Part shown: one piece after another, positions 1 through 64,000 of the stretch
How positions within the stretch are numbered: position 1 is the stretch's first letter
How the letters are laid out: the number at the start of each line of letters is the position of its first letter
From: Skermanella mucosa
GTDB lineage: Bacteria; Pseudomonadota; Alphaproteobacteria; Azospirillales; Azospirillaceae
Reading direction: 5' to 3'
Length of the DNA: 64,000 nucleotides
NCBI RefSeq assembly: GCF_016765655.2
Contig: NZ_CP086108.1
Location: 124,001-188,000 of the forward strand
The notes under the pieces: model-generated
What the model was told of the DNA's origin: nothing
Seen by the model: only the letters and a program-made list of their open reading frames with translations
Databases searched by the model: none
Made by a program: the position numbers and the translations under genes

Positions 1-255
1 CTCGCCGCCGTGGTGCTGGGGGGAGCGCGGCTCGGCGGCGGGCGCGGGACGCTGCTGGGCGCCTTCCTGGGCGTGGCGCTGGTCGCCATCACCCAGAACG
101 GCCTGAACCTGCTGGGCGTCTCGCCCTATGCCTTCAAGATGATCGTCGGCGCCGTGATCCTGGCCGCGATCACCCTGTCGGGCAGCGGCATGACCGCCCT
201 GCTCGGCAGCTTCCGCACCCGGCCCGACAGGGCGCCGGAAAGGGCCGCATCATGA
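1..255 (+). CDS. Ribose-type ABC transporter permease, C-terminal fragment
   Basis: The reading frame is already open at base 1, so this is the last part (84 codons plus stop) of a gene that begins outside the window. The fragment is hydrophobic, with a Gly-rich turn followed by a TM helix and the NGLNLLGVSPYAFKMIVGAVI stretch typical of the last helices of RbsC-type (BPD_transp_2) permeases. Its stop overlaps the ATG of the next permease by 4 bases (ATGA), so the two are translationally coupled and probably form a heterodimeric channel. The ATPase and binding protein should lie upstream. The substrate cannot be told from this piece. Confidence 0.85.
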   Translation, partial: LAAVVLGGARLGGGRGTLLGAFLGVALVAITQNGLNLLGVSPYAFKMIVGAVILAAITLSGSGMTALLGSFRTRPDRAPERAAS

Positions 256-1274
256 GCAGGACCACCACGAGCCCGTCCGCCCGCACCGCGTCGCTCGGCG
301 GCCGCCTGGCGGCGCTGGTCCCGGTCGGCGAGATCGGCGGGCTGCTGCTGTTCCTGGCCCTCGTGGTCACGGGGTTCAGCCTGGCGACCGATCTCTTCCT
401 GACCGGGCCGACCTTCGCCTCGATCGCTTTCCAGCTTCCGGAACTGGGGCTGCTGACCCTGGCGATGCTGATCCCGATCCTGTCCGGCGGCCTGAACCTG
501 GCGATCACCTTCACGGCCAACATCTCCGGCCTGGTGCTGGCCTGGGTGCTCCAGGCGAACGGCGGGGCCGAGGCCGGCATGGCCGCCTTCCTCCTGGGAG
601 CCGCCGCGGCGGTCGCGGCCGGGGCGCTGATCGGCTGGGTCATGGGCGCGATCATCGCCTATACCGGCGCGCACCCGATCCTGGTGTCGCTCAGCATGAT
701 GATCTTCCTGCGGGGGCTGGGCGAGTTCCTGACCCGCGGCGGCGACGTCTCGGGCTTCCCGGAATTCGTCCGGGAGATCGGCCACGGCTGGTTCCTGGGC
801 ATTCCGGTGCCGCTGTGGCTGCTGATCGGCTGTGTCGCCCTGTGGCACCTGCTGCTGAGCCGCACCCGCCTGGGCCTGACCATCTACATGGCCGGGTCCA
901 ACATCGAGGCGACCCGCTATTCCGGCATCGACACCCGCCGCACGCTGATGCTGGTCTATACCCTGTCCGGCGTGATGTGCGGCATCGCCGGCGTGCTGAT
1001 GCTGGCCCGCTTCAACTCGGTCCGGGTCGGCCACGGCGAGGCTTATCTGCTGATCACGGTGCTGGCCTGCTTCCTGGGCCGGGTCGATCCGTTCGGCGGC
1101 TTTGGCCGGGCGCTGCCGGTGGCGCTGGCGCTCCTGATCCTCCAGGTGATCGCGTCCGGCCTGAACCTGCTGGGGGCCAACCAGCACCTGGCGACCGCCC
1201 TGTGGGGCGTCTTCCTGATCCTGGTCATGGTGATCCGCTACCTGTGGGCCGGCCGTTCGGCCCGGCGGACCTGA
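252..1274 (+). CDS. Ribose-type ABC transporter permease
   Basis: This 340-residue integral membrane protein of the BPD_transp_2 family (RbsC/XylH type) is the second permease of a sugar importer. About eight to ten hydrophobic helices are visible, beginning near residue 26 after a short polar N-terminus. The family signature LSGGLNLAITFTANISG lies near residues 77-93 and the loop after ATRYSGIDTRR near residue 225 fits the ATPase-contacting region. It overlaps the preceding permease by 4 bases and is followed 35 bases later by an epimerase-like gene, so one operon handling a pentose, ketose or polyol is likely. The sugar itself is inferred only from that neighbour. Confidence 0.88.
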   Translation: MSRTTTSPSARTASLGGRLAALVPVGEIGGLLLFLALVVTGFSLATDLFLTGPTFASIAFQLPELGLLTLAMLIPILSGGLNLAITFTANISGLVLAWVLQANGGAEAGMAAFLLGAAAAVAAGALIGWVMGAIIAYTGAHPILVSLSMMIFLRGLGEFLTRGGDVSGFPEFVREIGHGWFLGIPVPLWLLIGCVALWHLLLSRTRLGLTIYMAGSNIEATRYSGIDTRRTLMLVYTLSGVMCGIAGVLMLARFNSVRVGHGEAYLLITVLACFLGRVDPFGGFGRALPVALALLILQVIASGLNLLGANQHLATALWGVFLILVMVIRYLWAGRSARRT

Positions 1275-1309
1275 CCCTTCCCACCCGATACGTTCCCAAG
1301 GAGACCGAC

Positions 1310-2161
1310 ATGCAAGGATTCGGCGTTCACACCAGCCTCTGGTCCCTCGACTGGACCCGCAAGGCCGCCGAACTGGCGATCCCCGAGGCCAAGCGCTACG
1401 GCTTGGCCTTCGTCGAGATCGCGCTGCTCGACCCGCCCGCCGTCGATGCCGAGCACACGCGCAAGCTGCTGGAGGAGCACGAGCTGACGGCGGTCTGCTC
1501 GCTGGGCCTGCCCGACGACAGCCGGCCGACCAACAATCCCGGCAAGGCGCTGGAATTCCTCACCATGGCGCTGGACAAGACCGCCGCCACGGGTGCCAAG
1601 GCGCTGAGCGGCGTGGTCTACGGCTCGATCGGCGAGCGCACCGGCAAGCCGCCGACCGATGCCGAGCTGGACGCGGTCGCCTCGGTGATGGAGAAGGCGG
1701 CGGCCCACGCCCGCAAGCTGGGCCTGGAGCTTGGCCTGGAGGCGGTCAACCGCTACGAGAACCACATGCTGAACACGGCGGACCAGACCGTCTCCCTGCT
1801 GGAGCGGATCGGCGCGCCCAACGTGTTCGTCCACCTCGACACCTACCACATGAACATCGAGGAGAAGGGCGTCGCCAACGGCATCCTGCGCGCCCGCGAA
1901 CACCTGAAATACATCCATCTGTCCGAGAGCGACCGCGGCGTCCCCGGCACCGGCACGGTCGCCTGGGACGAGGTGTTCGGCGCGCTCGCCGCGATCGGCT
2001 TCAAGGGCGGCATGGCGATGGAGAGCTTCATCGAGCTGCCGCCGCAGATCGCCACCGCCCTGTCGGTCTGGCGCCCGGTCGCCCGCGACCGCGAGGAGGT
2101 GCTTGCCGACGGCCTGCCGTTCCTCCGCAACAAGGCCCGGCAGTACGGGCTGATCCAGTAG
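1310..2161 (+). CDS. Sugar 3-epimerase / TIM-barrel isomerase of the tagatose-psicose 3-epimerase family
   Basis: This is a 283-residue AP-endonuclease-like TIM barrel. The four metal ligands of the D-tagatose/D-psicose 3-epimerase group can be placed in order: Glu in LEAVNRYENHMLNT, Asp in VHLDTYHMNIEE, His in IHLSESDRG and Glu in MAMESF. Such enzymes move a ketose hydroxyl at C3 using a divalent metal. The ATG is preceded by AAGGAG at the proper distance, and the gene follows the two sugar permeases directly, so it probably acts on the imported sugar or on its dehydrogenated product. The exact substrate is unknown; YcjR-like 3-keto-sugar epimerases are an alternative. Confidence 0.85.
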   Translation: MQGFGVHTSLWSLDWTRKAAELAIPEAKRYGLAFVEIALLDPPAVDAEHTRKLLEEHELTAVCSLGLPDDSRPTNNPGKALEFLTMALDKTAATGAKALSGVVYGSIGERTGKPPTDAELDAVASVMEKAAAHARKLGLELGLEAVNRYENHMLNTADQTVSLLERIGAPNVFVHLDTYHMNIEEKGVANGILRAREHLKYIHLSESDRGVPGTGTVAWDEVFGALAAIGFKGGMAMESFIELPPQIATALSVWRPVARDREEVLADGLPFLRNKARQYGLIQ

Positions 2162-2190
2162 ACGGGCTCGCCGGTCGTGACCGGTTCGCC

Positions 2191-2285
2191 GTAGGTCGGC
2201 CTCGGCCGAAGGCCGACGCCGACAGCTTGGCCGAAGCGTAGATCCAAGGCGTCGGCGTTCGCCCTGCGGGCGAAGGCCGACCTGC
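2191..2285. repeat. Imperfect inverted repeat, member of a dispersed palindromic family
   Basis: The left arm begins GTAGGTCGGCCT and the right arm, read on the minus strand, begins GCAGGTCGGCCTTCGCCC; both run on into GCCGACGCCGAC-like sequence, so the roughly 95-base element can fold on itself. A closely matching single arm occurs at 17589-17628 in another intergenic space. Repeated palindromes between genes are usual for REP/BIME-type elements. It lies downstream of the epimerase gene and upstream of the DUF2270 gene. Confidence 0.7.
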
Positions 2286-2446
2286 GGCGACAGCCTGCCG
2301 GGCGTGGTATGGATAGTCCATTCCCGCCCAGGCGAAGAAATCGTTCCATCGGCTCTCGAAGCCGGATGCCTGCCGTCATTCCCGCCTCCATCCTGTTTCG
2401 CATGGACAGATCGGTATAAACTGATCGGCAAAACAGGGAGGGAACC

Positions 2447-3193
2447 GTGGCCGACGCCAGGATGCATGTCGAACCCCCGACCGAGCCGTCCCCGCAGCAG
2501 CCGCCCAGGCCGGCCCCCTTCAGCGCCGCCGAGATCGGGGCGCTGGCGCATCTCTACCGGGGGGAGCTCTACCGCAGCACGGTCTGGCGGACGCGGCTGG
2601 ACGCCACCACCAACTGGGCGGTGGTGACCACCGGGATCGCGCTGACCCTGACCTACAGCAGCGCCTCGGCGACGCCGCTGCCGCTGGTCCTGGTGGGGCT
2701 GCTGGTGGCGGTGTTCCTCTATATCGAGGCGCGGCGCTACCGTTTCTTCGACTTCTGGCGCATCCGTGCGCATGTGCTGGAGGTCAACTTTTTCGGGCCG
2801 ATCCTGCGCGGGCAGGGGGTGCGGACCGACAACGGCTGGAACGAGATCCTGTACCAGGACTACCGCTCCCCCAACCTGCACATCACCTTCCTGGAGGCGG
2901 CCGGGCGGCGCCTGCGCCGGAACTACGGCTGGATTTTCATGATCCAGGTCGTGGCCTATGTCGGCAAGCTGCTGATCCACCCCATGCCGATCACCCGGCT
3001 GGACGAGCTGTTCGTCCGCGCCACCATCGGCCCGGTTCCCGGCCAGCTCGTCCTGCTCGCCGGCGTCATCTTCCATGCCGGCTGGATCGCCATCGCCATC
3101 CATACCTCCCGGAGCCGGCGCGGAGCCGACCGGGTCCACCCGCCCCGCCCGCCGGTCGACCGTATCCTCCAGCTCGCGCGCGGCACGGAGTGA
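2447..3193 (+). CDS. DUF2270 family integral membrane protein
   Basis: This is a 248-residue protein of unknown function whose arrangement matches DUF2270: a proline-rich polar N-terminus, the segment AHLYRGELYRSTVWRTRLD, two close TM helices (about 60-100), the motif IEARRYRFFDFWRIRAHVLE and two further helices toward the C-terminus. I chose the GTG start because AGGGAGG lies five bases upstream; no ATG is better placed. It is converging with the FNT channel gene and separated from it by only 24 bases. No catalytic residues are evident. Confidence 0.8.
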   Translation: MADARMHVEPPTEPSPQQPPRPAPFSAAEIGALAHLYRGELYRSTVWRTRLDATTNWAVVTTGIALTLTYSSASATPLPLVLVGLLVAVFLYIEARRYRFFDFWRIRAHVLEVNFFGPILRGQGVRTDNGWNEILYQDYRSPNLHITFLEAAGRRLRRNYGWIFMIQVVAYVGKLLIHPMPITRLDELFVRATIGPVPGQLVLLAGVIFHAGWIAIAIHTSRSRRGADRVHPPRPPVDRILQLARGTE

Positions 3194-3217
3194 TCAGGCA
3201 CGTCCGGCGACTCCGAG

Positions 3218-4087
3218 TCAGAACCGGCCGGAACGCAGATATACGAACCAGTAGACCAGCGCCACGAGCATTCCGCCGCCGACGATGTTGCCGGCCGTCA
3301 CCGAGGCCAGGACGCGCAAGAAGCTCGATAGCGTGATGTCGGCGGGCTGCCGGTCTATCAGGATCCAGAAGTCCGGTTGCGCAAAGAGGTCGATCAGCAC
3401 CGCGGATGGCAGATAGAACATGACCGCGATCGCATGTTCGAAATCGAGCACGTAGAACGCGGTGACAGGCAGCATCAGCGCCATGATGCGATCCGTGGTG
3501 GTGCGGGCGCTGTAGGTGAGCCACACGCCCAGGCAAAGCAGGGTATTGCCCAGGATGCCCAGCACGAACCCGTCCGATGGGCTCAATCCGCCGATCTGCG
3601 CGGCCGTGCCCAGCAGCCCGGCGCCGACGCTGCCCTCCATCTGCGCGTGCTGGCCGGCCAGGATCAGGAGCGTCGCGGTCGATACGGTGCCGATGAAGTT
3701 GCCGACGAACACGATGCCCCAGGCCCGCAGCAGCCGGACGGTCGTCAGGCGTCCGTGCGCCCAGGCCATGACCATGAGGTTGTTCGTGGTGAACAACTCC
3801 GCTCCGCCGACGATCGCGAGCACATAGGCCAGCGAGAACGTCACGCCGCCGGCCAGCTTCACGAGCCCCGGGGAGGATGCGGCATCGGCGCCCGCGGTCA
3901 CCGCCGCGGCGAACGTGGCGCCGAATGCGACGAAGGCACCGGCCAGGATACCCAGCACGAGAAGGCTGAGGGAGTCCTGCTCCGCCTTCTCCGCGCCGAT
4001 CCGCTCGGCCCGTTTCGCCATCTCCTTCGGCAAGAGGGCGTCGATCCGACGCGGCTCGGCGCGTCCGTCCCGGTGCCCGAATTCCAT
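3218..4087 (-). CDS. Formate/nitrite transporter (FNT) family channel
   Basis: This is a 289-residue protein with a polar N-terminal tail of about 45 residues and six hydrophobic helices, the FocA/NirC layout. The pore-type segment with GGAELFTTNNLMVMAW (the N-rich FNT signature) and the later GNIVGGGMLVALVYW segment are both visible. FNT proteins pass formate, nitrite, hydrosulfide or related small anions across the inner membrane. The start at 4087 is favoured because GGAG lies nine bases before it; an in-frame ATG at 4135 has no ribosome site. It follows the stress-protein gene by 67 bases and the pair probably form one unit. The long soluble N-terminus makes it unlike classical FocA, so the ion is uncertain. 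Confidence 0.85.
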   Translation of the reverse strand: MEFGHRDGRAEPRRIDALLPKEMAKRAERIGAEKAEQDSLSLLVLGILAGAFVAFGATFAAAVTAGADAASSPGLVKLAGGVTFSLAYVLAIVGGAELFTTNNLMVMAWAHGRLTTVRLLRAWGIVFVGNFIGTVSTATLLILAGQHAQMEGSVGAGLLGTAAQIGGLSPSDGFVLGILGNTLLCLGVWLTYSARTTTDRIMALMLPVTAFYVLDFEHAIAVMFYLPSAVLIDLFAQPDFWILIDRQPADITLSSFLRVLASVTAGNIVGGGMLVALVYWFVYLRSGRF

Positions 4088-4154
4088 GGGAAGAATCTCC
4101 GGATCATCGCTTCTCGGGGCGCCCCAACGGCGCATCGGGCTGCGGGCCGCCGGC

Positions 4155-4979
4155 TCAGTGGGCCATCAGGACCGGAACTTTCATATGGCTCAGGATATGC
4201 CGCGTGGCGCCGCCCAGGATCCATTCCCTCAGCCATGATCGTCCATAGGCCCCCATGACGACCAGATCGGCCCCCTCGCGGGCCGCCGCGGCCAGGATGG
4301 CGCTTCCCGCATCGGTATCCTCGACCCCGATCGGCTCGATGGATGCCGGAGCCCCGTGCGACGAGATCGCCCGCTTCAGATCCAGTGCCGGCCACCGCGT
4401 GACGGAAGGGTAGGAGGCGCGCCCCCGGCCCTGGAGAACCAGGACCCGCTCCGCACGATCGATGAAGGGCAAGGCGCCGTGCAGGGCGGCGGCGGCCTGC
4501 CGGCTTCCGTTCCAGGCGACGACGATCGACCGGCCAACCGTGTCGAACCTGCCGGCATTGGGGACGATCAGGACGGGGCGGCCGCTCGACAGGACGCAGG
4601 TTTCGGGAACGTCGAAACCCACTTCGTCGGAGACCAGGTCCGTCTGCTCGACGATGGTGAGGTCGTGATACCGGGCGGCCACGCTCAGCACCTCCGCCGC
4701 GTCGCCTTCGGCCACCTGCCAGTCGCAGGGCACTTCCGCCGCCTCCGCCAATGCGCGGAACCGCCGCTCGGCCTCGGCGGCGAGCGCGTAGGACCGCTCG
4801 ATCCGGGCGGCGGATGCGCCGCCCTCGCCGGGGAACAGGAGCTTCAGCATCGACACGTCCCGCAGCGTCGAGATGCCGGTCAGGCGGGCGCCATGGGCCT
4901 TCGCGATGGCAACGGCGGTCGCCTCGTGCGGGGACGACGTCTCCAGCGGCTTCACATGCACGAGAATGTTCCGGAACAT
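4155..4979 (-). CDS. Tandem universal stress protein (two UspA domains)
   Basis: This 274-residue cytoplasmic protein has two alpha/beta UspA-type domains, residues about 1-140 and 150-274. The first begins MFRNILVHVKP; the second carries the nucleotide-binding glycine motif VVMGAYGRSWLREWILGGAT (G-2x-G-9x-G). The first domain lacks a clear copy of that motif, which is common in tandem forms. GGAGGAGA lies immediately upstream of the ATG. It precedes the FNT gene, and a second broken stress-protein gene and an FNR-type box lie just upstream, suggesting a role in low-oxygen or energy stress. The ligand and exact role are not determined. Confidence 0.9.
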   Translation of the reverse strand: MFRNILVHVKPLETSSPHEATAVAIAKAHGARLTGISTLRDVSMLKLLFPGEGGASAARIERSYALAAEAERRFRALAEAAEVPCDWQVAEGDAAEVLSVAARYHDLTIVEQTDLVSDEVGFDVPETCVLSSGRPVLIVPNAGRFDTVGRSIVVAWNGSRQAAAALHGALPFIDRAERVLVLQGRGRASYPSVTRWPALDLKRAISSHGAPASIEPIGVEDTDAGSAILAAAAREGADLVVMGAYGRSWLREWILGGATRHILSHMKVPVLMAH

Positions 4980-5041
4980 CTTCTCCTCCTTTTTTGGATT
5001 TTATCAGGCCGGGCGACAGGGTCCCCCCGGCGATGCGCGGA

Positions 5042-5287
5042 TCAGCCCGCCAGGGAGGCCGCGCCGGCATCCTCCAGCGGCGTCGTGCTTTTCAGCGGAA
5101 CCGTGAGCACGCCTTCCAGGATCGCACGGCGATGCGGTCGCGGGTAAGAGCGTCCAGCCCCGCCGCGGTGCTCTCCAAGTTCCGCAGGACCAGGCGGGCA
5201 TCCATGCGGGCCGCCAGGGGGGGCGGCCTGAGCGACGGCCCGGTCGCTTCGGGGCGACAGATCTGATGCGACGAGAAAGACCTTCAT
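5042..5287 (-). pseudogene. Frameshifted universal stress protein remnant
   Basis: The reading starts MKVFLVASDLSPRSDRA, a typical UspA beginning, but becomes non-homologous at a run of seven G (5217-5223 on the plus strand). Skipping one base there restores a stress-protein-like helix, LAARMDARLVLRNLES, before another stop. Either a real frameshift in a homopolymer or a sequencing error could explain this, but the total length, about 80 codons, is also far below the usual 140, so I call it a decayed copy. It diverges from the small helix-turn-helix gene, with the FNR-type site between them. Confidence 0.5.
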
Positions 5288-5361
5288 GAAGAACGGCTCC
5301 GGCTGACGGTATCGGGCGGCGCGACACGCCCCCAAGACATCAGCTTCCAGTTCTGTCGGCT

Positions 5362-5375
5362 TTGACCTGGATCAA
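5362..5375. promoter_or_regulatory. FNR/FixK-type binding site
   Basis: The sequence TTGACCTGGATCAA matches the FNR/FixK consensus TTGAT-N4-ATCAA with one difference. It is centred between the divergent broken stress-protein gene (start 5287) and the helix-turn-helix gene (start 5439), 63-75 bases from each start codon. That distance suits an activator site. It suggests oxygen-responsive expression of this locus. Confidence 0.6.
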
Positions 5376-5438
5376 GGCATTTCAAACCGGCTCTGTCACC
5401 ATCAACCGCCATGATCCAACCTGAACCCGCCCCGAACC

Positions 5439-5630
5439 ATGCTTACGAAACCCCTTCTGACCGTGCAGGAGGTTGCCGACCTTCTGAAGATTTCCGATGA
5501 CACCGTGCGCGAGTGGATCCACGACAAGTCCCTTCGCGCCATCAAGTTCGGCCGGGAATGGCGCATCGTCGTCCGGGATCTGGAAAGCTTCCTGAACGCC
5601 CGCGCCAACCGCCCGGAAACCGACGGCTGA
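5439..5630 (+). CDS. Small excisionase-type helix-turn-helix DNA-binding protein
   Basis: This 63-residue protein consists almost wholly of one HTH_17/MerR-like domain: LTVQEVADLLKISDDTVREW (helix-turn-helix), then a wing with IKFGREWRIVVRDLESFL. This is the usual excisionase or 'DNA-binding domain, excisionase family' form, which binds DNA and typically works as a small regulator. It stands alone, downstream of the FNR-type site, and no phage genes adjoin it, so a regulatory role in the oxygen-stress locus is more likely than excision. No clear Shine-Dalgarno precedes the ATG. Confidence 0.8.
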   Translation: MLTKPLLTVQEVADLLKISDDTVREWIHDKSLRAIKFGREWRIVVRDLESFLNARANRPETDG

Positions 5631-5861
5631 TACGCTTAACCGTCAGCAACGGCCGCCGTACGGCAAGCCCGTCTCGAAGGGGCTGGCCGGGAGGGGCATG
5701 TCCGTGCTCGGCGTCGACTTCTATCCCGAGGCCATGGTTCGATGGCGCGGCCTGCCGGGCCGGGCCGGTACGGCGATGCGAGCGACCCGGATTTGCGGTC
5801 GAGCGCATCGCCGACGCCCCGCCTAAACGAGCCGGCGGCGCATACGTACCGGCCGGGCGCT

Positions 5862-8303
5862 CTACGCCGCCACCATCGGCCGCCCGCGGGTGATCCGCTC
5901 CACGGAATTCGCGAAGTCCCCGGCCGCCGATCCTTCGTCGAACTCGACATGCATTCCGCCCTCGTCGGTGTCCCGCACCGTGATGCCGATGCCGGTGCCG
6001 TCGCGGAGGTCCAGGCGGCCGATGGTTCCGACCGCGGCAGTGCCGCCGGCCGACAGCAGGGCGCCGGCGGCGGAAAGGTCGAGGATGCGGGCCTGCCGCG
6101 CCGAGCCTCCCAGGGTCACCGTGCAGGGCTCGTCCACCCGGAAGCGGATCATGCGGCGGCGATCGGTCACGGCGGTCGAGGTGCGGACCACGCGGACCAG
6201 CGCGGCGCGCAGGTCGGCGGTGGCGTGGGCGACCTCGCCCATGCCGGCCTTGACCTGCACCGCCTGCCGCCCGGTCTCGGACGCCTCGTGCGAGACGTCG
6301 GCGATACGGGCCGAGACCTCCTGGGCCGCGACCGAGGTCTGGGCGACGCTCCGGCTGATCTCCCGCGTGGCGGCCGACTGCTCCTCCATCGCGGCGGCGA
6401 TTCCCCCGGAGATCTGGTCGATCTCCGCGATGGTGGCGCCGATCCGCTCCACCGCGTCCACGGCCGTCCCGGTCGCCGCCTGGATCTCGGCGATCTGGCG
6501 GGTGATCTCCTCGGTGGAGCGGGCGGTCTGGTTGGCCAGGTTCTTGACCTCGCTCGCGACCACGGCGAATCCCTTGCCCGCCTCCCCGGCACGGGCGGCC
6601 TCGATGGTGGCGTTCAGGGCCAGCAGGTTGGTCTGCCCCGCGATGTCCTGGATCAGGTTGACCACGTCGCTGATCGACGCCACCGCGTCGGACAGCGAGC
6701 GGATCGTCTCCTGGGTGTGGCGTCCGTCCTCGACGGCGCGGCGGGTCACGGCGCCGGCGGCGGCGACCTGGGTCGTGATCTCCTGGATCGAGGCCGAGAG
6801 CTGCTCGGTGGCGGCGGCCACCGTCTGAGCATTCGCCAGGGCCGCGTCGGCGGCCGACGACACGCTTCCCGCGTTGAGGCTGACCCGCTCCGCCGATGCC
6901 GCCATGCCGTCCGCATCAGCCGCCATGGAGCCGGTGCGCACCGCGACCTGCTCGACCGCGTGCCCGGCCTCGCGCTCGACCGTCTCGGCCATGGCGAGCA
7001 GGGCGGCGACCCGGTCGGCCTCCGCCTTGCGGTCCAGCTCCGCCCGCGCCTGGACGCCGTAGAGCAGGTGCGCCCACATGGTCCGGAGCTGGGCGGTGAC
7101 CCGCCGGAACTCGCGCGTGCGGGGCAGGTCGATGCGATGGCCGGCGTCGCCCGCCGCGATCGCCTGGAAATGGACCTCCAGCCGGCCGACCGGCCGCTGG
7201 ATCGCGCGGACGAGGCCGAAGGCGAAGAGGGCGGTGATCGCGATGCACAGGGCGACCAGTCCGACGACCGCCTGGAAGCGGATCCTGAAGCTTTCCTGCG
7301 CGCTCCGGGTCTCCGCCTCGGACACGCGGAGCTGGAGGTTGATCAGTTCCGCGAGCTTCTCCGTCACGGGATCGATCGTCTGGTACAGGCGCGACCTGAC
7401 GAACTCGTCCAGCCCGGCCGCTTCGCGCGCCGCCAGCAGCCGGGCGAGTTCCTCGACCGCCGTGTCGGCGACCGCCATCAGGCGCCGCGCCTGCTCGACC
7501 AGGGCCGCTTCCTCGGCGGTCAGCGACGTGTCGAGGTAGGTCTGCCAGAGGCTCCTGATCTCGCTCCGGGCGGTCGCGACGGAGGCGGCTGCCTCGTCCC
7601 ATCCGAAGTTGCCGTTATTCACCTTGTGCGAGGCATCGACCACCGAGACCGCATAGGCGTCGGAGATCCGCTTGAGGTCGCGGAGCGGCACGACCCGGTC
7701 GGCATAGACGGTCTGGAGCCTGCCGTTCGATCCCTCCATCCCGCCCAGGCCGAGCCAGCCGACCGCGATCATCATGGCGATGATCAGCGCGAAGGATGCC
7801 GTCAGGCGCACGCGCAGGCCATGCCACGCGGAGGCGGCGCGGGCCGCCATGCCGGTCCCGACGATCTCGCCCTCCTGCACCGCGATGGTGCCGGCGCCGT
7901 CGCGCAGGGCCGCGTAATCCGCCTCGGCCCGTGCGACCTCTTCGCGGGTCGGCCTCGACCGGATCGACACGTAACCCGTGACCGCGCCGCCCTCGACCAC
8001 GGGCGTGACATTGGCTCGCACCCAGTAATGGTCGCCGGATCGGGTCCGGTTCTTGACCATCCCTTCCCAGGATCGCCCGGCCTTGATGGTCCGCCAAAGA
8101 TCGGCGAAGGCGTCGGCAGGCATGTCGGGATGCCGGATGATGTTGTGGGGAGCTCCCAGCAACTCCTCCTCGGAGAAGCCGCTTATCTCCGAAAAGGCGC
8201 GGTTCACGAAAGTTATCGTGCCGGCAAGATCGGTGCGGGACACGAGGAGCTGTCCATCCGGCAAATCGACTTCCCGACCCGTCACATTTGCTTGCAGGGG
8301 CAA
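5862..8303 (-). CDS. Aer-like methyl-accepting chemotaxis protein with PAS and C-terminal PilZ domains
   Basis: This 813-residue receptor has, in order, an Aer-type PAS domain (about 20-125, with [20 protein letters not shown]), a TM helix near 165-190, a periplasmic four-helix sensor, a second TM near 345-370, HAMP, and the MCP signalling hairpin with the tip sequence [20 protein letters not shown]. After it, residues about 714-810 form a PilZ domain with RRRMIRFR and the DLSAAG motif, the cyclic-di-GMP-binding pattern. PAS plus PilZ on a chemoreceptor is known from Azospirillum energy-taxis receptors. It therefore probably links redox or oxygen taxis with cyclic-di-GMP. The gene is monocistronic, with an A+T-rich upstream region at 8304-8400. 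Confidence 0.93.
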
Positions 8304-8517
8304 TCCACTTCACTCCCTGGAGTTCAGATATGACGTAATTATGGCTAAATTTCTTAATAATGAATGTAGCCGTAATGCCTGACCCGATGTATTTTTCAGG
8401 TTTAACGATGAGTCGAAAATGAGTAGCCTGAACCTGAGGGACCACGAACCCGTCACACGACCGGCAACATGATGCACGAGGCTTCCAGTCCATGATTTCG
8501 AAAGGCATGTTTTCCTG

Positions 8518-9150
8518 ATGACGGAAATCCTTGGAAGACGCGCGGAACTGCTGAGCGACGCCCAGGTCCGGGATTGCCTGCGCTGGTGCGGCGAGCGCCG
8601 GCGCTATCCCCACCGCGACCGCGTCGTGGTGCTGCTGAGCGTCCGCGCCGGCCTGCGCGCGATGGAGATCGCCAGGCTCCGCCGCGCCCATGCCATGACC
8701 GCCGGCGGCGATATCGGCGACGAGATCGTGCTGGAGGACGGGATCTGCCGGAAGGGTGCCGGCCGGGTGATCCCGATGCACCGCGACCTGCGGGCCCATG
8801 TCGTCACGCTGTTCGGCACGGTGCCCGGCAGCCCGCCCGATCCGCTGATCCTGTCCGAGCGGGCGATGCGCCGGAACCCGGAGGACCCGGACGACACCCG
8901 CCCGGTCTGCATGGCGCCGAATTCGATCGTGCTGATGTTCCGCCAGATGTATGGTGAACTCGGCCTGACCGGCTTCTCCAGCCATTCCGGCCGCCGAACC
9001 TTCATCACGTCGGCCGCCCGCCTGATCACCAGGGCGGGAGGCTCCCTGCGCGATGTCCAGCAACTGGCCGGCCACACCAGCCTGGCCTCCACCCAGACCT
9101 ATGTGGACGGCAGCGATGAAGCCAAGCGCCGGGTCATCAAGCTCCTGTGA
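8518..9150 (+). CDS. Tyrosine recombinase/integrase, catalytic domain only
   Basis: All six catalytic positions of the tyrosine recombinases can be placed: Arg in RAGLRAMEIARLR, Lys in RKGAGRVIPM, His and Arg in HSGRRTF, His in GHTSL and the nucleophile Tyr in STQTYVD. At 210 residues it lacks the N-terminal core-binding domain of phage integrases; the catalytic part starts after about 20 residues. No att sites, tRNA or phage genes adjoin it, so it may be a stand-alone resident recombinase rather than part of a current element. Its 3' end overlaps the likely start of the acetyltransferase gene. The ATG at 8518 is preceded only by A+T-rich sequence. Confidence 0.85.
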   Translation: MTEILGRRAELLSDAQVRDCLRWCGERRRYPHRDRVVVLLSVRAGLRAMEIARLRRAHAMTAGGDIGDEIVLEDGICRKGAGRVIPMHRDLRAHVVTLFGTVPGSPPDPLILSERAMRRNPEDPDDTRPVCMAPNSIVLMFRQMYGELGLTGFSSHSGRRTFITSAARLITRAGGSLRDVQQLAGHTSLASTQTYVDGSDEAKRRVIKLL

Positions 9151-9688
9151 CTTCTCCGGAACAGCGGTCCGGACCTTGGACGCCGACGCGGCGCGGGCCG
9201 CCGTCCCGGACCTGTGCGACGTCCTGCTGGACTGCGTCCATGGCGGCGCCTCGGTCAGCTTCATGGCGCCGCTGCCGCGGGAGAAGGCCGAAGCCTTCTG
9301 GAACGGCGTCGCCGCCGGAGTCGCCCGCGGCGACCGCGCGCTCGTGGTCGCCGAGACCGAAAGCGAAACGGGATCGCGGCGGATCGTCGGCACCGTACAG
9401 ATGATTCCGGCGCCCCAGGACAATCAGCCGCACCGGGCCGACATCGCCAAGCTGCTGGTCCACAGCGCCGCGCGGGGCAGGGGGGTCGCCGCCGCCCTGA
9501 TGGCCGAGGCGGAGAACGCCGCCCGTCGGGCCGGCCGGACGCTGCTGGTGCTCGACACCGTCAGCGACAGCGCGGCGGCGCGGCTCTACGCCCGCCTTGG
9601 CTGGACCGCCGCCGGCAGCGTGCCGGACTATGCGCTCTATCCCGATGGCCGTCCCTGCCCGACGACCTTCTTCTACAAGCGGGTCTGA
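9116..9688 (+). CDS. GNAT family N-acetyltransferase
   Basis: This is a GNAT fold protein of about 190 residues that transfers acetyl from acetyl-CoA to an unidentified amine. The pyrophosphate-binding loop appears as KLLVHSAARGRGVAAALMAEA (Q/RxxGxG/A pattern), followed by LLVLDTVSDSAAARLYARLG and the closing beta-strand around TTFFYKRV. The start is uncertain: the ATG at 9116 overlaps the recombinase by 35 bases and has only a weak GGACGG upstream; homology begins at VRTLDADAARAAVPDL, and a TTG at 9176 is an alternative. The overlap suggests co-translation with the recombinase. Confidence 0.8.
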   Translation: MKPSAGSSSSCDFSGTAVRTLDADAARAAVPDLCDVLLDCVHGGASVSFMAPLPREKAEAFWNGVAAGVARGDRALVVAETESETGSRRIVGTVQMIPAPQDNQPHRADIAKLLVHSAARGRGVAAALMAEAENAARRAGRTLLVLDTVSDSAAARLYARLGWTAAGSVPDYALYPDGRPCPTTFFYKRV

Positions 9689-9806
9689 GGCGCCGCCCAT
9701 CGGGCCGCTCGCCGGGGAGAGGCGATGCAGACGGGCCACCGCACCAGATGTAGGATAAGAGCCGGCCCGATCGTCCTATGGCCGTGTCCAACGAGAGGAG
9801 GCAGGC

Positions 9807-10160
9807 ATGCCCTATGTTGACGGATTCGTGCTCGCGGTGCCCAGGCAGAACATCGAGGCCTATCAGGCCATGGCCCGACACGCCGGCGCGATCTGGATGG
9901 AGCACGGCGCGCTGTCGTTCGTCGAATGCATCGCCGACGACACGCCCTATGGCGAGTTGACCTCGTTCCCCCGCGCCGTGCAGGCGAAGGACGACGAGGT
10001 CGTCGTGTTCTCCTGGATCACCTACGAATCCCGCGAGCAGCGCGACGCGGTCAACGCCAAGGTAATGGCGGACCCGCGGCTGAAGGACAGCATGAAAGAC
10101 ATGCCGTTCGACGGCAAACGCATGATCTACGGCGGCTTCCAAAGCTTCCTGGAACTTTGA
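9807..10160 (+). CDS. DUF1428 family protein
   Basis: This is a 117-residue soluble protein matching DUF1428 along its length: it opens MPYVDGFVLAVPRQNIEAY and has the family's FPRAVQAKDDEVVVFSWITY and KRMIYGGFQ segments. These are ferredoxin-like dimeric alpha/beta proteins related to NIPSNAP/antibiotic-monooxygenase folds; no reaction is known. GAGAGGAGG precedes the ATG. It stands between the acetyltransferase and the hybrid kinase, which is transcribed toward it, and shows no clear functional link to either. Confidence 0.88.
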   Translation: MPYVDGFVLAVPRQNIEAYQAMARHAGAIWMEHGALSFVECIADDTPYGELTSFPRAVQAKDDEVVVFSWITYESREQRDAVNAKVMADPRLKDSMKDMPFDGKRMIYGGFQSFLEL

Positions 10161-10187
10161 CCGCGGGCGCCCCGCCGCTTCCCGGCA

Positions 10188-13100
10188 TCAGGCCGGCTCC
10201 GCGACACGGCTCTCCTCCGGTACGAGACCCGCGGGTGCGCCCGCCGGCCCCCCGGCGTGTCGCGCCATCTGGTGCTCGATGGCCGCCAGCATCTCGGCCC
10301 CGGTGACCGGCTTGTGGGCGACGCCGAAGCCCATGGCGACGATCGCGGAGACGATGTCCTGGCCGGTCTCCCCGGTCAGGACGACGCCGGGCACCTTGCC
10401 GCCCAGGTGCTCCTGGATCCGCACCAGGCAGTCGGTGCCGACCTTTCCGTTGCGCAGCCGGTAGTCCGTGACGACGATGTCCGGGCGCAGGCCGCTCCGC
10501 TCCAGGGCGGCGATCGCCTCGTCGCCCGACGCCGCCGCCAGCACTTCGTAGCCCCAGTCCTCCAGCATGGACCGGATGCCCATCAGCACGATGGCGTCGT
10601 CGTCTATGGCGAGGGCGACGCGGCCCACGCCGGAGGTGCCGCCGTTCCTGCGCGCCGCCGGCCCGGCCCGGCGGGTCTCCTCGACCTCCGGCCGGGACGC
10701 CGCCGGCAGCAGGACGGAGAAGACCGACCCGGTGCCGGGTACGGAGTGGACCTCCACCGGGTGGCCGAGCAGCCGCGACAGGCGCTGGACGATGGCCAGG
10801 CCAAGGCCTAGCCCCTGGCTGCGGTCGCGCTCCTGGTTGCCGATCTGGTGGAACTCCTCCCAGATCCGCTCCAGGTGTTCGGGCGGAATGCCGATGCCGG
10901 TGTCCGCGATCTCGACGCGGACGCCGTCCGCCGCCGGACGGCATCGGATCCTGACCTCGCCCGCTTCCGTATAACGGATCGCGTTCTCCATCAGGTTGCG
11001 GATGATCCGGCCGAGCAGGGTGCGGTCGCTGCGCACCGCGACGTCGCAGGCCACGTCCCGTGACAGACGGAGCCCCTTTGCGGCGGCGGCGGGGGCGAAG
11101 CAGGAGGCGGTCTCGTCGATCAGCGCACCGATCGGCAGGTCGGCCATCACCGGCACGACCGCGCCGGCATCCAGCTTGGACACGTCCAGCAGGCTGTCCA
11201 GCAGGTCCTTCAGGGCTCCCAGGCCCTGGCCCAGCCGTTCCAGCAGGGCGCGCCCGGCATCGGTCGAGACATGGCGTTCCAGGGCCGTGGAGACGAAGAA
11301 CAGCGACTGGATCGGCTGGCGCAGGTCGTGACTCGCGGCGGCCAGGAACTTGGATTTCGCCAGGTTGGCCCGCTCGGCCTGCTCCTTCGCCAGCGCCAGC
11401 CGGCCCTCCCAGGCCTTGGAGGCGCCGATATCCTTGAAGGCGACCAGCGCGCCGGTGATCCGCCCGCCGGCCGTCCGGATCGGTGCCGCGCTGACGCTGA
11501 TCCAGGTGGTCGAACCGTCGCCGCGGCGATAGCGGATCTCCTCCGCCTGTACCTCCTCGCCGTGCAGCGCCCGGGCCAGCGGATGGGCCTCGGGGGCCAG
11601 CGGCGTGCCGTCGGGATTGCAGGCGCCCCAGGCGCCGTAGGACTCGACGTCGGGCGTCGGCAGGACCGGATGGCCCAGGATCCGCTCGACCTCGGGATTG
11701 CCCAGGACGATCCTGCCGGACGGCGCGTCGGCCATCAGGAGGCCGACCGGCATCGTGTCGATGACGGCGCGCAGGTGGAGCCGCTTGGTCTCCAGCCGGG
11801 CGATCATCTCCTCGCGCTCCCGCTCGGCTTCCCGGCGCTCGGTGATGTCGCGCATGATCCCGGTGAAGAAATGGCGGCCGTCGGCCTGCCACTCCGCGAT
11901 CGACAGTTCCAGCGGAAACATCGAACCGTCCTTGCGCCGCCCCTCGACCGCGCGGTCGGTGCCGATGATCCGGCGTTCGCCGGTCCGCCGGAAATGGGTG
12001 AGATGATCATCGTGGCGGCCGGCGTCGGGGATCAGCGCCGTGACCTTGCCGCCGACGATCTCCCCGGCGGCATGGCCGAAGATCCGCTCGGCCGCCCGGT
12101 TGAACGACTGTACCGTGCCCCGCTCGTCGATCACCACGATGGCATCGACGGCGCTGTCCACGATCGAGCGGTACTGCGCCTCGGCCTGCTTCGTCGCCCG
12201 CCCGGCGCTGAGGATGCTGTAGTCGGCGTCGGCGAGCGTCCGCCACAGGCGCTCGACCTCGATGATCGGGCTGGGGACGACCGGGACGGGCCTGCGCGGC
12301 GAGGCGCCGGGACCGTCGGCGGGGGTCGGGTCCGCGAGCGCCCGGCCCGCTTCGGCGAGGGCCTCGATCGGACCCAGGATCCGCTGGCACAGCGTGCGGC
12401 CCAGGGCCAGCGACGTGACGAGAAGGAGCGCCGCCAGGCCGCCGGCGATCCACAGGGTCCGGACCAGCGGGCGGTCGATGTCGTCCGTCGGGGCGCCGAC
12501 GAACAGGGTCCAGCCGGTCAGGGGGGACGCCCGGTAGGCGCTGACCAGTTCCGTCCCTTCCAGCGACACGCCCTGCGCCATGCCGTTGGGGACGCGGCCA
12601 CGGGCCTCCGTCAGCCAGTCCGGCATCGTCCTGCCGACGAAGGATGCGGAATCCCGGTTCCGGGCGACGAACCGGCCCCGGCGGTCGAAGGCGGCCACCA
12701 CCATGCCGTCGTGCGGGCTGAACTGGGCGAGCAGCGATGCCCAGGCGTGCGGGCGCACGAAGGCGGTGAGCAGGTACCTGACGGCCCCGTCGCGCATCAC
12801 CGGCACCACATGGGCGATGCCGGCTTCGCCGGACAGGCTGCCGGTGAACAGGTCCGACACCACCGGGCGCCGAGCCTGCGTCGCGAAGCTCAGCAGGTCC
12901 GGGTTGGAACTCCGCGGCGGCGGGACGCCGAACGGGAGCCCGGTATGGACCAGCGGGGTCCCGGCGGGGTCCAGCAGGACGATGTTCTGCCAGTTCGAAT
13001 GCAGGTGACGCGCCAGCAGGGCGCGCTCGTGGAAGCCCTCCAGGTCGTCCTCGTTCAGCGCTTCCGAGACGGAAAGCCCCCGCAGCGCCTCGATGTTGGC

Positions 13101-13307
13101 GGTCACCTCGCGGTCGACGGTCAGCGCCAGCGCCTGGGCGGTTTCCCGCAGCCCCTGCTCGACGCTTGCCTGCCGCTCGGTCGCCAGCCAGGCGGTCAGG
13201 GTCACGCCCAGGATCAGCATGGGCAGCAGGGTGACGAGCACCAGGGCCAGCAGGTGCCGGCGGAGAGGCATGGCGGGGGGACGGCGAAGCGAGGGCGTGA
13301 CAGGCAT
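10188..13307 (-). CDS. Hybrid sensor histidine kinase with Cache, two PAS and a receiver domain
   Basis: This is a membrane sensor of about 1039 residues. From the N-terminus: TM near 20-45, a periplasmic double-Cache-like region to about 265, a second TM, then PAS (IVDSAVDAIVVIDERGTVQ), a second PAS with VLGNPEVERILGHP, HisKA with the phospho-acceptor His in AAASHDLRQPIQSLFF, HATPase with LMENAIRY and DTGIGIPPEHL, and a C-terminal receiver with Asp in DIVVTDYRLRNGK. Phosphorelay to an unlinked response regulator is expected. I use the ATG at 13307; the frame is open further to a TTG at 13373 but with no ribosome site. The ligand is unknown. Confidence 0.93.
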   Translation of the reverse strand: MPVTPSLRRPPAMPLRRHLLALVLVTLLPMLILGVTLTAWLATERQASVEQGLRETAQALALTVDREVTANIEALRGLSVSEALNEDDLEGFHERALLARHLHSNWQNIVLLDPAGTPLVHTGLPFGVPPPRSSNPDLLSFATQARRPVVSDLFTGSLSGEAGIAHVVPVMRDGAVRYLLTAFVRPHAWASLLAQFSPHDGMVVAAFDRRGRFVARNRDSASFVGRTMPDWLTEARGRVPNGMAQGVSLEGTELVSAYRASPLTGWTLFVGAPTDDIDRPLVRTLWIAGGLAALLLVTSLALGRTLCQRILGPIEALAEAGRALADPTPADGPGASPRRPVPVVPSPIIEVERLWRTLADADYSILSAGRATKQAEAQYRSIVDSAVDAIVVIDERGTVQSFNRAAERIFGHAAGEIVGGKVTALIPDAGRHDDHLTHFRRTGERRIIGTDRAVEGRRKDGSMFPLELSIAEWQADGRHFFTGIMRDITERREAEREREEMIARLETKRLHLRAVIDTMPVGLLMADAPSGRIVLGNPEVERILGHPVLPTPDVESYGAWGACNPDGTPLAPEAHPLARALHGEEVQAEEIRYRRGDGSTTWISVSAAPIRTAGGRITGALVAFKDIGASKAWEGRLALAKEQAERANLAKSKFLAAASHDLRQPIQSLFFVSTALERHVSTDAGRALLERLGQGLGALKDLLDSLLDVSKLDAGAVVPVMADLPIGALIDETASCFAPAAAAKGLRLSRDVACDVAVRSDRTLLGRIIRNLMENAIRYTEAGEVRIRCRPAADGVRVEIADTGIGIPPEHLERIWEEFHQIGNQERDRSQGLGLGLAIVQRLSRLLGHPVEVHSVPGTGSVFSVLLPAASRPEVEETRRAGPAARRNGGTSGVGRVALAIDDDAIVLMGIRSMLEDWGYEVLAAASGDEAIAALERSGLRPDIVVTDYRLRNGKVGTDCLVRIQEHLGGKVPGVVLTGETGQDIVSAIVAMGFGVAHKPVTGAEMLAAIEHQMARHAGGPAGAPAGLVPEESRVAEPA

Positions 13308-13487
13308 GGTGCGACTTGGTTCCGGAAGAAGCGACCTTGGAGTCAACTGGTTAATAATTCGTGACCAAAACAAATCGGCGGGCGGCGGCGCTTGAGGGAA
13401 CCGATATATCCTTCCGGGAGTTGAAACCTGTGAGTGTCAGGCCCGCGCCGGGTTCTGGTTGAGGATCAAGCGGAAGGAGGCCGGCAG

Positions 13488-14774
13488 ATGCGGGTATCCC
13501 ATATCGCGGGAGGAGTGCTGCTGGCGGTCGCGGCGGGCGGAGCCGGCTTCGCGGCGCTCGCCTGGCGGTCGGAAATCGACCCGGTCGATCCGCCCGGGCG
13601 CGCCGCCTTCGAGCCCGCCGTCGTCGCCGATGGGGCGAGGCTGGTGGCGTTGGGCAACTGCCTGCAGTGCCACACCGCGCCGGGCGGCAAGCCGTTCGCC
13701 GGCGGCTATCCGCTGGACACGCCGTTCGGCACGATCCACGGCACCAACATCACGCCCGATCCGGAGACCGGCATCGGGACCTGGTCGGAAGAGGCGTTCC
13801 GCCGCGCCATGGCCGAAGGAGTCGGCCGCACCGGCGAGCACCTGTATCCGGGGTTTCCCTATGATCACTTCACCAAGGTGACCGAGCGGGACAACCGGGC
13901 GCTCTACGCCTACCTGATGACCCGCGAGCCGGTCCGGGCCGAGGCGCCGCCGAACCAGCTGCCCTGGCCGCTGACCTTCCGGCCGCTGCTGGCGGGGTGG
14001 AAGCTGCTGTTCCTGGAAACCGGGGAGTACCGGCCCGACCCGCAGCGATCGGAGGAATGGAACCGCGGCGCCTATCTGGCCCAGGGGCTGGCCCATTGCG
14101 GCGCCTGCCACACGCCGCGCAACGCGCTCGGCGCCCGCGAGGCCGGCGAGGAATTCGCCGGCGGGTTCTCCGAAGGCTGGCACGCCCCGGCCCTGAACCG
14201 GGAGTCGACCGCGCCGGTCCCCTGGACCCGGGACGCCCTGTTCGATTACCTGCGCACCGGTGTCAGCGAGGATCATGCCGTGGCTTCCGGGCCGATGGCG
14301 CCCGTGGTGCGCAATCTCTCCGATGTGCCGGATTCCGATATCCGGGCTATCGCCACCTACGTCGCCGACCGCATGGGCGCACCGGACGGGCCTTCCGCCG
14401 AGCCTGTCGCCCAGGCGGGCGGGAATCAAGCGACCGGGCAGGAGCAGGGCAGGGCCGCCACGATCTATGCCGGAGCCTGCGCCACCTGCCACGAACCGGG
14501 CGGACCGCTCCAGTTCCAGGCGCCGGTCGCCCTGGACCGGGCGACCTCGCTGGCGCAGCCGAACCCCAGCAACGCCATCCGGGCCATCCTGCACGGCGTC
14601 GAGACGCCGGACGCGGCGGCCCAACCCCTGATGCCGGGGTTCGCCAACGCGCTGACCGACGGGCAGGTGGCCGAACTGACGGCCTGGCTGCGCGGCCGCT
14701 TTTCCGGCGGGCCAGCCTGGGACGACCTGGAGTCCAAGGTCGCAGAGGCCCGCTCGGGCCGATCCGCGGAATAG
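13488..14774 (+). CDS. Triheme cytochrome c subunit of aldehyde/alcohol dehydrogenase
   Basis: This 428-residue periplasmic electron-transfer subunit has an N-terminal signal/anchor helix (about 5-25) followed by three c-type heme motifs: CLQCH near residue 63, CGACH near 207 and CATCH near 333. Three-heme cytochromes of this length accept electrons from molybdenum aldehyde dehydrogenases of the isoquinoline 1-oxidoreductase type or from quinoprotein dehydrogenases and pass them to the quinone pool. The two genes after it encode the Mo enzyme, settling which partner is meant. The ATG at 13488 has AAGGAGG nine bases ahead; the frame extends upstream to 13434 without one. Confidence 0.92.
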   Translation: MRVSHIAGGVLLAVAAGGAGFAALAWRSEIDPVDPPGRAAFEPAVVADGARLVALGNCLQCHTAPGGKPFAGGYPLDTPFGTIHGTNITPDPETGIGTWSEEAFRRAMAEGVGRTGEHLYPGFPYDHFTKVTERDNRALYAYLMTREPVRAEAPPNQLPWPLTFRPLLAGWKLLFLETGEYRPDPQRSEEWNRGAYLAQGLAHCGACHTPRNALGAREAGEEFAGGFSEGWHAPALNRESTAPVPWTRDALFDYLRTGVSEDHAVASGPMAPVVRNLSDVPDSDIRAIATYVADRMGAPDGPSAEPVAQAGGNQATGQEQGRAATIYAGACATCHEPGGPLQFQAPVALDRATSLAQPNPSNAIRAILHGVETPDAAAQPLMPGFANALTDGQVAELTAWLRGRFSGGPAWDDLESKVAEARSGRSAE

Positions 14775-14785
14775 GAGGAACACCC

Positions 14786-15283
14786 ATGATCACCCTGTCC
14801 GTGAACGGCCGGGATCACAGCGTGGACGCCGATCCGGCGACGCCGCTGCTCTACGTGCTGCGCGACGACCTGCACCTCAACGCCGCGAAGTTCGGCTGCG
14901 GGCTGGGGCAGTGCGGCTCGTGCATGGTGCTGGTGGACGGCGCGCCGGTGATTTCCTGCGTCACGCCGGTGGCGGCGCTGGAGGGCAGGCGCATCCGGAC
15001 GGTCGAGGGGCTGGGCACCGTCGAGGACCCGGGGCCGGTGCAGCGCGCCTTCATCGAGGAGCAGGCGGCCCAGTGCGGCTACTGCATTCCCGGCTTCATG
15101 ATCAGCGCCCAGGCGCTGCTGGAACGGACCGCCGCCCCGTCCGACGCGGAGATCCGCGACGCGCTGCACCCCAACCTGTGCCGCTGCGGCACCCACATGC
15201 GGATCTTCAAGGCGGTGCGTCGGGCCGCCCGGGCGATGCAGACGGCCGAAGTGGGCGATACCGGACCGGAGGACGCGAGATGA
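14786..15283 (+). CDS. 2Fe-2S subunit of molybdenum aldehyde dehydrogenase
   Basis: This 165-residue iron-sulfur subunit of the xanthine oxidase family has an N-terminal plant-type ferredoxin domain with CGLGQCGSC and a later Cys, and a C-terminal helical domain with CGYCIPG and CRCGTH, giving two 2Fe-2S clusters. It conducts electrons from the Mo centre to the cytochrome subunit. It starts 12 bases after the cytochrome gene, behind AGGAGGAA, and its TGA overlaps the ATG of the Mo subunit by four bases. This is the small subunit of isoquinoline 1-oxidoreductase-like and acetic-acid-bacterial aldehyde dehydrogenases. Confidence 0.94.
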   Translation: MITLSVNGRDHSVDADPATPLLYVLRDDLHLNAAKFGCGLGQCGSCMVLVDGAPVISCVTPVAALEGRRIRTVEGLGTVEDPGPVQRAFIEEQAAQCGYCIPGFMISAQALLERTAAPSDAEIRDALHPNLCRCGTHMRIFKAVRRAARAMQTAEVGDTGPEDAR

Positions 15284-17541
15284 ACGACGTTGCCGGTTTT
15301 CCCCGGGCGCTGTCGCGCCGCGCCTTCCTCGGCGGCGGCGCGCTGCTGGTGGGCTTCACCCTGCTGCCCGGCCGCCTGCTGGCCCAGGCGCCGCAGGAGG
15401 CCGACGGCGGAGGCGGCGTCGGGCTGCCCAAGGCGCTCGGGGCCGACCCGTCCCTGGATTCCTGGATCCGGATCGACGCCGAGGGCGCCATCACGGTGTT
15501 CACCGGCAAGGCCGAGCTGGGGCAGGGGATCCGGACGGCGCTGACCCAGGTCGCGGCGGAGGAGCTGGGAGTCGAACCCGCCGCCATCGCCCTGGTCACG
15601 GCCGACACCGGCCGGACCCCGAACGAGAGCTTCACCGCCGGCAGCCAGTCCATGCAGGACAGCGGGACGGCGATCCTGCACGCGGCGGCCCAGGTCAGGG
15701 CGATTCTGCTGGACCTGGCGGCGCGGCGGCTGGATGTCCCGGCCGACCGGCTGGGCCTGGAAGGCGGCGCGGTCGCGGCGCCGGACGGCAGGACCGTGGG
15801 CTATGGCGAGCTGGTGGGCGGAGACGGCCTCGACGGGATCCGGGCGGAGGCGGGCGCCGCCCTGAAGGCGCCGGAGGATTACAAGGTGATCGGCCGCGAC
15901 GTCCCGCGGATCGATATCCCGGCGAAGGTGACCGGCGGCCCGGCCTATGTGCATGATCTCCGCCTTCCCGGCATGGTGCATGCCCGCGTCGTCCGCCCGC
16001 CGGGCTACGGCGCCCGCCTGCGCGAGGTCGATACCGGCGCGGTCGAAGGGATGCCCGGCGTCGTCGGCATCCACCGCGACGGCAGTTATCTGGCCGTCGT
16101 GGCGGAGCGGGAGTGGCAGGCGGTGACCGCGGGCCGGGCGCTCGCCCGCGCGGCGGTCTGGGACGATGCGACGGCCCTGCCCGAGCAATCCGGCATCTTC
16201 TCCACCCTGCTGGCATTTCCGTCCGAGGACACGGTGATCCACGACAGGCGGGACGGCCTGGCGGCGGCCGCCGGCGCGACGCGGCGCCTGGAGGCGGAGT
16301 ACCGGCGCGAGTACCATGTCCATGCCTCCATCGGCCCGTCCTGCGCGGTCGGGCTGTTCGAGGACGGCATGATGACGGTGTGGTCCCACGCCCAGGGCAT
16401 GTACCCGCTGCGGGCCGCCCTGGTCGAGATGCTGGGACTGCCGGAGGACCGGGTCCGCTGCATCCACACCGAGGGGGCCGGCTGCTACGGCCACAACGGG
16501 GCCGACGACGCCGGCGCCGACGCCGCCCTGCTCGCCCGGGCGTTCCCCGGCCGGCCGGTGCGGGTGCAGTGGATGCGCGAGGACGAGCATTCCTGGGAAC
16601 CGTTCGGCCCGGCCATGCTGTCCCGCGCGGCGGGCGCGCTCGACGCCGACGGCCGCATCGTGGACTGGACCTACGAGGTCTGGAGCAACGCCCACTCGAC
16701 CCGGCCGGGCGGGGCGGGAGCCCTGATGCCGGCCTGGCACCTGGCCCGGCCGTTCCAGCCGGACCCGCCCAAGCCGATCCCCCAGCCGGCCGGCGGCGGC
16801 GACCGCAACGCGATCCCGCTCTACGCCCTGCCCAACGCCCGCGTCACCCACCATTTCATCCCGGAAATGCCGCTCCGCGTCTCGGCCCTGCGCGCGCTCG
16901 GCGGCTACATGAACGTGTTCGCGCTGGAAAGCTTCATGGACGAGCTGGCGCGCGAGGCCGGGGCCGACCCGGTCGAGTTCCGGCTGCGCCACCTGGAGGA
17001 CCCGCGGGCGCGCGACGTGGTGACCCTTGCCGCCGAACGCTTCGGCTGGCCCGCCGCCGCCGATCTGCCCAGCGGCCGCGGACGGGGCTTCGGCTTCGCC
17101 CGCTACAAGAACCTGGCGGCCTATTGCGCGGTCGCGGTGGAGGTCGCGGTCGAGCGGGAGACCGGCGCCGCCCGCCTGGTCCGCGCCGTCGCCGCGATCG
17201 ACAGCGGGCAGGCCGTGAACCCCGACGGCATGCGCAACCAGACCGAGGGAGGCATCATCCAATCCGCCAGCTGGACCCTGCTGGAGCGCGCCACCTTCGA
17301 CCGGACCCGCATCACCAGCCGGGACTGGAGCAGCTATCCGGTTCTTCGCTTCGACCAAGTGCCCGACAGCGTCGACGTCCACGTGATCGACCGCCCGGGG
17401 ATGCCCTACCTGGGCACCGGCGAGGCCGCCCAGGGACCGGCCGCCGCCGCCATCGCCAACGCGGTCGCCGACGCCGCCGGCATCCGTCTGCGCGACCTGC
17501 CGCTGACCCGCGACCGCATCAAGGCGGCGGTCGGGGTCTAG
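15280..17541 (+). CDS. Molybdenum (MCD-type) aldehyde dehydrogenase large subunit
   Basis: This 753-residue catalytic subunit belongs to the isoquinoline 1-oxidoreductase/AldH branch of the xanthine oxidase family. A twin-arginine signal (SRRAFLGGGALLVGF, residues about 11-25) sends the folded enzyme to the periplasm. Two Mo-binding halves follow, with GKAELGQGIRTALTQVAAEE near the N-terminus and the conserved active-site Glu in YLGTGEAAQGP near residue 715. It probably oxidises an aldehyde or N-heterocycle. No cofactor-insertion (XdhC-type) gene is adjacent, so maturation must be supplied elsewhere. Overlaps the 2Fe-2S gene. Confidence 0.92.
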   Translation: MNDVAGFPRALSRRAFLGGGALLVGFTLLPGRLLAQAPQEADGGGGVGLPKALGADPSLDSWIRIDAEGAITVFTGKAELGQGIRTALTQVAAEELGVEPAAIALVTADTGRTPNESFTAGSQSMQDSGTAILHAAAQVRAILLDLAARRLDVPADRLGLEGGAVAAPDGRTVGYGELVGGDGLDGIRAEAGAALKAPEDYKVIGRDVPRIDIPAKVTGGPAYVHDLRLPGMVHARVVRPPGYGARLREVDTGAVEGMPGVVGIHRDGSYLAVVAEREWQAVTAGRALARAAVWDDATALPEQSGIFSTLLAFPSEDTVIHDRRDGLAAAAGATRRLEAEYRREYHVHASIGPSCAVGLFEDGMMTVWSHAQGMYPLRAALVEMLGLPEDRVRCIHTEGAGCYGHNGADDAGADAALLARAFPGRPVRVQWMREDEHSWEPFGPAMLSRAAGALDADGRIVDWTYEVWSNAHSTRPGGAGALMPAWHLARPFQPDPPKPIPQPAGGGDRNAIPLYALPNARVTHHFIPEMPLRVSALRALGGYMNVFALESFMDELAREAGADPVEFRLRHLEDPRARDVVTLAAERFGWPAAADLPSGRGRGFGFARYKNLAAYCAVAVEVAVERETGAARLVRAVAAIDSGQAVNPDGMRNQTEGGIIQSASWTLLERATFDRTRITSRDWSSYPVLRFDQVPDSVDVHVIDRPGMPYLGTGEAAQGPAAAAIANAVADAAGIRLRDLPLTRDRIKAAVGV

Positions 17542-17588
17542 GAACCGGCACGCCGGGGCCTTTGCACAGCGGTTCCGAACGATCCGCG

Positions 17589-17628
17589 GTAGGTCGGCCT
17601 TCGCCCGCCAGGGCGAACGCCGACGCCG
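17589..17628. repeat. Second copy (one arm) of the dispersed palindromic repeat
   Basis: GTAGGTCGGCCTTCGCCC followed by AGGGCGAACGCCGACGCC nearly repeats, in the same orientation as the minus-strand arm, the element at 2191-2285. The inner TTCGCCCgccAGGGCGAA forms a short hairpin. It lies between the Mo enzyme gene and the next small gene and may serve as a processing or termination structure. Confidence 0.65.
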
Positions 17629-17709
17629 AGCTCATCGAAGTTATCGAGCAGGACCATAGGGGGACCGATCCAAGCAGTTACCGGGTTTCAAACAGAAAGG
17701 AAAAATTCC

Positions 17710-18231
17710 ATGAGTGTGCCTATTTCGACCGAGAAGCGATTGCTGACCGCAGGTGAATTCGAAGTCGTGAGCCAGACACACTATCCCGCGATTTGCGGTC
17801 TGTCCGAAGATGCGTTGGCGGACAATTTGAAGCTGCTGCGCGAGTACCGTCAGAAGGCGAGGGACCGCTCCCGCCAGCAGCGGCGGGAAATGCGCGGCAA
17901 GGCCGAGCCCCGCGGCGCGGAGGCTGCCCGCGACAATACCGGGACTGAAGCGAAAGCGGCGATCTTCGCCGGCGCGGTGAAGAGGCTCAACCGCGAGCTG
18001 GCGCGGATCCGGAAGGCCGGATCGGGCGGCAGCCAGACCGACCATGCCCGGCGCGCCCTGGAGCTGAAGCGCCGCAATCGCGTCCGGCATCATCCCAACT
18101 CGGGCAGGACGGCGAACGGTTCGATGTCCCTGATCGAGAATCCCAACCCGACGGTCGACACGGACCCGCGGGAAATCGGGCGCGTTTCGCAGGCGGTCAA
18201 GGTCGGCCAGGCCCGCCGCGATTCCAACTGA
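17710..18231 (+). CDS. Conserved hypothetical charged protein
   Basis: I do not recognise this 173-residue protein. It is hydrophilic and rich in Arg, Lys and Glu, with a likely long helix or coiled coil about residues 35-120 (LREYRQKARDRSRQQRREM and later AVKRLNRELARIRKAG) and no TM segment or signal peptide. A clear AGAAAGGAAAAATTCC precedes the ATG, and codon use is like the neighbours, so it is probably a real gene. It converges with the MFS gene across a terminator. The basic helical character would fit nucleic-acid association, but that is speculation. Confidence 0.65.
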   Translation: MSVPISTEKRLLTAGEFEVVSQTHYPAICGLSEDALADNLKLLREYRQKARDRSRQQRREMRGKAEPRGAEAARDNTGTEAKAAIFAGAVKRLNRELARIRKAGSGGSQTDHARRALELKRRNRVRHHPNSGRTANGSMSLIENPNPTVDTDPREIGRVSQAVKVGQARRDSN

Positions 18232-18260
18232 CCTTCGGGAAAGCGAGCCCGCTGGCCGCA

Positions 18261-18293
18261 AAAGAAAAACGCCGCTGCCTTTCGGCAGCGGCG
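18261..18293 (-). terminator. Rho-independent terminator for the OxlT-like MFS gene
   Basis: A perfect 10-bp stem, CGCCGCTGCC / GGCAGCGGCG with a TTTC loop, is followed on the minus strand by TTTTTCTTTT. The T-tract sits on the minus-strand side, so it chiefly ends the MFS transcript, though the stem may also slow the converging one. Confidence 0.85.
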
Positions 18294-18336
18294 CAAGTTT
18301 CGATCCCGAACGGTTAGGTCTGGGTTCGAGGGGGGA

Positions 18337-19668
18337 TCAGGTGGTGGCCGAGCCGACCGGCTGGGCCTGACCGACGTTGGCGAGGCGGTATTCCTGCTCG
18401 TTCCGGGCGTGGTGGCGGGCCAGCATCGGCCGCAGGATCACGATGGCGCAGGTGGCGGACATGAGGTCCATGATCGCGACGGTGTAGAGCACGGTGGACC
18501 AGGTGCCGGTGGCTTCCATCAGGATGTTGCCGAGCGGGACCATCAGGGCCGCGATACCCTTGGCGCAGTACAGGAGGCCGTAGATCTTGCCCACATGCTT
18601 GGTGCCGAAGGCGTCGCCGGCGGTGGCGCTGAAGAGGCTGTAGACTTCGCCCCAGGCCAGGAACACGACGCCGCTGAGGATCAGGAAGGCGTAGGGGTTG
18701 TGGCCGAAGTAACCCAGCGCGATGATGCCGATGCCTTCCATGGTGAAGGCGATGAACATGGTCTTCTCACGGCCGATATGGTCCGAGATCCAGCCGAAGA
18801 GGGGACGCGACAGGCCGTTCATGACCCGGTCGAGCATCAGCGCGAAGGGCAGGGCGGCCATGGTGAAGAAGTAGAGGTTGACCGGGAATTCCTTGACGCC
18901 CAGGTCGTGGGCGATCAGGCCGAGCTGGGCCACCGCCATAAGGCCGCCGGTGACCGTCAGGGTGAACATGACCAGCATCGTCCAGAACACCGGGGTGCGC
19001 AGGGCTTCGCTGAGCGTGTAGTCGCGGCGGGACTGGGACAACTTCGTGGAGTACTTGACCTCGCCCTTCTGCGGCGACCGCAGGAACCAGGCCACGGCGA
19101 AGATGACGATGCCCTGGATGGCGCCGAAGTAGAAGAAGGCGGTCTGGTAGCCGCTCGCCGCGATCACGGCGGCGATCGGCAGGATGGTCAGGGCCGAGCC
19201 GGCACCGTAGCCGCCGGCGGTCAGGCCGACCGCCAGGCCGCGGCGATCCGGGAACCACTTCAGCGCGTTGTTGATGCAGGTCGAATAGACGCAGCCGACG
19301 CCCATGCCGCCGACCGCGGCGCCGACATAGAAGCCGGTCAGGGTGGTGGCGTAGGAGTTGATGATCCAGGAGAGGCCGACCAGCACGCCGCCGATGGCGA
19401 CCATCACGCGCGGGCCGTATTTATCGATGAAATAACCCTCGATGGGGGTCAGCCAGGTCTGGACGACGACGAAGATCGTGAAGGCGGCCTGGATCGAGGC
19501 GCGAGTCCATCCATAGGTCGCCTGGATTTCCGGCACGAACAGCGTCCAGGCATATTGGATGTTAGCCGTCGCCACCATACAGATCACGCCGACGGCGAGT
19601 TGGATCCAGCGCATGCGGGCGGAATCCGGAGCCCGGGTCCTTCCCTGTTGATCTACCGATGTATGCAT
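18337..19668 (-). CDS. OxlT-type MFS transporter (oxalate/formate antiporter family)
   Basis: This 443-residue protein has twelve predicted helices. The N-terminal half shows features of the oxalate/formate antiporter (OFA) group: NIQYAWTLFVPEIQATYGW, FTIFVVVQTWLTPIEGYFID and the MFS motif A-like DKYGPR. OFA members exchange small carboxylates, classically oxalate for formate. The start at 19668 has GGAGGAAATGTCC ahead of it; the frame is open for 75 codons upstream but that stretch is intergenic in character. A 33-base extended palindrome lies 126-158 bases upstream. No oxalyl-CoA decarboxylase is near, so the substrate is unsettled. Confidence 0.88.
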   Translation of the reverse strand: MHTSVDQQGRTRAPDSARMRWIQLAVGVICMVATANIQYAWTLFVPEIQATYGWTRASIQAAFTIFVVVQTWLTPIEGYFIDKYGPRVMVAIGGVLVGLSWIINSYATTLTGFYVGAAVGGMGVGCVYSTCINNALKWFPDRRGLAVGLTAGGYGAGSALTILPIAAVIAASGYQTAFFYFGAIQGIVIFAVAWFLRSPQKGEVKYSTKLSQSRRDYTLSEALRTPVFWTMLVMFTLTVTGGLMAVAQLGLIAHDLGVKEFPVNLYFFTMAALPFALMLDRVMNGLSRPLFGWISDHIGREKTMFIAFTMEGIGIIALGYFGHNPYAFLILSGVVFLAWGEVYSLFSATAGDAFGTKHVGKIYGLLYCAKGIAALMVPLGNILMEATGTWSTVLYTVAIMDLMSATCAIVILRPMLARHHARNEQEYRLANVGQAQPVGSATT

Positions 19669-19801
19669 CGGACATTTCCTCCGTGTGGATGGACGACAAT
19701 TGGTCCGGTGTTTTTTGTTCTTCCGGAGGGCTTTGATCCCGCTTCGGCAGCCCTTGGACCTTCCGGTTCCCGGCTGCGACAACGTGACGCCCTCTGGTGT
19801 C

Positions 19802-19818
19802 TGGTATATTGAATGCCA
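19802..19818. promoter_or_regulatory. Candidate operator 1 (TGGTATATTGAATGCCA)
   Basis: A 17-bp palindrome, TGGTAT-N5-ATGCCA, is nested in a longer inverted repeat whose outer arms are CTGGTGT (19794-19800) and ACACCAG (19820-19826). It lies 134 bases upstream of the OxlT-like gene. Three near-copies occur at 20099, 21512 and 22715. Confidence 0.6.
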
Positions 19819-20098
19819 AACACCAGCTGGGATGCAAATGGTTTTCTGATTTTTCCACGATGTGGAACGATTATTTTCTGCCGGTCGGGACAATCGGTTG
19901 AAATAGAAACCAATTCCCCGGCATCAGGGAGTATGCCGGACGACTATGCCGCGATTCCAGCGGCTGCCGGCTGGGCGGATCCGAGAGGCGCCAGGATTTG
20001 AAGAGGCCGGTCGAATACCGCGCGGAAGGGGATCGGGACCGGAGTTTTACTTGCGGGCACGGCAAAGCCAGCCCTGCCGTGGATGCAAAGCTGACCTC

Positions 20099-20115
20099 TG
20101 GTATTCTGTATTCCA
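20099..20115. promoter_or_regulatory. Candidate operator 2 (TGGTATTCTGTATTCCA)
   Basis: This is a 17-bp palindrome of the same type, TGGTAT-N5-ATTCCA, flanked by C and G to give CTGG...CCAG. It ends 88 bases before the start of the 63-aa ORF. Confidence 0.55.
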
Positions 20116-20203
20116 GGTCACTTGATGTCCGCTTGCCCCGTCGTTATGTTGCTATGCAGCAAACGACACCGGTGCACCGCCTCAGACCAAGGGAACCTGG
20201 AAA

Positions 20204-20395
20204 ATGCTTAAGAACTCCGACTTCCTCCTCACCCTCATGGCTTTCGCCGGCCTCGTGACTCACGCCCTGACTTCCGGTTCCGCCTGGCCGTTCTCCGCTT
20301 CCGCCGACGAGGACGAGGAAGACGGCATCTTCTGGACATCCGACCGGCTGTCCCAGAGCGGCGAAGGTCACCAGCGACCGTTCTGGATCGAGTGA
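20204..20395 (+). CDS. Small hypothetical protein with one membrane or signal segment
   Basis: This is a 63-residue protein of unknown function. An N-terminal hydrophobic stretch (FLLTLMAFAGLVTHALTSG, residues about 7-25) could be a TM anchor or an uncleaved signal; the rest is acidic (ADEDEEDGIFW) with a polar tail. The ATG follows CTGGAAA. Candidate operator 2 lies upstream and a small minus-strand ORF converges on its 3' end five bases away. Its operator places it with the OxlT-like, DUF6494 and CBS genes, and it may be a small stress or transport accessory. Confidence 0.55.
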   Translation: MLKNSDFLLTLMAFAGLVTHALTSGSAWPFSASADEDEEDGIFWTSDRLSQSGEGHQRPFWIE

Positions 20396-20399
20396 TCCG

Positions 20400-20567
20400 T
20401 CAAAAGCTGGTCCATACCATTCGGGTCAGGTCGGGTCCGGGCGATCCGGCCAGCAGCAGGACGGCCCCGTGGCACAGCCCGCTCAGCACACCGAACCACA
20501 GGGTGGTGACCAGCACCTTCCGGTGTGTGCCGCCGGCCGGGGCGTCCTGTAATTTTCTGATATGCAC
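20400..20567 (-). CDS. Small hypothetical membrane protein (55 aa)
   Basis: The GTG start is preceded by GGGAGGGAGC, one of the strongest ribosome sites in the window. The product, beginning MHIRKLQDAPAGGTHRKV, has one TM helix (LVTTLWFGVLSGLCHGAVLL, residues about 19-38). The third codon positions are G/C-rich, as in its neighbours. An A+T-rich stretch at 20570-20640 fits a promoter. It is too short to assign; it might be a small transporter partner or a stress peptide. Confidence 0.55.
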   Translation of the reverse strand: MHIRKLQDAPAGGTHRKVLVTTLWFGVLSGLCHGAVLLLAGSPGPDLTRMVWTSF

Positions 20568-20713
20568 GCTCCCTCCCACTTCCTTCTTATTATCTGTTTC
20601 ATCTTCAACGGACCTGATTGCAAACGCAACCGGCTCCTTTACTTACCCGCCCCCTTTCCCGACCAGCGGAATGGGGTTCTGAGGCGCGGCATCGCCGCCG
20701 GCTTTTTCGTCTC

Positions 20714-21517
20714 CTAGGCCATGTCCGCAGGGACGGCCGGCACGACGCAGGGGCAGTACCCGGCACCCTCGGGTATGCGAAGCTCCGCGCCGGCGGATGT
20801 TTCGATCCATTCCGGCACGATCCTGACCAGCGGCTGCCGCATCGCCGTCTCGACCGCCTCCGCGACGGTTCGGCTGGTGGCGAGACGCATCAGGTTCATC
20901 CGGGTGGCGAAGATCAGGCGCACCGCGCCGGCATCAGCAGCCTCGATGATTTCCGCCGGACGTCCCCATCGGCAACTCACGATCTCGGACCCGTCGGGTT
21001 CCGCCTGCTGGCCGGGTGGTACCGCCGCGATGAAGAAGACCGTATCGAAGCGCCTGGGGCGCACGGCCGGCGTCACCCAGTGTCCGAAAGCGACGAGGCG
21101 GTCGTCCGCGGGAACCAGTCCCTCCGCCTCGATCACGGAGCCGAAGGTGATGTCTCCGGACAGGAGCCGGGCGCGGTAGCGCGCCACAAGATCGGCGCAG
21201 CGGGCGGGGTCGGGCAGGGCGCCGTCATGCCGCCGCGCCAGCAGGATACCGCATTCCTCGAAAGTCTCCCGGATTGCCGCCAGCCGGGCGGGATGCAGGC
21301 CGCCGCCGGGAATTCCGGTGGGGTGGCGATCCTCCGCGGCAAGGCATCCTCCCGGAAAGACCAGTGCGCCCGGTGCGAAACCGAGCCCGGCGTGGCGTTC
21401 GATCATCAGGGTTTCGAGCCCGCCCGGCGCGTCGCGCAGCAGGATCAGGGTCGCCGCCGGGCGCGGGGCCGCAGACGCCTTGGGGCCATCGTCGGGTGTC
21501 TTGCGTATTGTTTGCAT
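20714..21517 (-). CDS. Nudix hydrolase
   Basis: This is a hydrolase of about 267 residues that cleaves nucleoside diphosphates linked to another moiety. The Nudix box is split by an insertion: GGCLAAE, a loop of about 20 residues, then RETFEECGILL, the REx2EEx2GI core. This spaced form resembles the long NUDT8/NUDT19-type proteins rather than MutT. The likely start is the ATG at 21517, which falls within the palindrome at 21512-21528; the frame is open to a GTG at 21559, but with no ribosome site there either. If the ATG is right, the operator overlaps the start codon. Confidence 0.85.
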   Translation of the reverse strand: MQTIRKTPDDGPKASAAPRPAATLILLRDAPGGLETLMIERHAGLGFAPGALVFPGGCLAAEDRHPTGIPGGGLHPARLAAIRETFEECGILLARRHDGALPDPARCADLVARYRARLLSGDITFGSVIEAEGLVPADDRLVAFGHWVTPAVRPRRFDTVFFIAAVPPGQQAEPDGSEIVSCRWGRPAEIIEAADAGAVRLIFATRMNLMRLATSRTVAEAVETAMRQPLVRIVPEWIETSAGAELRIPEGAGYCPCVVPAVPADMA

Positions 21518-21528
21518 ACCGTACACCA
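21512..21528. promoter_or_regulatory. Candidate operator 3, between Nudix and DUF6494 genes
   Basis: Read on the minus strand it is TGGTGTACGGTATGCAA, agreeing with TGGYAT-N5-ATRCCA at all but two positions. It overlaps the likely start codon of the Nudix gene and is 109 bases upstream of the DUF6494 gene, so it could serve both. Confidence 0.45.
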
Positions 21529-21636
21529 CATGCCAGAAGGAAAGGGTAGTACGATGCACGGACTTTGTGCAAGGTTGATTATTGAAGCAGCAAATCAGTA
21601 CCGTTCAGGGTGAACGGGGGACAGGGAGAAGACTGG

Positions 21637-21843
21637 ATGGATCCGGACACCTTCAACATGGAAGTTCGCAAGTTTCTCAAGGTCGTCGGGGTGACTTCCC
21701 AGCGCGAGATCGAGGCCGCGGTGGATCGGGCGATCAGGTCGGGCCGGATCAAGGGCGGCGACACCCTGTCCGCCAAGGTCGTGCTGACCATCGACGGCAT
21801 CGACCTGCGCCACGAGATCGACGGTGAGATCGAACTCGGCTGA
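21637..21843 (+). CDS. DUF6494 family protein
   Basis: This 68-residue protein matches DUF6494 over its whole length: MDPDTFNMEVRKFLKVVGVT, then SQREIEAAVDRAIRSGRIKG, and the strand-rich tail DLRHEIDGEIELG. It is soluble, alpha then beta, and of unknown function. GGGAGAAG lies just before the ATG; an in-frame ATG nine codons earlier has no such site. It faces the CBS-BON gene across a long hairpin. Confidence 0.8.
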   Translation: MDPDTFNMEVRKFLKVVGVTSQREIEAAVDRAIRSGRIKGGDTLSAKVVLTIDGIDLRHEIDGEIELG

Positions 21844-21861
21844 CGCCGTTTGAAAGGACCC

Positions 21862-21913
21862 GGGCCGGCAGGTTCCGAGCCGCGCCTGAGTGCGGCCCGG
21901 AACCTGCCGGCCC
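21862..21913. terminator. Long hairpin between convergent genes
   Basis: GGGCCGGCAGGTTCCG (21862-21877) and its exact complement (21898-21913) form a perfect 16-bp stem; inside, GCCGC and GCGGC can pair further. It sits between the stops of the DUF6494 (21843) and CBS-BON (21930) genes. There is no T-tract, but position and stem suit a bidirectional terminator or transcript-end protector. Confidence 0.6.
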
Positions 21914-21929
21914 TAGCGGGTGCCGACGG

Positions 21930-22643
21930 TTACCAGCCCACGAATCCTTCCGCGACCGGATCGACCACGTCGATATGGTCCACGACGTCCCGGACGCCCG
22001 GGATCGTCCGCGCGCCGACCACGAGCGCCTGCCGCTGGGATTCGGTCCGCACGGCGCCCCAGAGATGGACGACGCCGTCCTTCACCACGACGTTCTCGCC
22101 GAAGTCCGGCGCCCAGGGCTGGTCGGCATAGGCTTTCAGCACCCGCTCCCGGATCGTCTTGTCGTCCGCCGACGGGGCGGCCGTTCCGGGTTCCAGGGTC
22201 GTCAACATGCGCATCAGGTTCGCGCGGCTGATGATGCCGACCACCTGATGGTCGCGGGTGACCGGAACCCGCTTGATCCGGCGGCTCTCCATCAGCTCGA
22301 CCACCTCGTTGAGGGCGGCGTCCTCGTCGACGCTGATCACGTTGGCGCTCATCACGTCGCGGACGGTCCGGCCGTGCTGCTTGGTGAACGCGTCCGCCTG
22401 CGACGAGGCGCTCGCGACGAGGCCGAGCCACCAGGAGCCGCCGCCTTTGCCCTGGGTCTCGGTCCCGGTTTCGGCCCGCCGCAGCAGGTCGCCCTCGCTG
22501 ATGACGCCGATGACGCGGCCCTGACCGTCGACGACGGGCATGCCGCTGATCCGGTGCTCGAGCATCCGCTTCGCCGCTTCCGCGACGGTACTGTCCGCAT
22601 CGATCGTGATGACGCTGCGGGTCATGATGTCGCCGGCCTTCAT
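21930..22643 (-). CDS. CBS-pair and BON domain protein
   Basis: This is a 237-residue soluble protein. Two CBS motifs, residues about 8-60 and 95-150, form a Bateman module that usually binds adenosyl nucleotides (HRISGMPVVDGQGRVIGVIS and KRVPVTRDHQVVGIISRANL). A C-terminal BON domain (about 165-235, with GVVHLWGAV and IPGVRDVVDHIDV) suggests membrane or ligand contact. The start is the ATG at 22643, directly behind GGAGGAAACG; an in-frame ATG four codons earlier lacks a ribosome site. Candidate operator 4 lies 72 bases upstream. Probably an energy-stress sensor; the partner is unknown. Confidence 0.88.
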   Translation of the reverse strand: MKAGDIMTRSVITIDADSTVAEAAKRMLEHRISGMPVVDGQGRVIGVISEGDLLRRAETGTETQGKGGGSWWLGLVASASSQADAFTKQHGRTVRDVMSANVISVDEDAALNEVVELMESRRIKRVPVTRDHQVVGIISRANLMRMLTTLEPGTAAPSADDKTIRERVLKAYADQPWAPDFGENVVVKDGVVHLWGAVRTESQRQALVVGARTIPGVRDVVDHIDVVDPVAEGFVGW

Positions 22644-22714
22644 CGTTTCCTCCATTCGCGTTTCTTGGGTTCGATGCAGATCGTCCGGCCAGCCACCCGG
22701 TGACGGCGGAAATC

Positions 22715-22731
22715 TGGCATACGTTATACCA
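22715..22731. promoter_or_regulatory. Candidate operator 4 (TGGCATACGTTATACCA)
   Basis: A near-perfect palindrome, TGGCAT-N5-ATACCA, lies 72 bases upstream of the CBS-BON start. As at site 1, a further half-site, ACCAG, follows seven bases later. Confidence 0.6.
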
Positions 22732-22809
22732 ACTACCAGAAATGCGCGGTGACAGTAAGGGGGCATCGAGAGACAAGGGGGCGAAGTCCCTGGGACCGAT
22801 CCTCTCTTC

Positions 22810-24780
22810 TCATTCAGTCGTGCCGCCGTGTCGGTCCGGCCAGTTTTCGATCTCGACCGGGTCGATCGCGTCGGCCGGCTCGAAGCCGAAGATCCGGCCA
22901 TAGAACCACAGTTCGGCTTCCAGGGTGCGCCGTATGGTCGAGCCCTGCCGGAACCCGTGGCCCTCGCCCTCGAAGGTGAGCAGGGCTACGGGCAACCCCT
23001 TGGCTCGGAGCGCGTCGGCCATCATGGCGGCCTGGTTGGGCGGCACGACCTTGTCGTCCAGCCCCTGGAACAGGATGACCGGGCAATCGATCTGGTCCAG
23101 GTGATGGATCGGCGACCGTGCCTCGATGATCGCGCCCGAGGTTTCCAGCGGTCCGATCAGCCGGTCCAGGTAGCGGGATTCGAACTTGTGGGTGTCGTGG
23201 TAGAGCGCCTCCAGGTCCGAGATGCCGTAATGGCTTGCCCCCGCCCGGAACCGGTCGGTGAAGGTCAGGGCGCACAGGGTGGTGTATCCGCCGGCGCTGC
23301 CCCCCGTGATCGCGATCCGCTCGGGATCTGCGAGGCCCTGGTCGACCAGGTACGTCGCGGCGGCGACGCAGTCCTCCACGTCGGCAACTCCCCAGGCGCC
23401 GTCGAGCGCGCGGCGGTACGGGGTTCCGAATCCGCTCGACCCGGCATAGTTCACGTCGACGACCGCGAAGCCGCGGCTCGTCCAGTACTGGATCGACAGG
23501 TTCAGCTGGGGCGACGCCGCCGAGGTCGGCCCGCCATGGCTCTTGACCAGCAGCGGGGGCAGGGTGCCCTCGGGCGCCCGGTGGTCGGCGTTGGTCGGAG
23601 GGTAATGGAAGGCATAGGCGGTCCGCCCGCCGGCGCTCTGGAACTCGATCGGCCGGGCGACCGAGATCGTCCCGTCCGGAAGGTCGATGGGCGCCGAGCG
23701 GCGCAGGACCCGGGCGCCTTCCGAGGTCAGCAGGGCGACCGACCCCGGCTCCCTGCCGCTCCCCGCCAGCAGCGCGATGCCGCCGCCGGCCATCGGCCTG
23801 ACCGTGCCGATCTGGTCGTAGGGAATCTCCGCGGCCGCGGGCGTCGGCCCGCCGCCGATGCCGGTAGCCAAGGACCAGAACCCGTTGCGGGTGAAGGCCG
23901 CGGCGATCAGGTCGCCGGTGAAGCCGTAGGTCGCCTGCCCGAAGTTCCAGTAGGGCCGGGCGAATTCCGCCGTCATGGGGAGGAGCGGGACCCCGGCATC
24001 GGCGCCGCTTCCCGTGCCGTTCCAGCGGACCAGGTTCCACCAGCCGCTCCGGTCCGAGACATAGTGCAGCGTGCCGGCGGGCGACCAGGACGGCTGCACG
24101 ACCGCGACATCGTCCCCGCCGTCCACCCCCAGGGGCTCGGCCAGGGTCCCGTCGTCCAGCACGTCGGCCACCATCAGCCTGGTCCCGTCCCATGGCATGT
24201 TGGGGTGGTTCCACTCGATCCAGGCCAGCCGGCCGCCATCCGGGGAGAGGCGGGGCGCCCCGTAGAAGTCGGCTCCGGTCGCGATGGTTTCCGGAATGGC
24301 CGGTTCGGGCGGCCGGGCCGGGACCGACACCAGGACATTGAGCGGCTCCCCGTTCCCGGACTCACCGTGCAGTTCGCCGACCGCGATCAGCCGCCCGCGC
24401 GGCGCGTCGAGCACCAGGTCGGCGAAGCGCCAGCCGGCGTCCCCGACGGTGACGGGAACCGGTTCCGCCCCCGCGTCCAGCCGCCAGATCCGCTGGTCGG
24501 CGAAGTTCACGAACCAGACCGTGCCGCCGGCCGCCACGTAGCTGGCGCCGCCATACTCGTGGACGCGGCTGCGGGAGGAGAACGGCGGCGGCAGCAGATC
24601 GCGGATGACACCGTCGGCGCTCGCCTTCACAATGACGCTCCGGCCCTTCTCCGCGGGCCGCCCCTCGACCCAGCAGATATCGCCGCCATCCACGCAAAGC
24701 TCGCTCAGCCCCACCGCCTCGCCGATGATCAGGTCCGTCGTGATGGGCGACTTCCAGGCTCCGTAAGGGGCAATGCGCAT
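22810..24780 (-). CDS. S9-family prolyl oligopeptidase-type serine peptidase
   Basis: This 656-residue peptidase or acylaminoacyl-peptidase has an N-terminal seven-bladed beta-propeller (about 30-400, with repeats such as APRLSPDGGRLAWIEW and VVQPSWSPAGTLHYVSD) and a C-terminal alpha/beta hydrolase (about 410-650). The catalytic Ser is in GGSAGGY, Asp in QGLDDKVVPP and His in EGEGHGFR. There is no signal peptide, so it is cytoplasmic and cleaves short peptides. The ATG at 24780 is used; upstream in-frame sequence runs into the divergent AEC gene. No function-specific neighbour. Confidence 0.92.
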   Translation of the reverse strand: MRIAPYGAWKSPITTDLIIGEAVGLSELCVDGGDICWVEGRPAEKGRSVIVKASADGVIRDLLPPPFSSRSRVHEYGGASYVAAGGTVWFVNFADQRIWRLDAGAEPVPVTVGDAGWRFADLVLDAPRGRLIAVGELHGESGNGEPLNVLVSVPARPPEPAIPETIATGADFYGAPRLSPDGGRLAWIEWNHPNMPWDGTRLMVADVLDDGTLAEPLGVDGGDDVAVVQPSWSPAGTLHYVSDRSGWWNLVRWNGTGSGADAGVPLLPMTAEFARPYWNFGQATYGFTGDLIAAAFTRNGFWSLATGIGGGPTPAAAEIPYDQIGTVRPMAGGGIALLAGSGREPGSVALLTSEGARVLRRSAPIDLPDGTISVARPIEFQSAGGRTAYAFHYPPTNADHRAPEGTLPPLLVKSHGGPTSAASPQLNLSIQYWTSRGFAVVDVNYAGSSGFGTPYRRALDGAWGVADVEDCVAAATYLVDQGLADPERIAITGGSAGGYTTLCALTFTDRFRAGASHYGISDLEALYHDTHKFESRYLDRLIGPLETSGAIIEARSPIHHLDQIDCPVILFQGLDDKVVPPNQAAMMADALRAKGLPVALLTFEGEGHGFRQGSTIRRTLEAELWFYGRIFGFEPADAIDPVEIENWPDRHGGTTE

Positions 24781-24904
24781 CTCTGTGTTCCTCGCTTGTG
24801 GGGTGCGGAGTCCCTGTCTAACCCGCCTTGACCGGCCCGCGCCATACTCCGCGCCGTTCCGGGACGCCGGTCCGACGACCCAATCCAGGAAGCCGACATT
24901 CCCC

Positions 24905-25849
24905 ATGATGATCTTCATCAACATCATTCTGCCGGTGTTCGGCCTGATCCTGGTCGGCTACGTCGCGGGCCGGACATCCATCCTGCCTCCGGCCGCCGTC
25001 CGCGGCGTCGCCAACGCGGCGACCTGGCTGATGATCCCCGTGCTGCTGTTCCGTTCCACGGCGGGGGAGGGGACCGCCCGGAACATGGAGCCGGCCATAG
25101 CGCTGGCCTATTTCGGCGGCTGCCTCGTGATCCTGGCCCTGGCGTTCGCCTGCGGCCGGACGCTGTTCCGGCTGCGGCTCGATCAGCTCGGCGTGTTCGG
25201 CATGGCGGCGATGTATTCCAACGCGGTTCTGCTCGGCCTTCCGCTGATACAGACCGCCTTCGGCCCGGAGGGCGTCGTCCTCCAGACCAAGATCATCGCC
25301 TTCCACTCCCTCATCCTGCTGCCGGTGACGACGGTCCTGATAGCCCTTGGGCGGGGGCACTCCGGCGGGTTGACGAAGCTCGTCCTGCCCGCGGTGAGGG
25401 AGACCCTGTCCAACCCGATCATCATCGGCCTGCTCAGCGGCCTCGCCTGGAGTTTCACCGGCCTGGGCATCTGGGAGCCGCTGGACAGGATGACCGCCAT
25501 GCTGGCCGCCGCGGCGGCGCCGACCGCCCTGATCGCGCTCGGCGCCGCCCAGGCCCAGAGCGCGCTGCGCATCGGCGGCGAACTGGTGGAAGCCCTCACC
25601 GTGGCCGTGCTGAAGCTGGTGCTGCATCCCCTGGTCGTCTGGCTGCTCGCGGCCAAGGTCGCGGGCCTGTCGCCCGAGGCCGTCGCCGTGGCGACCGTCA
25701 CCGCCGCCTTGCCGGCGGGAGCGAACGTGTACCTGCAAGCCCACCAGTTCGGCTGCTATGTCGCCGGCGCGGTGAATGCCGTGATGCTGACGACGCTGCT
25801 GTCGGTGGTCAGCATCACCGTGGTCCTGGCGCTGCTTCATCCCGCCTGA
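24905..25849 (+). CDS. AEC family auxin-efflux-type transporter
   Basis: This is a 314-residue protein with about ten TM helices arranged as two inverted halves, starting MMIFINIILPVFGLILVGYV. The motif MYSNAVLLGLPL in the first half and the late AALPAGANVYLQAHQFG segment are typical of the bacterial AEC (auxin efflux carrier, MdcF/YfdV) group, which export or exchange organic acids such as malonate. It diverges from the peptidase gene. The substrate cannot be assigned. Confidence 0.9.
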   Translation: MMIFINIILPVFGLILVGYVAGRTSILPPAAVRGVANAATWLMIPVLLFRSTAGEGTARNMEPAIALAYFGGCLVILALAFACGRTLFRLRLDQLGVFGMAAMYSNAVLLGLPLIQTAFGPEGVVLQTKIIAFHSLILLPVTTVLIALGRGHSGGLTKLVLPAVRETLSNPIIIGLLSGLAWSFTGLGIWEPLDRMTAMLAAAAAPTALIALGAAQAQSALRIGGELVEALTVAVLKLVLHPLVVWLLAAKVAGLSPEAVAVATVTAALPAGANVYLQAHQFGCYVAGAVNAVMLTTLLSVVSITVVLALLHPA

Positions 25850-26196
25850 CGGCGGGCTCGACTGGAGACGGGAGAGATCATAAGGCAACTAATATTTTGA
25901 TATTGCGCCGCTCGAACCATGATCAAAGCCTAATTTGAATTCACGAGTGAACAAGATGTAGCCTGGTGACATTGTTAAGATGCCTGTCTGCAGAAGAAGA
26001 AGGTCAGTAAAGTCGCCAGCGCCGTGCCCCCGACAAGAGCATCGCCGCAGAAAATTTCGTTAGGTTTTACGGAACGTTGCATGTTACGCACGCCTTTGGT
26101 CCGGATAACGGCCTTCGCTTCGAAGAATCTCGTGAACGAGGCGGTAACCCAAGTCCCGGGAGTGGTCGACCATCCTCCGTCCGAGCGGGTGTCCTG
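25850..26196. other. A+T-richer intergenic region before the HisKA_2 kinase
   Basis: No gene is visible in this stretch. It is notably less G+C-rich at 25880-26075 and contains the short palindrome TTCACGAGTGAA (25940-25951) and poly-purine tracts. Part of it may encode a longer N-terminus of the following kinase if translation starts at the TTG at 26077. A promoter is likely here, but no -35/-10 pair is convincing. Confidence 0.4.
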
Positions 26197-27147
26197 ATGG
26201 CGCCCGCCCTGGGATACGGAGTCGCGGCGGCGGCGTTCCTCGTCGGTCTCCTGACGCGCTTCGTGCTCGATCCCGTGCTGCCGCCCGGCTTCCCCTACGT
26301 CACCTTCTTCCCGGCAGTCATCCTGACCTGCTTCGTCGCCGGGACGCGCGCGGGCACGCTGTGCGCCGTGGCGAGCGGCCTGGCCGCCTGGTACTGGTTC
26401 ATACCGCCGGTCGATTCATTCGGCCTTACGGCGGAAACGGCGCTCGCCCTGGCCTTCTACGTCTTCGTCGTCGGCATCGACATAGCCATCATCCACGCCA
26501 TGAGGCGTGCGGGCGAACGTCTCAAGGCCGCGCAGCAGGTTTCCGCGGAACTCGCAAGGCGGCAGAGCACCCTGTTCGTCGAGTTGCAGCACCGCGTCGC
26601 CAACAATCTGTCCTTCGTCAGCTCGCTGCTCATGCTTCAGAAAGCGTCCGTCGCCGCCGATCCGGCGTCGGCCGAGAACGCGTTCGACGACGCCATGCAC
26701 CGGCTGGAGATGATGTCCAGGCTGCACCGCCGCCTGCACGAGCCGGCCGCCCTGGACCAGCCGCTCGGCGATTATCTCGGAGGCCTCTGCGACGACCTTC
26801 TGAAAGCCACCGGCGCCAAGAACATCGCCTGCCGGGTGCAGGCAGACGACGTCCGCATGGACCTGCGCGGGCTCACGGCGCTGTCCCTGATCCTGACCGA
26901 ACTGATGACCAATTCGGTCAAGCACGCCTTCAAGGGGCGCGACCATGGGGTGATACAGGTCGACCTGAAGCGCCTCGACCCGCACCGCGCCGCGCTCACC
27001 GTGGCCGACGACGGGCCGGGAATGCCGCGGAAGGTCGTGCCGAGCCTCGGCCTCCAGATCATTGAGGGCCTGGTATCCCAGCTCGACGGGGAACTGGTCC
27101 TGCCGGAACCGGGCACCAGCCTGACCCGGGTCGTCTTTCCCGCATGA
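26197..27147 (+). CDS. HisKA_2-type sensor histidine kinase with DUF4118-like membrane domain
   Basis: This is a membrane sensor of about 316 residues. Three or four TM helices (about 5-110, with FPYVTFFPAVIL and WYWFIPP) resemble the DUF4118/KdpD membrane part. The kinase has the HisKA_2 box FVELQHRVANNLSFVSSLLM with the acceptor His, and an ATPase domain with ELMTNSVKHAF and DDGPGMP. Such kinases often feed the general stress response of alphaproteobacteria. No response regulator is adjacent. The start is uncertain: the ATG at 26197 puts the first TM at once; the frame is open to a TTG at 26077. Confidence 0.88.
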   Translation: MAPALGYGVAAAAFLVGLLTRFVLDPVLPPGFPYVTFFPAVILTCFVAGTRAGTLCAVASGLAAWYWFIPPVDSFGLTAETALALAFYVFVVGIDIAIIHAMRRAGERLKAAQQVSAELARRQSTLFVELQHRVANNLSFVSSLLMLQKASVAADPASAENAFDDAMHRLEMMSRLHRRLHEPAALDQPLGDYLGGLCDDLLKATGAKNIACRVQADDVRMDLRGLTALSLILTELMTNSVKHAFKGRDHGVIQVDLKRLDPHRAALTVADDGPGMPRKVVPSLGLQIIEGLVSQLDGELVLPEPGTSLTRVVFPA

Positions 27148-27321
27148 GGATCGCGGGGCGGGGCTCGGCATGTCGCCCGGCACTCCGGGGACGATCGACA
27201 ATCCGGAGCAAGGACAGTATCCTTCCAAGGCTGACTGCCCGTTTCGACAGTACGGCGTCGGCAGGTTGGCTCCGGCGATGGAGTCGCGAAAGGGCGCTCT
27301 GCCAACTGGATAAGCCCGACC

Positions 27322-29157
27322 ATGCAACAATATGACAGGGGTAATGGCGATCGCCCCGAAGGTCCCTGGAATCCAGGCATCCAGTCAGGGTTTACACGCG
27401 AACTCCTGGCACTCTCCACCATCTTCCGGCCGGGGAACTCCTTCAACGACATCACGCAAGCGATGGAACTCCGGGACGTCACAGGATTGTCCCTGGAGGA
27501 TCTCGCGATCTTCCGGCCGGAACGGCTGGCCCTGCATGAGGTGCTGGTGCGGGTCACGGCGGACTATGAGATTCCCGATCCCGAAGACGCCAGCGTCAGC
27601 AGCCTGGGCATGAATCTGCGGCGTATGGCGCAGACGCTCATGACGCTCGTCGTCGAACCAAACCGATCCAAGCTCGATGACATTTACCGCGAGGCGAGAT
27701 CGGAGCTTGAAACCTTCATCGGGCGCGAACTGTCGGGCTCGTTCCGCCGTTCCCCGGCCGGTCCCGGCAGGGAGCGGGACGCGGCTCCGCGTGGTCTCTG
27801 GACCTGGTTTCGCAGGTCGCCCGGCGCAGCGGCGGCGCCTGCCGCGGAAAGCGAATGGGACCGCGACGAACGGCTCGTTCGCGAGTGGAGCATGCGGGCG
27901 CACACGAGCGAGGCGGCGCTGGACAAGGCTGCTTTCCGGTCGCTCGTAAGGGTCGCTTCGGCCACTCGCCTGAAGCACGGCCGGATCCTGGGGGAACACA
28001 CGTTTCTTCCGTCTCTCGCTTTGGGCCTCGCCTGCAACGACTATGGCGGCGGGGCTATCGGCCAGTTCCTTGAGCCGAAAATCCGCGACGTGGCGCAACG
28101 GGAGGGGTTTCGGCAGGTCCCCGCCCAGGGTCGGCCGGTCACCATGTTGACCAAAGGCGCTTCCGCCTCGGGAAAGAGTACGATGCGGCCGCTACAAAGG
28201 AAGCTGGCCGCGAAGATGGGAATCCAATGGAACGACTTCGCGCTGATAAGCCCCGATACCTGGAGAAAGGCGCTGCTCGATTTTGACTCGCTAGGTCCTT
28301 TGTACAAGTACGCGGGGATGCTTACCAGCCAGGAAGTCACGATCATCGATCGGAAGCTTGATGCTCATCTCGTGCGCAAGGGCGACAAGCGGCAAACGTC
28401 CCACCTCCTGATCGATCGCTTCCGCTTCGACAGCTTCGCGCTCCATTCGGACGAAAGCAAACACCTGCCGTCCCGTTTCGGCAATCTGCTGTGCTATCTG
28501 CTCATGGTGACTCCGCCCGAGGAGACGGTCGAGCGCGCCTGGCAGCGCGGCCTGGAAGTCGGGCGATACAAGTCCGTGGATGATCTGCTCGCGCATAACG
28601 TGGAGGCATACACGGGAATGCAGAACATCCTGTTCGGGCGCGCCCTGGACCCGAACATATCCGTTCATTTCGAGTTCCTCGACAACAGCGTCCCGCGGGG
28701 AGAGGTGCCTCTCACGGCCGCGTTCGGTTGGAGCGGCGAGATGAACATCCTGGACGTCCGGTGCATACTCAACCTGGAGCGATACCGGAAGATCAACGTC
28801 GATGCCCGGCAACCGGATGAGGTCTATCCTGACCAGGGGACCATGGCCGCGGAAAACAACGCAGGATATCTGGTCCGCTGCATACGGAAGTTTTCGCGGG
28901 TGAACTTCGCCGACCGAGGCACCGGGCGCATCTATGCCCGCTTCGAGGCGGGGCAACTCCGTTGGATCGATCCGGAAGCCCTTGCGAGCGCGGGTGCGGA
29001 CCCTGAAGTGCAGGCCGCCCTTCACGCGGTCGCCCCGGATATGGCGAAGATGGCGCCTTGCCCCGCCACGACGCCGGAGTTTCTTCAGCCCGACCGCTTT
29101 CATACGATCGGCCGGTGGGGCGAGAGGGCCTCCGGGGCGGCATCGGGACCGAAGTAG
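27322..29157 (+). CDS. Large zeta-toxin-like P-loop kinase protein
   Basis: This is a 611-residue protein. The region from about residue 270 holds a Walker A loop, KGASASGKSTMRPLQ, followed by DFALISPDTWRK and later LLIDRFRFDSFAL, the layout of the zeta-toxin/AAA kinase family that phosphorylates UDP-N-acetyl sugars. The first 250 residues form an unidentified domain and a variable linker (about 155-190). The tail after residue 480 is also unassigned. At over twice the length of classic zeta toxins, and with no antitoxin ORF at either side, it may be a stand-alone kinase. Codon use is less G/C-biased than the neighbours. Only a weak GGATAAG precedes the ATG. Confidence 0.7.
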   Translation: MQQYDRGNGDRPEGPWNPGIQSGFTRELLALSTIFRPGNSFNDITQAMELRDVTGLSLEDLAIFRPERLALHEVLVRVTADYEIPDPEDASVSSLGMNLRRMAQTLMTLVVEPNRSKLDDIYREARSELETFIGRELSGSFRRSPAGPGRERDAAPRGLWTWFRRSPGAAAAPAAESEWDRDERLVREWSMRAHTSEAALDKAAFRSLVRVASATRLKHGRILGEHTFLPSLALGLACNDYGGGAIGQFLEPKIRDVAQREGFRQVPAQGRPVTMLTKGASASGKSTMRPLQRKLAAKMGIQWNDFALISPDTWRKALLDFDSLGPLYKYAGMLTSQEVTIIDRKLDAHLVRKGDKRQTSHLLIDRFRFDSFALHSDESKHLPSRFGNLLCYLLMVTPPEETVERAWQRGLEVGRYKSVDDLLAHNVEAYTGMQNILFGRALDPNISVHFEFLDNSVPRGEVPLTAAFGWSGEMNILDVRCILNLERYRKINVDARQPDEVYPDQGTMAAENNAGYLVRCIRKFSRVNFADRGTGRIYARFEAGQLRWIDPEALASAGADPEVQAALHAVAPDMAKMAPCPATTPEFLQPDRFHTIGRWGERASGAASGPK

Positions 29158-29312
29158 CCGGATCGTCCGATGGGGCCGCGGCGGGAAGATCCTTGCCGAT
29201 GCATCGTTCCGGAAACGTCATAATCTATCTTATGGAAATTAAATCGTTCCGAACGGTCCCGCCCGATTCCTGTTGCGTTCCCAGAGGCTCGGAAAACAGA
29301 TTGGGAAGACAC

Positions 29313-29891
29313 ATGATGCGGAGAGATGCGGATTGGCTATCCATGCGCGGCGTCCTGGCCTTCGCCGGAGGCGCCGCGGCGGCCCTGATCGCCAGCCGGC
29401 TGCTGCCGCCGGTGGTGGCGCAGGCGGCGGGAACGGCGCGGGCTTCCGCCGGGCGGGACCCCTTCGACGCGCTCGCCCGGGACCACCGGGTCATCCTGTC
29501 GCTGCTGGACCGGATGGAGCATAGTTCCGACGGCGCGGCATTCGACCGGACGCAGCTGCTGCTCCGCCTGAAGCACCGTCTGGCCGCCCATGCCATGGCG
29601 GAGGAGGACGTGGTCTACCCGCTGCTCCACGACCGCGCCCAGGCCGTCGAGCACACCCGGCAGCTCTACAGCGAGCATGCCGAGATGAAGATGCACCTTT
29701 ATGCCCTGGAGCAGATTCCCAAGGACGACCCGCGCTGGCGGACCCGCGCCGGGGAACTGAGGCGGCTGATCGAGCACCATGTCGACCAGGAGGAGCTGGT
29801 GGATTTCCCGAAGCTGCGCCAGGTCATGGACCAGCGGGAAACGGCCAGGATGTCCGGCGAGGTCCAGCGCGAGAAGGCCCTGCTTCTTTAG
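29313..29891 (+). CDS. Hemerythrin-domain protein with N-terminal membrane/signal segment
   Basis: This is a 192-residue protein. A hydrophobic segment, LAFAGGAAAALIASRLLPP (about 15-33), suggests a signal or anchor, so the domain is likely periplasmic. The hemerythrin four-helix bundle follows with its iron ligands in order: DHRVILSLLD, HRLAAHAMAEEDVVYP, SEHAEMKMHL and EHHVDQEELVDFP. Such proteins bind oxygen or sense iron or oxidative stress through a di-iron centre. GGGAAG precedes the ATG. Its stop overlaps that of the converging MFS gene by four bases. Confidence 0.88.
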   Translation: MMRRDADWLSMRGVLAFAGGAAAALIASRLLPPVVAQAAGTARASAGRDPFDALARDHRVILSLLDRMEHSSDGAAFDRTQLLLRLKHRLAAHAMAEEDVVYPLLHDRAQAVEHTRQLYSEHAEMKMHLYALEQIPKDDPRWRTRAGELRRLIEHHVDQEELVDFPKLRQVMDQRETARMSGEVQREKALLL

Positions 29892-31030
29892 CGCGACTTG
29901 ATCAGCCAGGCCGCTCCCGTGCCGAGGCCGACGGTCAGCAGTCCGGAGAGGACGAACAGGGTGCCGAAGCCGTAGGCGTGGGAGATCGGGCCGCCGAGGA
30001 TCGGCCCGAGCCCCTGGCCCAGGAAGAAGGACGAGGCGAACAGCGCCAGGGCCGAGCCGCGGGCGCCGGGCGCCAGTTCGGTCGCCTGGGTCTGCATGGT
30101 GTTGTGCAGCATGTAGAAGCCGAAGCCCGCCACCACGAACAGGCCGGCGACGGCGGTCCAGGGCAGCGGCGCGGCGACCAGCAGGTAGGCGAGGCCGGCC
30201 ACCGCCCCGCCGATCCTCATCATGCCCCACTGGCCCAGCCCGGCGACCAGCCGGCGCACCACCAGGCTGTAGAGGATTCCGCCGACCGCGAAACCGGAGA
30301 TCGCGATCCCCGCCTCCAGCGAGCCGGTGGCGCCGTGGGGCGCCAGCATGGGGGCGACGAAGGGGAAGACGCCGAAGATCAGGATCCCCTCCCCCGCCAC
30401 CGTCGCGAAGACCAGCAGCGAGGCCGGGTTCGCCAGCACCGTCCGGTAGCGCGCGATGGAGCCGCCCAGCGACAGCTCGCTCCGGGTCCGCTCGCCATGG
30501 AGGAACAGCAGGGAGGCCGCCAGCGCCAGCCCGGCCACCACCGAGGACAGGGCGAACACCGCGCGCCAGCCCGCCACCTCGGCCAGTGCGCCCGAGATGG
30601 CGGAGCCGGAGAGCTGGCCGAAGATCACCGCGACCAGGAAGCGGCTGATCGAAAACTGGCGTTCCGCATAGGCGACGCGGTCGCCGATCAGCGCCATGGA
30701 GGCCGGGATCACCCCGCCCGCGAAGCCGCCGGCCAGCGCGCGCGCCGCCAGCACGCTGCCGTAGCCGGGCGCCAGCGCCGAGAGCGCCAATCCGACCGTG
30801 AGCACCGCCAGCGAGATCCGGATCAGCCGGATCTTGCCGATCGCGTCGCCGACCGGGCCGAGCACGAGCTGCATGATCGCGTAGGGCAGCGTGTAGGCCG
30901 AGGCGAGCAGCGCCGCCTCCCGCAGGGTGACGCCCAGGTCGTCCGCCAGCACCGGCAGCAGCGGGTCGGTGGCCCGCAGGGACAGGGCGCTGGCGAAGCC
31001 GGCCAGGCCGAGGATCAGGATGAAAGGCAT
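29888..31030 (-). CDS. MFS transporter (drug/arabinose efflux type)
   Basis: This 380-residue protein has twelve predicted helices, beginning MPFILILGLAGFASALSLRA. The region YAIMQLVLGPVGDAIGKIRLI carries the MFS motif A-type loop between helices 2 and 3, and RALAGGFAGGVIPASMALIGD the motif B/C area, as in AraJ/YdhP-type exporters. It follows the CynX-type gene by ten bases, so the two form an operon. The alternative start at 31069 would overlap that gene by 29 bases; neither has a good ribosome site. Substrate unknown. Confidence 0.85.
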   Translation of the reverse strand: MPFILILGLAGFASALSLRATDPLLPVLADDLGVTLREAALLASAYTLPYAIMQLVLGPVGDAIGKIRLIRISLAVLTVGLALSALAPGYGSVLAARALAGGFAGGVIPASMALIGDRVAYAERQFSISRFLVAVIFGQLSGSAISGALAEVAGWRAVFALSSVVAGLALAASLLFLHGERTRSELSLGGSIARYRTVLANPASLLVFATVAGEGILIFGVFPFVAPMLAPHGATGSLEAGIAISGFAVGGILYSLVVRRLVAGLGQWGMMRIGGAVAGLAYLLVAAPLPWTAVAGLFVVAGFGFYMLHNTMQTQATELAPGARGSALALFASSFFLGQGLGPILGGPISHAYGFGTLFVLSGLLTVGLGTGAAWLIKSR

Positions 31031-31040
31031 GGAGGGCGCT

Positions 31041-32312
31041 TCAGGAGGTTGGCCGGGACGGCAGGACATGGCGGTCGCGCCCGGCGGCGATGCCGAACGC
31101 GGCCGCGACCAGGCAGACGCCGGCGAACAGCAGTCCGACCGATTGCCAGCCGCCGGACCAGTCGTGCAGCAGCCCGACGCCCAGCGGCCCGCAGGCCGCC
31201 AGGGTATAGCCGACGCTCTGCGCCATCCCCGAAAGGTATGCCGCGACGTGGCTGTCCTTCGAGCGCAGGACGATGATGGTCAGGGCCAGGGCGAAGTTGC
31301 CGCCCTGCCCGATCCCCAGCAGCACCGCCCATATCCAGACCGAGCCGAGCGGCGCATGGAAGAATCCCAGCACCCCCGCCAGGGTGGAGCCCATCAGGAC
31401 AGCCGCCGCCAGGCTCTGCGACGGGCGGCGGGTCGCCAGCAGCGGGGCGGCCAGCGCCGCCGGGATCTGCACCATGATCGAGCAGGAGACCACGAACCCG
31501 GCCATGACCGGGTCGAGCCCGCGGTCCCGCAGGATCGGGGCCAGCCAGCCGAACACCATGTAGGCGACCGCCGATTGCAGGCCCATGTAGAAGGTGACCT
31601 GCCAGGCCAGCGGGTCGCGCCACAGCCCGAACACCGGCAGCGTCGGCGGCCGTGCCGAGCCGCGCCCGCTCCGGTCCGCCAGCGGGAACCAGACCAGCGC
31701 CGCGACCAGCGCCGGCAGGCCCCAGGCGGCCAGCGCCGCCGCCCAGCTTCCGTCGAACGCCGCCTGGAGCGGGACCGTCAACCCGGCGGCGCCGGCGGCG
31801 CCGGCGCACAGCGCCATGGTGTAGACGCCGGTCATCAGGCTGGCATGGGCCGGGAAGTCGCGCTTGACCAAGCCCGGCAGCAGCACGCCGATCACCCCGA
31901 TGCCGAGGCCGGCGACGATCGATCCGGTCAGCAATCCCGGGAAGCCGGCGACGCCGCGCAGCGCGGTTCCCGCCGCCAGGACCAGCAGGAACAGCGCGAT
32001 GGCGCGCTCCGTGCCGAACCGCCGGGCGAGCCTCGGCGCCAGGAAGCCGGACAGGCCCAGGCACAGCACCGGCGCGGTCGTCAGGATGCTGGCGCCGAAC
32101 GCCGAGACGCCGGTGTCGCGGATCACCTCCGGCAGGATCGGCCCGAGGCTGGACAGCGCCGGGCGCAGGTTCAGCGCCACCAGCATCAGAGCGGCACCCA
32201 GCAGCAGGGCCCGGGACGGCAATTTCGTTTCGGAGGCGGAAGTATCCTCGGCGTCGATCAGGAGATCATCGGCCAGCGTCGGCTTCCGGTCCTCCGCGGC
32301 CACTCTGTTCAT
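31041..32312 (-). CDS. CynX/NimT family MFS transporter
   Basis: This 423-residue MFS protein has a polar N-terminal tail of about 30 residues and twelve helices. The passage LVALNLRPALSSLGPILPEV, followed by FGASILTTAPVLCLGL, marks the CynX (cyanate) and NimT (2-nitroimidazole) group. Members carry cyanate or export small organics; no cyanase gene is near, so export is at least as likely. The ATG at 32312 is used; the frame runs on to a TTG at 32372 without better support. Lead gene of a two-transporter operon. Confidence 0.86.
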   Translation of the reverse strand: MNRVAAEDRKPTLADDLLIDAEDTSASETKLPSRALLLGAALMLVALNLRPALSSLGPILPEVIRDTGVSAFGASILTTAPVLCLGLSGFLAPRLARRFGTERAIALFLLVLAAGTALRGVAGFPGLLTGSIVAGLGIGVIGVLLPGLVKRDFPAHASLMTGVYTMALCAGAAGAAGLTVPLQAAFDGSWAAALAAWGLPALVAALVWFPLADRSGRGSARPPTLPVFGLWRDPLAWQVTFYMGLQSAVAYMVFGWLAPILRDRGLDPVMAGFVVSCSIMVQIPAALAAPLLATRRPSQSLAAAVLMGSTLAGVLGFFHAPLGSVWIWAVLLGIGQGGNFALALTIIVLRSKDSHVAAYLSGMAQSVGYTLAACGPLGVGLLHDWSGGWQSVGLLFAGVCLVAAAFGIAAGRDRHVLPSRPTS

Positions 32313-32428
32313 CAGGAGGCGACCCACGGTTACGGAGAATTCCCGACGTGGGTAACATTCCTGGCCCGCCAACCCGCCATGTTATTTCCGCAGACTGGTC
32401 AGTCTCCGGGCGATCGACCCGCGGGACC

Positions 32429-33013
32429 TCAGTGCCGGGTGGCGGAGATCCCGTCCAGGACGGTGGTCGGCAGGCCCATGAACAGGTCGGCCTCCTCGTC
32501 GTCGACCAGGGCGGTGTAGTCGGAAAGCGGCAGCAGGCGCAGCACCGACGCGGTGCCCTGGGGGTCGAGGTCGCAGACCGCGACCCAGGAGCCGAAGCCG
32601 ATCGCGAGGGCCGCCACCTCCGCCATGCCCATGTCGAGCAGTTCGCGGGTAATGGCCTCCTCCAGCCCCGAGATTTCGGCGCAGTTCAGGCGGGCGTCCC
32701 GGAACGAGGCCGGGCCGGACGGCCAGACGACGCGGTTCACCGCCGCCGGCTCCGCGCCCGGACCTGCCTTGGCGCCCTCGTCCCACAATTTTTCATCAAC
32801 CAACAGCAAGACCTGTATACCTTCAAGATACGTGTCGGTCTGGCAGACCGCCACCTGCCCCGCCGCCCGGGCAACCGCGAATCCAGCATCCGTGGTCGTC
32901 GTCGCACCGCCCGCCGCCAGCTTTCGCACGGCCGCCAGGATCTCGTTGCGGGCGCTTTCCGGCAGTGCCTCGAACTCCCGATCGGCCGGGGAGAGGAATT
33001 CAACGTCGAACAT
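32429..33013 (-). CDS. Hypothetical protein
   Basis: I do not recognise this 194-residue soluble acidic protein. The N-terminal 35 residues (MFDVEFLSPADREFEALPES, then ARNEILAAVRKLAAGG) look like the start of a RelE/ParE-type toxin fold, but the rest, with EEAITRELLDMG and DLDPQGTASVLRLLPLSDY, does not fit that family or length. There is no partner antitoxin ORF. It lies between two unrelated transport units and has its own small upstream space with a TATAT-rich run (33047). Confidence 0.55.
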   Translation of the reverse strand: MFDVEFLSPADREFEALPESARNEILAAVRKLAAGGATTTTDAGFAVARAAGQVAVCQTDTYLEGIQVLLLVDEKLWDEGAKAGPGAEPAAVNRVVWPSGPASFRDARLNCAEISGLEEAITRELLDMGMAEVAALAIGFGSWVAVCDLDPQGTASVLRLLPLSDYTALVDDEEADLFMGLPTTVLDGISATRH

Positions 33014-33121
33014 GCTGGTATCACCGATACTAGGCTATTTGCAGGGATATATCGCGCAATAAGTTTGCGCATTCGTTGGTTAACGATCCCTGAACCTCCC
33101 GCCGACCATACCGGGTTATAC

Positions 33122-34165
33122 CTAATGGGTAGCCGATGCCTGGGCGCTTCGCAAGCGCTGGGCGTAGATGTTGATGACCAGGGCCGCCAGCAGGATCAGG
33201 CCGCGGATCAGTATCTTGAGGAAACTGTCGATGTTGATGTGGTCCAGCCCGTTGTTGAGCACGCCCAGCACCAGCAGCCCGACCACGGTGTTGCCGATGC
33301 CGCCCCGCCCGCCGAACAGGCTGGTGCCGCCGACCACAACGGCGGAGATCGAATCGAGCAGGTAGCTGTCGAACTCGTTCTGCTGGGCGCTGCCGAAATA
33401 GGCCACGCCGACCATGCCCGCAACGCCGGAGCAGACGGCGGAGATGATCATGACCGAGGCGATCACCAGCTTGACGTTGACGCCGGAATATTCCGCTGCC
33501 TCCCGGTTGCCGCCGACCATGTAGACGTACCGGCCGAACCGCGTGTATGTCAGCACCAGGTGCCCGACCAGCAGGAACGCCGCCGCGACGATCACCACGT
33601 AGGGCACCGGCCCCAGCGCCTTCTGCCCCAGGGTCTGGACCAGCGGCGGCACGTTGTAGGCGATCTGGCCGCGCACCAGCATGGCGCAGATTCCCGCCCC
33701 GATCTGGAGCATCGCGAGCGTCATGATGAAGGACGGGATGCCGATACGCGTCACGCCGAAGGCGTTGACCGCCCCCAGCGCGAAGCAGGCGCCGAACGCG
33801 AACAGGATCGCGACCCAGCCCGGCATCGGCACGTGGGCGATGTTGGCGTAGGTGTCCTGGAGCGTGAAATAGGCCAGCACGATGCCGGTCGCGTTGGCGA
33901 CGCTGGCGACGCTCAGGTCGATCTCGGCGCACAGGATGACGTAGGTCAGGCCCACCGCCATGATCGCCGTGATGGAGATCTGGTTGAGGATGTTGCCGAC
34001 ATTGTCCAGCGTCGCGAAGGACGGGCTGGCGATGGAGAAGAAGGCGACCAGGAACAGCAGGGTGATGAAGGGCGCTATGTTGCTCAGCCGCCCGCGCAGC
34101 CAGTTCATCACGGCCGAACGGTTCCCGCTGCCGGCCCGGTCGGTTTCGGTCACGCGTGCGCTCAT
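33122..34165 (-). CDS. Ribose-type ABC transporter permease
   Basis: This is a 347-residue BPD_transp_2 permease with about ten helices after a polar N-terminus of 30 residues. The conserved ILCAEIDLSVASVANATGIV and the loop GNREAAEYSGVNVKLV (ATPase contact), with SLFGGRGGIGNTVVG near the C-terminus, match RbsC. It is third in an operon with the ATPase (26 bases upstream) and the binding protein. Only one permease gene is present, so the channel is probably a homodimer. Together the three import a pentose, hexose or polyol. Confidence 0.92.
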   Translation of the reverse strand: MSARVTETDRAGSGNRSAVMNWLRGRLSNIAPFITLLFLVAFFSIASPSFATLDNVGNILNQISITAIMAVGLTYVILCAEIDLSVASVANATGIVLAYFTLQDTYANIAHVPMPGWVAILFAFGACFALGAVNAFGVTRIGIPSFIMTLAMLQIGAGICAMLVRGQIAYNVPPLVQTLGQKALGPVPYVVIVAAAFLLVGHLVLTYTRFGRYVYMVGGNREAAEYSGVNVKLVIASVMIISAVCSGVAGMVGVAYFGSAQQNEFDSYLLDSISAVVVGGTSLFGGRGGIGNTVVGLLVLGVLNNGLDHINIDSFLKILIRGLILLAALVINIYAQRLRSAQASATH

Positions 34166-34190
34166 GTGGGTTCCTCGAAAATGACTCTGT

Positions 34191-35705
34191 TCAGGCGGCG
34201 TCCAGCAGGCGGTCCTTGCTCACCGTCTCGCCGGCGAATTCGCGGGCGACCTCGCCCTTTTTCATCACCAGGATGCGGTCAGCCAGGGACAGCACGGTCT
34301 CGGGCTCGCTCGACACCACGACGATGCCGACGCCCTGCTCGCGGAGCGACCGCACGATCCTGACCACGTCCTCCTTGGCGCCCACGTCCATGCCGCGGGT
34401 CGGCTCGCTCAGCACCAGCACCTTGGGCAGGTATGTCAGCCACTTGGCCAGCCCGACCTTCTGCTGGTTGCCTCCGGACAGGGTGCCCAGCGGCTGGTCC
34501 ACCCGCGTCGGCCGGATGCCCAGGCTGGCGACGTGCCGCCCCGCGATCTCCCGCTCGGCCGCCGGCCGCAGCAGCACCGGATGCAGCCGCTCCAGGATAG
34601 AGATCGACATGTTCCGGTACACGGGTTCGTGGGCGAACAGCATGGACCGCCGGCTTTCCGGCACGAAGGCGACCCCTGCCCGCTTCGCCGCCGCCGTGCC
34701 GTTCAGCACGACCCGCCGCCCGCCGATGGTCAGCGTTCCCGTGTCCGGCCGCAGCTTGCCGAACAGCGTCCGGGCCAGCTCCAGCTGGCCGGAGCCCATG
34801 AAGCCGTAGATGCCCAGCACCTCCCCCGCCCGCACGTCGAGCGTCACGTCGCGGAACGCCCGCCCGTGGCCCAGGCCCGACGCCGTCAGCACCACCTCGG
34901 CGTCGGGCTTGCTGTGGAGCATCAGCTCCGAGGTGTAGCTTTCCTCCAGGTCCTCGTGGCCGGCGCCGATCATGTTCTCGATCACCCAGCCCTTGGAGGC
35001 GCCCGCCGCCGGCGCCGTGACGATCTTCCGGCCGTTGCGGAAGATCGTCACCGTGTCCGACACGCCCAGGATGTCGTCCAGGAAGTGGGAGATGAAGATC
35101 ATGCTCTTCCCGGACGCCCGCAGCCCGCGCAGCAGGCCGAACAGCCGCTCGATCTCCGGCGGGGAGAGGGCGGAGGTCGGCTCGTCCAGGATGATGATCC
35201 GGGCGCCCGAGAACAGCACGCGGCTGATCTCGATCAGCTGCTGGAGCCCGATCGGCAGCGCGCCGATGGGCGTCCGGGGATCGACGTCGATGCCCAGGCT
35301 GCGCAGGTGCTCCGCCGCCAGGATGTTCATCCGCCGCCAGTCGACCACGCCGAAGCGGCGGACCGGCTGGCTGCCCAGGAACACGTTCTCCGCGACCGAC
35401 AGGTCGGGCACGATGCTGAGCTCCTGGTGGACCATGCCGATGCCGGCCTTCAGCGCGTCGCGGGCGGAGCGGAACCGGCGCTCCCGCCCGTCGATCCGGA
35501 ACGTGCCGCCATAGTCGGCATGCACGCCCGCGATGATCTTCATCAGGGTGCTCTTTCCGGCCCCGTTCTCGCCGACGAGGCCGTGGATCTCGCCGGCCCG
35601 CAGGGTGAAGTCCACCTCGCGCAGCGCCGCGACGCCGCCGAACGACTTGGAAATGCCGGTCAGCTCCAGGAGCGGCGGCGCTGCCGCCGCCGGGTCGGTT
35701 TCCAT
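34191..35705 (-). CDS. Ribose-type ABC transporter ATP-binding protein (two ATPase domains)
   Basis: This is a 504-residue RbsA/MglA-type ATPase with duplicated nucleotide-binding domains. The first has GENGAGKSTLMK as Walker A and LDEPTSAL at Walker B; the second lacks a normal Walker A (GIYGFMGSGQLELA), as is usual for the RbsA second half, but keeps the signature LSGGNQQKVGLAKWL. It drives the neighbouring permease. The order binding protein, ATPase, permease is that of a typical sugar importer operon. Confidence 0.94.
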   Translation of the reverse strand: METDPAAAAPPLLELTGISKSFGGVAALREVDFTLRAGEIHGLVGENGAGKSTLMKIIAGVHADYGGTFRIDGRERRFRSARDALKAGIGMVHQELSIVPDLSVAENVFLGSQPVRRFGVVDWRRMNILAAEHLRSLGIDVDPRTPIGALPIGLQQLIEISRVLFSGARIIILDEPTSALSPPEIERLFGLLRGLRASGKSMIFISHFLDDILGVSDTVTIFRNGRKIVTAPAAGASKGWVIENMIGAGHEDLEESYTSELMLHSKPDAEVVLTASGLGHGRAFRDVTLDVRAGEVLGIYGFMGSGQLELARTLFGKLRPDTGTLTIGGRRVVLNGTAAAKRAGVAFVPESRRSMLFAHEPVYRNMSISILERLHPVLLRPAAEREIAGRHVASLGIRPTRVDQPLGTLSGGNQQKVGLAKWLTYLPKVLVLSEPTRGMDVGAKEDVVRIVRSLREQGVGIVVVSSEPETVLSLADRILVMKKGEVAREFAGETVSKDRLLDAA

Positions 35706-35776
35706 GCTGGTGCTCCAAGGAGGATTATCACGACGCGTCGGCCGCCCGGGAGGAGGGGCGGCGTCCCGCCGCCCGC

Positions 35777-35824
35777 GGTGCGCGGGACGCGCACCTTCCG
35801 GCCGAGATGCGCGGGACGCGCACC
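35777..35824. repeat. Duplicated G+C hairpin between binding-protein and ATPase genes
   Basis: The 17-mer TGCGCGGGACGCGCACC occurs twice, at 35779-35795 and 35808-35824. The first copy is extended to GGTGCGCG-GGA-CGCGCACC, an 8-bp hairpin. It falls in the 130-base space after the binding-protein stop, where such hairpins typically protect the 5' part of the mRNA so that more binding protein than ATPase is made. Confidence 0.6.
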
Positions 35825-35835
35825 CTCTGCCCCCC

Positions 35836-36888
35836 TCAGATCAGGTAATGGTCCTGCATCCACTGCATGCCGGGCGCGTTCGCCTTGGTCACCACGGGGC
35901 CGTCGGTGATGATGTGCTTGGGAATGCCCTCCCCGCTCTTCTCGCCGTTGACCACCGCCGCGACGCCCGCCAGCACGGCGCCGCCATGGATGCGGCATGA
36001 CGGGTTGCGCACCGTCGCGTGCATGCGGCCCTCGCTGACCGCCTGGATCGCGGGAGGCATGGCGTCCACCCCGCCGATCTTGATGTCGGTGCGGCCCCGG
36101 GCCTTCATGACGTTCCAGGCGGCGAGCGCCATGTCGTCGTTATGGAAGAAGGCGGCGTCGATCTTGGGATACTTGGTCAGGTGGGTTTCCCAGATCCGCA
36201 CCGCCTTGGTCACGTCCCAGTCGGCCGGCGTGGTGTCCAGCACCTCGACCTTGGGGAACTTCTTGACTACCGACTCGAAACCCCGGGCCCGCCCCTGGGC
36301 GCCGGTATGGCCCAGCGCGCCCTGGGTCATGATGATCGTCCCGGCGCCGCCGATCTCGTCCAGCAGCGCCTGGGTCACCGAGGCGCCCATGAACTCGTTG
36401 TCGGGGGCGAGGAAGCTGTGGACCTTGATCTGCTCCAGCGGGGCGATCAGCGTGTCCATGTCCAGCACCGGGATGCCGGCATCGATCATCTTGTTGACCG
36501 GCGCGGTCAGGGTGCCGATGCCGAACGCCTGGATCGCGACGAAGTCCCACTTCTGGGACGCCATGTTGTCGATCGCGGCGCGCTGCTTGGTGGCGCTCAG
36601 CTCGCCGTCGAACCAGGTGATCTCGACGTTGAGAAGCTTGCCCCACCATTCGGCGGCCCGCTTGCCCTGGGCGCACCAGGTCGCCTGGAGCCCGGCGTTG
36701 GAGAAGGCGGCCCGGAGCGGCTTTTCCGACCGCGCGGTCTCCTTGGCCATCTCGGCGGCGAAGGCGGGGCTGAAGCCGAGATCGAAGCCGAAGCCGCCGG
36801 CCAGGGCGGCGCCCGCCCCGGCGGAAGCGCCGGCGGCACGGATGAAGTCACGCCGCGACGGCTGCCGCGGTCCCTTGGTGCTGGACAT
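35836..36888 (-). CDS. Periplasmic sugar-binding protein of ribose-type ABC importer
   Basis: This 350-residue Peripla_BP_4-type binding protein has a twin-arginine-like leader (SRRDFIRAAGASAGAGAAL, about 12-30), so it may cross folded. The mature protein starts near LRAAFSNAGLQATWCAQGKR and shows two lobes, with DAGIPVLDMDTLIAP and AAFFHNDDMALAAWNVMK typical of RbsB relatives. The ATG has GGAGGAACAACG directly before it; longer starts do not. First gene of the importer operon. The sugar is not evident from sequence. Confidence 0.92.
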   Translation of the reverse strand: MSSTKGPRQPSRRDFIRAAGASAGAGAALAGGFGFDLGFSPAFAAEMAKETARSEKPLRAAFSNAGLQATWCAQGKRAAEWWGKLLNVEITWFDGELSATKQRAAIDNMASQKWDFVAIQAFGIGTLTAPVNKMIDAGIPVLDMDTLIAPLEQIKVHSFLAPDNEFMGASVTQALLDEIGGAGTIIMTQGALGHTGAQGRARGFESVVKKFPKVEVLDTTPADWDVTKAVRIWETHLTKYPKIDAAFFHNDDMALAAWNVMKARGRTDIKIGGVDAMPPAIQAVSEGRMHATVRNPSCRIHGGAVLAGVAAVVNGEKSGEGIPKHIITDGPVVTKANAPGMQWMQDHYLI

Positions 36889-37109
36889 CGTTGTTCCTCC
36901 CGAACCGGTTCGGATCGTTGGACCCGTTACGTTATCCTTGTCCTTGCGGAACCGCTCATTCCCGACCGTCAAGACGGACGGGGCGCCGGTCCCGATGCGG
37001 CGGCGGGACCTTGGCGGCCCGTCCGACGCACCGGTGAGTGTGACATAGTGCCGTGCGGCTGCAACGGATTCTTCCGGAGGATCGCGGCGGGCCGGTCACG
37101 GGAAGCCGG

Positions 37110-37664
37110 TCACGCCTTGGCGATGAATTCGTCGGTCGTGGCGAGGGTCGCGTAGGCGAATCCCAGCGCGCCCATGAAGGCGGCGTGGGCCTGGGCGGCC
37201 GGGACTCGGACGCCGTCGAATTCCAGGTCGCGCGACGCGCAGGCGTCGTGGACGACGGTGCAGGCATAGCCCAGGTCCTTGGCGGCCCGGGTGGCGGCGT
37301 CCACGCACATGTGGCTCATGGCGCCGCAGATCACCAGGTCGGTGATGCCGTCGCGGCCGAGGATGTCCTTCAGCCCGGTCTCGCGGAAGGCGTTGGGATA
37401 GTGCTTCAGCACCACGGTCTCGCCGTCGGCCGGCGCCACGGCGGGGTGGATGCGGGCGCCGTCGGAGCCGGGCGCGAAGAACGGCGCGTCGGCCGACTGG
37501 AACTCGTGCCGGACATGCACGACCGGTTCGCCGGCGGCGCGGGCCGACTCGATCAGCCGGGCGGCGTTGGCGGCGGCCTTGTCCATCCCGGTCAGCTCCC
37601 ATTTGCCGCCGGGGAAATAGTCGTTCTGGATGTCGATGACGAGCAGCGCGCGCTTGGTGGTCAT
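37110..37664 (-). CDS. Isochorismatase-like cysteine hydrolase
   Basis: This is a 184-residue cytosolic hydrolase. The catalytic triad is visible: Asp in LLVIDIQNDYFPGG, Lys in VVLKHYPNAF and Cys in GAMSHMCVDAATR. Members hydrolyse isochorismate, nicotinamide, ureidoglycolate or related amides; the DIQNDYFPGG opening also occurs in nicotinamidase-like hydrolases and this one is unassigned. AAGGAAACGG stands before the ATG. It diverges from a haloacid-dehalogenase-like gene and the two share promoter elements, so a joint detoxification or degradative role is possible. Confidence 0.88.
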   Translation of the reverse strand: MTTKRALLVIDIQNDYFPGGKWELTGMDKAAANAARLIESARAAGEPVVHVRHEFQSADAPFFAPGSDGARIHPAVAPADGETVVLKHYPNAFRETGLKDILGRDGITDLVICGAMSHMCVDAATRAAKDLGYACTVVHDACASRDLEFDGVRVPAAQAHAAFMGALGFAYATLATTDEFIAKA

Positions 37665-37750
37665 GGTGCCGTTTCCTTGTTCGTGGGATTCAGAGAGTTT
37701 GAGGGGCCGGAGGGGTGCCGGGCGCCCCTCCTCCGCTGGAAGATGTAGAT

Positions 37751-37760
37751 TGTAAAGGAT
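37751..37760 (-). promoter_or_regulatory. Shared promoter element ATCCTTTACA, isochorismatase side
   Basis: Read toward the isochorismatase gene the 10-mer is ATCCTTTACA, 87 bases before its start. The same 10-mer in the same relative direction precedes the divergent gene at 38013. A second shared 10-mer, ATGTCAGCAT, occurs at 37786 and 37907. No ORF is evident in the 452-base divergent space. Confidence 0.5.
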
Positions 37761-38012
37761 CGCCGCCCGGTTCACCCCCCGGCTCATGTCAGCATCCGTA
37801 TACATCCGTGGTGACGGGCGACGGCCGGGGGGCGGATTCCGCGGCTCGCGCCCCGCCCTGCCCCGGCTCCCGCCGAGGCAGGATGATGACATCCCCCTCC
37901 CCCCTTATGTCAGCATTTGTGATGATTGCGGTCGAAAAGGTGGGGAGCGGCATGACGGGACCTTTTCCGGGTGGTGGCCCGGGCATGGTAGCGTTTACGT
38001 CGTAGGAACACA

Positions 38013-38022
38013 ATCCTTTACA
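38013..38022 (+). promoter_or_regulatory. Shared promoter element ATCCTTTACA, dehalogenase side
   Basis: This is an exact inverted copy of the element at 37751-37760, ending 95 bases before the start of the haloacid-dehalogenase-like gene. Confidence 0.5.
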
Positions 38023-38116
38023 CGGGACCGGCGCGCAATCCCGGCCCGGCGCGACCGGGAACCGGGCGATACCCCGGCGGTTGACAGGGCATTCCCCGAA
38101 CCACTCCGGTGCAGTC

Positions 38117-38788
38117 ATGACTTCCCGTCCGGCCGTCGTCGCCTTCGATATCATCGGCACCGTCTTCTCGCTCGAACCGCTGCGAGACCCCCTCGCGGGC
38201 CTGGGACTGCCGCCCGGCGCGCTGGAACTGTGGTTCGCCGAGGGCCTGCGCGACGCCTTCGCCCTGGCCGCGACGGGAAGCTTCCAGCCGTTCCGGAGCG
38301 TCCTGGACGCGGCCCTGGAGCAGGTGCTGGCGGAACACGGCCGGAGCGCCACGGCGGCGCAGCGGTCGGACGTGCTGGACGGCATGAAGCGGCTTTCGCC
38401 CCATGCGGACGCCGGGGAAGCTTTCCGGACCCTGGGCGATGCCGGTATCCGCATCGTGGCGCTGAGCAACGGCGCGGCGGCGTCCACCCGGTCCCTGCTG
38501 GAAGCGGCCGGCCTGATCCGGCATGTGGAGGTGGTCCTGTCGGTGGAGGATGTCGGCCTGTCCAAGCCAAGGCGGGAGGTTTACGAGCACGCGGCGCGAC
38601 AGGCCGGGGTGGAGCCCGGCGCGCTTGCGCTGATCGCGTGCCATCCCTGGGACATCCACGGCGCCAGGACCGCCGGGCTGTCCGCCGGCTATGTCGCCCG
38701 GGGCCGCCCCTTCCCCGCCGTCATGCAGGCGCCCGACGTGTCGGGGGAAAGCCTGTCCGAGGTGGCGCAGGCTTTCGCGGCGATGTGA
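38117..38788 (+). CDS. Haloacid dehalogenase type II-like hydrolase (HAD superfamily)
   Basis: This is a 223-residue HAD enzyme. Motif I is VVAFDIIGTVFSLEPLR: the second Asp of phosphatases is replaced by Ile, as in L-2-haloacid dehalogenases (FDAYGT). Motif II is IVALSNGAAAST, the Lys is in GLSKPRREVYEHAA and motif III in CHPWDIHGARTAGL. Direct attack of the first Asp on a haloacid carbon would be its reaction; a phosphatase role is unlikely. The ATG has a weak ribosome site. Its divergent partner shares its promoter motifs. Confidence 0.87.
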   Translation: MTSRPAVVAFDIIGTVFSLEPLRDPLAGLGLPPGALELWFAEGLRDAFALAATGSFQPFRSVLDAALEQVLAEHGRSATAAQRSDVLDGMKRLSPHADAGEAFRTLGDAGIRIVALSNGAAASTRSLLEAAGLIRHVEVVLSVEDVGLSKPRREVYEHAARQAGVEPGALALIACHPWDIHGARTAGLSAGYVARGRPFPAVMQAPDVSGESLSEVAQAFAAM

Positions 38789-38992
38789 TCGACAATGCTT
38801 ACCGGGCCGGCCGGGGCGAAGACATCACAATCATCCTTGATGAGGCCAACGCCGAGGGGTGACTGTCACGAGGAAGCAGATTGAGGCGGCGATCACTGCC
38901 GCCGCGGTTAACAGGAACGACAGGATGGAAAAGCAGATCAGCCAGATCGTCCGGCCGGAGGTCGCGCGGCGTAATGATCTGGTGGAGGGCTT

Positions 38993-39199
38993 TTATGGGG
39001 GCGGTGACATTCCGTAGGGCCAACAACGCAGCTTTCCGGTTGCGAGATCGCAGACATCCATTTGCCCCGTCCAAATGTCGATCTTCATCGGGGTCCCGGA
39101 ACGTCCTAAGCCAACGTATTGATACCTTGTATTGGAAATGAATACTGCCATGGCCGACACGATAAGGCAGGCAAAAATCAACATGGCCTTCGTGGACAT
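38993..39199 (-). CDS. Small inner-membrane protein, hypothetical
   Basis: This 68-residue protein has one TM helix (AMLIFACLIVSAMAVFI, about 5-21) and a short soluble tail containing RYQYVGLGRSGTP, then KIDIWTGQMDVCDL. The motif 'RYQ(F/Y)V...D.WTG...C' recurs in small proteins of unknown function. It starts 16 bases after the lipoprotein gene stop and the two form an operon. After its stop the same frame encodes another TM-like stretch down to 38831 with no start codon of its own. Confidence 0.55.
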   Translation of the reverse strand: MSTKAMLIFACLIVSAMAVFISNTRYQYVGLGRSGTPMKIDIWTGQMDVCDLATGKLRCWPYGMSPPP

Positions 39200-39215
39200 G
39201 ATCAAGCCTGTACCA

Positions 39216-39752
39216 TCACGAGCGTTCGTTTGACGCGACATACTTCTCCAGTTCCTTTGCCGCGCCCCATTTCCCGCCGAAGGACACCAGCTCGTAGAAA
39301 CCGGCATCTGTCATCATCCGAGCTATCGCAATAGCGTCGTCGCCGAAGGTCCAGACGATGGCGGTATACGAGGCCGGCTTGACGGCCGACCGGGGAGAAG
39401 TGGACTTCGGCCCCGCCTTGCCGGCAGTGTCGAAGAATTGAATGCTCTCGGTGCGCTGATCGCCCGCCATCGCAAAAGCTGGCGCAAACCCTGCTGGGGT
39501 CTGGATGAAGGCGGCGATCTGATCCGGGTCCTTGGTAGCCCGGAACGAGCGGTACCGCTTCTGGTAGGATAGCGAAAGCCCGAGAGCGCTGACCCTCTCC
39601 ATCATGGCAGGTTCCTGCCGGCCAGGCGGATAGCCCTTGACCGTCTGCTCGTGCAGGCAGTTGGTCGCCGGGCAGTCGAACGCGCTCCGGTGCGACTGAG
39701 GCAGGGCGCACGCGCCCAGCATCGCCGCCAGGGCGATCATGAGTTTCCGCAT
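39216..39752 (-). CDS. Hypothetical lipoprotein
   Basis: This 178-residue protein starts MRKLMIALAAMLGACALPQ, with an LGAC lipobox giving Cys at about 15 for lipidation. The rest is soluble, with no recognised family; DPDQIAAFIQTPAGFAPAF and YELVSFGGKWGAAKELEKY stand out. GGGGAGCAACG precedes the ATG. It is followed by the small membrane protein in the same direction. Base composition is somewhat less G+C-rich than around it, and an orphan terminator lies just upstream, which may mark acquired DNA. Confidence 0.6.
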   Translation of the reverse strand: MRKLMIALAAMLGACALPQSHRSAFDCPATNCLHEQTVKGYPPGRQEPAMMERVSALGLSLSYQKRYRSFRATKDPDQIAAFIQTPAGFAPAFAMAGDQRTESIQFFDTAGKAGPKSTSPRSAVKPASYTAIVWTFGDDAIAIARMMTDAGFYELVSFGGKWGAAKELEKYVASNERS

Positions 39753-39817
39753 CGTTGCTCCCCTATGCGGCTTGTATTTATTTAAAAATATTTCCCCTAA
39801 ATTCCATCCCGTTCCAC

Positions 39818-39847
39818 GCCCGCGCGCCATTTGGCTGCGGGCTTTTT
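39818..39847 (+). terminator. Orphan rho-independent terminator
   Basis: GCCCGC and GCGGGC pair around an inner GCC-ATTT-GGC stem, followed by TTTTT on the plus strand. No plus-strand gene ends nearby; the closest is at 38788. It is probably the remains of a lost gene. Confidence 0.7.
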
Positions 39848-40023
39848 CGTGAGGAGATCGATCTTGACCGCCACGTCGACTGCGACTCGCCTACGCACGG
39901 GATCGGAGCGTTCTGTAAAAGGGGTCAGAGTAAATTCAGCTTTCAATCTCCCCCCTTCCTCCGGATGATCGCTTCGGCCGGACTCCTGGGGCCGCCCCTG
40001 GTCCAGGCGGCCCCGGTTGGCGA

Positions 40024-40476
40024 TCAGGAGGTCGGCACCGCCGGGGCCTTGCCATCCTGCGGAGGGGTGGCCGGAGGCTGGGGGCTCTTGTCGGCGGCGG
40101 GCTTGAACTCCAGGTGGACGGAGCCGTCATACTTGTTATCGGCACCGGTCGCGCTGTCGATCGCCCATCCGATGGCGCCGCCGGCGATCAGGTTGCCGAC
40201 GGTCATGCCCGCCACGTCGGACTTGTTGAAATAGCTCGCCTTCTCGAAGCCGTCCTTCGTGCATTCGACGTTGATGTCGTGCTTGGTCTTGTCGATCTTG
40301 ACCTGGCCCGGCGTGGGGTTGACCCGGCCGATGACGATGCCCTGCCGGACAAGGGCGCAGTCGGCGCCGGCCGGGTTGGTGCTGACGGAGATCACCTGGG
40401 AGGTGCCCTCCGTGATGCTCGAACAGGCGGAAACCGCCACCGCCGACAGCAGCAGGGCGGCAAAGCGTGCTTTCAT
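40024..40476 (-). CDS. Hypothetical lipoprotein with PEGA-like region
   Basis: This 150-residue protein begins MKARFAALLLSAVAVSACSS, with a lipobox SAC and Cys near residue 18. The next section, VISVSTNPAGADCALVRQG and KIDKTKHDINVECTKDGFE, looks like a PEGA-type beta domain seen in many small envelope lipoproteins. GNLIAGGAIGWAIDSATGA is a glycine-rich, hydrophobic loop; the tail is proline-rich. Role unknown, likely envelope. It ends a block of small surface proteins. Confidence 0.65.
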   Translation of the reverse strand: MKARFAALLLSAVAVSACSSITEGTSQVISVSTNPAGADCALVRQGIVIGRVNPTPGQVKIDKTKHDINVECTKDGFEKASYFNKSDVAGMTVGNLIAGGAIGWAIDSATGADNKYDGSVHLEFKPAADKSPQPPATPPQDGKAPAVPTS

Positions 40477-40640
40477 TTATCGACTTCCCTTTTTCGAGGC
40501 TCCGCGGAAAGGCGGGCGGCCGACAGTCGGCACTTATCGGGACGGGAATATACCTCGAAGGATAGGCTGTTTCCGGTTTAAGTGGTTCCGAAAGGGGGCG
40601 CCGATTGCCGCAGTGCCGCGCCCGAGGGGGACCGGATGGC

Positions 40641-40817
40641 TCAGCGGAACGACCACAGCATCGACAGCGGCAGGCACACCCTCCCCGCCCCTATCGGCAT
40701 CAGCTTGTCGCCGAGACAGAGGACGAAGCCGGCCGACCCGGCGGCCTGGTCCTTCGAGCACCAATGGAAGAGGTTCCAGGCGCTCCGCGTCAGGTCGCGC
40801 GTCTTTTCCAGATCCAT
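40641..40817 (-). CDS. Small hypothetical protein (58 aa)
   Basis: The ORF begins MDLEKTRDLTRSAWNLF and contains the hydrophobic SAGFVLCLGDKLMPIG. Its codons end in G or C almost throughout, like the neighbouring real genes. Two 16-base direct repeats lie 59-97 bases upstream, in the place of an operator. No ribosome site is strong. It is too short to classify by family, but the two features together support a true gene. Confidence 0.45.
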   Translation of the reverse strand: MDLEKTRDLTRSAWNLFHWCSKDQAAGSAGFVLCLGDKLMPIGAGRVCLPLSMLWSFR

Positions 40818-40875
40818 GTAGACAATGATCCCGCCTATGGCTGGTCCAGGCCGTTCTCCGGAAGGGAGTCGCGGG

Positions 40876-40914
40876 AAAATCTGCTATTAGATAGCGGCAA
40901 AATCTCCTATTAGA
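40876..40914. repeat. Two 16-bp direct repeats, iteron-like
   Basis: AAAATCTGCTATTAGA (40876-40891) and AAAATCTCCTATTAGA (40899-40914) start 23 bases apart, about two helical turns, and differ at one base. The first also contains GCTAT-TAG-ATAGC. They lie upstream of the 58-aa ORF and in an A+T-richer patch. They look like a regulator-binding pair. Confidence 0.6.
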
Positions 40915-40964
40915 CTTGCTGAGTGACTCTGGCCGGGAAGCCGGGATCGTGCCGCCAGGATCCC

Positions 40965-41858
40965 TCACCGGCCGGGCGCTGCTTCGCCGCCCCGAAGCTT
41001 CCTCCGGGCGGGGCTGCGGCTCCCGACATGCTCGGAGTAGGACCGCGTGATCTCGGCCCCGAACAGGAAGATGGTGGCGGAGTAATAGACCCAGAGCAGG
41101 ATCACCACGAAGGACCCGGCGGCGCCGTAGGCCGAGGTGACGCCGCTGGTGCCGAGATACAAGGCGATCAGGGACTTGCCGATGGTGAACAGGACGGCCG
41201 TGACGGCGGCGCCGAGCCAGAGATCCTTCCAGGGTATCCTGGTGTCCGGGAGGGCGCGGTAGACCAGCGCGAACAGCACCGTGAAGACGACCAGGGAACT
41301 GATCAGGTTGGCGGTCCAGACCAGCCCGTAGGCATCCGGCATCAGGCTCTCGTACCACCGGCCGAAGGCGGCCAGGATCGCGCTGACGATCAGCGACACG
41401 ATCAGCAGGAAGCCGATCACGCCGATCAGGGCAAGCCCTTTCAGCCGCACCTTGACCAGCCAGGTGATGGTGGAGTTTCCGGGCGGCTCGGCCTTCCAGA
41501 TGCGGTTGAGCGAGGTCTGGAGCTCGGCGAAGACGGTGGTCGCCCCGACCAGGATCGTCGCGATGCCGAGGATGCCGGCGAAGGTCCCGGCCTGGGCATC
41601 GCCGGCCCGGGCGGCCAGCCCTTGCAGGGTCGTCACGGCGTCCTCTCCGATCATCCGGCCGATCTCGTCCATCAGGGCGCCCTGCGCGGCCTCCCGGCCG
41701 ATCACCAGCCCCGCGACCGCGGTGACCAGGAGCACGAACGGGGCGAGCGCGAAGATGGTGTAGAAGGCGATCGCCGCTCCCCGCGTCATGGCCTCGTTGT
41801 CGATCCAGCCCATCGCCGCATCGTACAGGATCTTCCAAACCAGCCCGATGAAGCCCAT
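40965..41858 (-). CDS. YihY/BrkB family inner-membrane protein
   Basis: This 297-residue protein has six TM helices. The family features are NEAMTRGAAIAFYTIFALAP near residue 21, the middle TTVFAELQTSLNRIWKAEPP and the late GAAGSFVVILLWVYYSATIF. Members were once taken for ribonuclease BN but are better seen as membrane transport-type proteins. Function unknown. Its ribosome site is the last of three tandem 14-base repeats. Confidence 0.9.
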   Translation of the reverse strand: MGFIGLVWKILYDAAMGWIDNEAMTRGAAIAFYTIFALAPFVLLVTAVAGLVIGREAAQGALMDEIGRMIGEDAVTTLQGLAARAGDAQAGTFAGILGIATILVGATTVFAELQTSLNRIWKAEPPGNSTITWLVKVRLKGLALIGVIGFLLIVSLIVSAILAAFGRWYESLMPDAYGLVWTANLISSLVVFTVLFALVYRALPDTRIPWKDLWLGAAVTAVLFTIGKSLIALYLGTSGVTSAYGAAGSFVVILLWVYYSATIFLFGAEITRSYSEHVGSRSPARRKLRGGEAAPGR

Positions 41859-41865
41859 GCCCGCA

Positions 41866-41907
41866 CCTCCCCGATGATCCCTCCCCGATGATCCCTCCCC
41901 GAAGATC
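41866..41907 (-). repeat. Three tandem 14-bp repeats, each with a Shine-Dalgarno
   Basis: The unit CCTCCCCGATGATC occurs at 41866, 41880 and, with one change, at 41894. Read toward the BrkB gene each unit ends in GGGGAGG, so the start codon (41858) is preceded by three ribosome-binding sequences in a row; the nearest is correctly spaced. Confidence 0.75.
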
Positions 41908-41918
41908 CCGGGGCCGGA

Positions 41919-43586
41919 TCAGTCGCCGCTCTCCAGCATGGCGCGCACCTTGGCGAGCAGCGACTTGACGGCGAAGGGCTTGCTGAGAAGCTGGGTGCGG
42001 GGACCCAGCGGCTCGTCGCCCAGCGCCGCGTTGTGGGCGTAGCCGGTCAGGAACAGGACGGCTAGGCCGGGCCTGATCCGTCTGGCGATCTCGGCGAGCT
42101 GGCGGCCGTTCAGGCCCGGCAGGCCGACGTCGGTCGCCAGCAGGTCGATCTTGGCGTCGGACTCCAGCACCCTGACCGCGGCCTGGGGCTCGGCCGCCTC
42201 GATCACCCGATAGCCGCGGTCCTCCAGCGACTGGACCAGGAGCATCCGGACCAGCGCCTCGTCCTCGACCACCAGGATCGTCTCGCCCTCCTCGGTGTCC
42301 TCGGGCTCGGGCAGGACCGGCGCGGCCTCCTCGGGGACGGGGCCGTGGTGGCGCGGCAGGTAGAGCTTGACCGTGGTCCCCTTGCCCTCCTCCGAATAGA
42401 TCGCGACATGCCCGCCGGACTGGCGCGCGAAGCCGTAGAGCTGGCTGAGGCCCAGGCCGGTCCCCTGCCCGATCGGCTTGGTGGTGAAGAACGGCTCGAA
42501 CGCCCGGGCCCGCACCTCGGCCGACATGCCGGTGCCCGTGTCGGTCACGCACAGGACGACATATTGTCCGGGCTGAAGCTCCATCTCCGCGGCGACATAG
42601 ACGTCGTCCAGGTGGCCGTTCGCGGTCTCGATCGTCAGTCGCCCGCCATTCGGCATGGCGTCGCGGGCGTTGATCGCGAGGTTCAGCAGCGCGTTCTCGA
42701 CCTGGTTGGCGTCGGCCCAGGTCCGCCACAGGCCGCCCGCCAGGACCGCCTCGACCTGGATCGCCTCGCCGACCGACCGCTGGAGCAGTTCCTGCATGCC
42801 GCCGACCAGCGCGTTCAGGTTGAGGCTGCCGGGCTGGAGCGGCTGGCGCCGCGCGAAGGCGAGCAGCCGCCGGGTCAGGGTCGCCGCGCGCTCGCCCGCC
42901 TGGGTCGCGGCCCGGACGTGCCGCAGCAGCCGTTCCTGTCCCGCCAGCCCCTCCTGGAGCATGTCCAGGTTGCCCAGGATCGCCTGGAGCAGGTTGTTGA
43001 AGTCGTGGGCCACGCCGCCGGTGAGCTGGCCGACCGCCTCCATCTTCTGGGCCTGGCGAAGCGCCTCCTCGACCCGCTCGCGCTGGGCCGTCTCGGTCTC
43101 CAGGTCGCGGGACTGCTCCTCGACGCGGCGTTCGAGCTGCCCCGCGGCCTGCTCGATCTGCTGGAGGTGCGAGCGGGTGCGGTACTGCCGGAGCCGGGCG
43201 CGCTCCGCCGCCCGGGCGGCACTCTTGAGCGTGTCGGCATGGATCGGACGGTCCAGGAGCGTGACGTTGCCGAGCTGACTGTAGAGATCCCAGCGCGCCC
43301 GGCGGCCCCTGCCGTCCCCCCGGGAGGTCAGCAGGATCACCGGGATGTCCGACCAGGGAGGCTGCGCGTCGAGGCACTCCAGCAGCTCGCCATAGCCCGG
43401 AAGAAGCGCCTCCTCCGTCATCAGCAGCGCGGTCGCGTCCCCGCCCAGGTCGCGGCACATCTCCGGCAGGTCGGCGCAGATGCGCGAGGCGATGCCGGCC
43501 TCGTCCATCACCAGCCGGATCACCTCGGCGTCCCGGCCTCCCGGGGCCAGGACCAGGATCGGAGCCGATGGGAAGGGATCGTTCAG
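41919..43586 (-). CDS. Hybrid histidine kinase with N-terminal degenerate and C-terminal receiver
   Basis: This is a cytoplasmic protein of about 555 residues. Order: a receiver-like domain (about 5-125) whose phospho-acceptor position reads LLMTEEALLPG rather than Asp; a coiled coil; HisKA with GGVAHDFNNLLQAILGNLD; HATPase with LLNLAINARDAMP and TDTGTGMS; and a normal receiver at the C-terminus (ILVVEDEAL, LLATDVGLPGLNG). No ATG, GTG or TTG precedes the first domain in frame. A CTG at 43586 overlaps the stop of the KaiC-like gene as CTGA, with GGGAGAGGG upstream; this is my proposed start. It is surely coupled to that gene. Confidence 0.88.
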   Translation of the reverse strand: MNDPFPSAPILVLAPGGRDAEVIRLVMDEAGIASRICADLPEMCRDLGGDATALLMTEEALLPGYGELLECLDAQPPWSDIPVILLTSRGDGRGRRARWDLYSQLGNVTLLDRPIHADTLKSAARAAERARLRQYRTRSHLQQIEQAAGQLERRVEEQSRDLETETAQRERVEEALRQAQKMEAVGQLTGGVAHDFNNLLQAILGNLDMLQEGLAGQERLLRHVRAATQAGERAATLTRRLLAFARRQPLQPGSLNLNALVGGMQELLQRSVGEAIQVEAVLAGGLWRTWADANQVENALLNLAINARDAMPNGGRLTIETANGHLDDVYVAAEMELQPGQYVVLCVTDTGTGMSAEVRARAFEPFFTTKPIGQGTGLGLSQLYGFARQSGGHVAIYSEEGKGTTVKLYLPRHHGPVPEEAAPVLPEPEDTEEGETILVVEDEALVRMLLVQSLEDRGYRVIEAAEPQAAVRVLESDAKIDLLATDVGLPGLNGRQLAEIARRIRPGLAVLFLTGYAHNAALGDEPLGPRTQLLSKPFAVKSLLAKVRAMLESGD

Positions 43587-45076
43587 CCGCCCTCTCCCTC
43601 TCGGCGGGGCAGGGAATCGAGCTTGCCCTCCAGGCTCGGCACGCCGGTCAGGACGCCCCGGAAGTTCAGCAGCTGCGGCCCGACGCGCATGCCATTGGGG
43701 AAAAGCTGGAACTCGCGGATCGCGAGCTCGTGGATGCCGGACCGTTTCTTGACCACCGAGATCGCCTTGCGGACCTCGCCGCCCGCCTCGAAGAACCGCA
43801 GGAGCACGACGGTGTCGCTGATGAAGGACAGGTCCACCGGGTTCTCGACGTTGCCGACGATGCCCTGCTGGGCCAGGATCAGGATGGTCACGACGCCGCG
43901 GTTGTTCAGATAGTTCAGCAGCTCGTGCAGCTGGAGGATCAGCGCGGTCTCCTCCGGCATGGTGTTGATGTAGGAGTTGAGGCTGTCGATCACGACGACG
44001 CGCGCGTCGAAGTCCTCCACCTCCCGGCGGACCTGCCAGACGAACTCGCCGGGCGAAACGCGCGATGGGCTGGCCCGATGCCAGCCGAGCTGCCCGGAGT
44101 CGACAGGCCCCGCGATATCGATCTCCAGGGAGGCGCTGCGGTCGGACAGGGTGTCGAACGTCTCGTCGAAGGAGAAATAGGAGGCGTGCTCCCCGGCCCT
44201 GACGGCCGACATCGCGTATTTCAGCGCCAGCGAGGATTTGCCGACGCCCGAAGGGCCGACCAGCATGGTGGTGGTGCCGCGGGTCAGCCCGCCGCCGAGC
44301 AGGTCGTCCAGTTCCTTGAGGCCGCTCGACATGTTGGAAGCCTCGAACCTGACGCCGTGTTCCTGGGATATCAGGCTGGGGAAAACCATCACGTTGCCCG
44401 ACGTGATCGCGAAGTCGTGCCAGCCGCTCTGGTAGTCGGCGCCGCGCATCTTGGCGACGCGCAGCCGGCGGCGGGACGCGCCGTAGGTCCGTTCGATCAT
44501 CTCCAGGGCGATGACGCCGTGCATCAGGCTGTGCAGCTCCTTGCTTCCGAGATGGCTGGTCAGGTCGTCCAGCACCAGCGTGGTGCAGCGGCGGCCCTGC
44601 AGCGCCTGCTTCAGCGCCAGGATCTGCCGGCGATAGCGGAGCTGGTCCTGGGCGATCAGCCGGAGCTCGGACAGGCTGTCGATCACCACGCGGTCGGGCT
44701 TGTCGGCGGCGATGCGGTCGGTGATCAGCCGCATCGTCTCGCCCAGCTCGACCTCGGCCGGGTAGAGCACGGATTGCTGGCGGTCCAGTTCCGCCTCGAT
44801 CGGGATCAGGTCGAACAGGTCGATGCCCTCCAGCGACCAGCCGTGGCTGGCGGCGGAGGCGACAAGCTCCTCGGTGGATTCGGACAGGGTGATGTAGAGC
44901 CCCCGCTCCCCCTTCTCGCGCCCTTCCAGCAGGAACTGGAGGGCGATGGTGGTCTTGCCCGCACCGGGAGCACCCTCCAGCAGGTGCAGCCTGTGGCACG
45001 GCAGGCCACCCCGCAGGATCAGGTCCAGCTCCGGGATACCGGTCTGCAGCTTACTCAACGATACCGGCTCGGGCAC
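43583..45076 (-). CDS. KaiC-like double ATPase
   Basis: This is a 497-residue RecA-fold protein with two KaiC domains. The first has EGAPGAGKTTIALQFLLEG as Walker A (about 33-48) and VVIDSLSELR as Walker B; the second has VGPSGVGKSSLALKYAM and VVVIDSLNSY. The GTG start at 45076 stands six bases after GGGAG. Non-cyanobacterial KaiC proteins usually pair with a histidine kinase and take part in signalling rather than in a circadian clock; the overlapping kinase gene fits that. No kaiA or kaiB gene is present. Confidence 0.93.
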   Translation of the reverse strand: MPEPVSLSKLQTGIPELDLILRGGLPCHRLHLLEGAPGAGKTTIALQFLLEGREKGERGLYITLSESTEELVASAASHGWSLEGIDLFDLIPIEAELDRQQSVLYPAEVELGETMRLITDRIAADKPDRVVIDSLSELRLIAQDQLRYRRQILALKQALQGRRCTTLVLDDLTSHLGSKELHSLMHGVIALEMIERTYGASRRRLRVAKMRGADYQSGWHDFAITSGNVMVFPSLISQEHGVRFEASNMSSGLKELDDLLGGGLTRGTTTMLVGPSGVGKSSLALKYAMSAVRAGEHASYFSFDETFDTLSDRSASLEIDIAGPVDSGQLGWHRASPSRVSPGEFVWQVRREVEDFDARVVVIDSLNSYINTMPEETALILQLHELLNYLNNRGVVTILILAQQGIVGNVENPVDLSFISDTVVLLRFFEAGGEVRKAISVVKKRSGIHELAIREFQLFPNGMRVGPQLLNFRGVLTGVPSLEGKLDSLPRREGEGG

Positions 45077-45325
45077 GCATGACTCCCTGTTCGATCGAAC
45101 GGCCGGGAGGCGCCGTTGCACGGCACGACACCTCCGGATGGATGCAACGGATTGGAAGCTCGATCGGTTCACCGCGGCCGCCGAATTCGGGAAGGCGCTT
45201 CCCGGAGACCTGCAGGCGCCCTGCCCTTTCCGCATTCCAGGACCGCGGTCCCAGGAAAGCCCCGTTTCGGAGAGCAAGGGTTTGTCGTCTTATGTTCCTG
45301 TCGGTTTCAGTATTTCGACATATCC

Positions 45326-45367
45326 AGCCGACTCATCGTGAAACAACTGATTTACGATGAGTCGGCT
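45326..45367. repeat. Perfect 14-bp inverted repeat in a 330-base gap
   Basis: AGCCGACTCATCGT (45326-45339) and its exact complement (45354-45367) are separated by 14 bases. It lies just past the SDR stop (45407) and 250 bases before the KaiC-like start. No T-tract follows on either strand, so a simple terminator is doubtful. The rest of the gap at 45077-45406 shows no gene. Confidence 0.6.
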
Positions 45368-45406
45368 CGGGAAAGCCCCGCACCGATGCGTGCGGGGAGG
45401 GGATGA

Positions 45407-46417
45407 TCAGCGGCGGGAAGTGTTCAGCGCCGCGTGGGCCAGGAATCCCAGCCCGCCGACCAATGCCACGCCGGCGGCGAAAGCCGTGGCCCGCGCGGCT
45501 CCGCCGCTGGAGGTCAGGCGCAGATGGTGGCGCGGCAGGCCGAAGCGGCCGCGCATGCGGTGCCGGCCGGGCACCGTCCCGAACAGGTTGTCGGGACGGC
45601 CGGGTGCGTCCGGCTCGGCCGTGAGCTGACCCTCGACCGCGTTGTCGGCCAGATAGTGGTCGGCGAAACCGGGCAGCGCGTAGTTGCCCAGGATCGCCTG
45701 CATGGCGGATGCGCCCAGCCAGACCTCCCGCTCCGGCCGGTCCGCGACCCGGACGACGGCGCGGCCGATGTCCTCCGGCTGGAAGATCTTGCCCATGGGC
45801 CGCGCGCGGCGGGGCATGTGGCTGCGCGCCCAGTCGAACTGCGGCGTGTTGACCGCCGGAAGCTGGACCATCGAGACCCTGACGCCGCTGCCGTCATGGA
45901 TCAGCTCCGAGCGGAGCCCGTCGATGAAGCCGCGGATCGCGGCCTTGGCGCCGCAATAGGCCGCCTGGAGCGGGATCGAGCGGTATGCCAGGGCCGACCC
46001 GATCTGGATGATCGTCCCGCGATTTCGCCTGGACATGTGGCGCAGCGCCGCCTGGATGCCGAAGGCCGAGCCGAGATACGTCACCTCCGTCACCCGGCGC
46101 AGCTCCTCCGGCGTCAGGTCGCGGACCCGCCCGAACACGGTGACCATGGCGTTGTTGACCCACACGTCGATCGGCCCCAGCGCGCGCTCGACCCGGTCGG
46201 CGGCGTCGGCTACCGCCGCCTCGTCCGCGACGTCCAGGGGCAGGACCAGCGCCCGTCCGCCCAGCCGCTCGACCTCGCGGGCGACCTCGTCGAGCGCCTC
46301 CTTCGACCGGGCGATCAGGCCGATCGAGGCGCCCCGTTCGGCGGCGAAGGCGAGGGCGATGGCACGGCCGATGCCGGCGGACGCGCCGGTCACGCAGACG
46401 ACGGGGGCGGTTTCCAT
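45407..46417 (-). CDS. Short-chain dehydrogenase/reductase with C-terminal membrane anchor
   Basis: This is a 336-residue SDR. The cofactor loop is VTGASAGIG, the NNAG motif reads NNAMV and the active site is IGSALAYRSIPLQAAYCGAK (Ser, Tyr, Lys). After the catalytic domain (about 1-250) a polar linker leads to a hydrophobic tail, ATAFAAGVALVGGLGFLAHA (about 309-328), likely a TM anchor. The extra 80 residues match a subset of SDRs in proteobacteria acting on lipids or aldehydes. Substrate not identified. Monocistronic; GAAAGAGGTCC is near the ATG. Confidence 0.88.
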   Translation of the reverse strand: METAPVVCVTGASAGIGRAIALAFAAERGASIGLIARSKEALDEVAREVERLGGRALVLPLDVADEAAVADAADRVERALGPIDVWVNNAMVTVFGRVRDLTPEELRRVTEVTYLGSAFGIQAALRHMSRRNRGTIIQIGSALAYRSIPLQAAYCGAKAAIRGFIDGLRSELIHDGSGVRVSMVQLPAVNTPQFDWARSHMPRRARPMGKIFQPEDIGRAVVRVADRPEREVWLGASAMQAILGNYALPGFADHYLADNAVEGQLTAEPDAPGRPDNLFGTVPGRHRMRGRFGLPRHHLRLTSSGGAARATAFAAGVALVGGLGFLAHAALNTSRR

Positions 46418-46515
46418 GATGGACCTCTTTCGGCGGCAGGATGAACGTTATCCAGCCAACCCCCGGCGGGTCGCCGAGTTCCAACGGACTTCCCCGGCCG
46501 GCCGGCCGGCGCCGC

Positions 46516-49023
46516 TCAGCCGCTCCCCGCGTCCGCGCCGGCGGTCAGCAGCGACGCGACGGAGTCCTTCAGGACGGCGGCGCTGACCGGCTTGACCAGG
46601 ACCGGCGCCTTGGACCAGCGTTCGCCCGGCCCGCTGACGGAGTCGTATCCAGTGCAGAACAGGAACGGCACCCCCATGCCGTCCAGGATGGAGGCGACGG
46701 GGAACGAGGGCTGGCCGAACAGGTTGACGTCCAGGACGGCGGCATCGGGCCGGGTGGTCCGCGCCAGGTCGATGGCCTCCTGCAGGCGTCCGACCGGCCC
46801 GAGCACGCGATAGCCCGCGGCTTCCAGTTCCCGGGCGATCGCCGCGGCGGTCAGCGCCTCGTCCTCCACGACCATCACGGCGGCGTTCCTCACGGCCTTC
46901 CGGAGCTGGTCGTTGGCCGGCCGGGGAACCGGAGCGGTCGGCGCCCGCACGCCGCTCGTCTGGAAACAGTCCGGCGGAAGCACCATGCGCAGGCAAAGGC
47001 CGGTCCGGCGCCAGTCGCGGAACAGTTCTCCCCGGAGCTGGCCCTTGACCGTCCGGTCGGTCACGAAGGTCCCGAAGCTCGACCGCGTCGGAGCGGACAC
47101 CGGCGGTCCCCCCTCCTCCCGCCAATCGACGACGAGCCTGCGGCTTGCCGGTTCGATGGACCAGGATATCGTGACCCGCCCGCCGGGAGCGGAGAGCGCG
47201 CCGTGCTTGGCGGCGTTGGTCACCAGCTCGTGAAGCACGATCGATACCGCCTGCGCGGCCTCCGCCACGATGGAGACCGGCGTTCCCGACAGGCTGGTGC
47301 GCCTGTCGCCGGCGAGCGCCTCCACTTCGGCCTGCACCATCGCCTCCAGGTCGGCGCCCGACCAGCGGGTCGTGGCAAGCAGGTTATGGACGCGCGCCGT
47401 CGCCGCGATGCGGCCCTGGACGGCCTCGACGAACTGGGCCGGATCGTCGGACCGGCTCAGCTGCATGATGGACTGGACGACGGCCAGGGCGTTCTTGGCG
47501 CGGTGATCCACTTCGCGCATCAGCAGATGCAGGCTCGCCTCGGCCTCCTTGCGCTCCGTCAGGTCGGCGGCCATGGTGACCACCAGCCGCCGGTTCAGGC
47601 TGTCACGGCCGATCTTGGCGGAGCGGAACGACCATACCCGCGTGCGGCCGTCCGCCGTGCGGACCTGGAACTCCCCCTCGTCGATCGGCCGGCCGAGCGT
47701 CAGCATCCGTTCGATGCCGAAGGTCCTGCCCCGCCCTTCCGAGCCGAAGGCGCGTTCCTCCCAGTCGCCCAGGGTGGCGATCTCTTCGCGCGAGTAGCCG
47801 GTCGCCTCGAGCAGCGTCCGGCTCACATGCACGATGTCCCCGCCTTCCGCATGCACGATGATCGGAAAGGGAGCCCCCTCCACCACGCGCCGCAGGCGGG
47901 CCTCGCTCTCGATCAGGGCGGCCTCGCGCTTGCCGATCAGATCGGCCGCGTCCCGCAGCGCGTCGCCCATCGCCTCGACCTCCACGACGCCCCGGCCCGG
48001 GACGACGACCGGGCGGCCGGCGCCGAGCGCCATGGCGGCCTGGCCGAGCTCGACGATCTGGCGTGCCAACCGGCGGCCCACGAACAGGGCGGTGCCGAGC
48101 CCGATGAGGAAGAAGAGCGCGCCGCCGCCCGCGAACAGCGCCAGGGTCCGGCGCCAGGGCGCCGCCACCACGGATTCGGGGACGCTGACCCCGACCATCC
48201 AGCCGGATACGCGGGTCCGCTGGTAGGCTTGCAGCGACGAGACGCCGTCCAGGTTCTGCGCGGACTGGATGGCCCCCGGCATGTTCCTCATCCTGGCCCA
48301 CAGGTCGTCCCGGAGAGGGGTTCCGACGAACTCCTCGGCCCGGTGCGAGCGGCCGATGAGGATGCCGTCGCGGTCGACCAGGCCCGCAACCCAGCCCTCG
48401 GGCAGGCGCTCGGGGGCCAGGATTGCCTGGAGCCGGTCCAGCCCGATGGTCAGGCTGAGGAGATAGCGCGGTTCGCCGCCGCGGGGCACGGGCACGACGA
48501 CGATCAGCACCGGCGACCGGGCGACCGCGCCCATGAGGTGCCCGGAGACCTGCGGCTTCCCGGTCTCGATCGCCCGCCGGTCCACCTCGAAGCTGTCGTT
48601 GCGCGGCAGGGGCGTTCCCCAGGGAACGCGCGTATTGACGAGCTGCTGGCTGGTGAGGTCGCGGACCAGCACATTGGTGCCGAGCAGGTCGCGCACCTGG
48701 GCGGCGCGCGGGTAGAAAGCCTCGAAATCGCCCTCCAGGAGGGTTCCCGACGTCGCCAGGACCTCGGCGCCAGCGATCAGCCGGCCGACTTCGCGGTCGA
48801 TGTCCTCCGCGAGGAGTCTCGCCCTGTCCTGGACCTGCCGGCCGGTCATCTCGGCCTGGTCGTTCGCGTCGCGATAGAGCAGAAGCATGCTGAACAGCGC
48901 GAGCGGCAGGACGCAGGCGGTCACCAGCAGCACCAGCCATGTCCGGACACGGAAAGAAGGCGAAGGACCGGAGGAACGCGGTTGGAAAGACCGGGCGGTT
49001 TCCCCGTCCGAAGTATCAGACAT
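46516..49023 (-). CDS. HWE-type sensor histidine kinase with Cache, HAMP, PAS and receiver
   Basis: This is an 835-residue membrane sensor: TM (about 27-50), Cache-like periplasmic domain (about 55-285), TM (about 290-315), HAMP, PAS with EGAPFPIIVHAEGGDIVHVS, and the HWE kinase with REVDHRAKNALAVVQSIMQL carrying the acceptor His. The ATPase part has ELVTNAAKHGA. A receiver (about 710-825, with VMVVEDEAL and AAVLDVNLFG) is fused to the C-terminus. HWE kinases are typical of alphaproteobacteria; the fused receiver implies an internal phosphorelay or feedback. No cognate output gene adjoins. Ligand unknown. Confidence 0.93.
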   Translation of the reverse strand: MSDTSDGETARSFQPRSSGPSPSFRVRTWLVLLVTACVLPLALFSMLLLYRDANDQAEMTGRQVQDRARLLAEDIDREVGRLIAGAEVLATSGTLLEGDFEAFYPRAAQVRDLLGTNVLVRDLTSQQLVNTRVPWGTPLPRNDSFEVDRRAIETGKPQVSGHLMGAVARSPVLIVVVPVPRGGEPRYLLSLTIGLDRLQAILAPERLPEGWVAGLVDRDGILIGRSHRAEEFVGTPLRDDLWARMRNMPGAIQSAQNLDGVSSLQAYQRTRVSGWMVGVSVPESVVAAPWRRTLALFAGGGALFFLIGLGTALFVGRRLARQIVELGQAAMALGAGRPVVVPGRGVVEVEAMGDALRDAADLIGKREAALIESEARLRRVVEGAPFPIIVHAEGGDIVHVSRTLLEATGYSREEIATLGDWEERAFGSEGRGRTFGIERMLTLGRPIDEGEFQVRTADGRTRVWSFRSAKIGRDSLNRRLVVTMAADLTERKEAEASLHLLMREVDHRAKNALAVVQSIMQLSRSDDPAQFVEAVQGRIAATARVHNLLATTRWSGADLEAMVQAEVEALAGDRRTSLSGTPVSIVAEAAQAVSIVLHELVTNAAKHGALSAPGGRVTISWSIEPASRRLVVDWREEGGPPVSAPTRSSFGTFVTDRTVKGQLRGELFRDWRRTGLCLRMVLPPDCFQTSGVRAPTAPVPRPANDQLRKAVRNAAVMVVEDEALTAAAIARELEAAGYRVLGPVGRLQEAIDLARTTRPDAAVLDVNLFGQPSFPVASILDGMGVPFLFCTGYDSVSGPGERWSKAPVLVKPVSAAVLKDSVASLLTAGADAGSG

Positions 49024-49159
49024 CAGCCCTCGAATTCCGCATCAGCTCTCACCGCCGATCTATTTCGCCATGCCATGTCACGGCACAGATTTCAGGTGGC
49101 CATTATACTCGCGGAGGCTACTATAAAGCCCGACGCAAAGGGGTAAATAGTTAATCTGC

Positions 49160-49200
49160 AAAAACAAGGCCCGCCGCCGGAGAACTCCGCGCGGCGGGCC
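49160..49200 (-). terminator. Rho-independent terminator for phoX
   Basis: GGCCCGCCGC (49168-49177) pairs with GCGGCGGGCC (49191-49200); on the minus strand the stem is followed by TTGTTTTTG. It starts six bases after the PhoX stop. Confidence 0.85.
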
Positions 49201-49205
49201 CCGGT

Positions 49206-51206
49206 TCAGCTTCCGACCGGGCCGCCGTCCTGCTTGGTGACGACCACCACCGACGGCCGCGGCGGCATGCCGGGCTGGAAGTCGGGCCAGCGGGTCAGCG
49301 GGTTCGCCAAGGTGGAGTTCTCGCCCTCCGCGGGGTGCTGCACGGCCAGGAACAGCGTCTTCCCGTCGGGCGTGAACTCCGGCCCGCACATTTCCGCCCC
49401 GGCCGGGCAGCCGAAGAAGAACTTCACCAGCGCCCGCCCCGGCCCTTCCAGGTCGCAGGCGTACATGCCGTCCGGGATGCCGTTCTTGGCCTGCGCCTCG
49501 CCCTGGTCGGTCGAGATCCACAGCCGCCCCTGCGGATCGAAGGCGCAGTTGTCCGGCGAGGACAGCCACACGTCCGTGGCCGGATGATAGGCCGCCTTGT
49601 CCTTTTCCGAGGCGGGATTGCCGGCCAGAAGCACATGGTCCCAGCGGAAGGTTTCGGCCGCGTGGTCGGCCTCCCGGCCGGCGCCGCCGGGCGGGATCAA
49701 CTCGACGATCTGGCCGTGGCGGTTCTCGGGGCGCGGGTTGACGGCGTCGACCTGGCTCCCCTTGCGGCGCGTGTTGTTGGTGCACATGACGTAGACGCGG
49801 CCGTTGACCGGGTTGGGCTCGACGTCCTCCGGGCGGTCCATGGGCGTGGCGCCGAGCAGGTCGGCGGCGCGGCGGGTCTCGATCAGCACCTCGGCCTGGC
49901 TCTCGAAGCCGTTGGCCGGGGTCAGCGGTCCCTGCCCGTGGACCAGCGGAAGCCATCTCACGGTGCCGTCGTCGTCGAACTTGGCGACCGACAGGGTCCC
50001 CTCGTCGAGCAGGTCGCGGTTGGCGGCCCGGTCGTCCGGGTCATAGGTGCCCTTGGTGACGAAGCGGTAGAGATAGTCGAACCGCTCGTCGTCGCCCGAG
50101 TACAGCACGACGCGGCCGTCCTTGTTGAGGATGCTGGTCGCGCCTTCGTGCTTGAACCGGCCGAGCGCCGTGCGCTTCACCGGCACGGACGCGGCGTCGT
50201 AGGGGTCGTACTCGGTCATCCAGCCGAACCGGTTGGACTCGTTGGGTTCCTTGCCCAGGTCGAAGCGGTCGGCGGTCTCGTGCCACCAGTAGCGCGACTC
50301 CGCCGAGATCCCGTAGCGTTTGTAGTGCTTGGCCTGCGGCGACGAGTCCGGATCGCCGCCCCCGAAGTAGCCGTTGAAGTTCTCCTCGGAGATCAGGACC
50401 GTGCCCCACGGCGTCTTGCCGCCGGCGCAGTTGTTGAGCACGCCATGGACCGTGGTCCCGTCCGGGTCGGCGTTGGTCCGCATGCGCGGGTGCCCGGCGG
50501 CGGGGCCGGAGATGCGGCAGGCCGTGTCCATGGTGATCCGGCGGGCATAGGGGCTGCCGTCGACCACGGACCAGCGCCCGTTCTCCTTCCTGACCTCGAT
50601 CACGGTATGGCCGTGGGCGGCCATCTCGACCTTGGTTTCCTCCGCCGTGGTGCCGCGCTCCTTCAACTTTCCGTCCGCGCCGGCTTGGAACCAGTCGGCG
50701 AACATCAGCTCCGGCGCCGTGTATTCGTGATTGATGCCGAGAAGCCCGTGTTCGGAACTGTCCGAGCCATGGGGCAGCGGCAGATAGCCGATGTAATCGC
50801 AGTTGTAGCCGAACTGCTTCTCCTGGGCGGCGCCGGTCAGGTTCTTCGGGTCGAACGCCGGCGCGTCCGGCATCACCTTGTCGCCCCAGCGGATCAGCAG
50901 GTCCACGTCGTAGCCGGGAGCCACCTGGTGGGAGTCGAGGATGACATGCCTGGGCTGCGTGAAAGTGAGGGTCGAGGCCCCTTGCGCCGCCGCGTCGGAC
51001 GGCCGCAGCACGCTGCCGGCGGCTCCCGCCGCGAAGGCGGCGCCCAGGGCGGTGGTGGTGCCGAGCAGACCTTTCAGCAGGTCGCGCCGGCCGGTCCGCA
51101 TCCCGGAGACTTCCAGGAACGGGGTATTGGTGGAATCATTGCTGCCGATATCGTCGGAGTCCTCGACGACGATGGGTCCGAAACGCTGGTCCAGGCTTTT
51201 CGCCAT
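49206..51206 (-). CDS. phoX: PhoX family alkaline phosphatase
   Basis: This is a 666-residue protein of the PhoX (DUF839) family, calcium- and iron-dependent monoesterases. A twin-arginine leader is visible after an unusual N-terminal extension: TGRRDLLKGLLGTTTALGAA near residues 38-55. The family segments GLLGINHEYTAPELMF, TACRISGPAAGHPRMRT and VYVMCTNNTRRKG appear in order, and the late PDNCAFDPQGRLWISTDQG fits the propeller. It frees phosphate from organic esters in the periplasm. No convincing Pho box is seen upstream, so phosphate control is unproven. Confidence 0.93.
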   Translation of the reverse strand: MAKSLDQRFGPIVVEDSDDIGSNDSTNTPFLEVSGMRTGRRDLLKGLLGTTTALGAAFAAGAAGSVLRPSDAAAQGASTLTFTQPRHVILDSHQVAPGYDVDLLIRWGDKVMPDAPAFDPKNLTGAAQEKQFGYNCDYIGYLPLPHGSDSSEHGLLGINHEYTAPELMFADWFQAGADGKLKERGTTAEETKVEMAAHGHTVIEVRKENGRWSVVDGSPYARRITMDTACRISGPAAGHPRMRTNADPDGTTVHGVLNNCAGGKTPWGTVLISEENFNGYFGGGDPDSSPQAKHYKRYGISAESRYWWHETADRFDLGKEPNESNRFGWMTEYDPYDAASVPVKRTALGRFKHEGATSILNKDGRVVLYSGDDERFDYLYRFVTKGTYDPDDRAANRDLLDEGTLSVAKFDDDGTVRWLPLVHGQGPLTPANGFESQAEVLIETRRAADLLGATPMDRPEDVEPNPVNGRVYVMCTNNTRRKGSQVDAVNPRPENRHGQIVELIPPGGAGREADHAAETFRWDHVLLAGNPASEKDKAAYHPATDVWLSSPDNCAFDPQGRLWISTDQGEAQAKNGIPDGMYACDLEGPGRALVKFFFGCPAGAEMCGPEFTPDGKTLFLAVQHPAEGENSTLANPLTRWPDFQPGMPPRPSVVVVTKQDGGPVGS

Positions 51207-51401
51207 GGTCTCCCTTTCTCTTTTTTTGTCCGGCCATTCTTGCGGGCCGGCACGGACAGGCTAGCCCTGGCCGGGCCGGCTGTCATCCGTTCAGGCGGAT
51301 CAAGCACTTAAGGACAGCGGGTTTCGCCGGGGCGAAGCATGCCCATATGTACGGGGCGGCACGCGCAGGGCGGCCCCAAGGCGTGCCGTCCGGGAGAAAG
51401 C

Positions 51402-52472
51402 ATGGGACTGATCTTCGATGCCGGTTCGGACCCTCAGCGCCGCGCCTTCGCGGAGCGGGCCGTCCTGCGCCAATGGCTCCGGCATCCCGAGATGGCGCAA
51501 CGGTACGGCGACGAGGGCCGCAAGCGCTGCGTCGAGGACATGCAGTACACGCTTCTGTACCTGGAAGCCGCCACCAGCACCGGCAGCCTGGAGCTGTTCC
51601 GGAACTACACGGAATGGCTTCGCTCGATCTTCATCTGCCACAACCTCGACGTCGCGGACCTGGCCGGGACGCTGGAATCGCTTCTGGAGATCTTCACCGA
51701 GCGCGGCGACGTGCTGCAGGCCGAGTACCTGACCGATTCCCTGCGGCTGATGGACAGCATGGAGGACGTTCCGGCGAGCCGGATCGCGGAGAACAATCCC
51801 CACAAGGCCCTGGCGACCGGGTACCTGAAGCTGCTGCTCGACCAGGACCGGCAGGGCGCCACCGACCTGATCATCAACGCCGCCGACACCGGCATTCCCC
51901 TGACCGACCTCTACCTGAACGTCCTCCAGCCCTGCCTGCACGAGGTTGGCCGGCTGTGGACGACCGGGCAGCTCACCATCCCGCAGGAGCATTACGTCAC
52001 GACGGCCACCCAGGCGATCCTGGCCCAGCTGCAACCCTATGCCGCGTGCCGGCCTGGCAACGGATCTGGCAACGGTCGGCGCCTCCTGGCCGTCAGCATC
52101 GACGGGGACCTGCATCAGATCGGCATCCAGGTGGTCGGCGACGTCTTCACCCTGAACGGCTGGGAAACCACCCATCTCGGCGCCAGCGTCCCGGTCGGCG
52201 ACATCGTCAGGGTCGTGCGGGCTCAGAAGCCGGAGCTGCTGGCCCTGTCCGTCACCATCGCCCCGAACCTGCCCAAGGCCGCCGCCCTGATCCAGGCCCT
52301 GCGGGCCGATCCGGAATGCGGCGGCACCCGGATCATCGTCGGCGGCTATCCCTTCAACCGCTGCCCCGACCTGTGGAAGCGGATCGGCGCCGACGGTTAT
52401 GCCCGCGACGCCGCCGCGGCGGTCGCCTGGGCCGACAAGCGGTTCGCGCTGCCTGGGCAGGACCCGGCATAG
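51402..52472 (+). CDS. Cobalamin (B12)-binding domain protein
   Basis: This is a 356-residue soluble protein. The C-terminal Rossmann-like domain has the corrinoid motif DLHQIG (DxHxxG, His as lower cobalt ligand), followed by GASVPVGDIV, LALSVTI and IIVGGYPF, as in methionine synthase and MtbC/MtaC corrinoid proteins. A helical cap with DLYLNVLQPCLHEVGRLW and PQEHYVTTATQ precedes it. The first 130 residues are an extra helical region. It could carry a methyl group or work as a light/B12 sensor; no methyltransferase or MerR helix is fused. GGGAGAAAG precedes the ATG. It converges with the mtoX/SCO pair. Confidence 0.87.
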   Translation: MGLIFDAGSDPQRRAFAERAVLRQWLRHPEMAQRYGDEGRKRCVEDMQYTLLYLEAATSTGSLELFRNYTEWLRSIFICHNLDVADLAGTLESLLEIFTERGDVLQAEYLTDSLRLMDSMEDVPASRIAENNPHKALATGYLKLLLDQDRQGATDLIINAADTGIPLTDLYLNVLQPCLHEVGRLWTTGQLTIPQEHYVTTATQAILAQLQPYAACRPGNGSGNGRRLLAVSIDGDLHQIGIQVVGDVFTLNGWETTHLGASVPVGDIVRVVRAQKPELLALSVTIAPNLPKAAALIQALRADPECGGTRIIVGGYPFNRCPDLWKRIGADGYARDAAAAVAWADKRFALPGQDPA

Positions 52473-52498
52473 GGCGCCCTGCCCTTCAGCGACGCCCC

Positions 52499-53161
52499 TC
52501 AGTGACGCGCCGCCTCCTCCAGCATCAGCGTGCGGACGTCGGCCAGCACCAGCCGGGGGTCCAGGAAGTCCAGGCTGTAGATGTTGCGGACGCGCCGCTC
52601 GCCGTCGATCAGGTAGACCCGGAGCTGATGGGCCAGCGGCCCGTTGGGGTCGTCCGGGTCGGCCTTGCGCAGCACCCGCTGGTCGTAGGCGGCCAGGATC
52701 TTCTCCAGCTCCCCCTTGTCGCGGGCGGTCAGGAACCGCCAGTCGGCGCCCCGGGGGACCCGCAGCGCCCGGGCTTCGGCGGCCATGACCTCCGGCGTGT
52801 CGTGGTCGGGGTCGAAGCTCATGGTGACCAGCCGCACCCCGGCGGACAGGGCCGAGTCGGCGGCCGTGGCCTCGTGCAGGTCGCGCATCATCGCGGTGCC
52901 GAGCGGGCAGACGTCGCCGCACCGGGTATAGATGAAGCTCAGGACCATGACCTTGCCGGCCATCAGGTCGTGCAGGCCGCGCACCGCCCCCGTCTCGTCC
53001 AGGGCGGTGCCGTCCGCCGCCGGGGCGAGCGGCGGCAGGCGGTAGGTTCCCGGCTTCGGCGGATCGTAGTCGAACCCGCCGGGATGGTGCCCGGGATCGG
53101 CCGACGCCGACGCCGCGAACAGGAAGAGGGCGAGACCCAGGGGAAGGACCGGCGCGCGCAC
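52499..53161 (-). CDS. SCO1/SenC family copper chaperone
   Basis: This is a 220-residue periplasmic thioredoxin-fold protein. A signal peptide (MRAPVLPLGLALFLFAASAS, about 1-20) leads to a mature domain with the copper ligands of SCO: CGDVCP near residue 81 and the late His in LAHQLRVYLID. SCO proteins deliver copper to cytochrome oxidase, but here the gene is 12 bases after a methanethiol-oxidase-like gene, whose enzyme is copper-dependent. It probably matures that enzyme. Confidence 0.9.
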   Translation of the reverse strand: MRAPVLPLGLALFLFAASASADPGHHPGGFDYDPPKPGTYRLPPLAPAADGTALDETGAVRGLHDLMAGKVMVLSFIYTRCGDVCPLGTAMMRDLHEATAADSALSAGVRLVTMSFDPDHDTPEVMAAEARALRVPRGADWRFLTARDKGELEKILAAYDQRVLRKADPDDPNGPLAHQLRVYLIDGERRVRNIYSLDFLDPRLVLADVRTLMLEEAARH

Positions 53162-53173
53162 GGCGCTCCCCGC

Positions 53174-54490
53174 TCAGTTCGCGTAGAGGCTGGCGGCACC
53201 CAGCCGCATGATGTGCGGCCGGCCCAGCTTCTCGGCGTTGAAGTCGATGGTGAAGCGGTGGTGCAGGCGCTTTCCGTCCCAGTCGTAGCCCTTGATGAAC
53301 TGGTCGTTGTCGGCGCCCTTCTTGTCCCAATTCGCCAGCAGCGAGGTGGTGAAATAGACCCGCCTTCCGTCCCAGGACTGGGAGACCATGTTGACCTGCC
53401 TGCCGATCGTCTCCTCGTAGATCTGCTTCGGCGCATGCGGGTCGCTGACGTCGAACACCCGCACCTTGCCGTCCATGAAGGTGTCCACGAACAAGGTCTT
53501 GTCGTCGGCGCTGAGGCTGATGTCCACCGGCAGCGGGATGTCTGACGGATTGCCGATGTCGGCGACCGCCTTGGCCTTCCACTCGCCGTCGGCGTCCAGA
53601 TGGATCAGCCAGATCTTGGAGGTCAGCGCCGTGGTGGTGAAGGCATAGTCGTGGGTCGGCCCCCAGGCCCAGCGGATCTCCAGCGGCGCGCCCGGCACGT
53701 GGAACACCTTGCGCGGCTTGCGCTCGTGGAAGTCCCACAGCACGACGGTCTGGCCGAAGCGCTTCATGGCCTCCGGGTCCTTCAGCATCTCGCCGAAGTC
53801 CATCATGTAGTTGGACTTGCCGGTGAAGGACGAGGTCAGCAGCGCGTTCCTGCGCGGCAGGACCCGCTGGTCGTAGCCGTAGCCGTCGGCGACACTCTCG
53901 ACCTCGGCCCCGCGGGGGTCCTCGGCGGTCGGCATCCAGTGCGCGGCCAGGAACCGGCCGTCGTTGGTGTATTCGACCAGCGCCGTGCGCCCGCCCCCGT
54001 CCTTGGCGTTGGACAGCCCCGACATCAGCATGCGTCCGGGCAGGGCATAGGCGCCGTGCGGCCCGACCACGCCGCCGCTGGCTTGGACGAAGTCCTCGAT
54101 CGTGCGTTCCAGCTTCGGGCGGGCCGGATCGGTGTGGATGTCGAAGACGAAGATCCGGCTGGTGTCCAATCCGCTGGTCCAGAAATAGCGGCGGTCGTCG
54201 GTGAAGCCGCCATGGTGCGCCTCGTTGCGGCTGCCGACCGGGGCGCTGGCGATCACCTTGCCATAGGTCGCCGAGCCCGGCCGGACGTCAACCGTCACCA
54301 GCTTGTCCGACCCGTCGCCCATCCCCTCGACGCCCAGGGTCCAGACATAGACGTAATCCTCCTGCCCGGTGATCTTGGGCATGAAAGGCGACATGCAGGT
54401 CTCGTCCGCCACGGCCGGCGCCACGGCCGTGGCGAGCAGCAAGCCCGCCGCCCCGATGAACCGACGCAGGACTCCCCCGACCGTTCCCAT
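53174..54490 (-). CDS. mtoX: Methanethiol oxidase (SBP56 family)
   Basis: This 438-residue protein of the selenium-binding-protein-56 family has an N-terminal signal peptide (FIGAAGLLLATAVAPAVA, about 11-28), as bacterial methanethiol oxidases have. Family segments appear in order: PVGSRNEAHHGGFTDDRRYF, SGGVVGPHGAYALPGRM, DGYGYDQRVLPRRNALLTSS and MVSQSWDGRRVYFTTSLLAN. MtoX oxidises methanethiol to formaldehyde, sulfide and hydrogen peroxide and needs copper; the SCO gene behind it is its usual partner. A MauG-type gene, present in some mtoX loci, is not seen. No good Shine-Dalgarno precedes the ATG. Confidence 0.88.
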   Translation of the reverse strand: MGTVGGVLRRFIGAAGLLLATAVAPAVADETCMSPFMPKITGQEDYVYVWTLGVEGMGDGSDKLVTVDVRPGSATYGKVIASAPVGSRNEAHHGGFTDDRRYFWTSGLDTSRIFVFDIHTDPARPKLERTIEDFVQASGGVVGPHGAYALPGRMLMSGLSNAKDGGGRTALVEYTNDGRFLAAHWMPTAEDPRGAEVESVADGYGYDQRVLPRRNALLTSSFTGKSNYMMDFGEMLKDPEAMKRFGQTVVLWDFHERKPRKVFHVPGAPLEIRWAWGPTHDYAFTTTALTSKIWLIHLDADGEWKAKAVADIGNPSDIPLPVDISLSADDKTLFVDTFMDGKVRVFDVSDPHAPKQIYEETIGRQVNMVSQSWDGRRVYFTTSLLANWDKKGADNDQFIKGYDWDGKRLHHRFTIDFNAEKLGRPHIMRLGAASLYAN

Positions 54491-54758
54491 CGCTCACCTC
54501 GCGCGTTCGCTACCCGAGGCCGCATTATTTACCATAATTCCCCAAGCCGGGGAGAGGCGCATCGGGACATCCGGGACTCATCCGGAGATGCACGCAAGTA
54601 AACATCGACGAAACCGAAGGTGACGGCACGCCGGCGGGCGGCCGCGTTCCGGGGGACCGGACCGGGCCAGAAGGTCGCGGCGGCCGCCCGACCCTTGCCG
54701 ATGGTTGCGGGAGTATGATGCTGTTCGCGCGACCACTACCCGACCGGCGCCCGCGACG

Positions 54759-55063
54759 ATGCAAGCCTCCGATTCCCTGTACCACCGCCTGTTCTCCGAC
54801 CCGGTGATGATCGAGCAGCTCGTGGCGCTGCTGTTCCGGATCGAGATCTGCGACCGGCCGGACGACCTGCCCGGCCTGGTCGCCCAGGCGGTGGCCTGGT
54901 TCAAGGACCATCCGGGCCACGCGACGCTGCGGCTGGCGTTCGGCGATCTGGTGGCGCACGCGGTCGCGGGCTTGGTCGGCGCCCCGCCGGCCGCGACGGT
55001 GCCGATGGATATCGAGGAGGTTCAGGGCTGCTGGCGGAACCCATCAAGAAATGGGAACAGGAA
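54759..55063 (+). pseudogene. Rpn-family recombination-promoting nuclease (transposase-like), internally deleted
   Basis: It opens MQASDSLYHRLFSDPVMIEQ, like the N-terminus of Rpn/PD-(D/E)XK transposase-like proteins, then jumps directly to their C-terminal helices, LVALLFRIEICDRPDDLPGL and HPGHATLRLAFGDLVAHAVA, so the nuclease core (about 150-200 residues) is missing. After EEVQG the frame is lost by one base; the expected ending, LLAEPIKKWEQE, is found in the next frame. It is thus a remnant with a deletion and a frameshift, and it runs straight into terminase-like sequence. Confidence 0.6.
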
Positions 55064-55147
55064 CTGGCCGCCAATGTCGGCGGGGCCGAGGCCGCGCGCC
55101 GGGCCGGCTATTCGGCCAAGGGCGCCAAGCAGCGCGGCGCGTGCCTG

Positions 55148-55627
55148 ATGGCCCGGCCGGAGATCCGCATCCGCGTCGATCAGCTCCGGGCGGCCCGCTC
55201 CGCCGGGATCGAGGTCGAGTTGAAGGAGGCGGCGGAGACGGTCAAGGCGATCATCGCCGACGCGATGGAGAAGAAGCAATGCGCCCTGGCGCTGCGCGCC
55301 GTCGAGCTGCGCCGGAAGCTGTGCGGCATCATGCTGGACAAGCGCATCCCCCATCTGTTCACGGCCGCCCCGCACCCCGACGCCGACCTGGAGGCGCACG
55401 ACCCCGACCCGGCCGAGGAGAACGACGGCCGCCTTGCCGGCGCCGCCGTCGAAATAGTGACCTCGGATAGTGACCCGGCGCCAGGATCGAAGACAGCCGG
55501 CGGGCCGTCGCCCAAGCCGGCGCCCTTCGCCCCGCGCCGGGCGCCCGCCCTGATGACCTCGACCTCGCTGACTCCGCCGCTCCCGATGCCCCAGCCCCTG
55601 CCGATGCCGCTCAGCGCCGCCGGGTGA
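55148..55627 (+). CDS. Phage terminase small subunit-like protein, N-terminally truncated
   Basis: This is a 159-residue frame from the first ATG. Similarity to small terminases starts earlier, in the same frame, at about 55064 (LAANVGGAEAARRAGYSAKG, then AKQRGACLMARPEIRIRVDQ), but no start codon exists there; it runs on from the Rpn tail. The helix region to about residue 75 is followed by a low-complexity Pro/Ala/Ser tail. It probably is a gene remnant from a mobile element, perhaps still expressed as the shorter form. Its 3' end overlaps the converging dehydrogenase gene by 17 bases. Confidence 0.5.
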   Translation: MARPEIRIRVDQLRAARSAGIEVELKEAAETVKAIIADAMEKKQCALALRAVELRRKLCGIMLDKRIPHLFTAAPHPDADLEAHDPDPAEENDGRLAGAAVEIVTSDSDPAPGSKTAGGPSPKPAPFAPRRAPALMTSTSLTPPLPMPQPLPMPLSAAG

Positions 55628-58478
55628 CCCGGTCCACCAGATAGACGATCGAGCGATAGGGCACGCCGGCATGTTCCGACAGGCCGATCTCGCAGGTCCG
55701 GTTGGAGGAATAGCCGCCCTCGGCGTCCCACGGCACCGCCTCCGGCAGGCGGCGCAGCGCATGGTCGTTCAGCTCCGGCGTGGCGAAACCCTTGTCGCCG
55801 GCGAAGCCGCAGCAGCCGACGCCCTCGGGAACCACGACGGTCTCCGCGCAGGCCGCAGCCAAGGCGGTGATCCGGTCGCCCAGGCCCATCCGCTGGGCCG
55901 AGCAATTGACATGGACCAGCACGGGCGCCGTCTCCTTCGCGACGACGTCCAGGCGCGGCATCACGTGGTCGTGCAGGAACTCGATGCTGTCCAGCACGGT
56001 CAGCCGGCCGGCCAGGGTCCGCTTCAGCCGCAGGGTGCAGGCGGAAGCATCCATCACGATCGGGATCCGCCCGCCGTCGCTGGCCTGGGCGAGGGCCGCC
56101 GCCATCGCCTCGGTCATGGCGTCCGCCGTCTCCGCCAGCCCCTTGCTCTCGAACGCCTGGCCGCAGCACAGGCCGCCGAGGCCCTCGGGAAAGACGACGC
56201 GGAAGCCGGCCTTGCCGAGCAGGGCCGAGAACCGCTCGGGCACCCCGTCCCGCTCCGGCGCGTCGGGCGAGGCGCCGAAGGTCCGGGTGGCGCAGCTCGG
56301 CACATAGACCACCGGCGTGCCGGCCGCATCGCCGCCGGCGGACGGAACGGCGCCGGGGGCCGGGAGCGACGGCCCGACCTTGGGGACGCGCCCGCCGGAC
56401 AGCCGCCGCAGCGATCCCGCCAGGGAGACGGTGGCGGTCCGGCCGATCACCCGGCGCGACAGCGCCGCCGCCCCCAGCCCCAGGCGGGCCGCGGCCAGGG
56501 CGCCGCCGAAATGCCGCGCCGCGAGGCTGCCGATCCGGCGGCGCAGCGGCGACTGGGACCGGCCGCGCAGCGCCTTGGTCAGCAGCCCGGTCTCGATCCC
56601 GACCGGGCAGGCGGTGGCGCACAGCCCGCAGGCGGCGCAGGTATCCAGCCCCTGGTAATCGTACAGGCTGCGCAGCCCGGCCTCGCGTTCCGGGTCCGCC
56701 CCGGTGTCGGCCAGGCTGGAAATCTCGCGCCAGCCGACGATGCGCTGGCGCGGCGTCAGGGTCAGCCCGGCCGACGGGCACATGCGCTCGCAGAACCCGC
56801 ATTCGATGCAGGTATCGACCAGCGGGTCCGCCTTGGGCATCGGCTTCAGGTCGCGCAGGTGCGCCTTGGGATCGTCGTTCAGGATCACGCCGGGGTTCAG
56901 GATGCCGAGCGGGTCCAGCAGCGCCTTGATCTCGCGCATCAGAAGATAGGCGTCGCGCCCCCACTCCATCTCGACGAAGGGCGCCATGTTGCGGCCGGTG
57001 CCGTGCTCCGCCTTGAGCGAGCCGTCATAGGTCTCGACAACCAGCTTGCAGACATCGTCCATGAAGGCGGCGTAGCGCTCCACCTCGGAATCGATCGCGA
57101 AATCCTGGGTGAAGACGAAGTGCAGGTTGCCGTCCAGGGCGTGGCCGAAGATGATCGCCTCGTGGTAGCCGTGCTTGGCGAACAGCGCCTGGAGGTCCAG
57201 GGTGGCGGCGGCCAGGTCCTTGATGGGAAAGGCCACGTCCTCGATGATCACCGTGGTGCCGGCCCGGCGCACCGCGCCGACCGCGGGGAACAGGCCCTTG
57301 CGGATCTTCCACAGCTTGCCGTACTCGTCCGCGGCCGAGGTGAAGGCGGCCGGCCCCAGGGTTGCGACGCCGGCCAGGACGGAGGCGATGTCGCGGATAT
57401 TGGCGTCCAGGCCGGCGCCGTCCTCGGCGCGGGTCTCGACCAGCAGCGCGGTGACGCCGTCGGCCAGCCCGCGGATCTCCGCCGGCATGCCGGGCTTGTC
57501 CTCGACCGAGCGGAGCGCCGGCCGGTCCATCAGCTCGACGGCGGAGACGGGGGCCGGCTTCAGCAGCGCCACGGCGCGGCAGGCCTCGCCGATGTCGGGG
57601 AACAGCAGCAGCGCGCTCGCCTTGTGGGCATGGTCGGGCACCGTGCGGTAGGTCACCTCCGCGATGAAGCCCAGCGTTCCTTCCGATCCGATCATCAGGT
57701 GCTGGAGGATCTCGACCGGGTCCTCGAAATCGACCAGTGCGTTGATGCTGTAGCCGGTGGTGTTCTTGATCGCGAACTTGGCGTGGATGCGGGCCGACAG
57801 GTCGGCGTCGGCCCGGGTCGCGGCGCCCAGACCGGCCAGCCGGTCCAGCAACCCGCCGTGGCTCTGCCGGAACCGCGCCAGGCTGTCGGCGTCCCCCGTA
57901 TCGACCAGGGTGCCGTCGGCCAGCAGCAGCCGCATGGAGACCAGCGTCTTGTAGCTGTTGTCCGACGTGCCGCAGCACATGCCCGACGAGTTGTTGGCGG
58001 CGATGCCGCCGATCTTGGCGCTGTCGATGGAGGCCGGGTCCGGGCCGATCTTGCGGGCATAGGCGGCAAGGCGCCAGTTGGCGTCCGCCCCGAGCACGCC
58101 CGGCTGAAGCCGGACCAGCCCGCCGCCCTGCTCCACCACGATCCCGTTCCAGCGGTCGCCCAGCACGACCAGCACGCCGTCGGTCACCGCCTGCCCGGAC
58201 AGGCTGGTGCCGGCCGCGCGGAAAGTGACCGGCAGCCGGTCGCGGCGGCAGGCGGCCAGGATGGCGGCCACCTCCTCCTCGCTCTCCACCTTGACCACCA
58301 CCCGGGGGACCAGCCGGTAGAAGCTGGCGTCGGTGCCGTAGGCCAGCAGCCGCAGCGGGTCGCGGATCACCCGCTCGTTCCCGAGCAGGGCGGTGAATTC
58401 GGCGATCGCGCCGGCGAAGGCATCGGCGGCTGGGTCGGCCGCCCGCGAGGGTCCGGGGAGGGAGGTTCCGTCTGGCAT
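55611..58478 (-). CDS. FAD- and Fe-S-containing D-lactate / 2-hydroxyacid dehydrogenase
   Basis: This is a 955-residue fused protein. Residues about 20-560 are a VAO-type FAD oxidase (AGTSLSGQAVTDGVLVVLGD and GSEGTLGFIAEVTYRTVPD); then two 4Fe-4S motifs, CIECGFCERMCP and CAACGLCATACP; then a CCG-type domain with GLGGLCCGQAFESKG and EGVGCCGFAGDKG. It is the layout of YdiJ and Pseudomonas LldE/Dld-II. With the lactate permease and LldR-like gene nearby, D-lactate oxidation to pyruvate with electrons to quinone is most likely; D-2-hydroxyglutarate is an alternative. The ATG at 58478 has GGAAGG nine bases before it. Confidence 0.9.
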   Translation of the reverse strand: MPDGTSLPGPSRAADPAADAFAGAIAEFTALLGNERVIRDPLRLLAYGTDASFYRLVPRVVVKVESEEEVAAILAACRRDRLPVTFRAAGTSLSGQAVTDGVLVVLGDRWNGIVVEQGGGLVRLQPGVLGADANWRLAAYARKIGPDPASIDSAKIGGIAANNSSGMCCGTSDNSYKTLVSMRLLLADGTLVDTGDADSLARFRQSHGGLLDRLAGLGAATRADADLSARIHAKFAIKNTTGYSINALVDFEDPVEILQHLMIGSEGTLGFIAEVTYRTVPDHAHKASALLLFPDIGEACRAVALLKPAPVSAVELMDRPALRSVEDKPGMPAEIRGLADGVTALLVETRAEDGAGLDANIRDIASVLAGVATLGPAAFTSAADEYGKLWKIRKGLFPAVGAVRRAGTTVIIEDVAFPIKDLAAATLDLQALFAKHGYHEAIIFGHALDGNLHFVFTQDFAIDSEVERYAAFMDDVCKLVVETYDGSLKAEHGTGRNMAPFVEMEWGRDAYLLMREIKALLDPLGILNPGVILNDDPKAHLRDLKPMPKADPLVDTCIECGFCERMCPSAGLTLTPRQRIVGWREISSLADTGADPEREAGLRSLYDYQGLDTCAACGLCATACPVGIETGLLTKALRGRSQSPLRRRIGSLAARHFGGALAAARLGLGAAALSRRVIGRTATVSLAGSLRRLSGGRVPKVGPSLPAPGAVPSAGGDAAGTPVVYVPSCATRTFGASPDAPERDGVPERFSALLGKAGFRVVFPEGLGGLCCGQAFESKGLAETADAMTEAMAAALAQASDGGRIPIVMDASACTLRLKRTLAGRLTVLDSIEFLHDHVMPRLDVVAKETAPVLVHVNCSAQRMGLGDRITALAAACAETVVVPEGVGCCGFAGDKGFATPELNDHALRRLPEAVPWDAEGGYSSNRTCEIGLSEHAGVPYRSIVYLVDRVTRRR

Positions 58479-58672
58479 TCCGCACGCCTTCCTGTCGCCG
58501 GCGGGATGGCGCCGGTCGGCTGTCGAGAAACAGGGAAGCCTTCGGGAGACGCCCGGCATGGCGGGAACGGTGGCGCCCGGCGCGGCAGACATGCGCGCGG
58601 CCCGGCGGTTTCCGGCGTTCCTCCGTCATGCGGCCGTCTCCTCCGGGCCGCTGCGATCACGGATACGCGAAC

Positions 58673-58695
58673 TTACCGGTGTCGTAAAGCGGTAA
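58673..58695. promoter_or_regulatory. Inverted repeat upstream of the dehydrogenase, candidate operator
   Basis: TTACCG and CGGTAA are spaced by 11 bases; the right half continues as GGTAAAAT. It lies 195 bases before the dehydrogenase start and just after the FCD gene. A GGTAAAAT also occurs in the palindrome at 59450. Confidence 0.4.
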
Positions 58696-58732
58696 AATGT
58701 TTTTGCCAAATACCGGAAGCAAGGCGAACAGG

Positions 58733-59326
58733 CTATTTTCCCTTGCCCGTCACGAGGTTGACGCCCTGCTGGCGGCGCAGTGCGACCTCTAGCCGCGCAT
58801 CCGCCCGCTGGGCCTCGCGCAGGGCCTCGGTGGTCGAGGCGATATGGGCGTCCGCGGTGGCGCGCGCCGCCTCCGGGTTGCCGGCGGCTATGGCGTGGAA
58901 GATCGCCTGATGCTGGCGCAGGAAGCTGTCCCGGACGCCGCGGCGCAGATACAGGCTGGTGCGGTCGTAGAACACGTTCTCGCTCATCATGCGGATGAAC
59001 TGCCGCATGATGCCGATCATCACCTGGTTGTGCGCGGCCTCGTATATGGCCAGGTGGAACTCCGCGTCGGCCGCCGCCTCGCGCGAGGGATCGTCCAGGC
59101 CGTGGGCCTCCTCCATGGCGGTCAGGCAGGCCCGCAGCCGCTCGATGTCCGCCGGGGTGGCCCGCTCCGCCGCGAAGGCGGCCGACGGCCCCGCCATCAT
59201 CCGGCGGAACTCCAGGTAGTCGAAGGCGGTCTCCGGATGGCACTGGAGCAGGCGGGTCAGCGGGTCGGCCTCGGCTGCGGCGTCCGCGGCATCCCCTGGA
59301 TCGGTCGCGTCGGATGTGTCGGTCAT
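58733..59326 (-). CDS. FCD-domain protein related to LldR/PdhR, lacking the DNA-binding domain
   Basis: This is a 197-residue protein. Nearly all of it is an FCD ligand-binding domain of the GntR/FadR type: LLQCHPETAFDYLEFRRMM, AAADAEFHLAIYEAAHNQVM and the metal-ligand His region RQHQAIFHAIAAGNPEAARA. In LldR and PdhR a winged helix of about 65 residues precedes this; here there is only an acidic leader (MTDTSDATDPGDAADAAAEA). Extending the frame to 59536 does not give such a helix, nor do the other frames. It lies between the dehydrogenase and the divergent lactate permease, the place for LldR. It may act with another regulator or be decayed. Confidence 0.8.
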   Translation of the reverse strand: MTDTSDATDPGDAADAAAEADPLTRLLQCHPETAFDYLEFRRMMAGPSAAFAAERATPADIERLRACLTAMEEAHGLDDPSREAAADAEFHLAIYEAAHNQVMIGIMRQFIRMMSENVFYDRTSLYLRRGVRDSFLRQHQAIFHAIAAGNPEAARATADAHIASTTEALREAQRADARLEVALRRQQGVNLVTGKGK

Positions 59327-59449
59327 GGGCCGATGATACCGAACGGCCCTGCGGCACTTCAACGCCTGCGACATCCGCGACACCCTTGAAACGCATTTTT
59401 CCATGTACAAGGCGCCGGTTTTTGATTTATCCACCATGATCACAGCCGG

Positions 59450-59470
59450 TACATTAATTTTACCAATGTA
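59450..59470. promoter_or_regulatory. Palindrome upstream of lldP, candidate operator
   Basis: TACATT and AATGTA are separated by nine bases in an A+T-rich patch, 84 bases before the permease start and 124 before the divergent FCD gene. Half sites GGTAAAAT and GGTAC are nearby. Confidence 0.45.
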
Positions 59471-59553
59471 GTCCAGGCTGGCAGAAAATAAACCGCAATC
59501 CGCCGCGACGCGCCCCGACAGGCCCGGGCGCGGCAATCTAGAGTGGAAACAAT

Positions 59554-61254
59554 ATGCAGCCCTGGATGCAAATCTATGACCCGGCAGGCAATCTGTGGGT
59601 CTCCGCGCTGGTCGCGGCGCTTCCGATCATCTTCTTTTTCATGGCGCTGGCCGTCTTCCGGATGAAGGGCCACGTCGCGGCCACCATCACCGTCGCCCTC
59701 GCCCTCGCCGTGGCGATCCTGTTCTACGGCATGCCGGTCGGACAGGCGCTGGCCTCCGCCGGGTACGGCTTCGTCTACGGCCTGTGGCCGATCGCCTGGA
59801 TCATCCTGACCGCCGTCTTCCTGTACAAGGTGACGGTGAAGACGGGCCAGTTCGACATCATCCGCGCGTCGGTCGTGTCGATCACCGAGGACCAGCGCCT
59901 CCAGATGCTGCTGGTCGGCTTCTCCTTCGGCGCCTTCCTGGAAGGGGCCGCCGGCTTCGGAGCACCGGTCGCGATCACCGCGGCCCTCCTGGTCGGGCTG
60001 GGCTTCAACCCGCTCTACGCCGCCGGCCTGTGCCTGATCGCCAACACCGCCCCGGTCGCCTTCGGCGCCATGGGCATCCCGATGATCGTCGCCGGCCAGG
60101 TGACGGGGCTGGAAGCCTTCAAGATCGGCCAGATGGCCGGCCGCCAGCTGCCGCTGCTCGCCGTGTTCGTGCCGTTCTGGATCGTCTTCATCATGGACGG
60201 CGTCCGCGGCGTGCGCGAGACGTGGCCGGCCGTGCTGGTCGCCGGCTCGACCTTCGCCTTCGGCGTCTATTTCACCTCCAACTTCATCGGGCCGGAGCTT
60301 CCGGACATCACCTCCGCCCTGATCAGCCTGGTCAGCCTGACCCTGTTCCTGAAGGTGTGGAAGCCCAAGCGCATCTTCCGCTTCTCCGACCGGGAAGCCG
60401 GCGCCCCCGTTCCCCGCGCCGTCGGGGCCGCGGTCACGCCCACCGCGGACTATGCCACCTATGGCGCCGCCGCCACCTACACGACCGGGCAGGTCATCAA
60501 GGCGTGGTCGCCCTTCCTGGTGCTGACCGTGATCGTGACGATCTGGAGCCTGGCGCCGTTCAAGGCGGCCTTCGCCAAGGCCGGCGCCTTCGCCTCCACC
60601 GTGTTCTATTTCCCGATCGAGGGACTGGACAAGCTGGTCACCAAGGTCGCCCCGATCGTCACCTCGCCCAAGCCCTACGACGCCGTCTACAAGCTGGACC
60701 TGATCTCCGCGACCGGCACCGCGATCCTGCTGACCGCGCTGATCTCGATCTTCTTCCTGCGCATGCGGCCGGCGGCGGCCGTCGCCACCTTCGGCGAGAC
60801 GCTGATGGAGCTGCGCCGCCCGATCTACTCGATCGGCATGGTGCTGGCGTTCGCCTTCATCGCCAACTACTCGGGCCTGTCCTCGACGCTGGCCCTGCTG
60901 CTGGCCGGGACCGGCAAGGCCTTCCCGTTCTTCTCGCCGGTGCTGGGCTGGCTGGGCGTGTTCCTGACCGGGTCGGACACCTCGTCCAACGCCCTGTTCG
61001 GGGCGCTCCAGGCGACCACGGCCCAGCAGCTCGGGCTGTCCGAGATCCTGATGGTCACCGCCAACACCACCGGCGGCGTCACCGGCAAGATGATCTCGCC
61101 GCAGTCGATCGCCGTGGCCTGCGCCGCGGTCGGGCTGGTCGGCCGGGAATCGGACCTGTTCCGCTTCACGCTCAAGCACAGCCTGTTCTTCGTCACGATC
61201 ATCGGCGTGATCACCGTCCTCCAGGCCTATGTCTTCACCTGGATGATCCCCTGA
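59554..61254 (+). CDS. lldP: L-lactate permease
   Basis: This is a 566-residue LctP-family permease with about thirteen to fourteen helices. The family signatures are visible: [56 protein letters not shown] and [19 protein letters not shown]. It takes up lactate (both isomers) and often glycolate with protons. It diverges from the FCD gene. The start fits after GAGTGGAAAC. A strong hairpin at 61273-61306 follows. Confidence 0.94.
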
Positions 61255-61272
61255 CGGCACGGCATCGGAGGC

Positions 61273-61306
61273 GGGGAGGCCGCGCCTGACGGCGCGCGGC
61301 CTCCCC
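61273..61306. terminator. Strong hairpin after lldP
   Basis: GGGGAGGCCGCGC (61273-61285) pairs perfectly with GCGCGGCCTCCCC (61294-61306). No T-tract follows, so termination may need other factors, but the place, 20 bases past the stop, suits it. Confidence 0.6.
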
Positions 61307-61408
61307 GTCCGCCGTTCCGCCCGGTTCGGCGACATCGGGGCGTGGGGAGTGTTGGGCTGGGGCGGATCCGGTCAACCCGACCGATCGAATGTCCGGAAAG
61401 ATCGAACC

Positions 61409-62374
61409 ATGCCCCTGCTGACCTACCACGCCTCCCACGAGCAGTTCCCCCCGAGCCGGCTGGTGGAACTCGTCCGCCGAGCCGAGGCCGCCGGCTTCCA
61501 GGGCGTCTTCTCGTCGGACCACTACCACCCCTGGGCTCCCTCCCAGGGACATTCCGGGTTCGTCTGGTCCTGGCTGGGCGCCGCCATGCAGGCGACGTCC
61601 CTGTCCTTCGGGCTGATCACCGTGCCCGGCGGCTGGCGCTACCACCCCGCCGTCCTGGCCCAGGCGGTCGCGACCCTGGGGGAGATGTTCCCGGACCGCC
61701 TGCCCTGGATCGCGGTCGGCAGCGGCGAACTGGTCAACGAGCACATCACCGGCGGCGAGTGGCCGGAGAAACCCGAGCGGAACGAGAGACTGAGGGAAGG
61801 CGCGGAGGTGATGCAGGCCCTGCTGCGCGGCGAGGAGGTGACCCGGCGCGGCCGGATCACGGTCTCCGAGGCGAAGCTCTACTCGCTTCCCCGGCGGCAG
61901 ACCAGGCTGGTCGGCGCCGCGGTCAGCGAGGCCACGGCCGAGTGGCTGGGCGGCTGGGCCGACGGCCTGCTGACCGTGGGGCACGGGCCGGACTCCGTGC
62001 GCAAGGTGGTCGAGGCGTTCCGGCGCGGCGGCGGCGAAGGCAAGCCGGTCTATTTCAAGATGGATCTTTGCTGGGCGAGGAGCGAGGAGGAGGCCCTGCG
62101 CCAGGCCCACGAGCAGTGGCGCTTCAACATCCTGGGCGGCAGCGTCAATTGGGACCTGCGCACGCCGGAGGAGTTCGAGGCCGCCGCCCGCTTCGTCCGG
62201 CCTGAGGATTGCCGGGACGCCATCCACGTCTCCTCCGACCTGGGCCGGCTGGCCGGGTTGCTCGCCGAATACGCCGAGATCGGCTTCGCCGGCATCGACC
62301 TGCACAATGTCGGGACGGACCAGGAAGCCTTCATCGACGCCTTCGGCGAGCGGGTCCTGCCCCAGTTCGGCTAG
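61409..62374 (+). CDS. LLM-class flavin-dependent oxidoreductase (TIGR03885-like)
   Basis: This is a 321-residue TIM-barrel flavoprotein of the luciferase-like monooxygenase class. It opens MPLLTYHASHEQFPPSRLVE and has FSSDHYHPWAPSQGHSGFVW, the TIGR03885-like 'non-F420' form, then WIAVGSGELVNEHITGGEWP and LVGAAVSEATAEWLGGWADG. FMN is the expected cofactor; reaction unknown. GGAAAG precedes the ATG by about nine bases. Its stop overlaps that of the converging DUF808 gene. Confidence 0.87.
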   Translation: MPLLTYHASHEQFPPSRLVELVRRAEAAGFQGVFSSDHYHPWAPSQGHSGFVWSWLGAAMQATSLSFGLITVPGGWRYHPAVLAQAVATLGEMFPDRLPWIAVGSGELVNEHITGGEWPEKPERNERLREGAEVMQALLRGEEVTRRGRITVSEAKLYSLPRRQTRLVGAAVSEATAEWLGGWADGLLTVGHGPDSVRKVVEAFRRGGGEGKPVYFKMDLCWARSEEEALRQAHEQWRFNILGGSVNWDLRTPEEFEAAARFVRPEDCRDAIHVSSDLGRLAGLLAEYAEIGFAGIDLHNVGTDQEAFIDAFGERVLPQFG

Positions 62375-63408
62375 CCCCTCAGCTTCGCCACGGCCGGCAT
62401 GGCGACGTTGTGGACCAGGGGGATCAGCACGGCGCCCACGGCGATCCCCAGCAGGCCCGCCGCGGCGGCGGCCACGAGCCATTCGAGCACCGCGGAGACC
62501 GCGGGAACCGCGTGGCCGACCGCCGCCGCGAAATCATGGACCGCGTGCCCGATCGCCGTGAACCCGAACTCCTCCAGCCCGTGGATGATGATGCCGCCGC
62601 CGACCCAGAGCATCGCGGCCGTCCCGATGATGCTCAGCGCCTTCAGGAAATAGGGCATGCCGATGACGAGGCCGCGCCCAATCCCCTTGGTCACGGGACG
62701 AAGCGCGCGGTCGGCGCCGCCCGGCGGGTTGCCGCCGGCGCGCAGCCCCAGGATGCTGGAGACGGGGGTTTCGTTCTGGGCGAGGGACAGGCCGACGTCA
62801 TCCGCCTTCACGATCAGCGCCACCGCCCCGTAGACGACCAGGGTGATGCCGGTGCCGACGATCGCCAGGACCAGCGCCTGGGTCCAGAACGAGGAGGTTG
62901 TCGCCGCGACCGTGGACAGGGTGATCGCCATGATCTCCGCCGACAGGATCAGGTCGGTCTGGATGGCGCCGCTGACCCGCTGCTCCTCGACCTCGGCCGG
63001 GGTTCCGGCCGGCACCACGCCGTCCCCGCCGTGGCCGTGGCCCGGGGCGTGGGGCCATATGGCCTCGTACAGCTTCTCGGCGCCCTCGTAGCACAGGAAG
63101 GCTCCCCCCAGCATCAGCAGCGGGGTGATCGCCCACGGCGCCACCAGGCTGAGGAACAGCGCCGCCGGCAGCAGGTAGAGCAGCTTGTTCTTCAGGGAGC
63201 CCATCGCGATTCGGCCGACGATCGGCAGTTCCCGCTCCGCGGCGAGGCCGACCACGTAGCGGGGCGTGACCGCAGCGTCGTCCACCACCACGCCGGCGGC
63301 CTTGGCACCCGCCCGCGTGGCCTGCGCGGCGGCATCGTCCAACGACGCGGCGGCGACCTTCGCCAGCCCGACGACGTCGTCGATGAGTGCGATCAATCCT
63401 GTGCTCAA
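62371..63408 (-). CDS. DUF808 (YedI) family inner-membrane protein
   Basis: This is a 345-residue membrane protein of unknown function with about eight helices. Family marks: STGLIALIDDVVGLAKVAAA, KNKLLYLLPAALFLSLVAPW, LLMLGGAFLCYEGAEKLYE and the repeated QTDLILSAEIMAITLSTVAA. I place the start at the TTG 63408, since the family's N-terminus (M-STGLIALIDD) begins exactly there and GGGAG lies eight bases upstream; no in-frame ATG or GTG fits. A His/Gly linker (PHAPGHGHGGDG) joins the halves. Confidence 0.9.
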   Translation of the reverse strand: MSTGLIALIDDVVGLAKVAAASLDDAAAQATRAGAKAAGVVVDDAAVTPRYVVGLAAERELPIVGRIAMGSLKNKLLYLLPAALFLSLVAPWAITPLLMLGGAFLCYEGAEKLYEAIWPHAPGHGHGGDGVVPAGTPAEVEEQRVSGAIQTDLILSAEIMAITLSTVAATTSSFWTQALVLAIVGTGITLVVYGAVALIVKADDVGLSLAQNETPVSSILGLRAGGNPPGGADRALRPVTKGIGRGLVIGMPYFLKALSIIGTAAMLWVGGGIIIHGLEEFGFTAIGHAVHDFAAAVGHAVPAVSAVLEWLVAAAAAGLLGIAVGAVLIPLVHNVAMPAVAKLRG

Positions 63409-63622
63409 CCTTGAAACTCCCGTAAATCCGCGACGAAGCCGCCGGCAGAGTACCTGCCTCCCGCATCCAACACCGTTCGAGCCGATCGGTTTCGGACAGG
63501 GACCGCGGACGGGGCCGGCTGCCGCGCGGCACCGATCATATACAGGATAAAGATCGCCTTTTGGATCAGGAACAGGGATGCTCCACCCCTGTTGCGAAAT
63601 GGGTATCCGCGAAAGGAGTGCG

Positions 63623-64000
63623 ATGACCGCCGTTACGGTCGATGAAGCGTTGAGCCGGATCGGCACCGGTTCCTTCCATTACCGCCTGCTGGCGATCTTC
63701 GGCCTGGTCTGGGCGGCGGACGCCATGCAGGTCCTGTCGATCGGCTTCGCCGCCCCGTCGCTCGCGGCCGGCTTCGGGCTGTCAATTCCGCAGGCGGTGC
63801 AGGCCGGGACGGCCCTGTTCCTGGGCATGCTGATCGGGGCCTGGGGGTTCGGCCGGCTGGCCGACCGGATCGGGCGAAGGCGCGTGCTGATCGTCACGGT
63901 CCTGATCGACGCGGTGTTCGGGCTCGCCTCCGCCTTCTCCACCAGCTTCGAGATGCTGCTGGTCCTGCGCCTGCTGACCGGGATCGGCGTCGGCGGCACC
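63623..64000 (+). CDS. MFS transporter, N-terminal part (runs off the window)
   Basis: The first 126 codons of a major-facilitator protein, starting MTAVTVDEALSRIGTGSFHY behind AAAGGAG. The visible part has the WAADAMQVLSIGFAAPSLA segment and the motif A loop GRLADRIGRRRVL between helices 2 and 3, as in the aromatic-acid/metabolite:proton symporter (SV2-like) group. Substrate cannot be told. The gene continues beyond base 64000. Confidence 0.85.
   Translation, partial: MTAVTVDEALSRIGTGSFHYRLLAIFGLVWAADAMQVLSIGFAAPSLAAGFGLSIPQAVQAGTALFLGMLIGAWGFGRLADRIGRRRVLIVTVLIDAVFGLASAFSTSFEMLLVLRLLTGIGVGGT

What the first reader, a model, noticed from the sequence alone, without database searches (positions are those of the whole stretch)
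19802..22731. Four copies of a 17-bp palindrome, TGGYAT-N5-ATRCCA, upstream of unlinked small genes
Sites at 19802, 20099, 21512 and 22715 share the arms TGGYAT and ATRCCA at the same spacing (the second with T at one arm position, the third with two mismatches). They precede the OxlT-like MFS gene, the 63-aa ORF, the Nudix/DUF6494 pair and the CBS-BON gene. Two also carry an extra ACCAG half-site at the same distance. Four matches in 3 kb, each in a promoter region, suggest one regulator, perhaps of the GntR or TetR type, and a local regulon of stress and small-carboxylate genes that I do not know as described.
Basis: seen in the sequence. Interest (0 to 1): 0.72.

Follow-up and report, generated by a model that had tools for sequence, protein, structure and literature searches.

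The report
GntR operators of an oxalate regulon
The repeated DNA motif marks switch sites, probably read by a family of regulator proteins encoded beside oxalate-breakdown genes, that appear to control a soil bacterium's oxalate-use genes and several tiny predicted membrane proteins together.

Summary
The four sites are real, correctly placed and far above chance (0 of 300 simulated windows hold such a cluster). In this Skermanella genome the motif also lies upstream of two paralogous GntR/FCD regulator genes (one heading oxc-frc, one divergent from panE2-like), gcl, tctC, an Nramp-type gene and five small ORFs. The window's MFS is a true oxalate/formate antiporter (TIGR04259). Of 33 representative regulator relatives outside Skermanella, 25 have the motif upstream; 200 column-permuted matrices reach at most 3. 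In 79 related loci, 174 sites lie between genes, 5 inside. Half-sites TGGYAT/ATRCCA largely follow a 7-bp register (69 of 88 pairs); the 17-bp palindrome is one arrangement of it. Best reading: GntR/FCD dimers bind these arrays and answer to oxalate or a product. Binding, ligand, paralogue and sign are inferred. Weakest: the Nudix/DUF6494 site. New: a small membrane-peptide family, 10 of 10 similarity-found members with the motif. Unexplained: one Skermanella assembly keeps such a site without these regulators. No published description appeared in the searches made.

The parts
19794..19826 (.).
   Evidence: near-invariant block in 4 of 4 Skermanella oxlT upstream regions aligned, in otherwise diverged DNA
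18337..19668 (-). oxlT, oxalate/formate MFS antiporter
   Evidence: TIGR04259 equivalog, 620.8 bits, cut-off 335; S. rosea counterpart annotated oxlT
19853..19867 (.). Second palindrome TTCCACGATGTGGAA, a candidate IclR-type operator, beside the GntR operator
   Evidence: conserved in 4 of 4 Skermanella aligned; exact pattern in relatives' loci intergenic in 17 of 17 matches, at least two of them duplicate loci; close to the IclR group-1 consensus
20099..20115 (.). Operator upstream of the 63-aa ORF
   Evidence: one mismatch to the pattern; found again in S. rosea and S. aerolata, not in S. stibiiresistens
20204..20395 (+). Small ORF, 63 aa, site about 90 bp upstream of its ATG; only weakly hydrophobic N-terminal segment
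   Evidence: best 19-residue hydropathy 1.54; annotated as hypothetical protein in S. rosea; no Pfam or NCBIfam match
21512..21528 (.). Weakest site: contains the start codon of the Nudix gene and ends about 110 bp upstream of the DUF6494 ORF; followed by GCCAG
   Evidence: two mismatches; kept in S. rosea; 0 of 4 Azospirillum DUF6494 orthologues have a site within 1.5 kb
20714..21517 (-). NUDIX hydrolase gene
   Evidence: PF00293; start by comparison with the S. rosea annotation; relatives lie beside regulator and pyruvate-kinase-like genes in Azospirillum
21637..21843 (+). DUF6494 protein
   Evidence: PF20104, 108.1 bits
21930..22643 (-). CBS-CBS-BON protein
   Evidence: PF00571 x2, PF04972
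22715..22739 (.). Operator array TGGCATACGTTATACCA-ACTACCAG upstream of the CBS-BON gene
   Evidence: conserved in 4 of 4 Skermanella aligned, with two spacer bases changed in two of them, in diverged flanks
33016..33032 (.). Weak further candidate, TGGTATCACCGATACTA; not clearly part of the regulon
   Evidence: score 14.6, intergenic; one mismatch; neighbouring genes do not look like oxalate genes (by eye)

Best explanation
The sites are operators of an oxalate and glyoxylate utilisation regulon controlled by a clade of GntR/FadR-subfamily (FCD) regulators. In this genome the candidates are GntR-A (C3:426241-426930, first gene before oxc-frc-acyl-CoA synthetase-sucC-sucD), GntR-B (C3:400197-400871, divergent from a panE2-like gene followed by CBS, HDAC-like and transhydrogenase-like genes, the last two named by eye) and possibly the more distant GntR-C (C4:269204, after a second tctCBA-terC run). 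Dimers bind half-sites TGGYAT/ATRCCA laid out on a 7-bp register; two or more half-sites form an operator, and the N5 palindrome is one common arrangement. Binding of a small carboxylate or CoA thioester from oxalate metabolism to the FCD domain should change DNA binding and so switch transport (OxlT, TctABC), oxalyl-CoA decarboxylation or reduction, the glycerate route (Gcl), accessory genes and a set of small membrane peptides. Shown here: motif, conservation, its placement upstream of the regulators' own genes, gene content, 7-bp phasing. Inferred: that these proteins bind it, which paralogue does, the ligand, and repression relieved by the ligand as the default mode.
For: PWM from 11 C3 sites: 14 sites of score 14 or more on C3, all counted intergenic (15.8% of C3 is). 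Eleven are the training sites, picked with their position in view; 145512 overlaps the Nudix start and counts as intergenic only because 15 bp were trimmed from gene ends; the 3 others are intergenic. Independent of that: in 79 loci around regulator relatives (84 minus 5 duplicates) 174 sites in 257,268 bp between genes, 5 in 895,927 bp inside. Upstream regions with a site (divergent genes share regions): GntR-A-like 26/27, GntR-B-like 45/52, GNAT 13/13, TauE 12/12, CBS2 23/30, PanE2 13/17, CBS-BON 3/3, TctC 7/13, unlabelled genes 26/401. Non-redundant regulators outside Skermanella: 25 of 33, against mean 0.16 and maximum 3 for 200 column-permuted matrices. Of 25 FCD-regulator matches in the genome, 10 were fetched: A and B have a site nearby, the other 8 none of score 11 or more. 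7-bp phasing: 69 of 88 half-site pairs in phase, random mean 5, maximum 14 in 1000. Oxc, Frc, OxlT, Gcl pass curated cut-offs. In 9 relatives picked, GntR-A/B and OxlT orthologues occur together in 7 and are both missing in 2. Sites at oxalate loci of Methylobacterium bullatum, Phyllobacterium, Paracoccus, Cupriavidus and Caballeronia.
Against: No binding or expression data. One Skermanella assembly (G001) keeps a site before a small-peptide gene but has no GntR-A/B/C orthologue (best match 35%); it is a single contig, so plasmids may be missing, or another regulator reads that site. Eight of 33 representative regulators have no site of score 14 upstream. OxlT upstream regions carry a site of score 14 in only 9 of 37 cases, SucC 3/16, Frc 3/35, acyl-CoA synthetase 1/14, Gcl 0/17, Nudix 0/23, Oxc 0/27 (Oxc usually follows the regulator directly). 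The M. radiotolerans regulator-oxlT locus has none of score 13. At 3 mismatches the pattern TGGTATACNNNATACCA is no commoner than its reversed control. The DUF6494 site is not conserved in Azospirillum.
Confidence: 0.85

Rival explanations
1. The sites belong to a different, chromosomally encoded regulator with a similar half-site; GntR-A/B only share or have borrowed the motif.
For: G001 has the site but no GntR-A/B/C; most chromosomal small-peptide promoters have a stereotyped variant ending in a -35-like TTTGACA (by eye).
Against: Sites track the A/B clade across genera (25 of 33) and concentrate at oxalate-linked genes. None of the 8 other FCD regulators examined (of 23 others in the genome) has a site in its flanks.
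Confidence: 0.1
2. The operators are activator sites: GntR bound just upstream of the -35 box recruits polymerase when oxalate is present.
For: In most chromosomal small-peptide promoters the array ends at a TTTGACA box about 18 bp before CATATTT (read by eye).
Against: Most FCD regulators of known function are repressors (recalled, apart from NanR). Other sites lie at varied distances from their genes. A site over the -35 box fits repression equally well.
Confidence: 0.3
3. Chance palindromes, or repeats and mobile elements, with no regulatory role.
For: Low-stringency matches are no commoner than the control.
Against: 0 of 300 simulated windows hold such a cluster; 174 sites between genes against 5 inside; footprints conserved within diverged DNA.
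Confidence: 0.01
4. A TetR-family regulator reads the palindrome.
For: A short palindrome of this type could suit TetR in principle (recalled).
Against: The regulator genes that have the motif upstream are GntR/FCD. Half-site repeats at 7 bp resemble the direct-repeat operators described for NanR and NagQ. TetR genes were not searched for.
Confidence: 0.02

Closest known systems
NanR of E. coli (GntR/FCD) and its (GGTATA)3 operator
   Same: FCD-type GntR; operator of tandem GGTAT-like half-sites; weak sequence match (NCBIfam NF003011 61.8 and 70.7 bits; PDB 6on4 E 0.00095; Foldseek E 5.4e-07)
   Different: Curated NanR cut-off (260) not met; [quoted passage not shown] repeats here are 7 bp apart and of mixed orientation; oxalate genes, not sialic acid genes
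FadR-subfamily GntR motifs with extra half-sites (Suvorova et al. 2015, PMC4494728; passages and one section read)
   Same: Palindromic TKGT/ACMA boxes; weaker third box 7-12 nt from the centre reported for 13 FadR-subfamily groups
   Different: Typical GT-AC distance is 3 or 2 nt; here the N5 palindrome (75 pairs) is about as common as the short one (94 pairs) and boxes follow a 7-bp register; 'oxalate' has 0 occurrences there (listing)
NagQ (HutC subfamily), direct repeats TGGTATT
   Same: Direct-repeat half-site nearly identical to TGGTAT
   Different: HutC rather than FCD effector domain; GlcNAc genes (recalled)
Oxalate assimilation modules of Cupriavidus necator (PMC7486775, passages read) and Methylobacterium (recalled)
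   Same: frc-oxc, CoA-acylating glyoxylate dehydrogenase (ApbA2), gcl glycerate route
   Different: 'gntr' has 0 occurrences in that text
PmiR of P. aeruginosa, Atu1419/VanR, TM0439 (solved FCD-GntR structures)
   Same: Among the closest folds to the GntR-A model
   Different: 22-27% identity, other pathways

Membership tests
GntR family, FadR subfamily (FCD) | N-terminal GntR winged helix (PF00392) | tested here: met
   GntR-A 49.9 bits and GntR-B 51 bits, cut-off 27
GntR family, FadR subfamily (FCD) | C-terminal FCD domain (PF07729) | tested here: met
   GntR-A 83.7 and GntR-B 95.6 bits, cut-off 24.3; model of GntR-A mean pLDDT 88, best solved folds are GntR regulators
GntR family, FadR subfamily (FCD) | Conserved His-rich ligand/metal pocket | tested here: inconclusive
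   N143, H147, H169, H191, H213 invariant in 24 aligned members and in at least 97% of 75; that these are the metal ligands is recalled; GntR-C departs at several
GntR family, FadR subfamily (FCD) | These proteins bind the motif | not testable with these tools
   Only association: placement upstream of their genes, co-occurrence, conservation
NanR | NCBIfam NanR score cut-off | tested here: not met
   61.8 and 70.7 bits against 260
NanR | 32-residue N-terminal extension for cooperativity | tested here: not met
   GntR-A has 16 residues before its first helix in the model; NanR feature from passages of PMC8012715
NanR | Tandem GGTATA repeats | tested here: inconclusive
   Direct GGYAT repeats at 7 bp are frequent (89 pairs in intergenic DNA), but inverted arrangements are as frequent
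Phosphonate-associated regulator TIGR03338 | Curated cut-off | tested here: not met
   104 and 116.5 bits against 271.5
Oxalate degradation module | Oxc, Frc, OxlT orthologues | tested here: met
   TIGR03254 1006.1 bits (739.4), TIGR03253 747.1 (504.2), TIGR04259 620.8 (335)
TetR regulator | TetR gene tied to the motif | not tested
   Not searched; the regulators that have the motif upstream are GntR/FCD

The most novel reading that the evidence does not exclude
A dedicated clade of FCD regulators reads a 7-bp-phased code of mixed-orientation half-sites, and through it the oxalate response of these bacteria includes a previously undescribed set of 61-73-aa membrane peptides. In Skermanella some peptide promoters also carry an element shared with phasin-like genes, so oxalate supply and polyhydroxybutyrate state would be integrated on small membrane proteins, perhaps partners of OxlT or TctAB.
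Probability: 0.3. Interest if true: 0.75.

Novelty: new variant of a known kind. Interest (0 to 1): 0.58.

Why it matters
Oxalate is a large carbon pool made by plants and fungi, and its breakdown by soil bacteria feeds the oxalate-carbonate pathway (recalled). The enzymes are known, but no regulator of oxc-frc appeared in the listings of eight searches; some searches showed only the top 15 of 62, 12 of 98 and 12 of 50 papers, so this is not proof of absence. This work names candidate regulators and their operators in alpha- and betaproteobacteria, predicts the regulon gene by gene, and adds accessory genes (CBS-BON, CBS, GNAT, TauE, Nramp-type, small membrane peptides) whose role in oxalate use can be tested at once.

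Tried and rejected
Sigma-54 reading (GG-N10-GC inside some sites): considered by eye and dropped, because orientation and the GC dinucleotide are inconsistent between sites. Sigma-70 scan of 19600-22900: 0 promoter-like sites, so promoters were judged only by eye and conservation. Low-stringency genome scan (3 mismatches): no enrichment over the control, 47 and 46 against 65 and 73, so only high-scoring sites are used. DUF6494 as a conserved target: not supported in Azospirillum. Nudix as a conserved target: 0 of 23, although it is a recurrent neighbour. A script label 'MFS77' was wrong: that protein is pyruvate-kinase-like, below the curated cut-offs (542.7 bits against 642). Structural second look by VIA-align was not available; Foldseek was used. 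Literature: eight searches for an oxalate regulator; sought the GntR motif paper and oxalate pathway papers. In one search one paper held all four terms, and in its passages the GntR genes are not linked to oxc. Passages of seven papers were seen (for PMC4494728 also one whole section): PMC4494728, PMC7486775, PMC12927642 (only reference-list passages matched), PMC8305402, PMC10192776, PMC8222616, PMC8012715. All other papers were seen as search listings only. An Azospirillum OX-1 paper (PMC11461619) is not held. RegPrecise could not be consulted.
Full report
WHAT WAS CLAIMED AND WHETHER IT IS THERE. The four sites are at 19802, 20099, 21512 and 22715 as stated. Two match TGGYAT-N5-ATRCCA exactly, one has one mismatch and one has two. 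A cluster of this quality within 3 kb was reached by 0 of 300 Markov-1 sequences of the window's length and composition (observed score 9, simulated maximum 3). The genome is 7.84 Mb in five contigs and the window lies on C3 (434,629 bases). The best match among plasmid records is Skermanella rosea pSR-1 (92.0% identity, 99% of a 6.6-kb query; the tool may leave out nearer records).

GENOME-WIDE PICTURE. With up to one mismatch the genome has 31 sites against 12 for the reversed pattern, 10 of them on C3 (5.5% of the genome); all three exact matches are on C3. A matrix from 11 C3 sites finds 14 separate sites of score 14 or more on C3 (about 1.1 expected under a Markov-1 model). All 14 are counted intergenic although only 15.8% of C3 is. 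Two limits: 11 of the 14 are the training sites, picked with their position in view, and 145512 overlaps the Nudix start and passes only because 15 bp were trimmed from gene ends (one search lists it as inside). Outside the window, sites lie upstream of a GNAT-TauE pair (72024), tctC (76428), a 66-aa ORF and, divergently, a pyruvate-kinase-like gene (76951), glyoxylate carboligase gcl (83109), a 65-aa ORF (285692), an Nramp-type transporter (287494), in the divergent region of GntR-B and a panE2-like gene (401139), and upstream of GntR-A-oxc-frc (426132). Site 237189 lies between an HbpS-like and an aconitase-family gene. On C1 two sites precede further small ORFs. On C4 one lies between a 266-aa gene and a second tctC, ahead of tctBA, terC, GntR-C and a further CBS-BON gene. 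At three mismatches the pattern is not enriched, so weak matches carry no weight.

THE PATHWAY. The window's MFS protein passes the oxalate/formate antiporter equivalog model with 620.8 bits (cut-off 335). Oxc and Frc next to GntR-A pass theirs (1006.1 and 747.1 bits), and Gcl passes with 1155.6 bits (cut-off 711.2). A ketopantoate-reductase-family gene (panE2-like by name only), transhydrogenase-like genes (by eye), acyl-CoA synthetase, sucCD and a pyruvate-kinase-like gene complete what looks like a known kind of oxalate and glyoxylate metabolism (pathway from passages of PMC7486775 and recall).

CONSERVATION. 71 loci with relatives of GntR-A were fetched from named records (Azospirillum, Xanthobacter, Ancylobacter, Aquabacter, Paracoccus, Inquilinus, Alsobacter, MAGs and others) and further loci from unnamed relatives. 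In 79 loci (84 minus 5 duplicates; one Planctomycetales locus left out) there are 174 sites of score 14 or more in 257,268 bp between genes and 5 in 895,927 bp inside genes. A site lies upstream of 26/27 GntR-A-like, 45/52 GntR-B-like, 13/13 GNAT, 12/12 TauE, 23/30 CBS2, 13/17 PanE2, 3/3 CBS-BON and 7/13 TctC genes, but only 9/37 OxlT, 3/16 SucC, 3/35 Frc, 1/14 acyl-CoA synthetase, 0/17 Gcl, 0/23 Nudix and 0/27 Oxc (Oxc usually lies directly after the regulator). For unlabelled genes it is 26/401. Divergent genes share regions, and many loci are close Azospirillum relatives, so a stricter test used 33 representatives under 85% identity and outside Skermanella: 25 have a site within 400 bp upstream, against a mean of 0.16 and a maximum of 3 for 200 column-permuted matrices. 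Of seven oxalate loci taken from plasmid records, six have sites (Methylobacterium bullatum, Phyllobacterium, Paracoccus alcaliphilus, Cupriavidus metallidurans, Caballeronia, Azospirillum brasilense oxlT) and the M. radiotolerans regulator-oxlT locus has none. Within Skermanella, alignments of four species show near-invariant blocks upstream of oxlT and CBS-BON in diverged flanks (own genome and S. rosea are close kin).

ANATOMY OF THE OPERATOR. Half-sites GGYAT and ATRCC in intergenic DNA follow a 7-bp register: direct pairs at 7 bp 89 times (3 in about five times as much coding DNA), inverted pairs at offsets 3, 10, 17 and 24 (94, 75, 25 and 7 times, redundant loci included). Offset 3 is also frequent in coding DNA (49) and was left out of the test. 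In 30 non-redundant loci outside Skermanella 69 of 88 pairs are in phase; random placement gives a mean of 5 and a maximum of 14 in 1000 trials. Published FadR-subfamily sites often have a weaker third box 7-12 nt from the centre, and NanR and NagQ use direct repeats of TGGTATAW and TGGTATT (PMC4494728). Three NanR dimers assemble on (GGTATA)3 through an N-terminal extension (PMC8012715 passages). GntR-A lacks such an extension, so how several dimers would share a 7-bp-phased array is open.

THE REGULATOR. GntR-A and GntR-B (65% identical) have GntR and FCD domains. In the alignment of 24 family members N143, H147, H169, H191 and H213 are invariant. That this set forms the FCD metal or ligand site is recalled, not shown. 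GntR-C (48%) departs at several of these positions. The genome has 25 matches to GntR-A; 10 were fetched, and the eight besides A and B, GntR-C among them, have no site in their flanks. Nine of the 58 relatives were picked afterwards for the OxlT search: GntR-A/B and OxlT orthologues occur together in seven and are both missing in two.

SMALL MEMBRANE PEPTIDES. A profile from three small ORFs, themselves noticed through the motif, finds 13 members (61-68 aa, E at most 4.0e-10) in five Skermanella genomes. All 13 have a site of score 18.0-24.7 at -99 to -131. Three of the 13 are the profile's own rows and one of their sites helped train the matrix; the other 10 were found by protein similarity alone and 10 of 10 have a site, three of them in the close relative G002. 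That they are membrane peptides rests on hydropathy (2.44-2.86 over 19 residues). The window's 63-aa ORF (1.54) and the C3 65-aa ORF are not clearly homologous to them. Azospirillum has another small ORF under the motif. Most chromosomal promoters show TTTGACA and CATATTT-like boxes (by eye). A TGCANYGCA element at two of the three own promoters (exact matches) also occurs beside two phasin-like genes among the 10 other matches of its pattern (phasin read by eye).

RESULTS AGAINST. G001 keeps the small-peptide site without any GntR-A/B/C orthologue. Site 21512 contains the Nudix start codon, is kept in S. rosea, and the four Azospirillum DUF6494 orthologues lack it. Site 20099 was not found in S. 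stibiiresistens. Nothing here shows binding, ligand or sign of regulation.

VERDICT. The sites are very probably operators of an oxalate regulon under GntR/FCD regulators: a known kind of regulation with a variant operator layout, in a pathway for which no described regulator appeared in the listings of eight literature searches.

Noticed in passing
window 19853-19867; relatives' loci L112-L114, L139, L145, L164, L178 and others: Second palindrome TTCCRC-N3-GYGGAA beside the GntR operator; 17 of 17 exact matches in relatives' loci (duplicates included) are intergenic, next to oxlT, GntR-A, panE2-like, hyi, gcl and a PPDK-like gene (by eye). It is close to the IclR group-1 consensus and suggests a second regulator of the same pathway.
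   Followed up: partly
G000 C1:654724-654915, C1:4612270-4612455, C3:76636-76836; loci L251-L255, L260-L263, L267-L270: Family of 61-68-aa peptides with one predicted membrane segment, often ending LRKAA, 13 members, all with the operator upstream (3 of them the starting rows).
   Followed up: partly
L252 (G001): A Skermanella assembly without GntR-A/B/C still has the operator before its small-peptide gene; missing plasmids or another regulator.
   Followed up: partly
small-peptide promoters; L315, L319, L322: Element TGCANYGCA near the presumed transcription start of two small-peptide genes also occurs beside two phasin-like genes (by eye) and upstream of GntR-A; possible link to polyhydroxybutyrate control.
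   Followed up: partly
window 22732-22810: S. rosea, S. aerolata and S. stibiiresistens have a second oxlT next to the CBS-BON gene; in the window it is absent and the S9 peptidase gene follows instead.
   Followed up: partly
L145-L172 (Azospirillum): A Nudix gene recurs (23 of 79 loci) between the regulator with its pyruvate-kinase-like neighbour and PPDK-like and CBS genes, so the window's Nudix has a conserved link with oxalate clusters even without a conserved operator.
   Followed up: no
L092, G000 C4:264574-270630: Second tctCBA-terC run with GntR-C and a further CBS-BON gene; a site lies between a 266-aa gene and tctC.
   Followed up: partly
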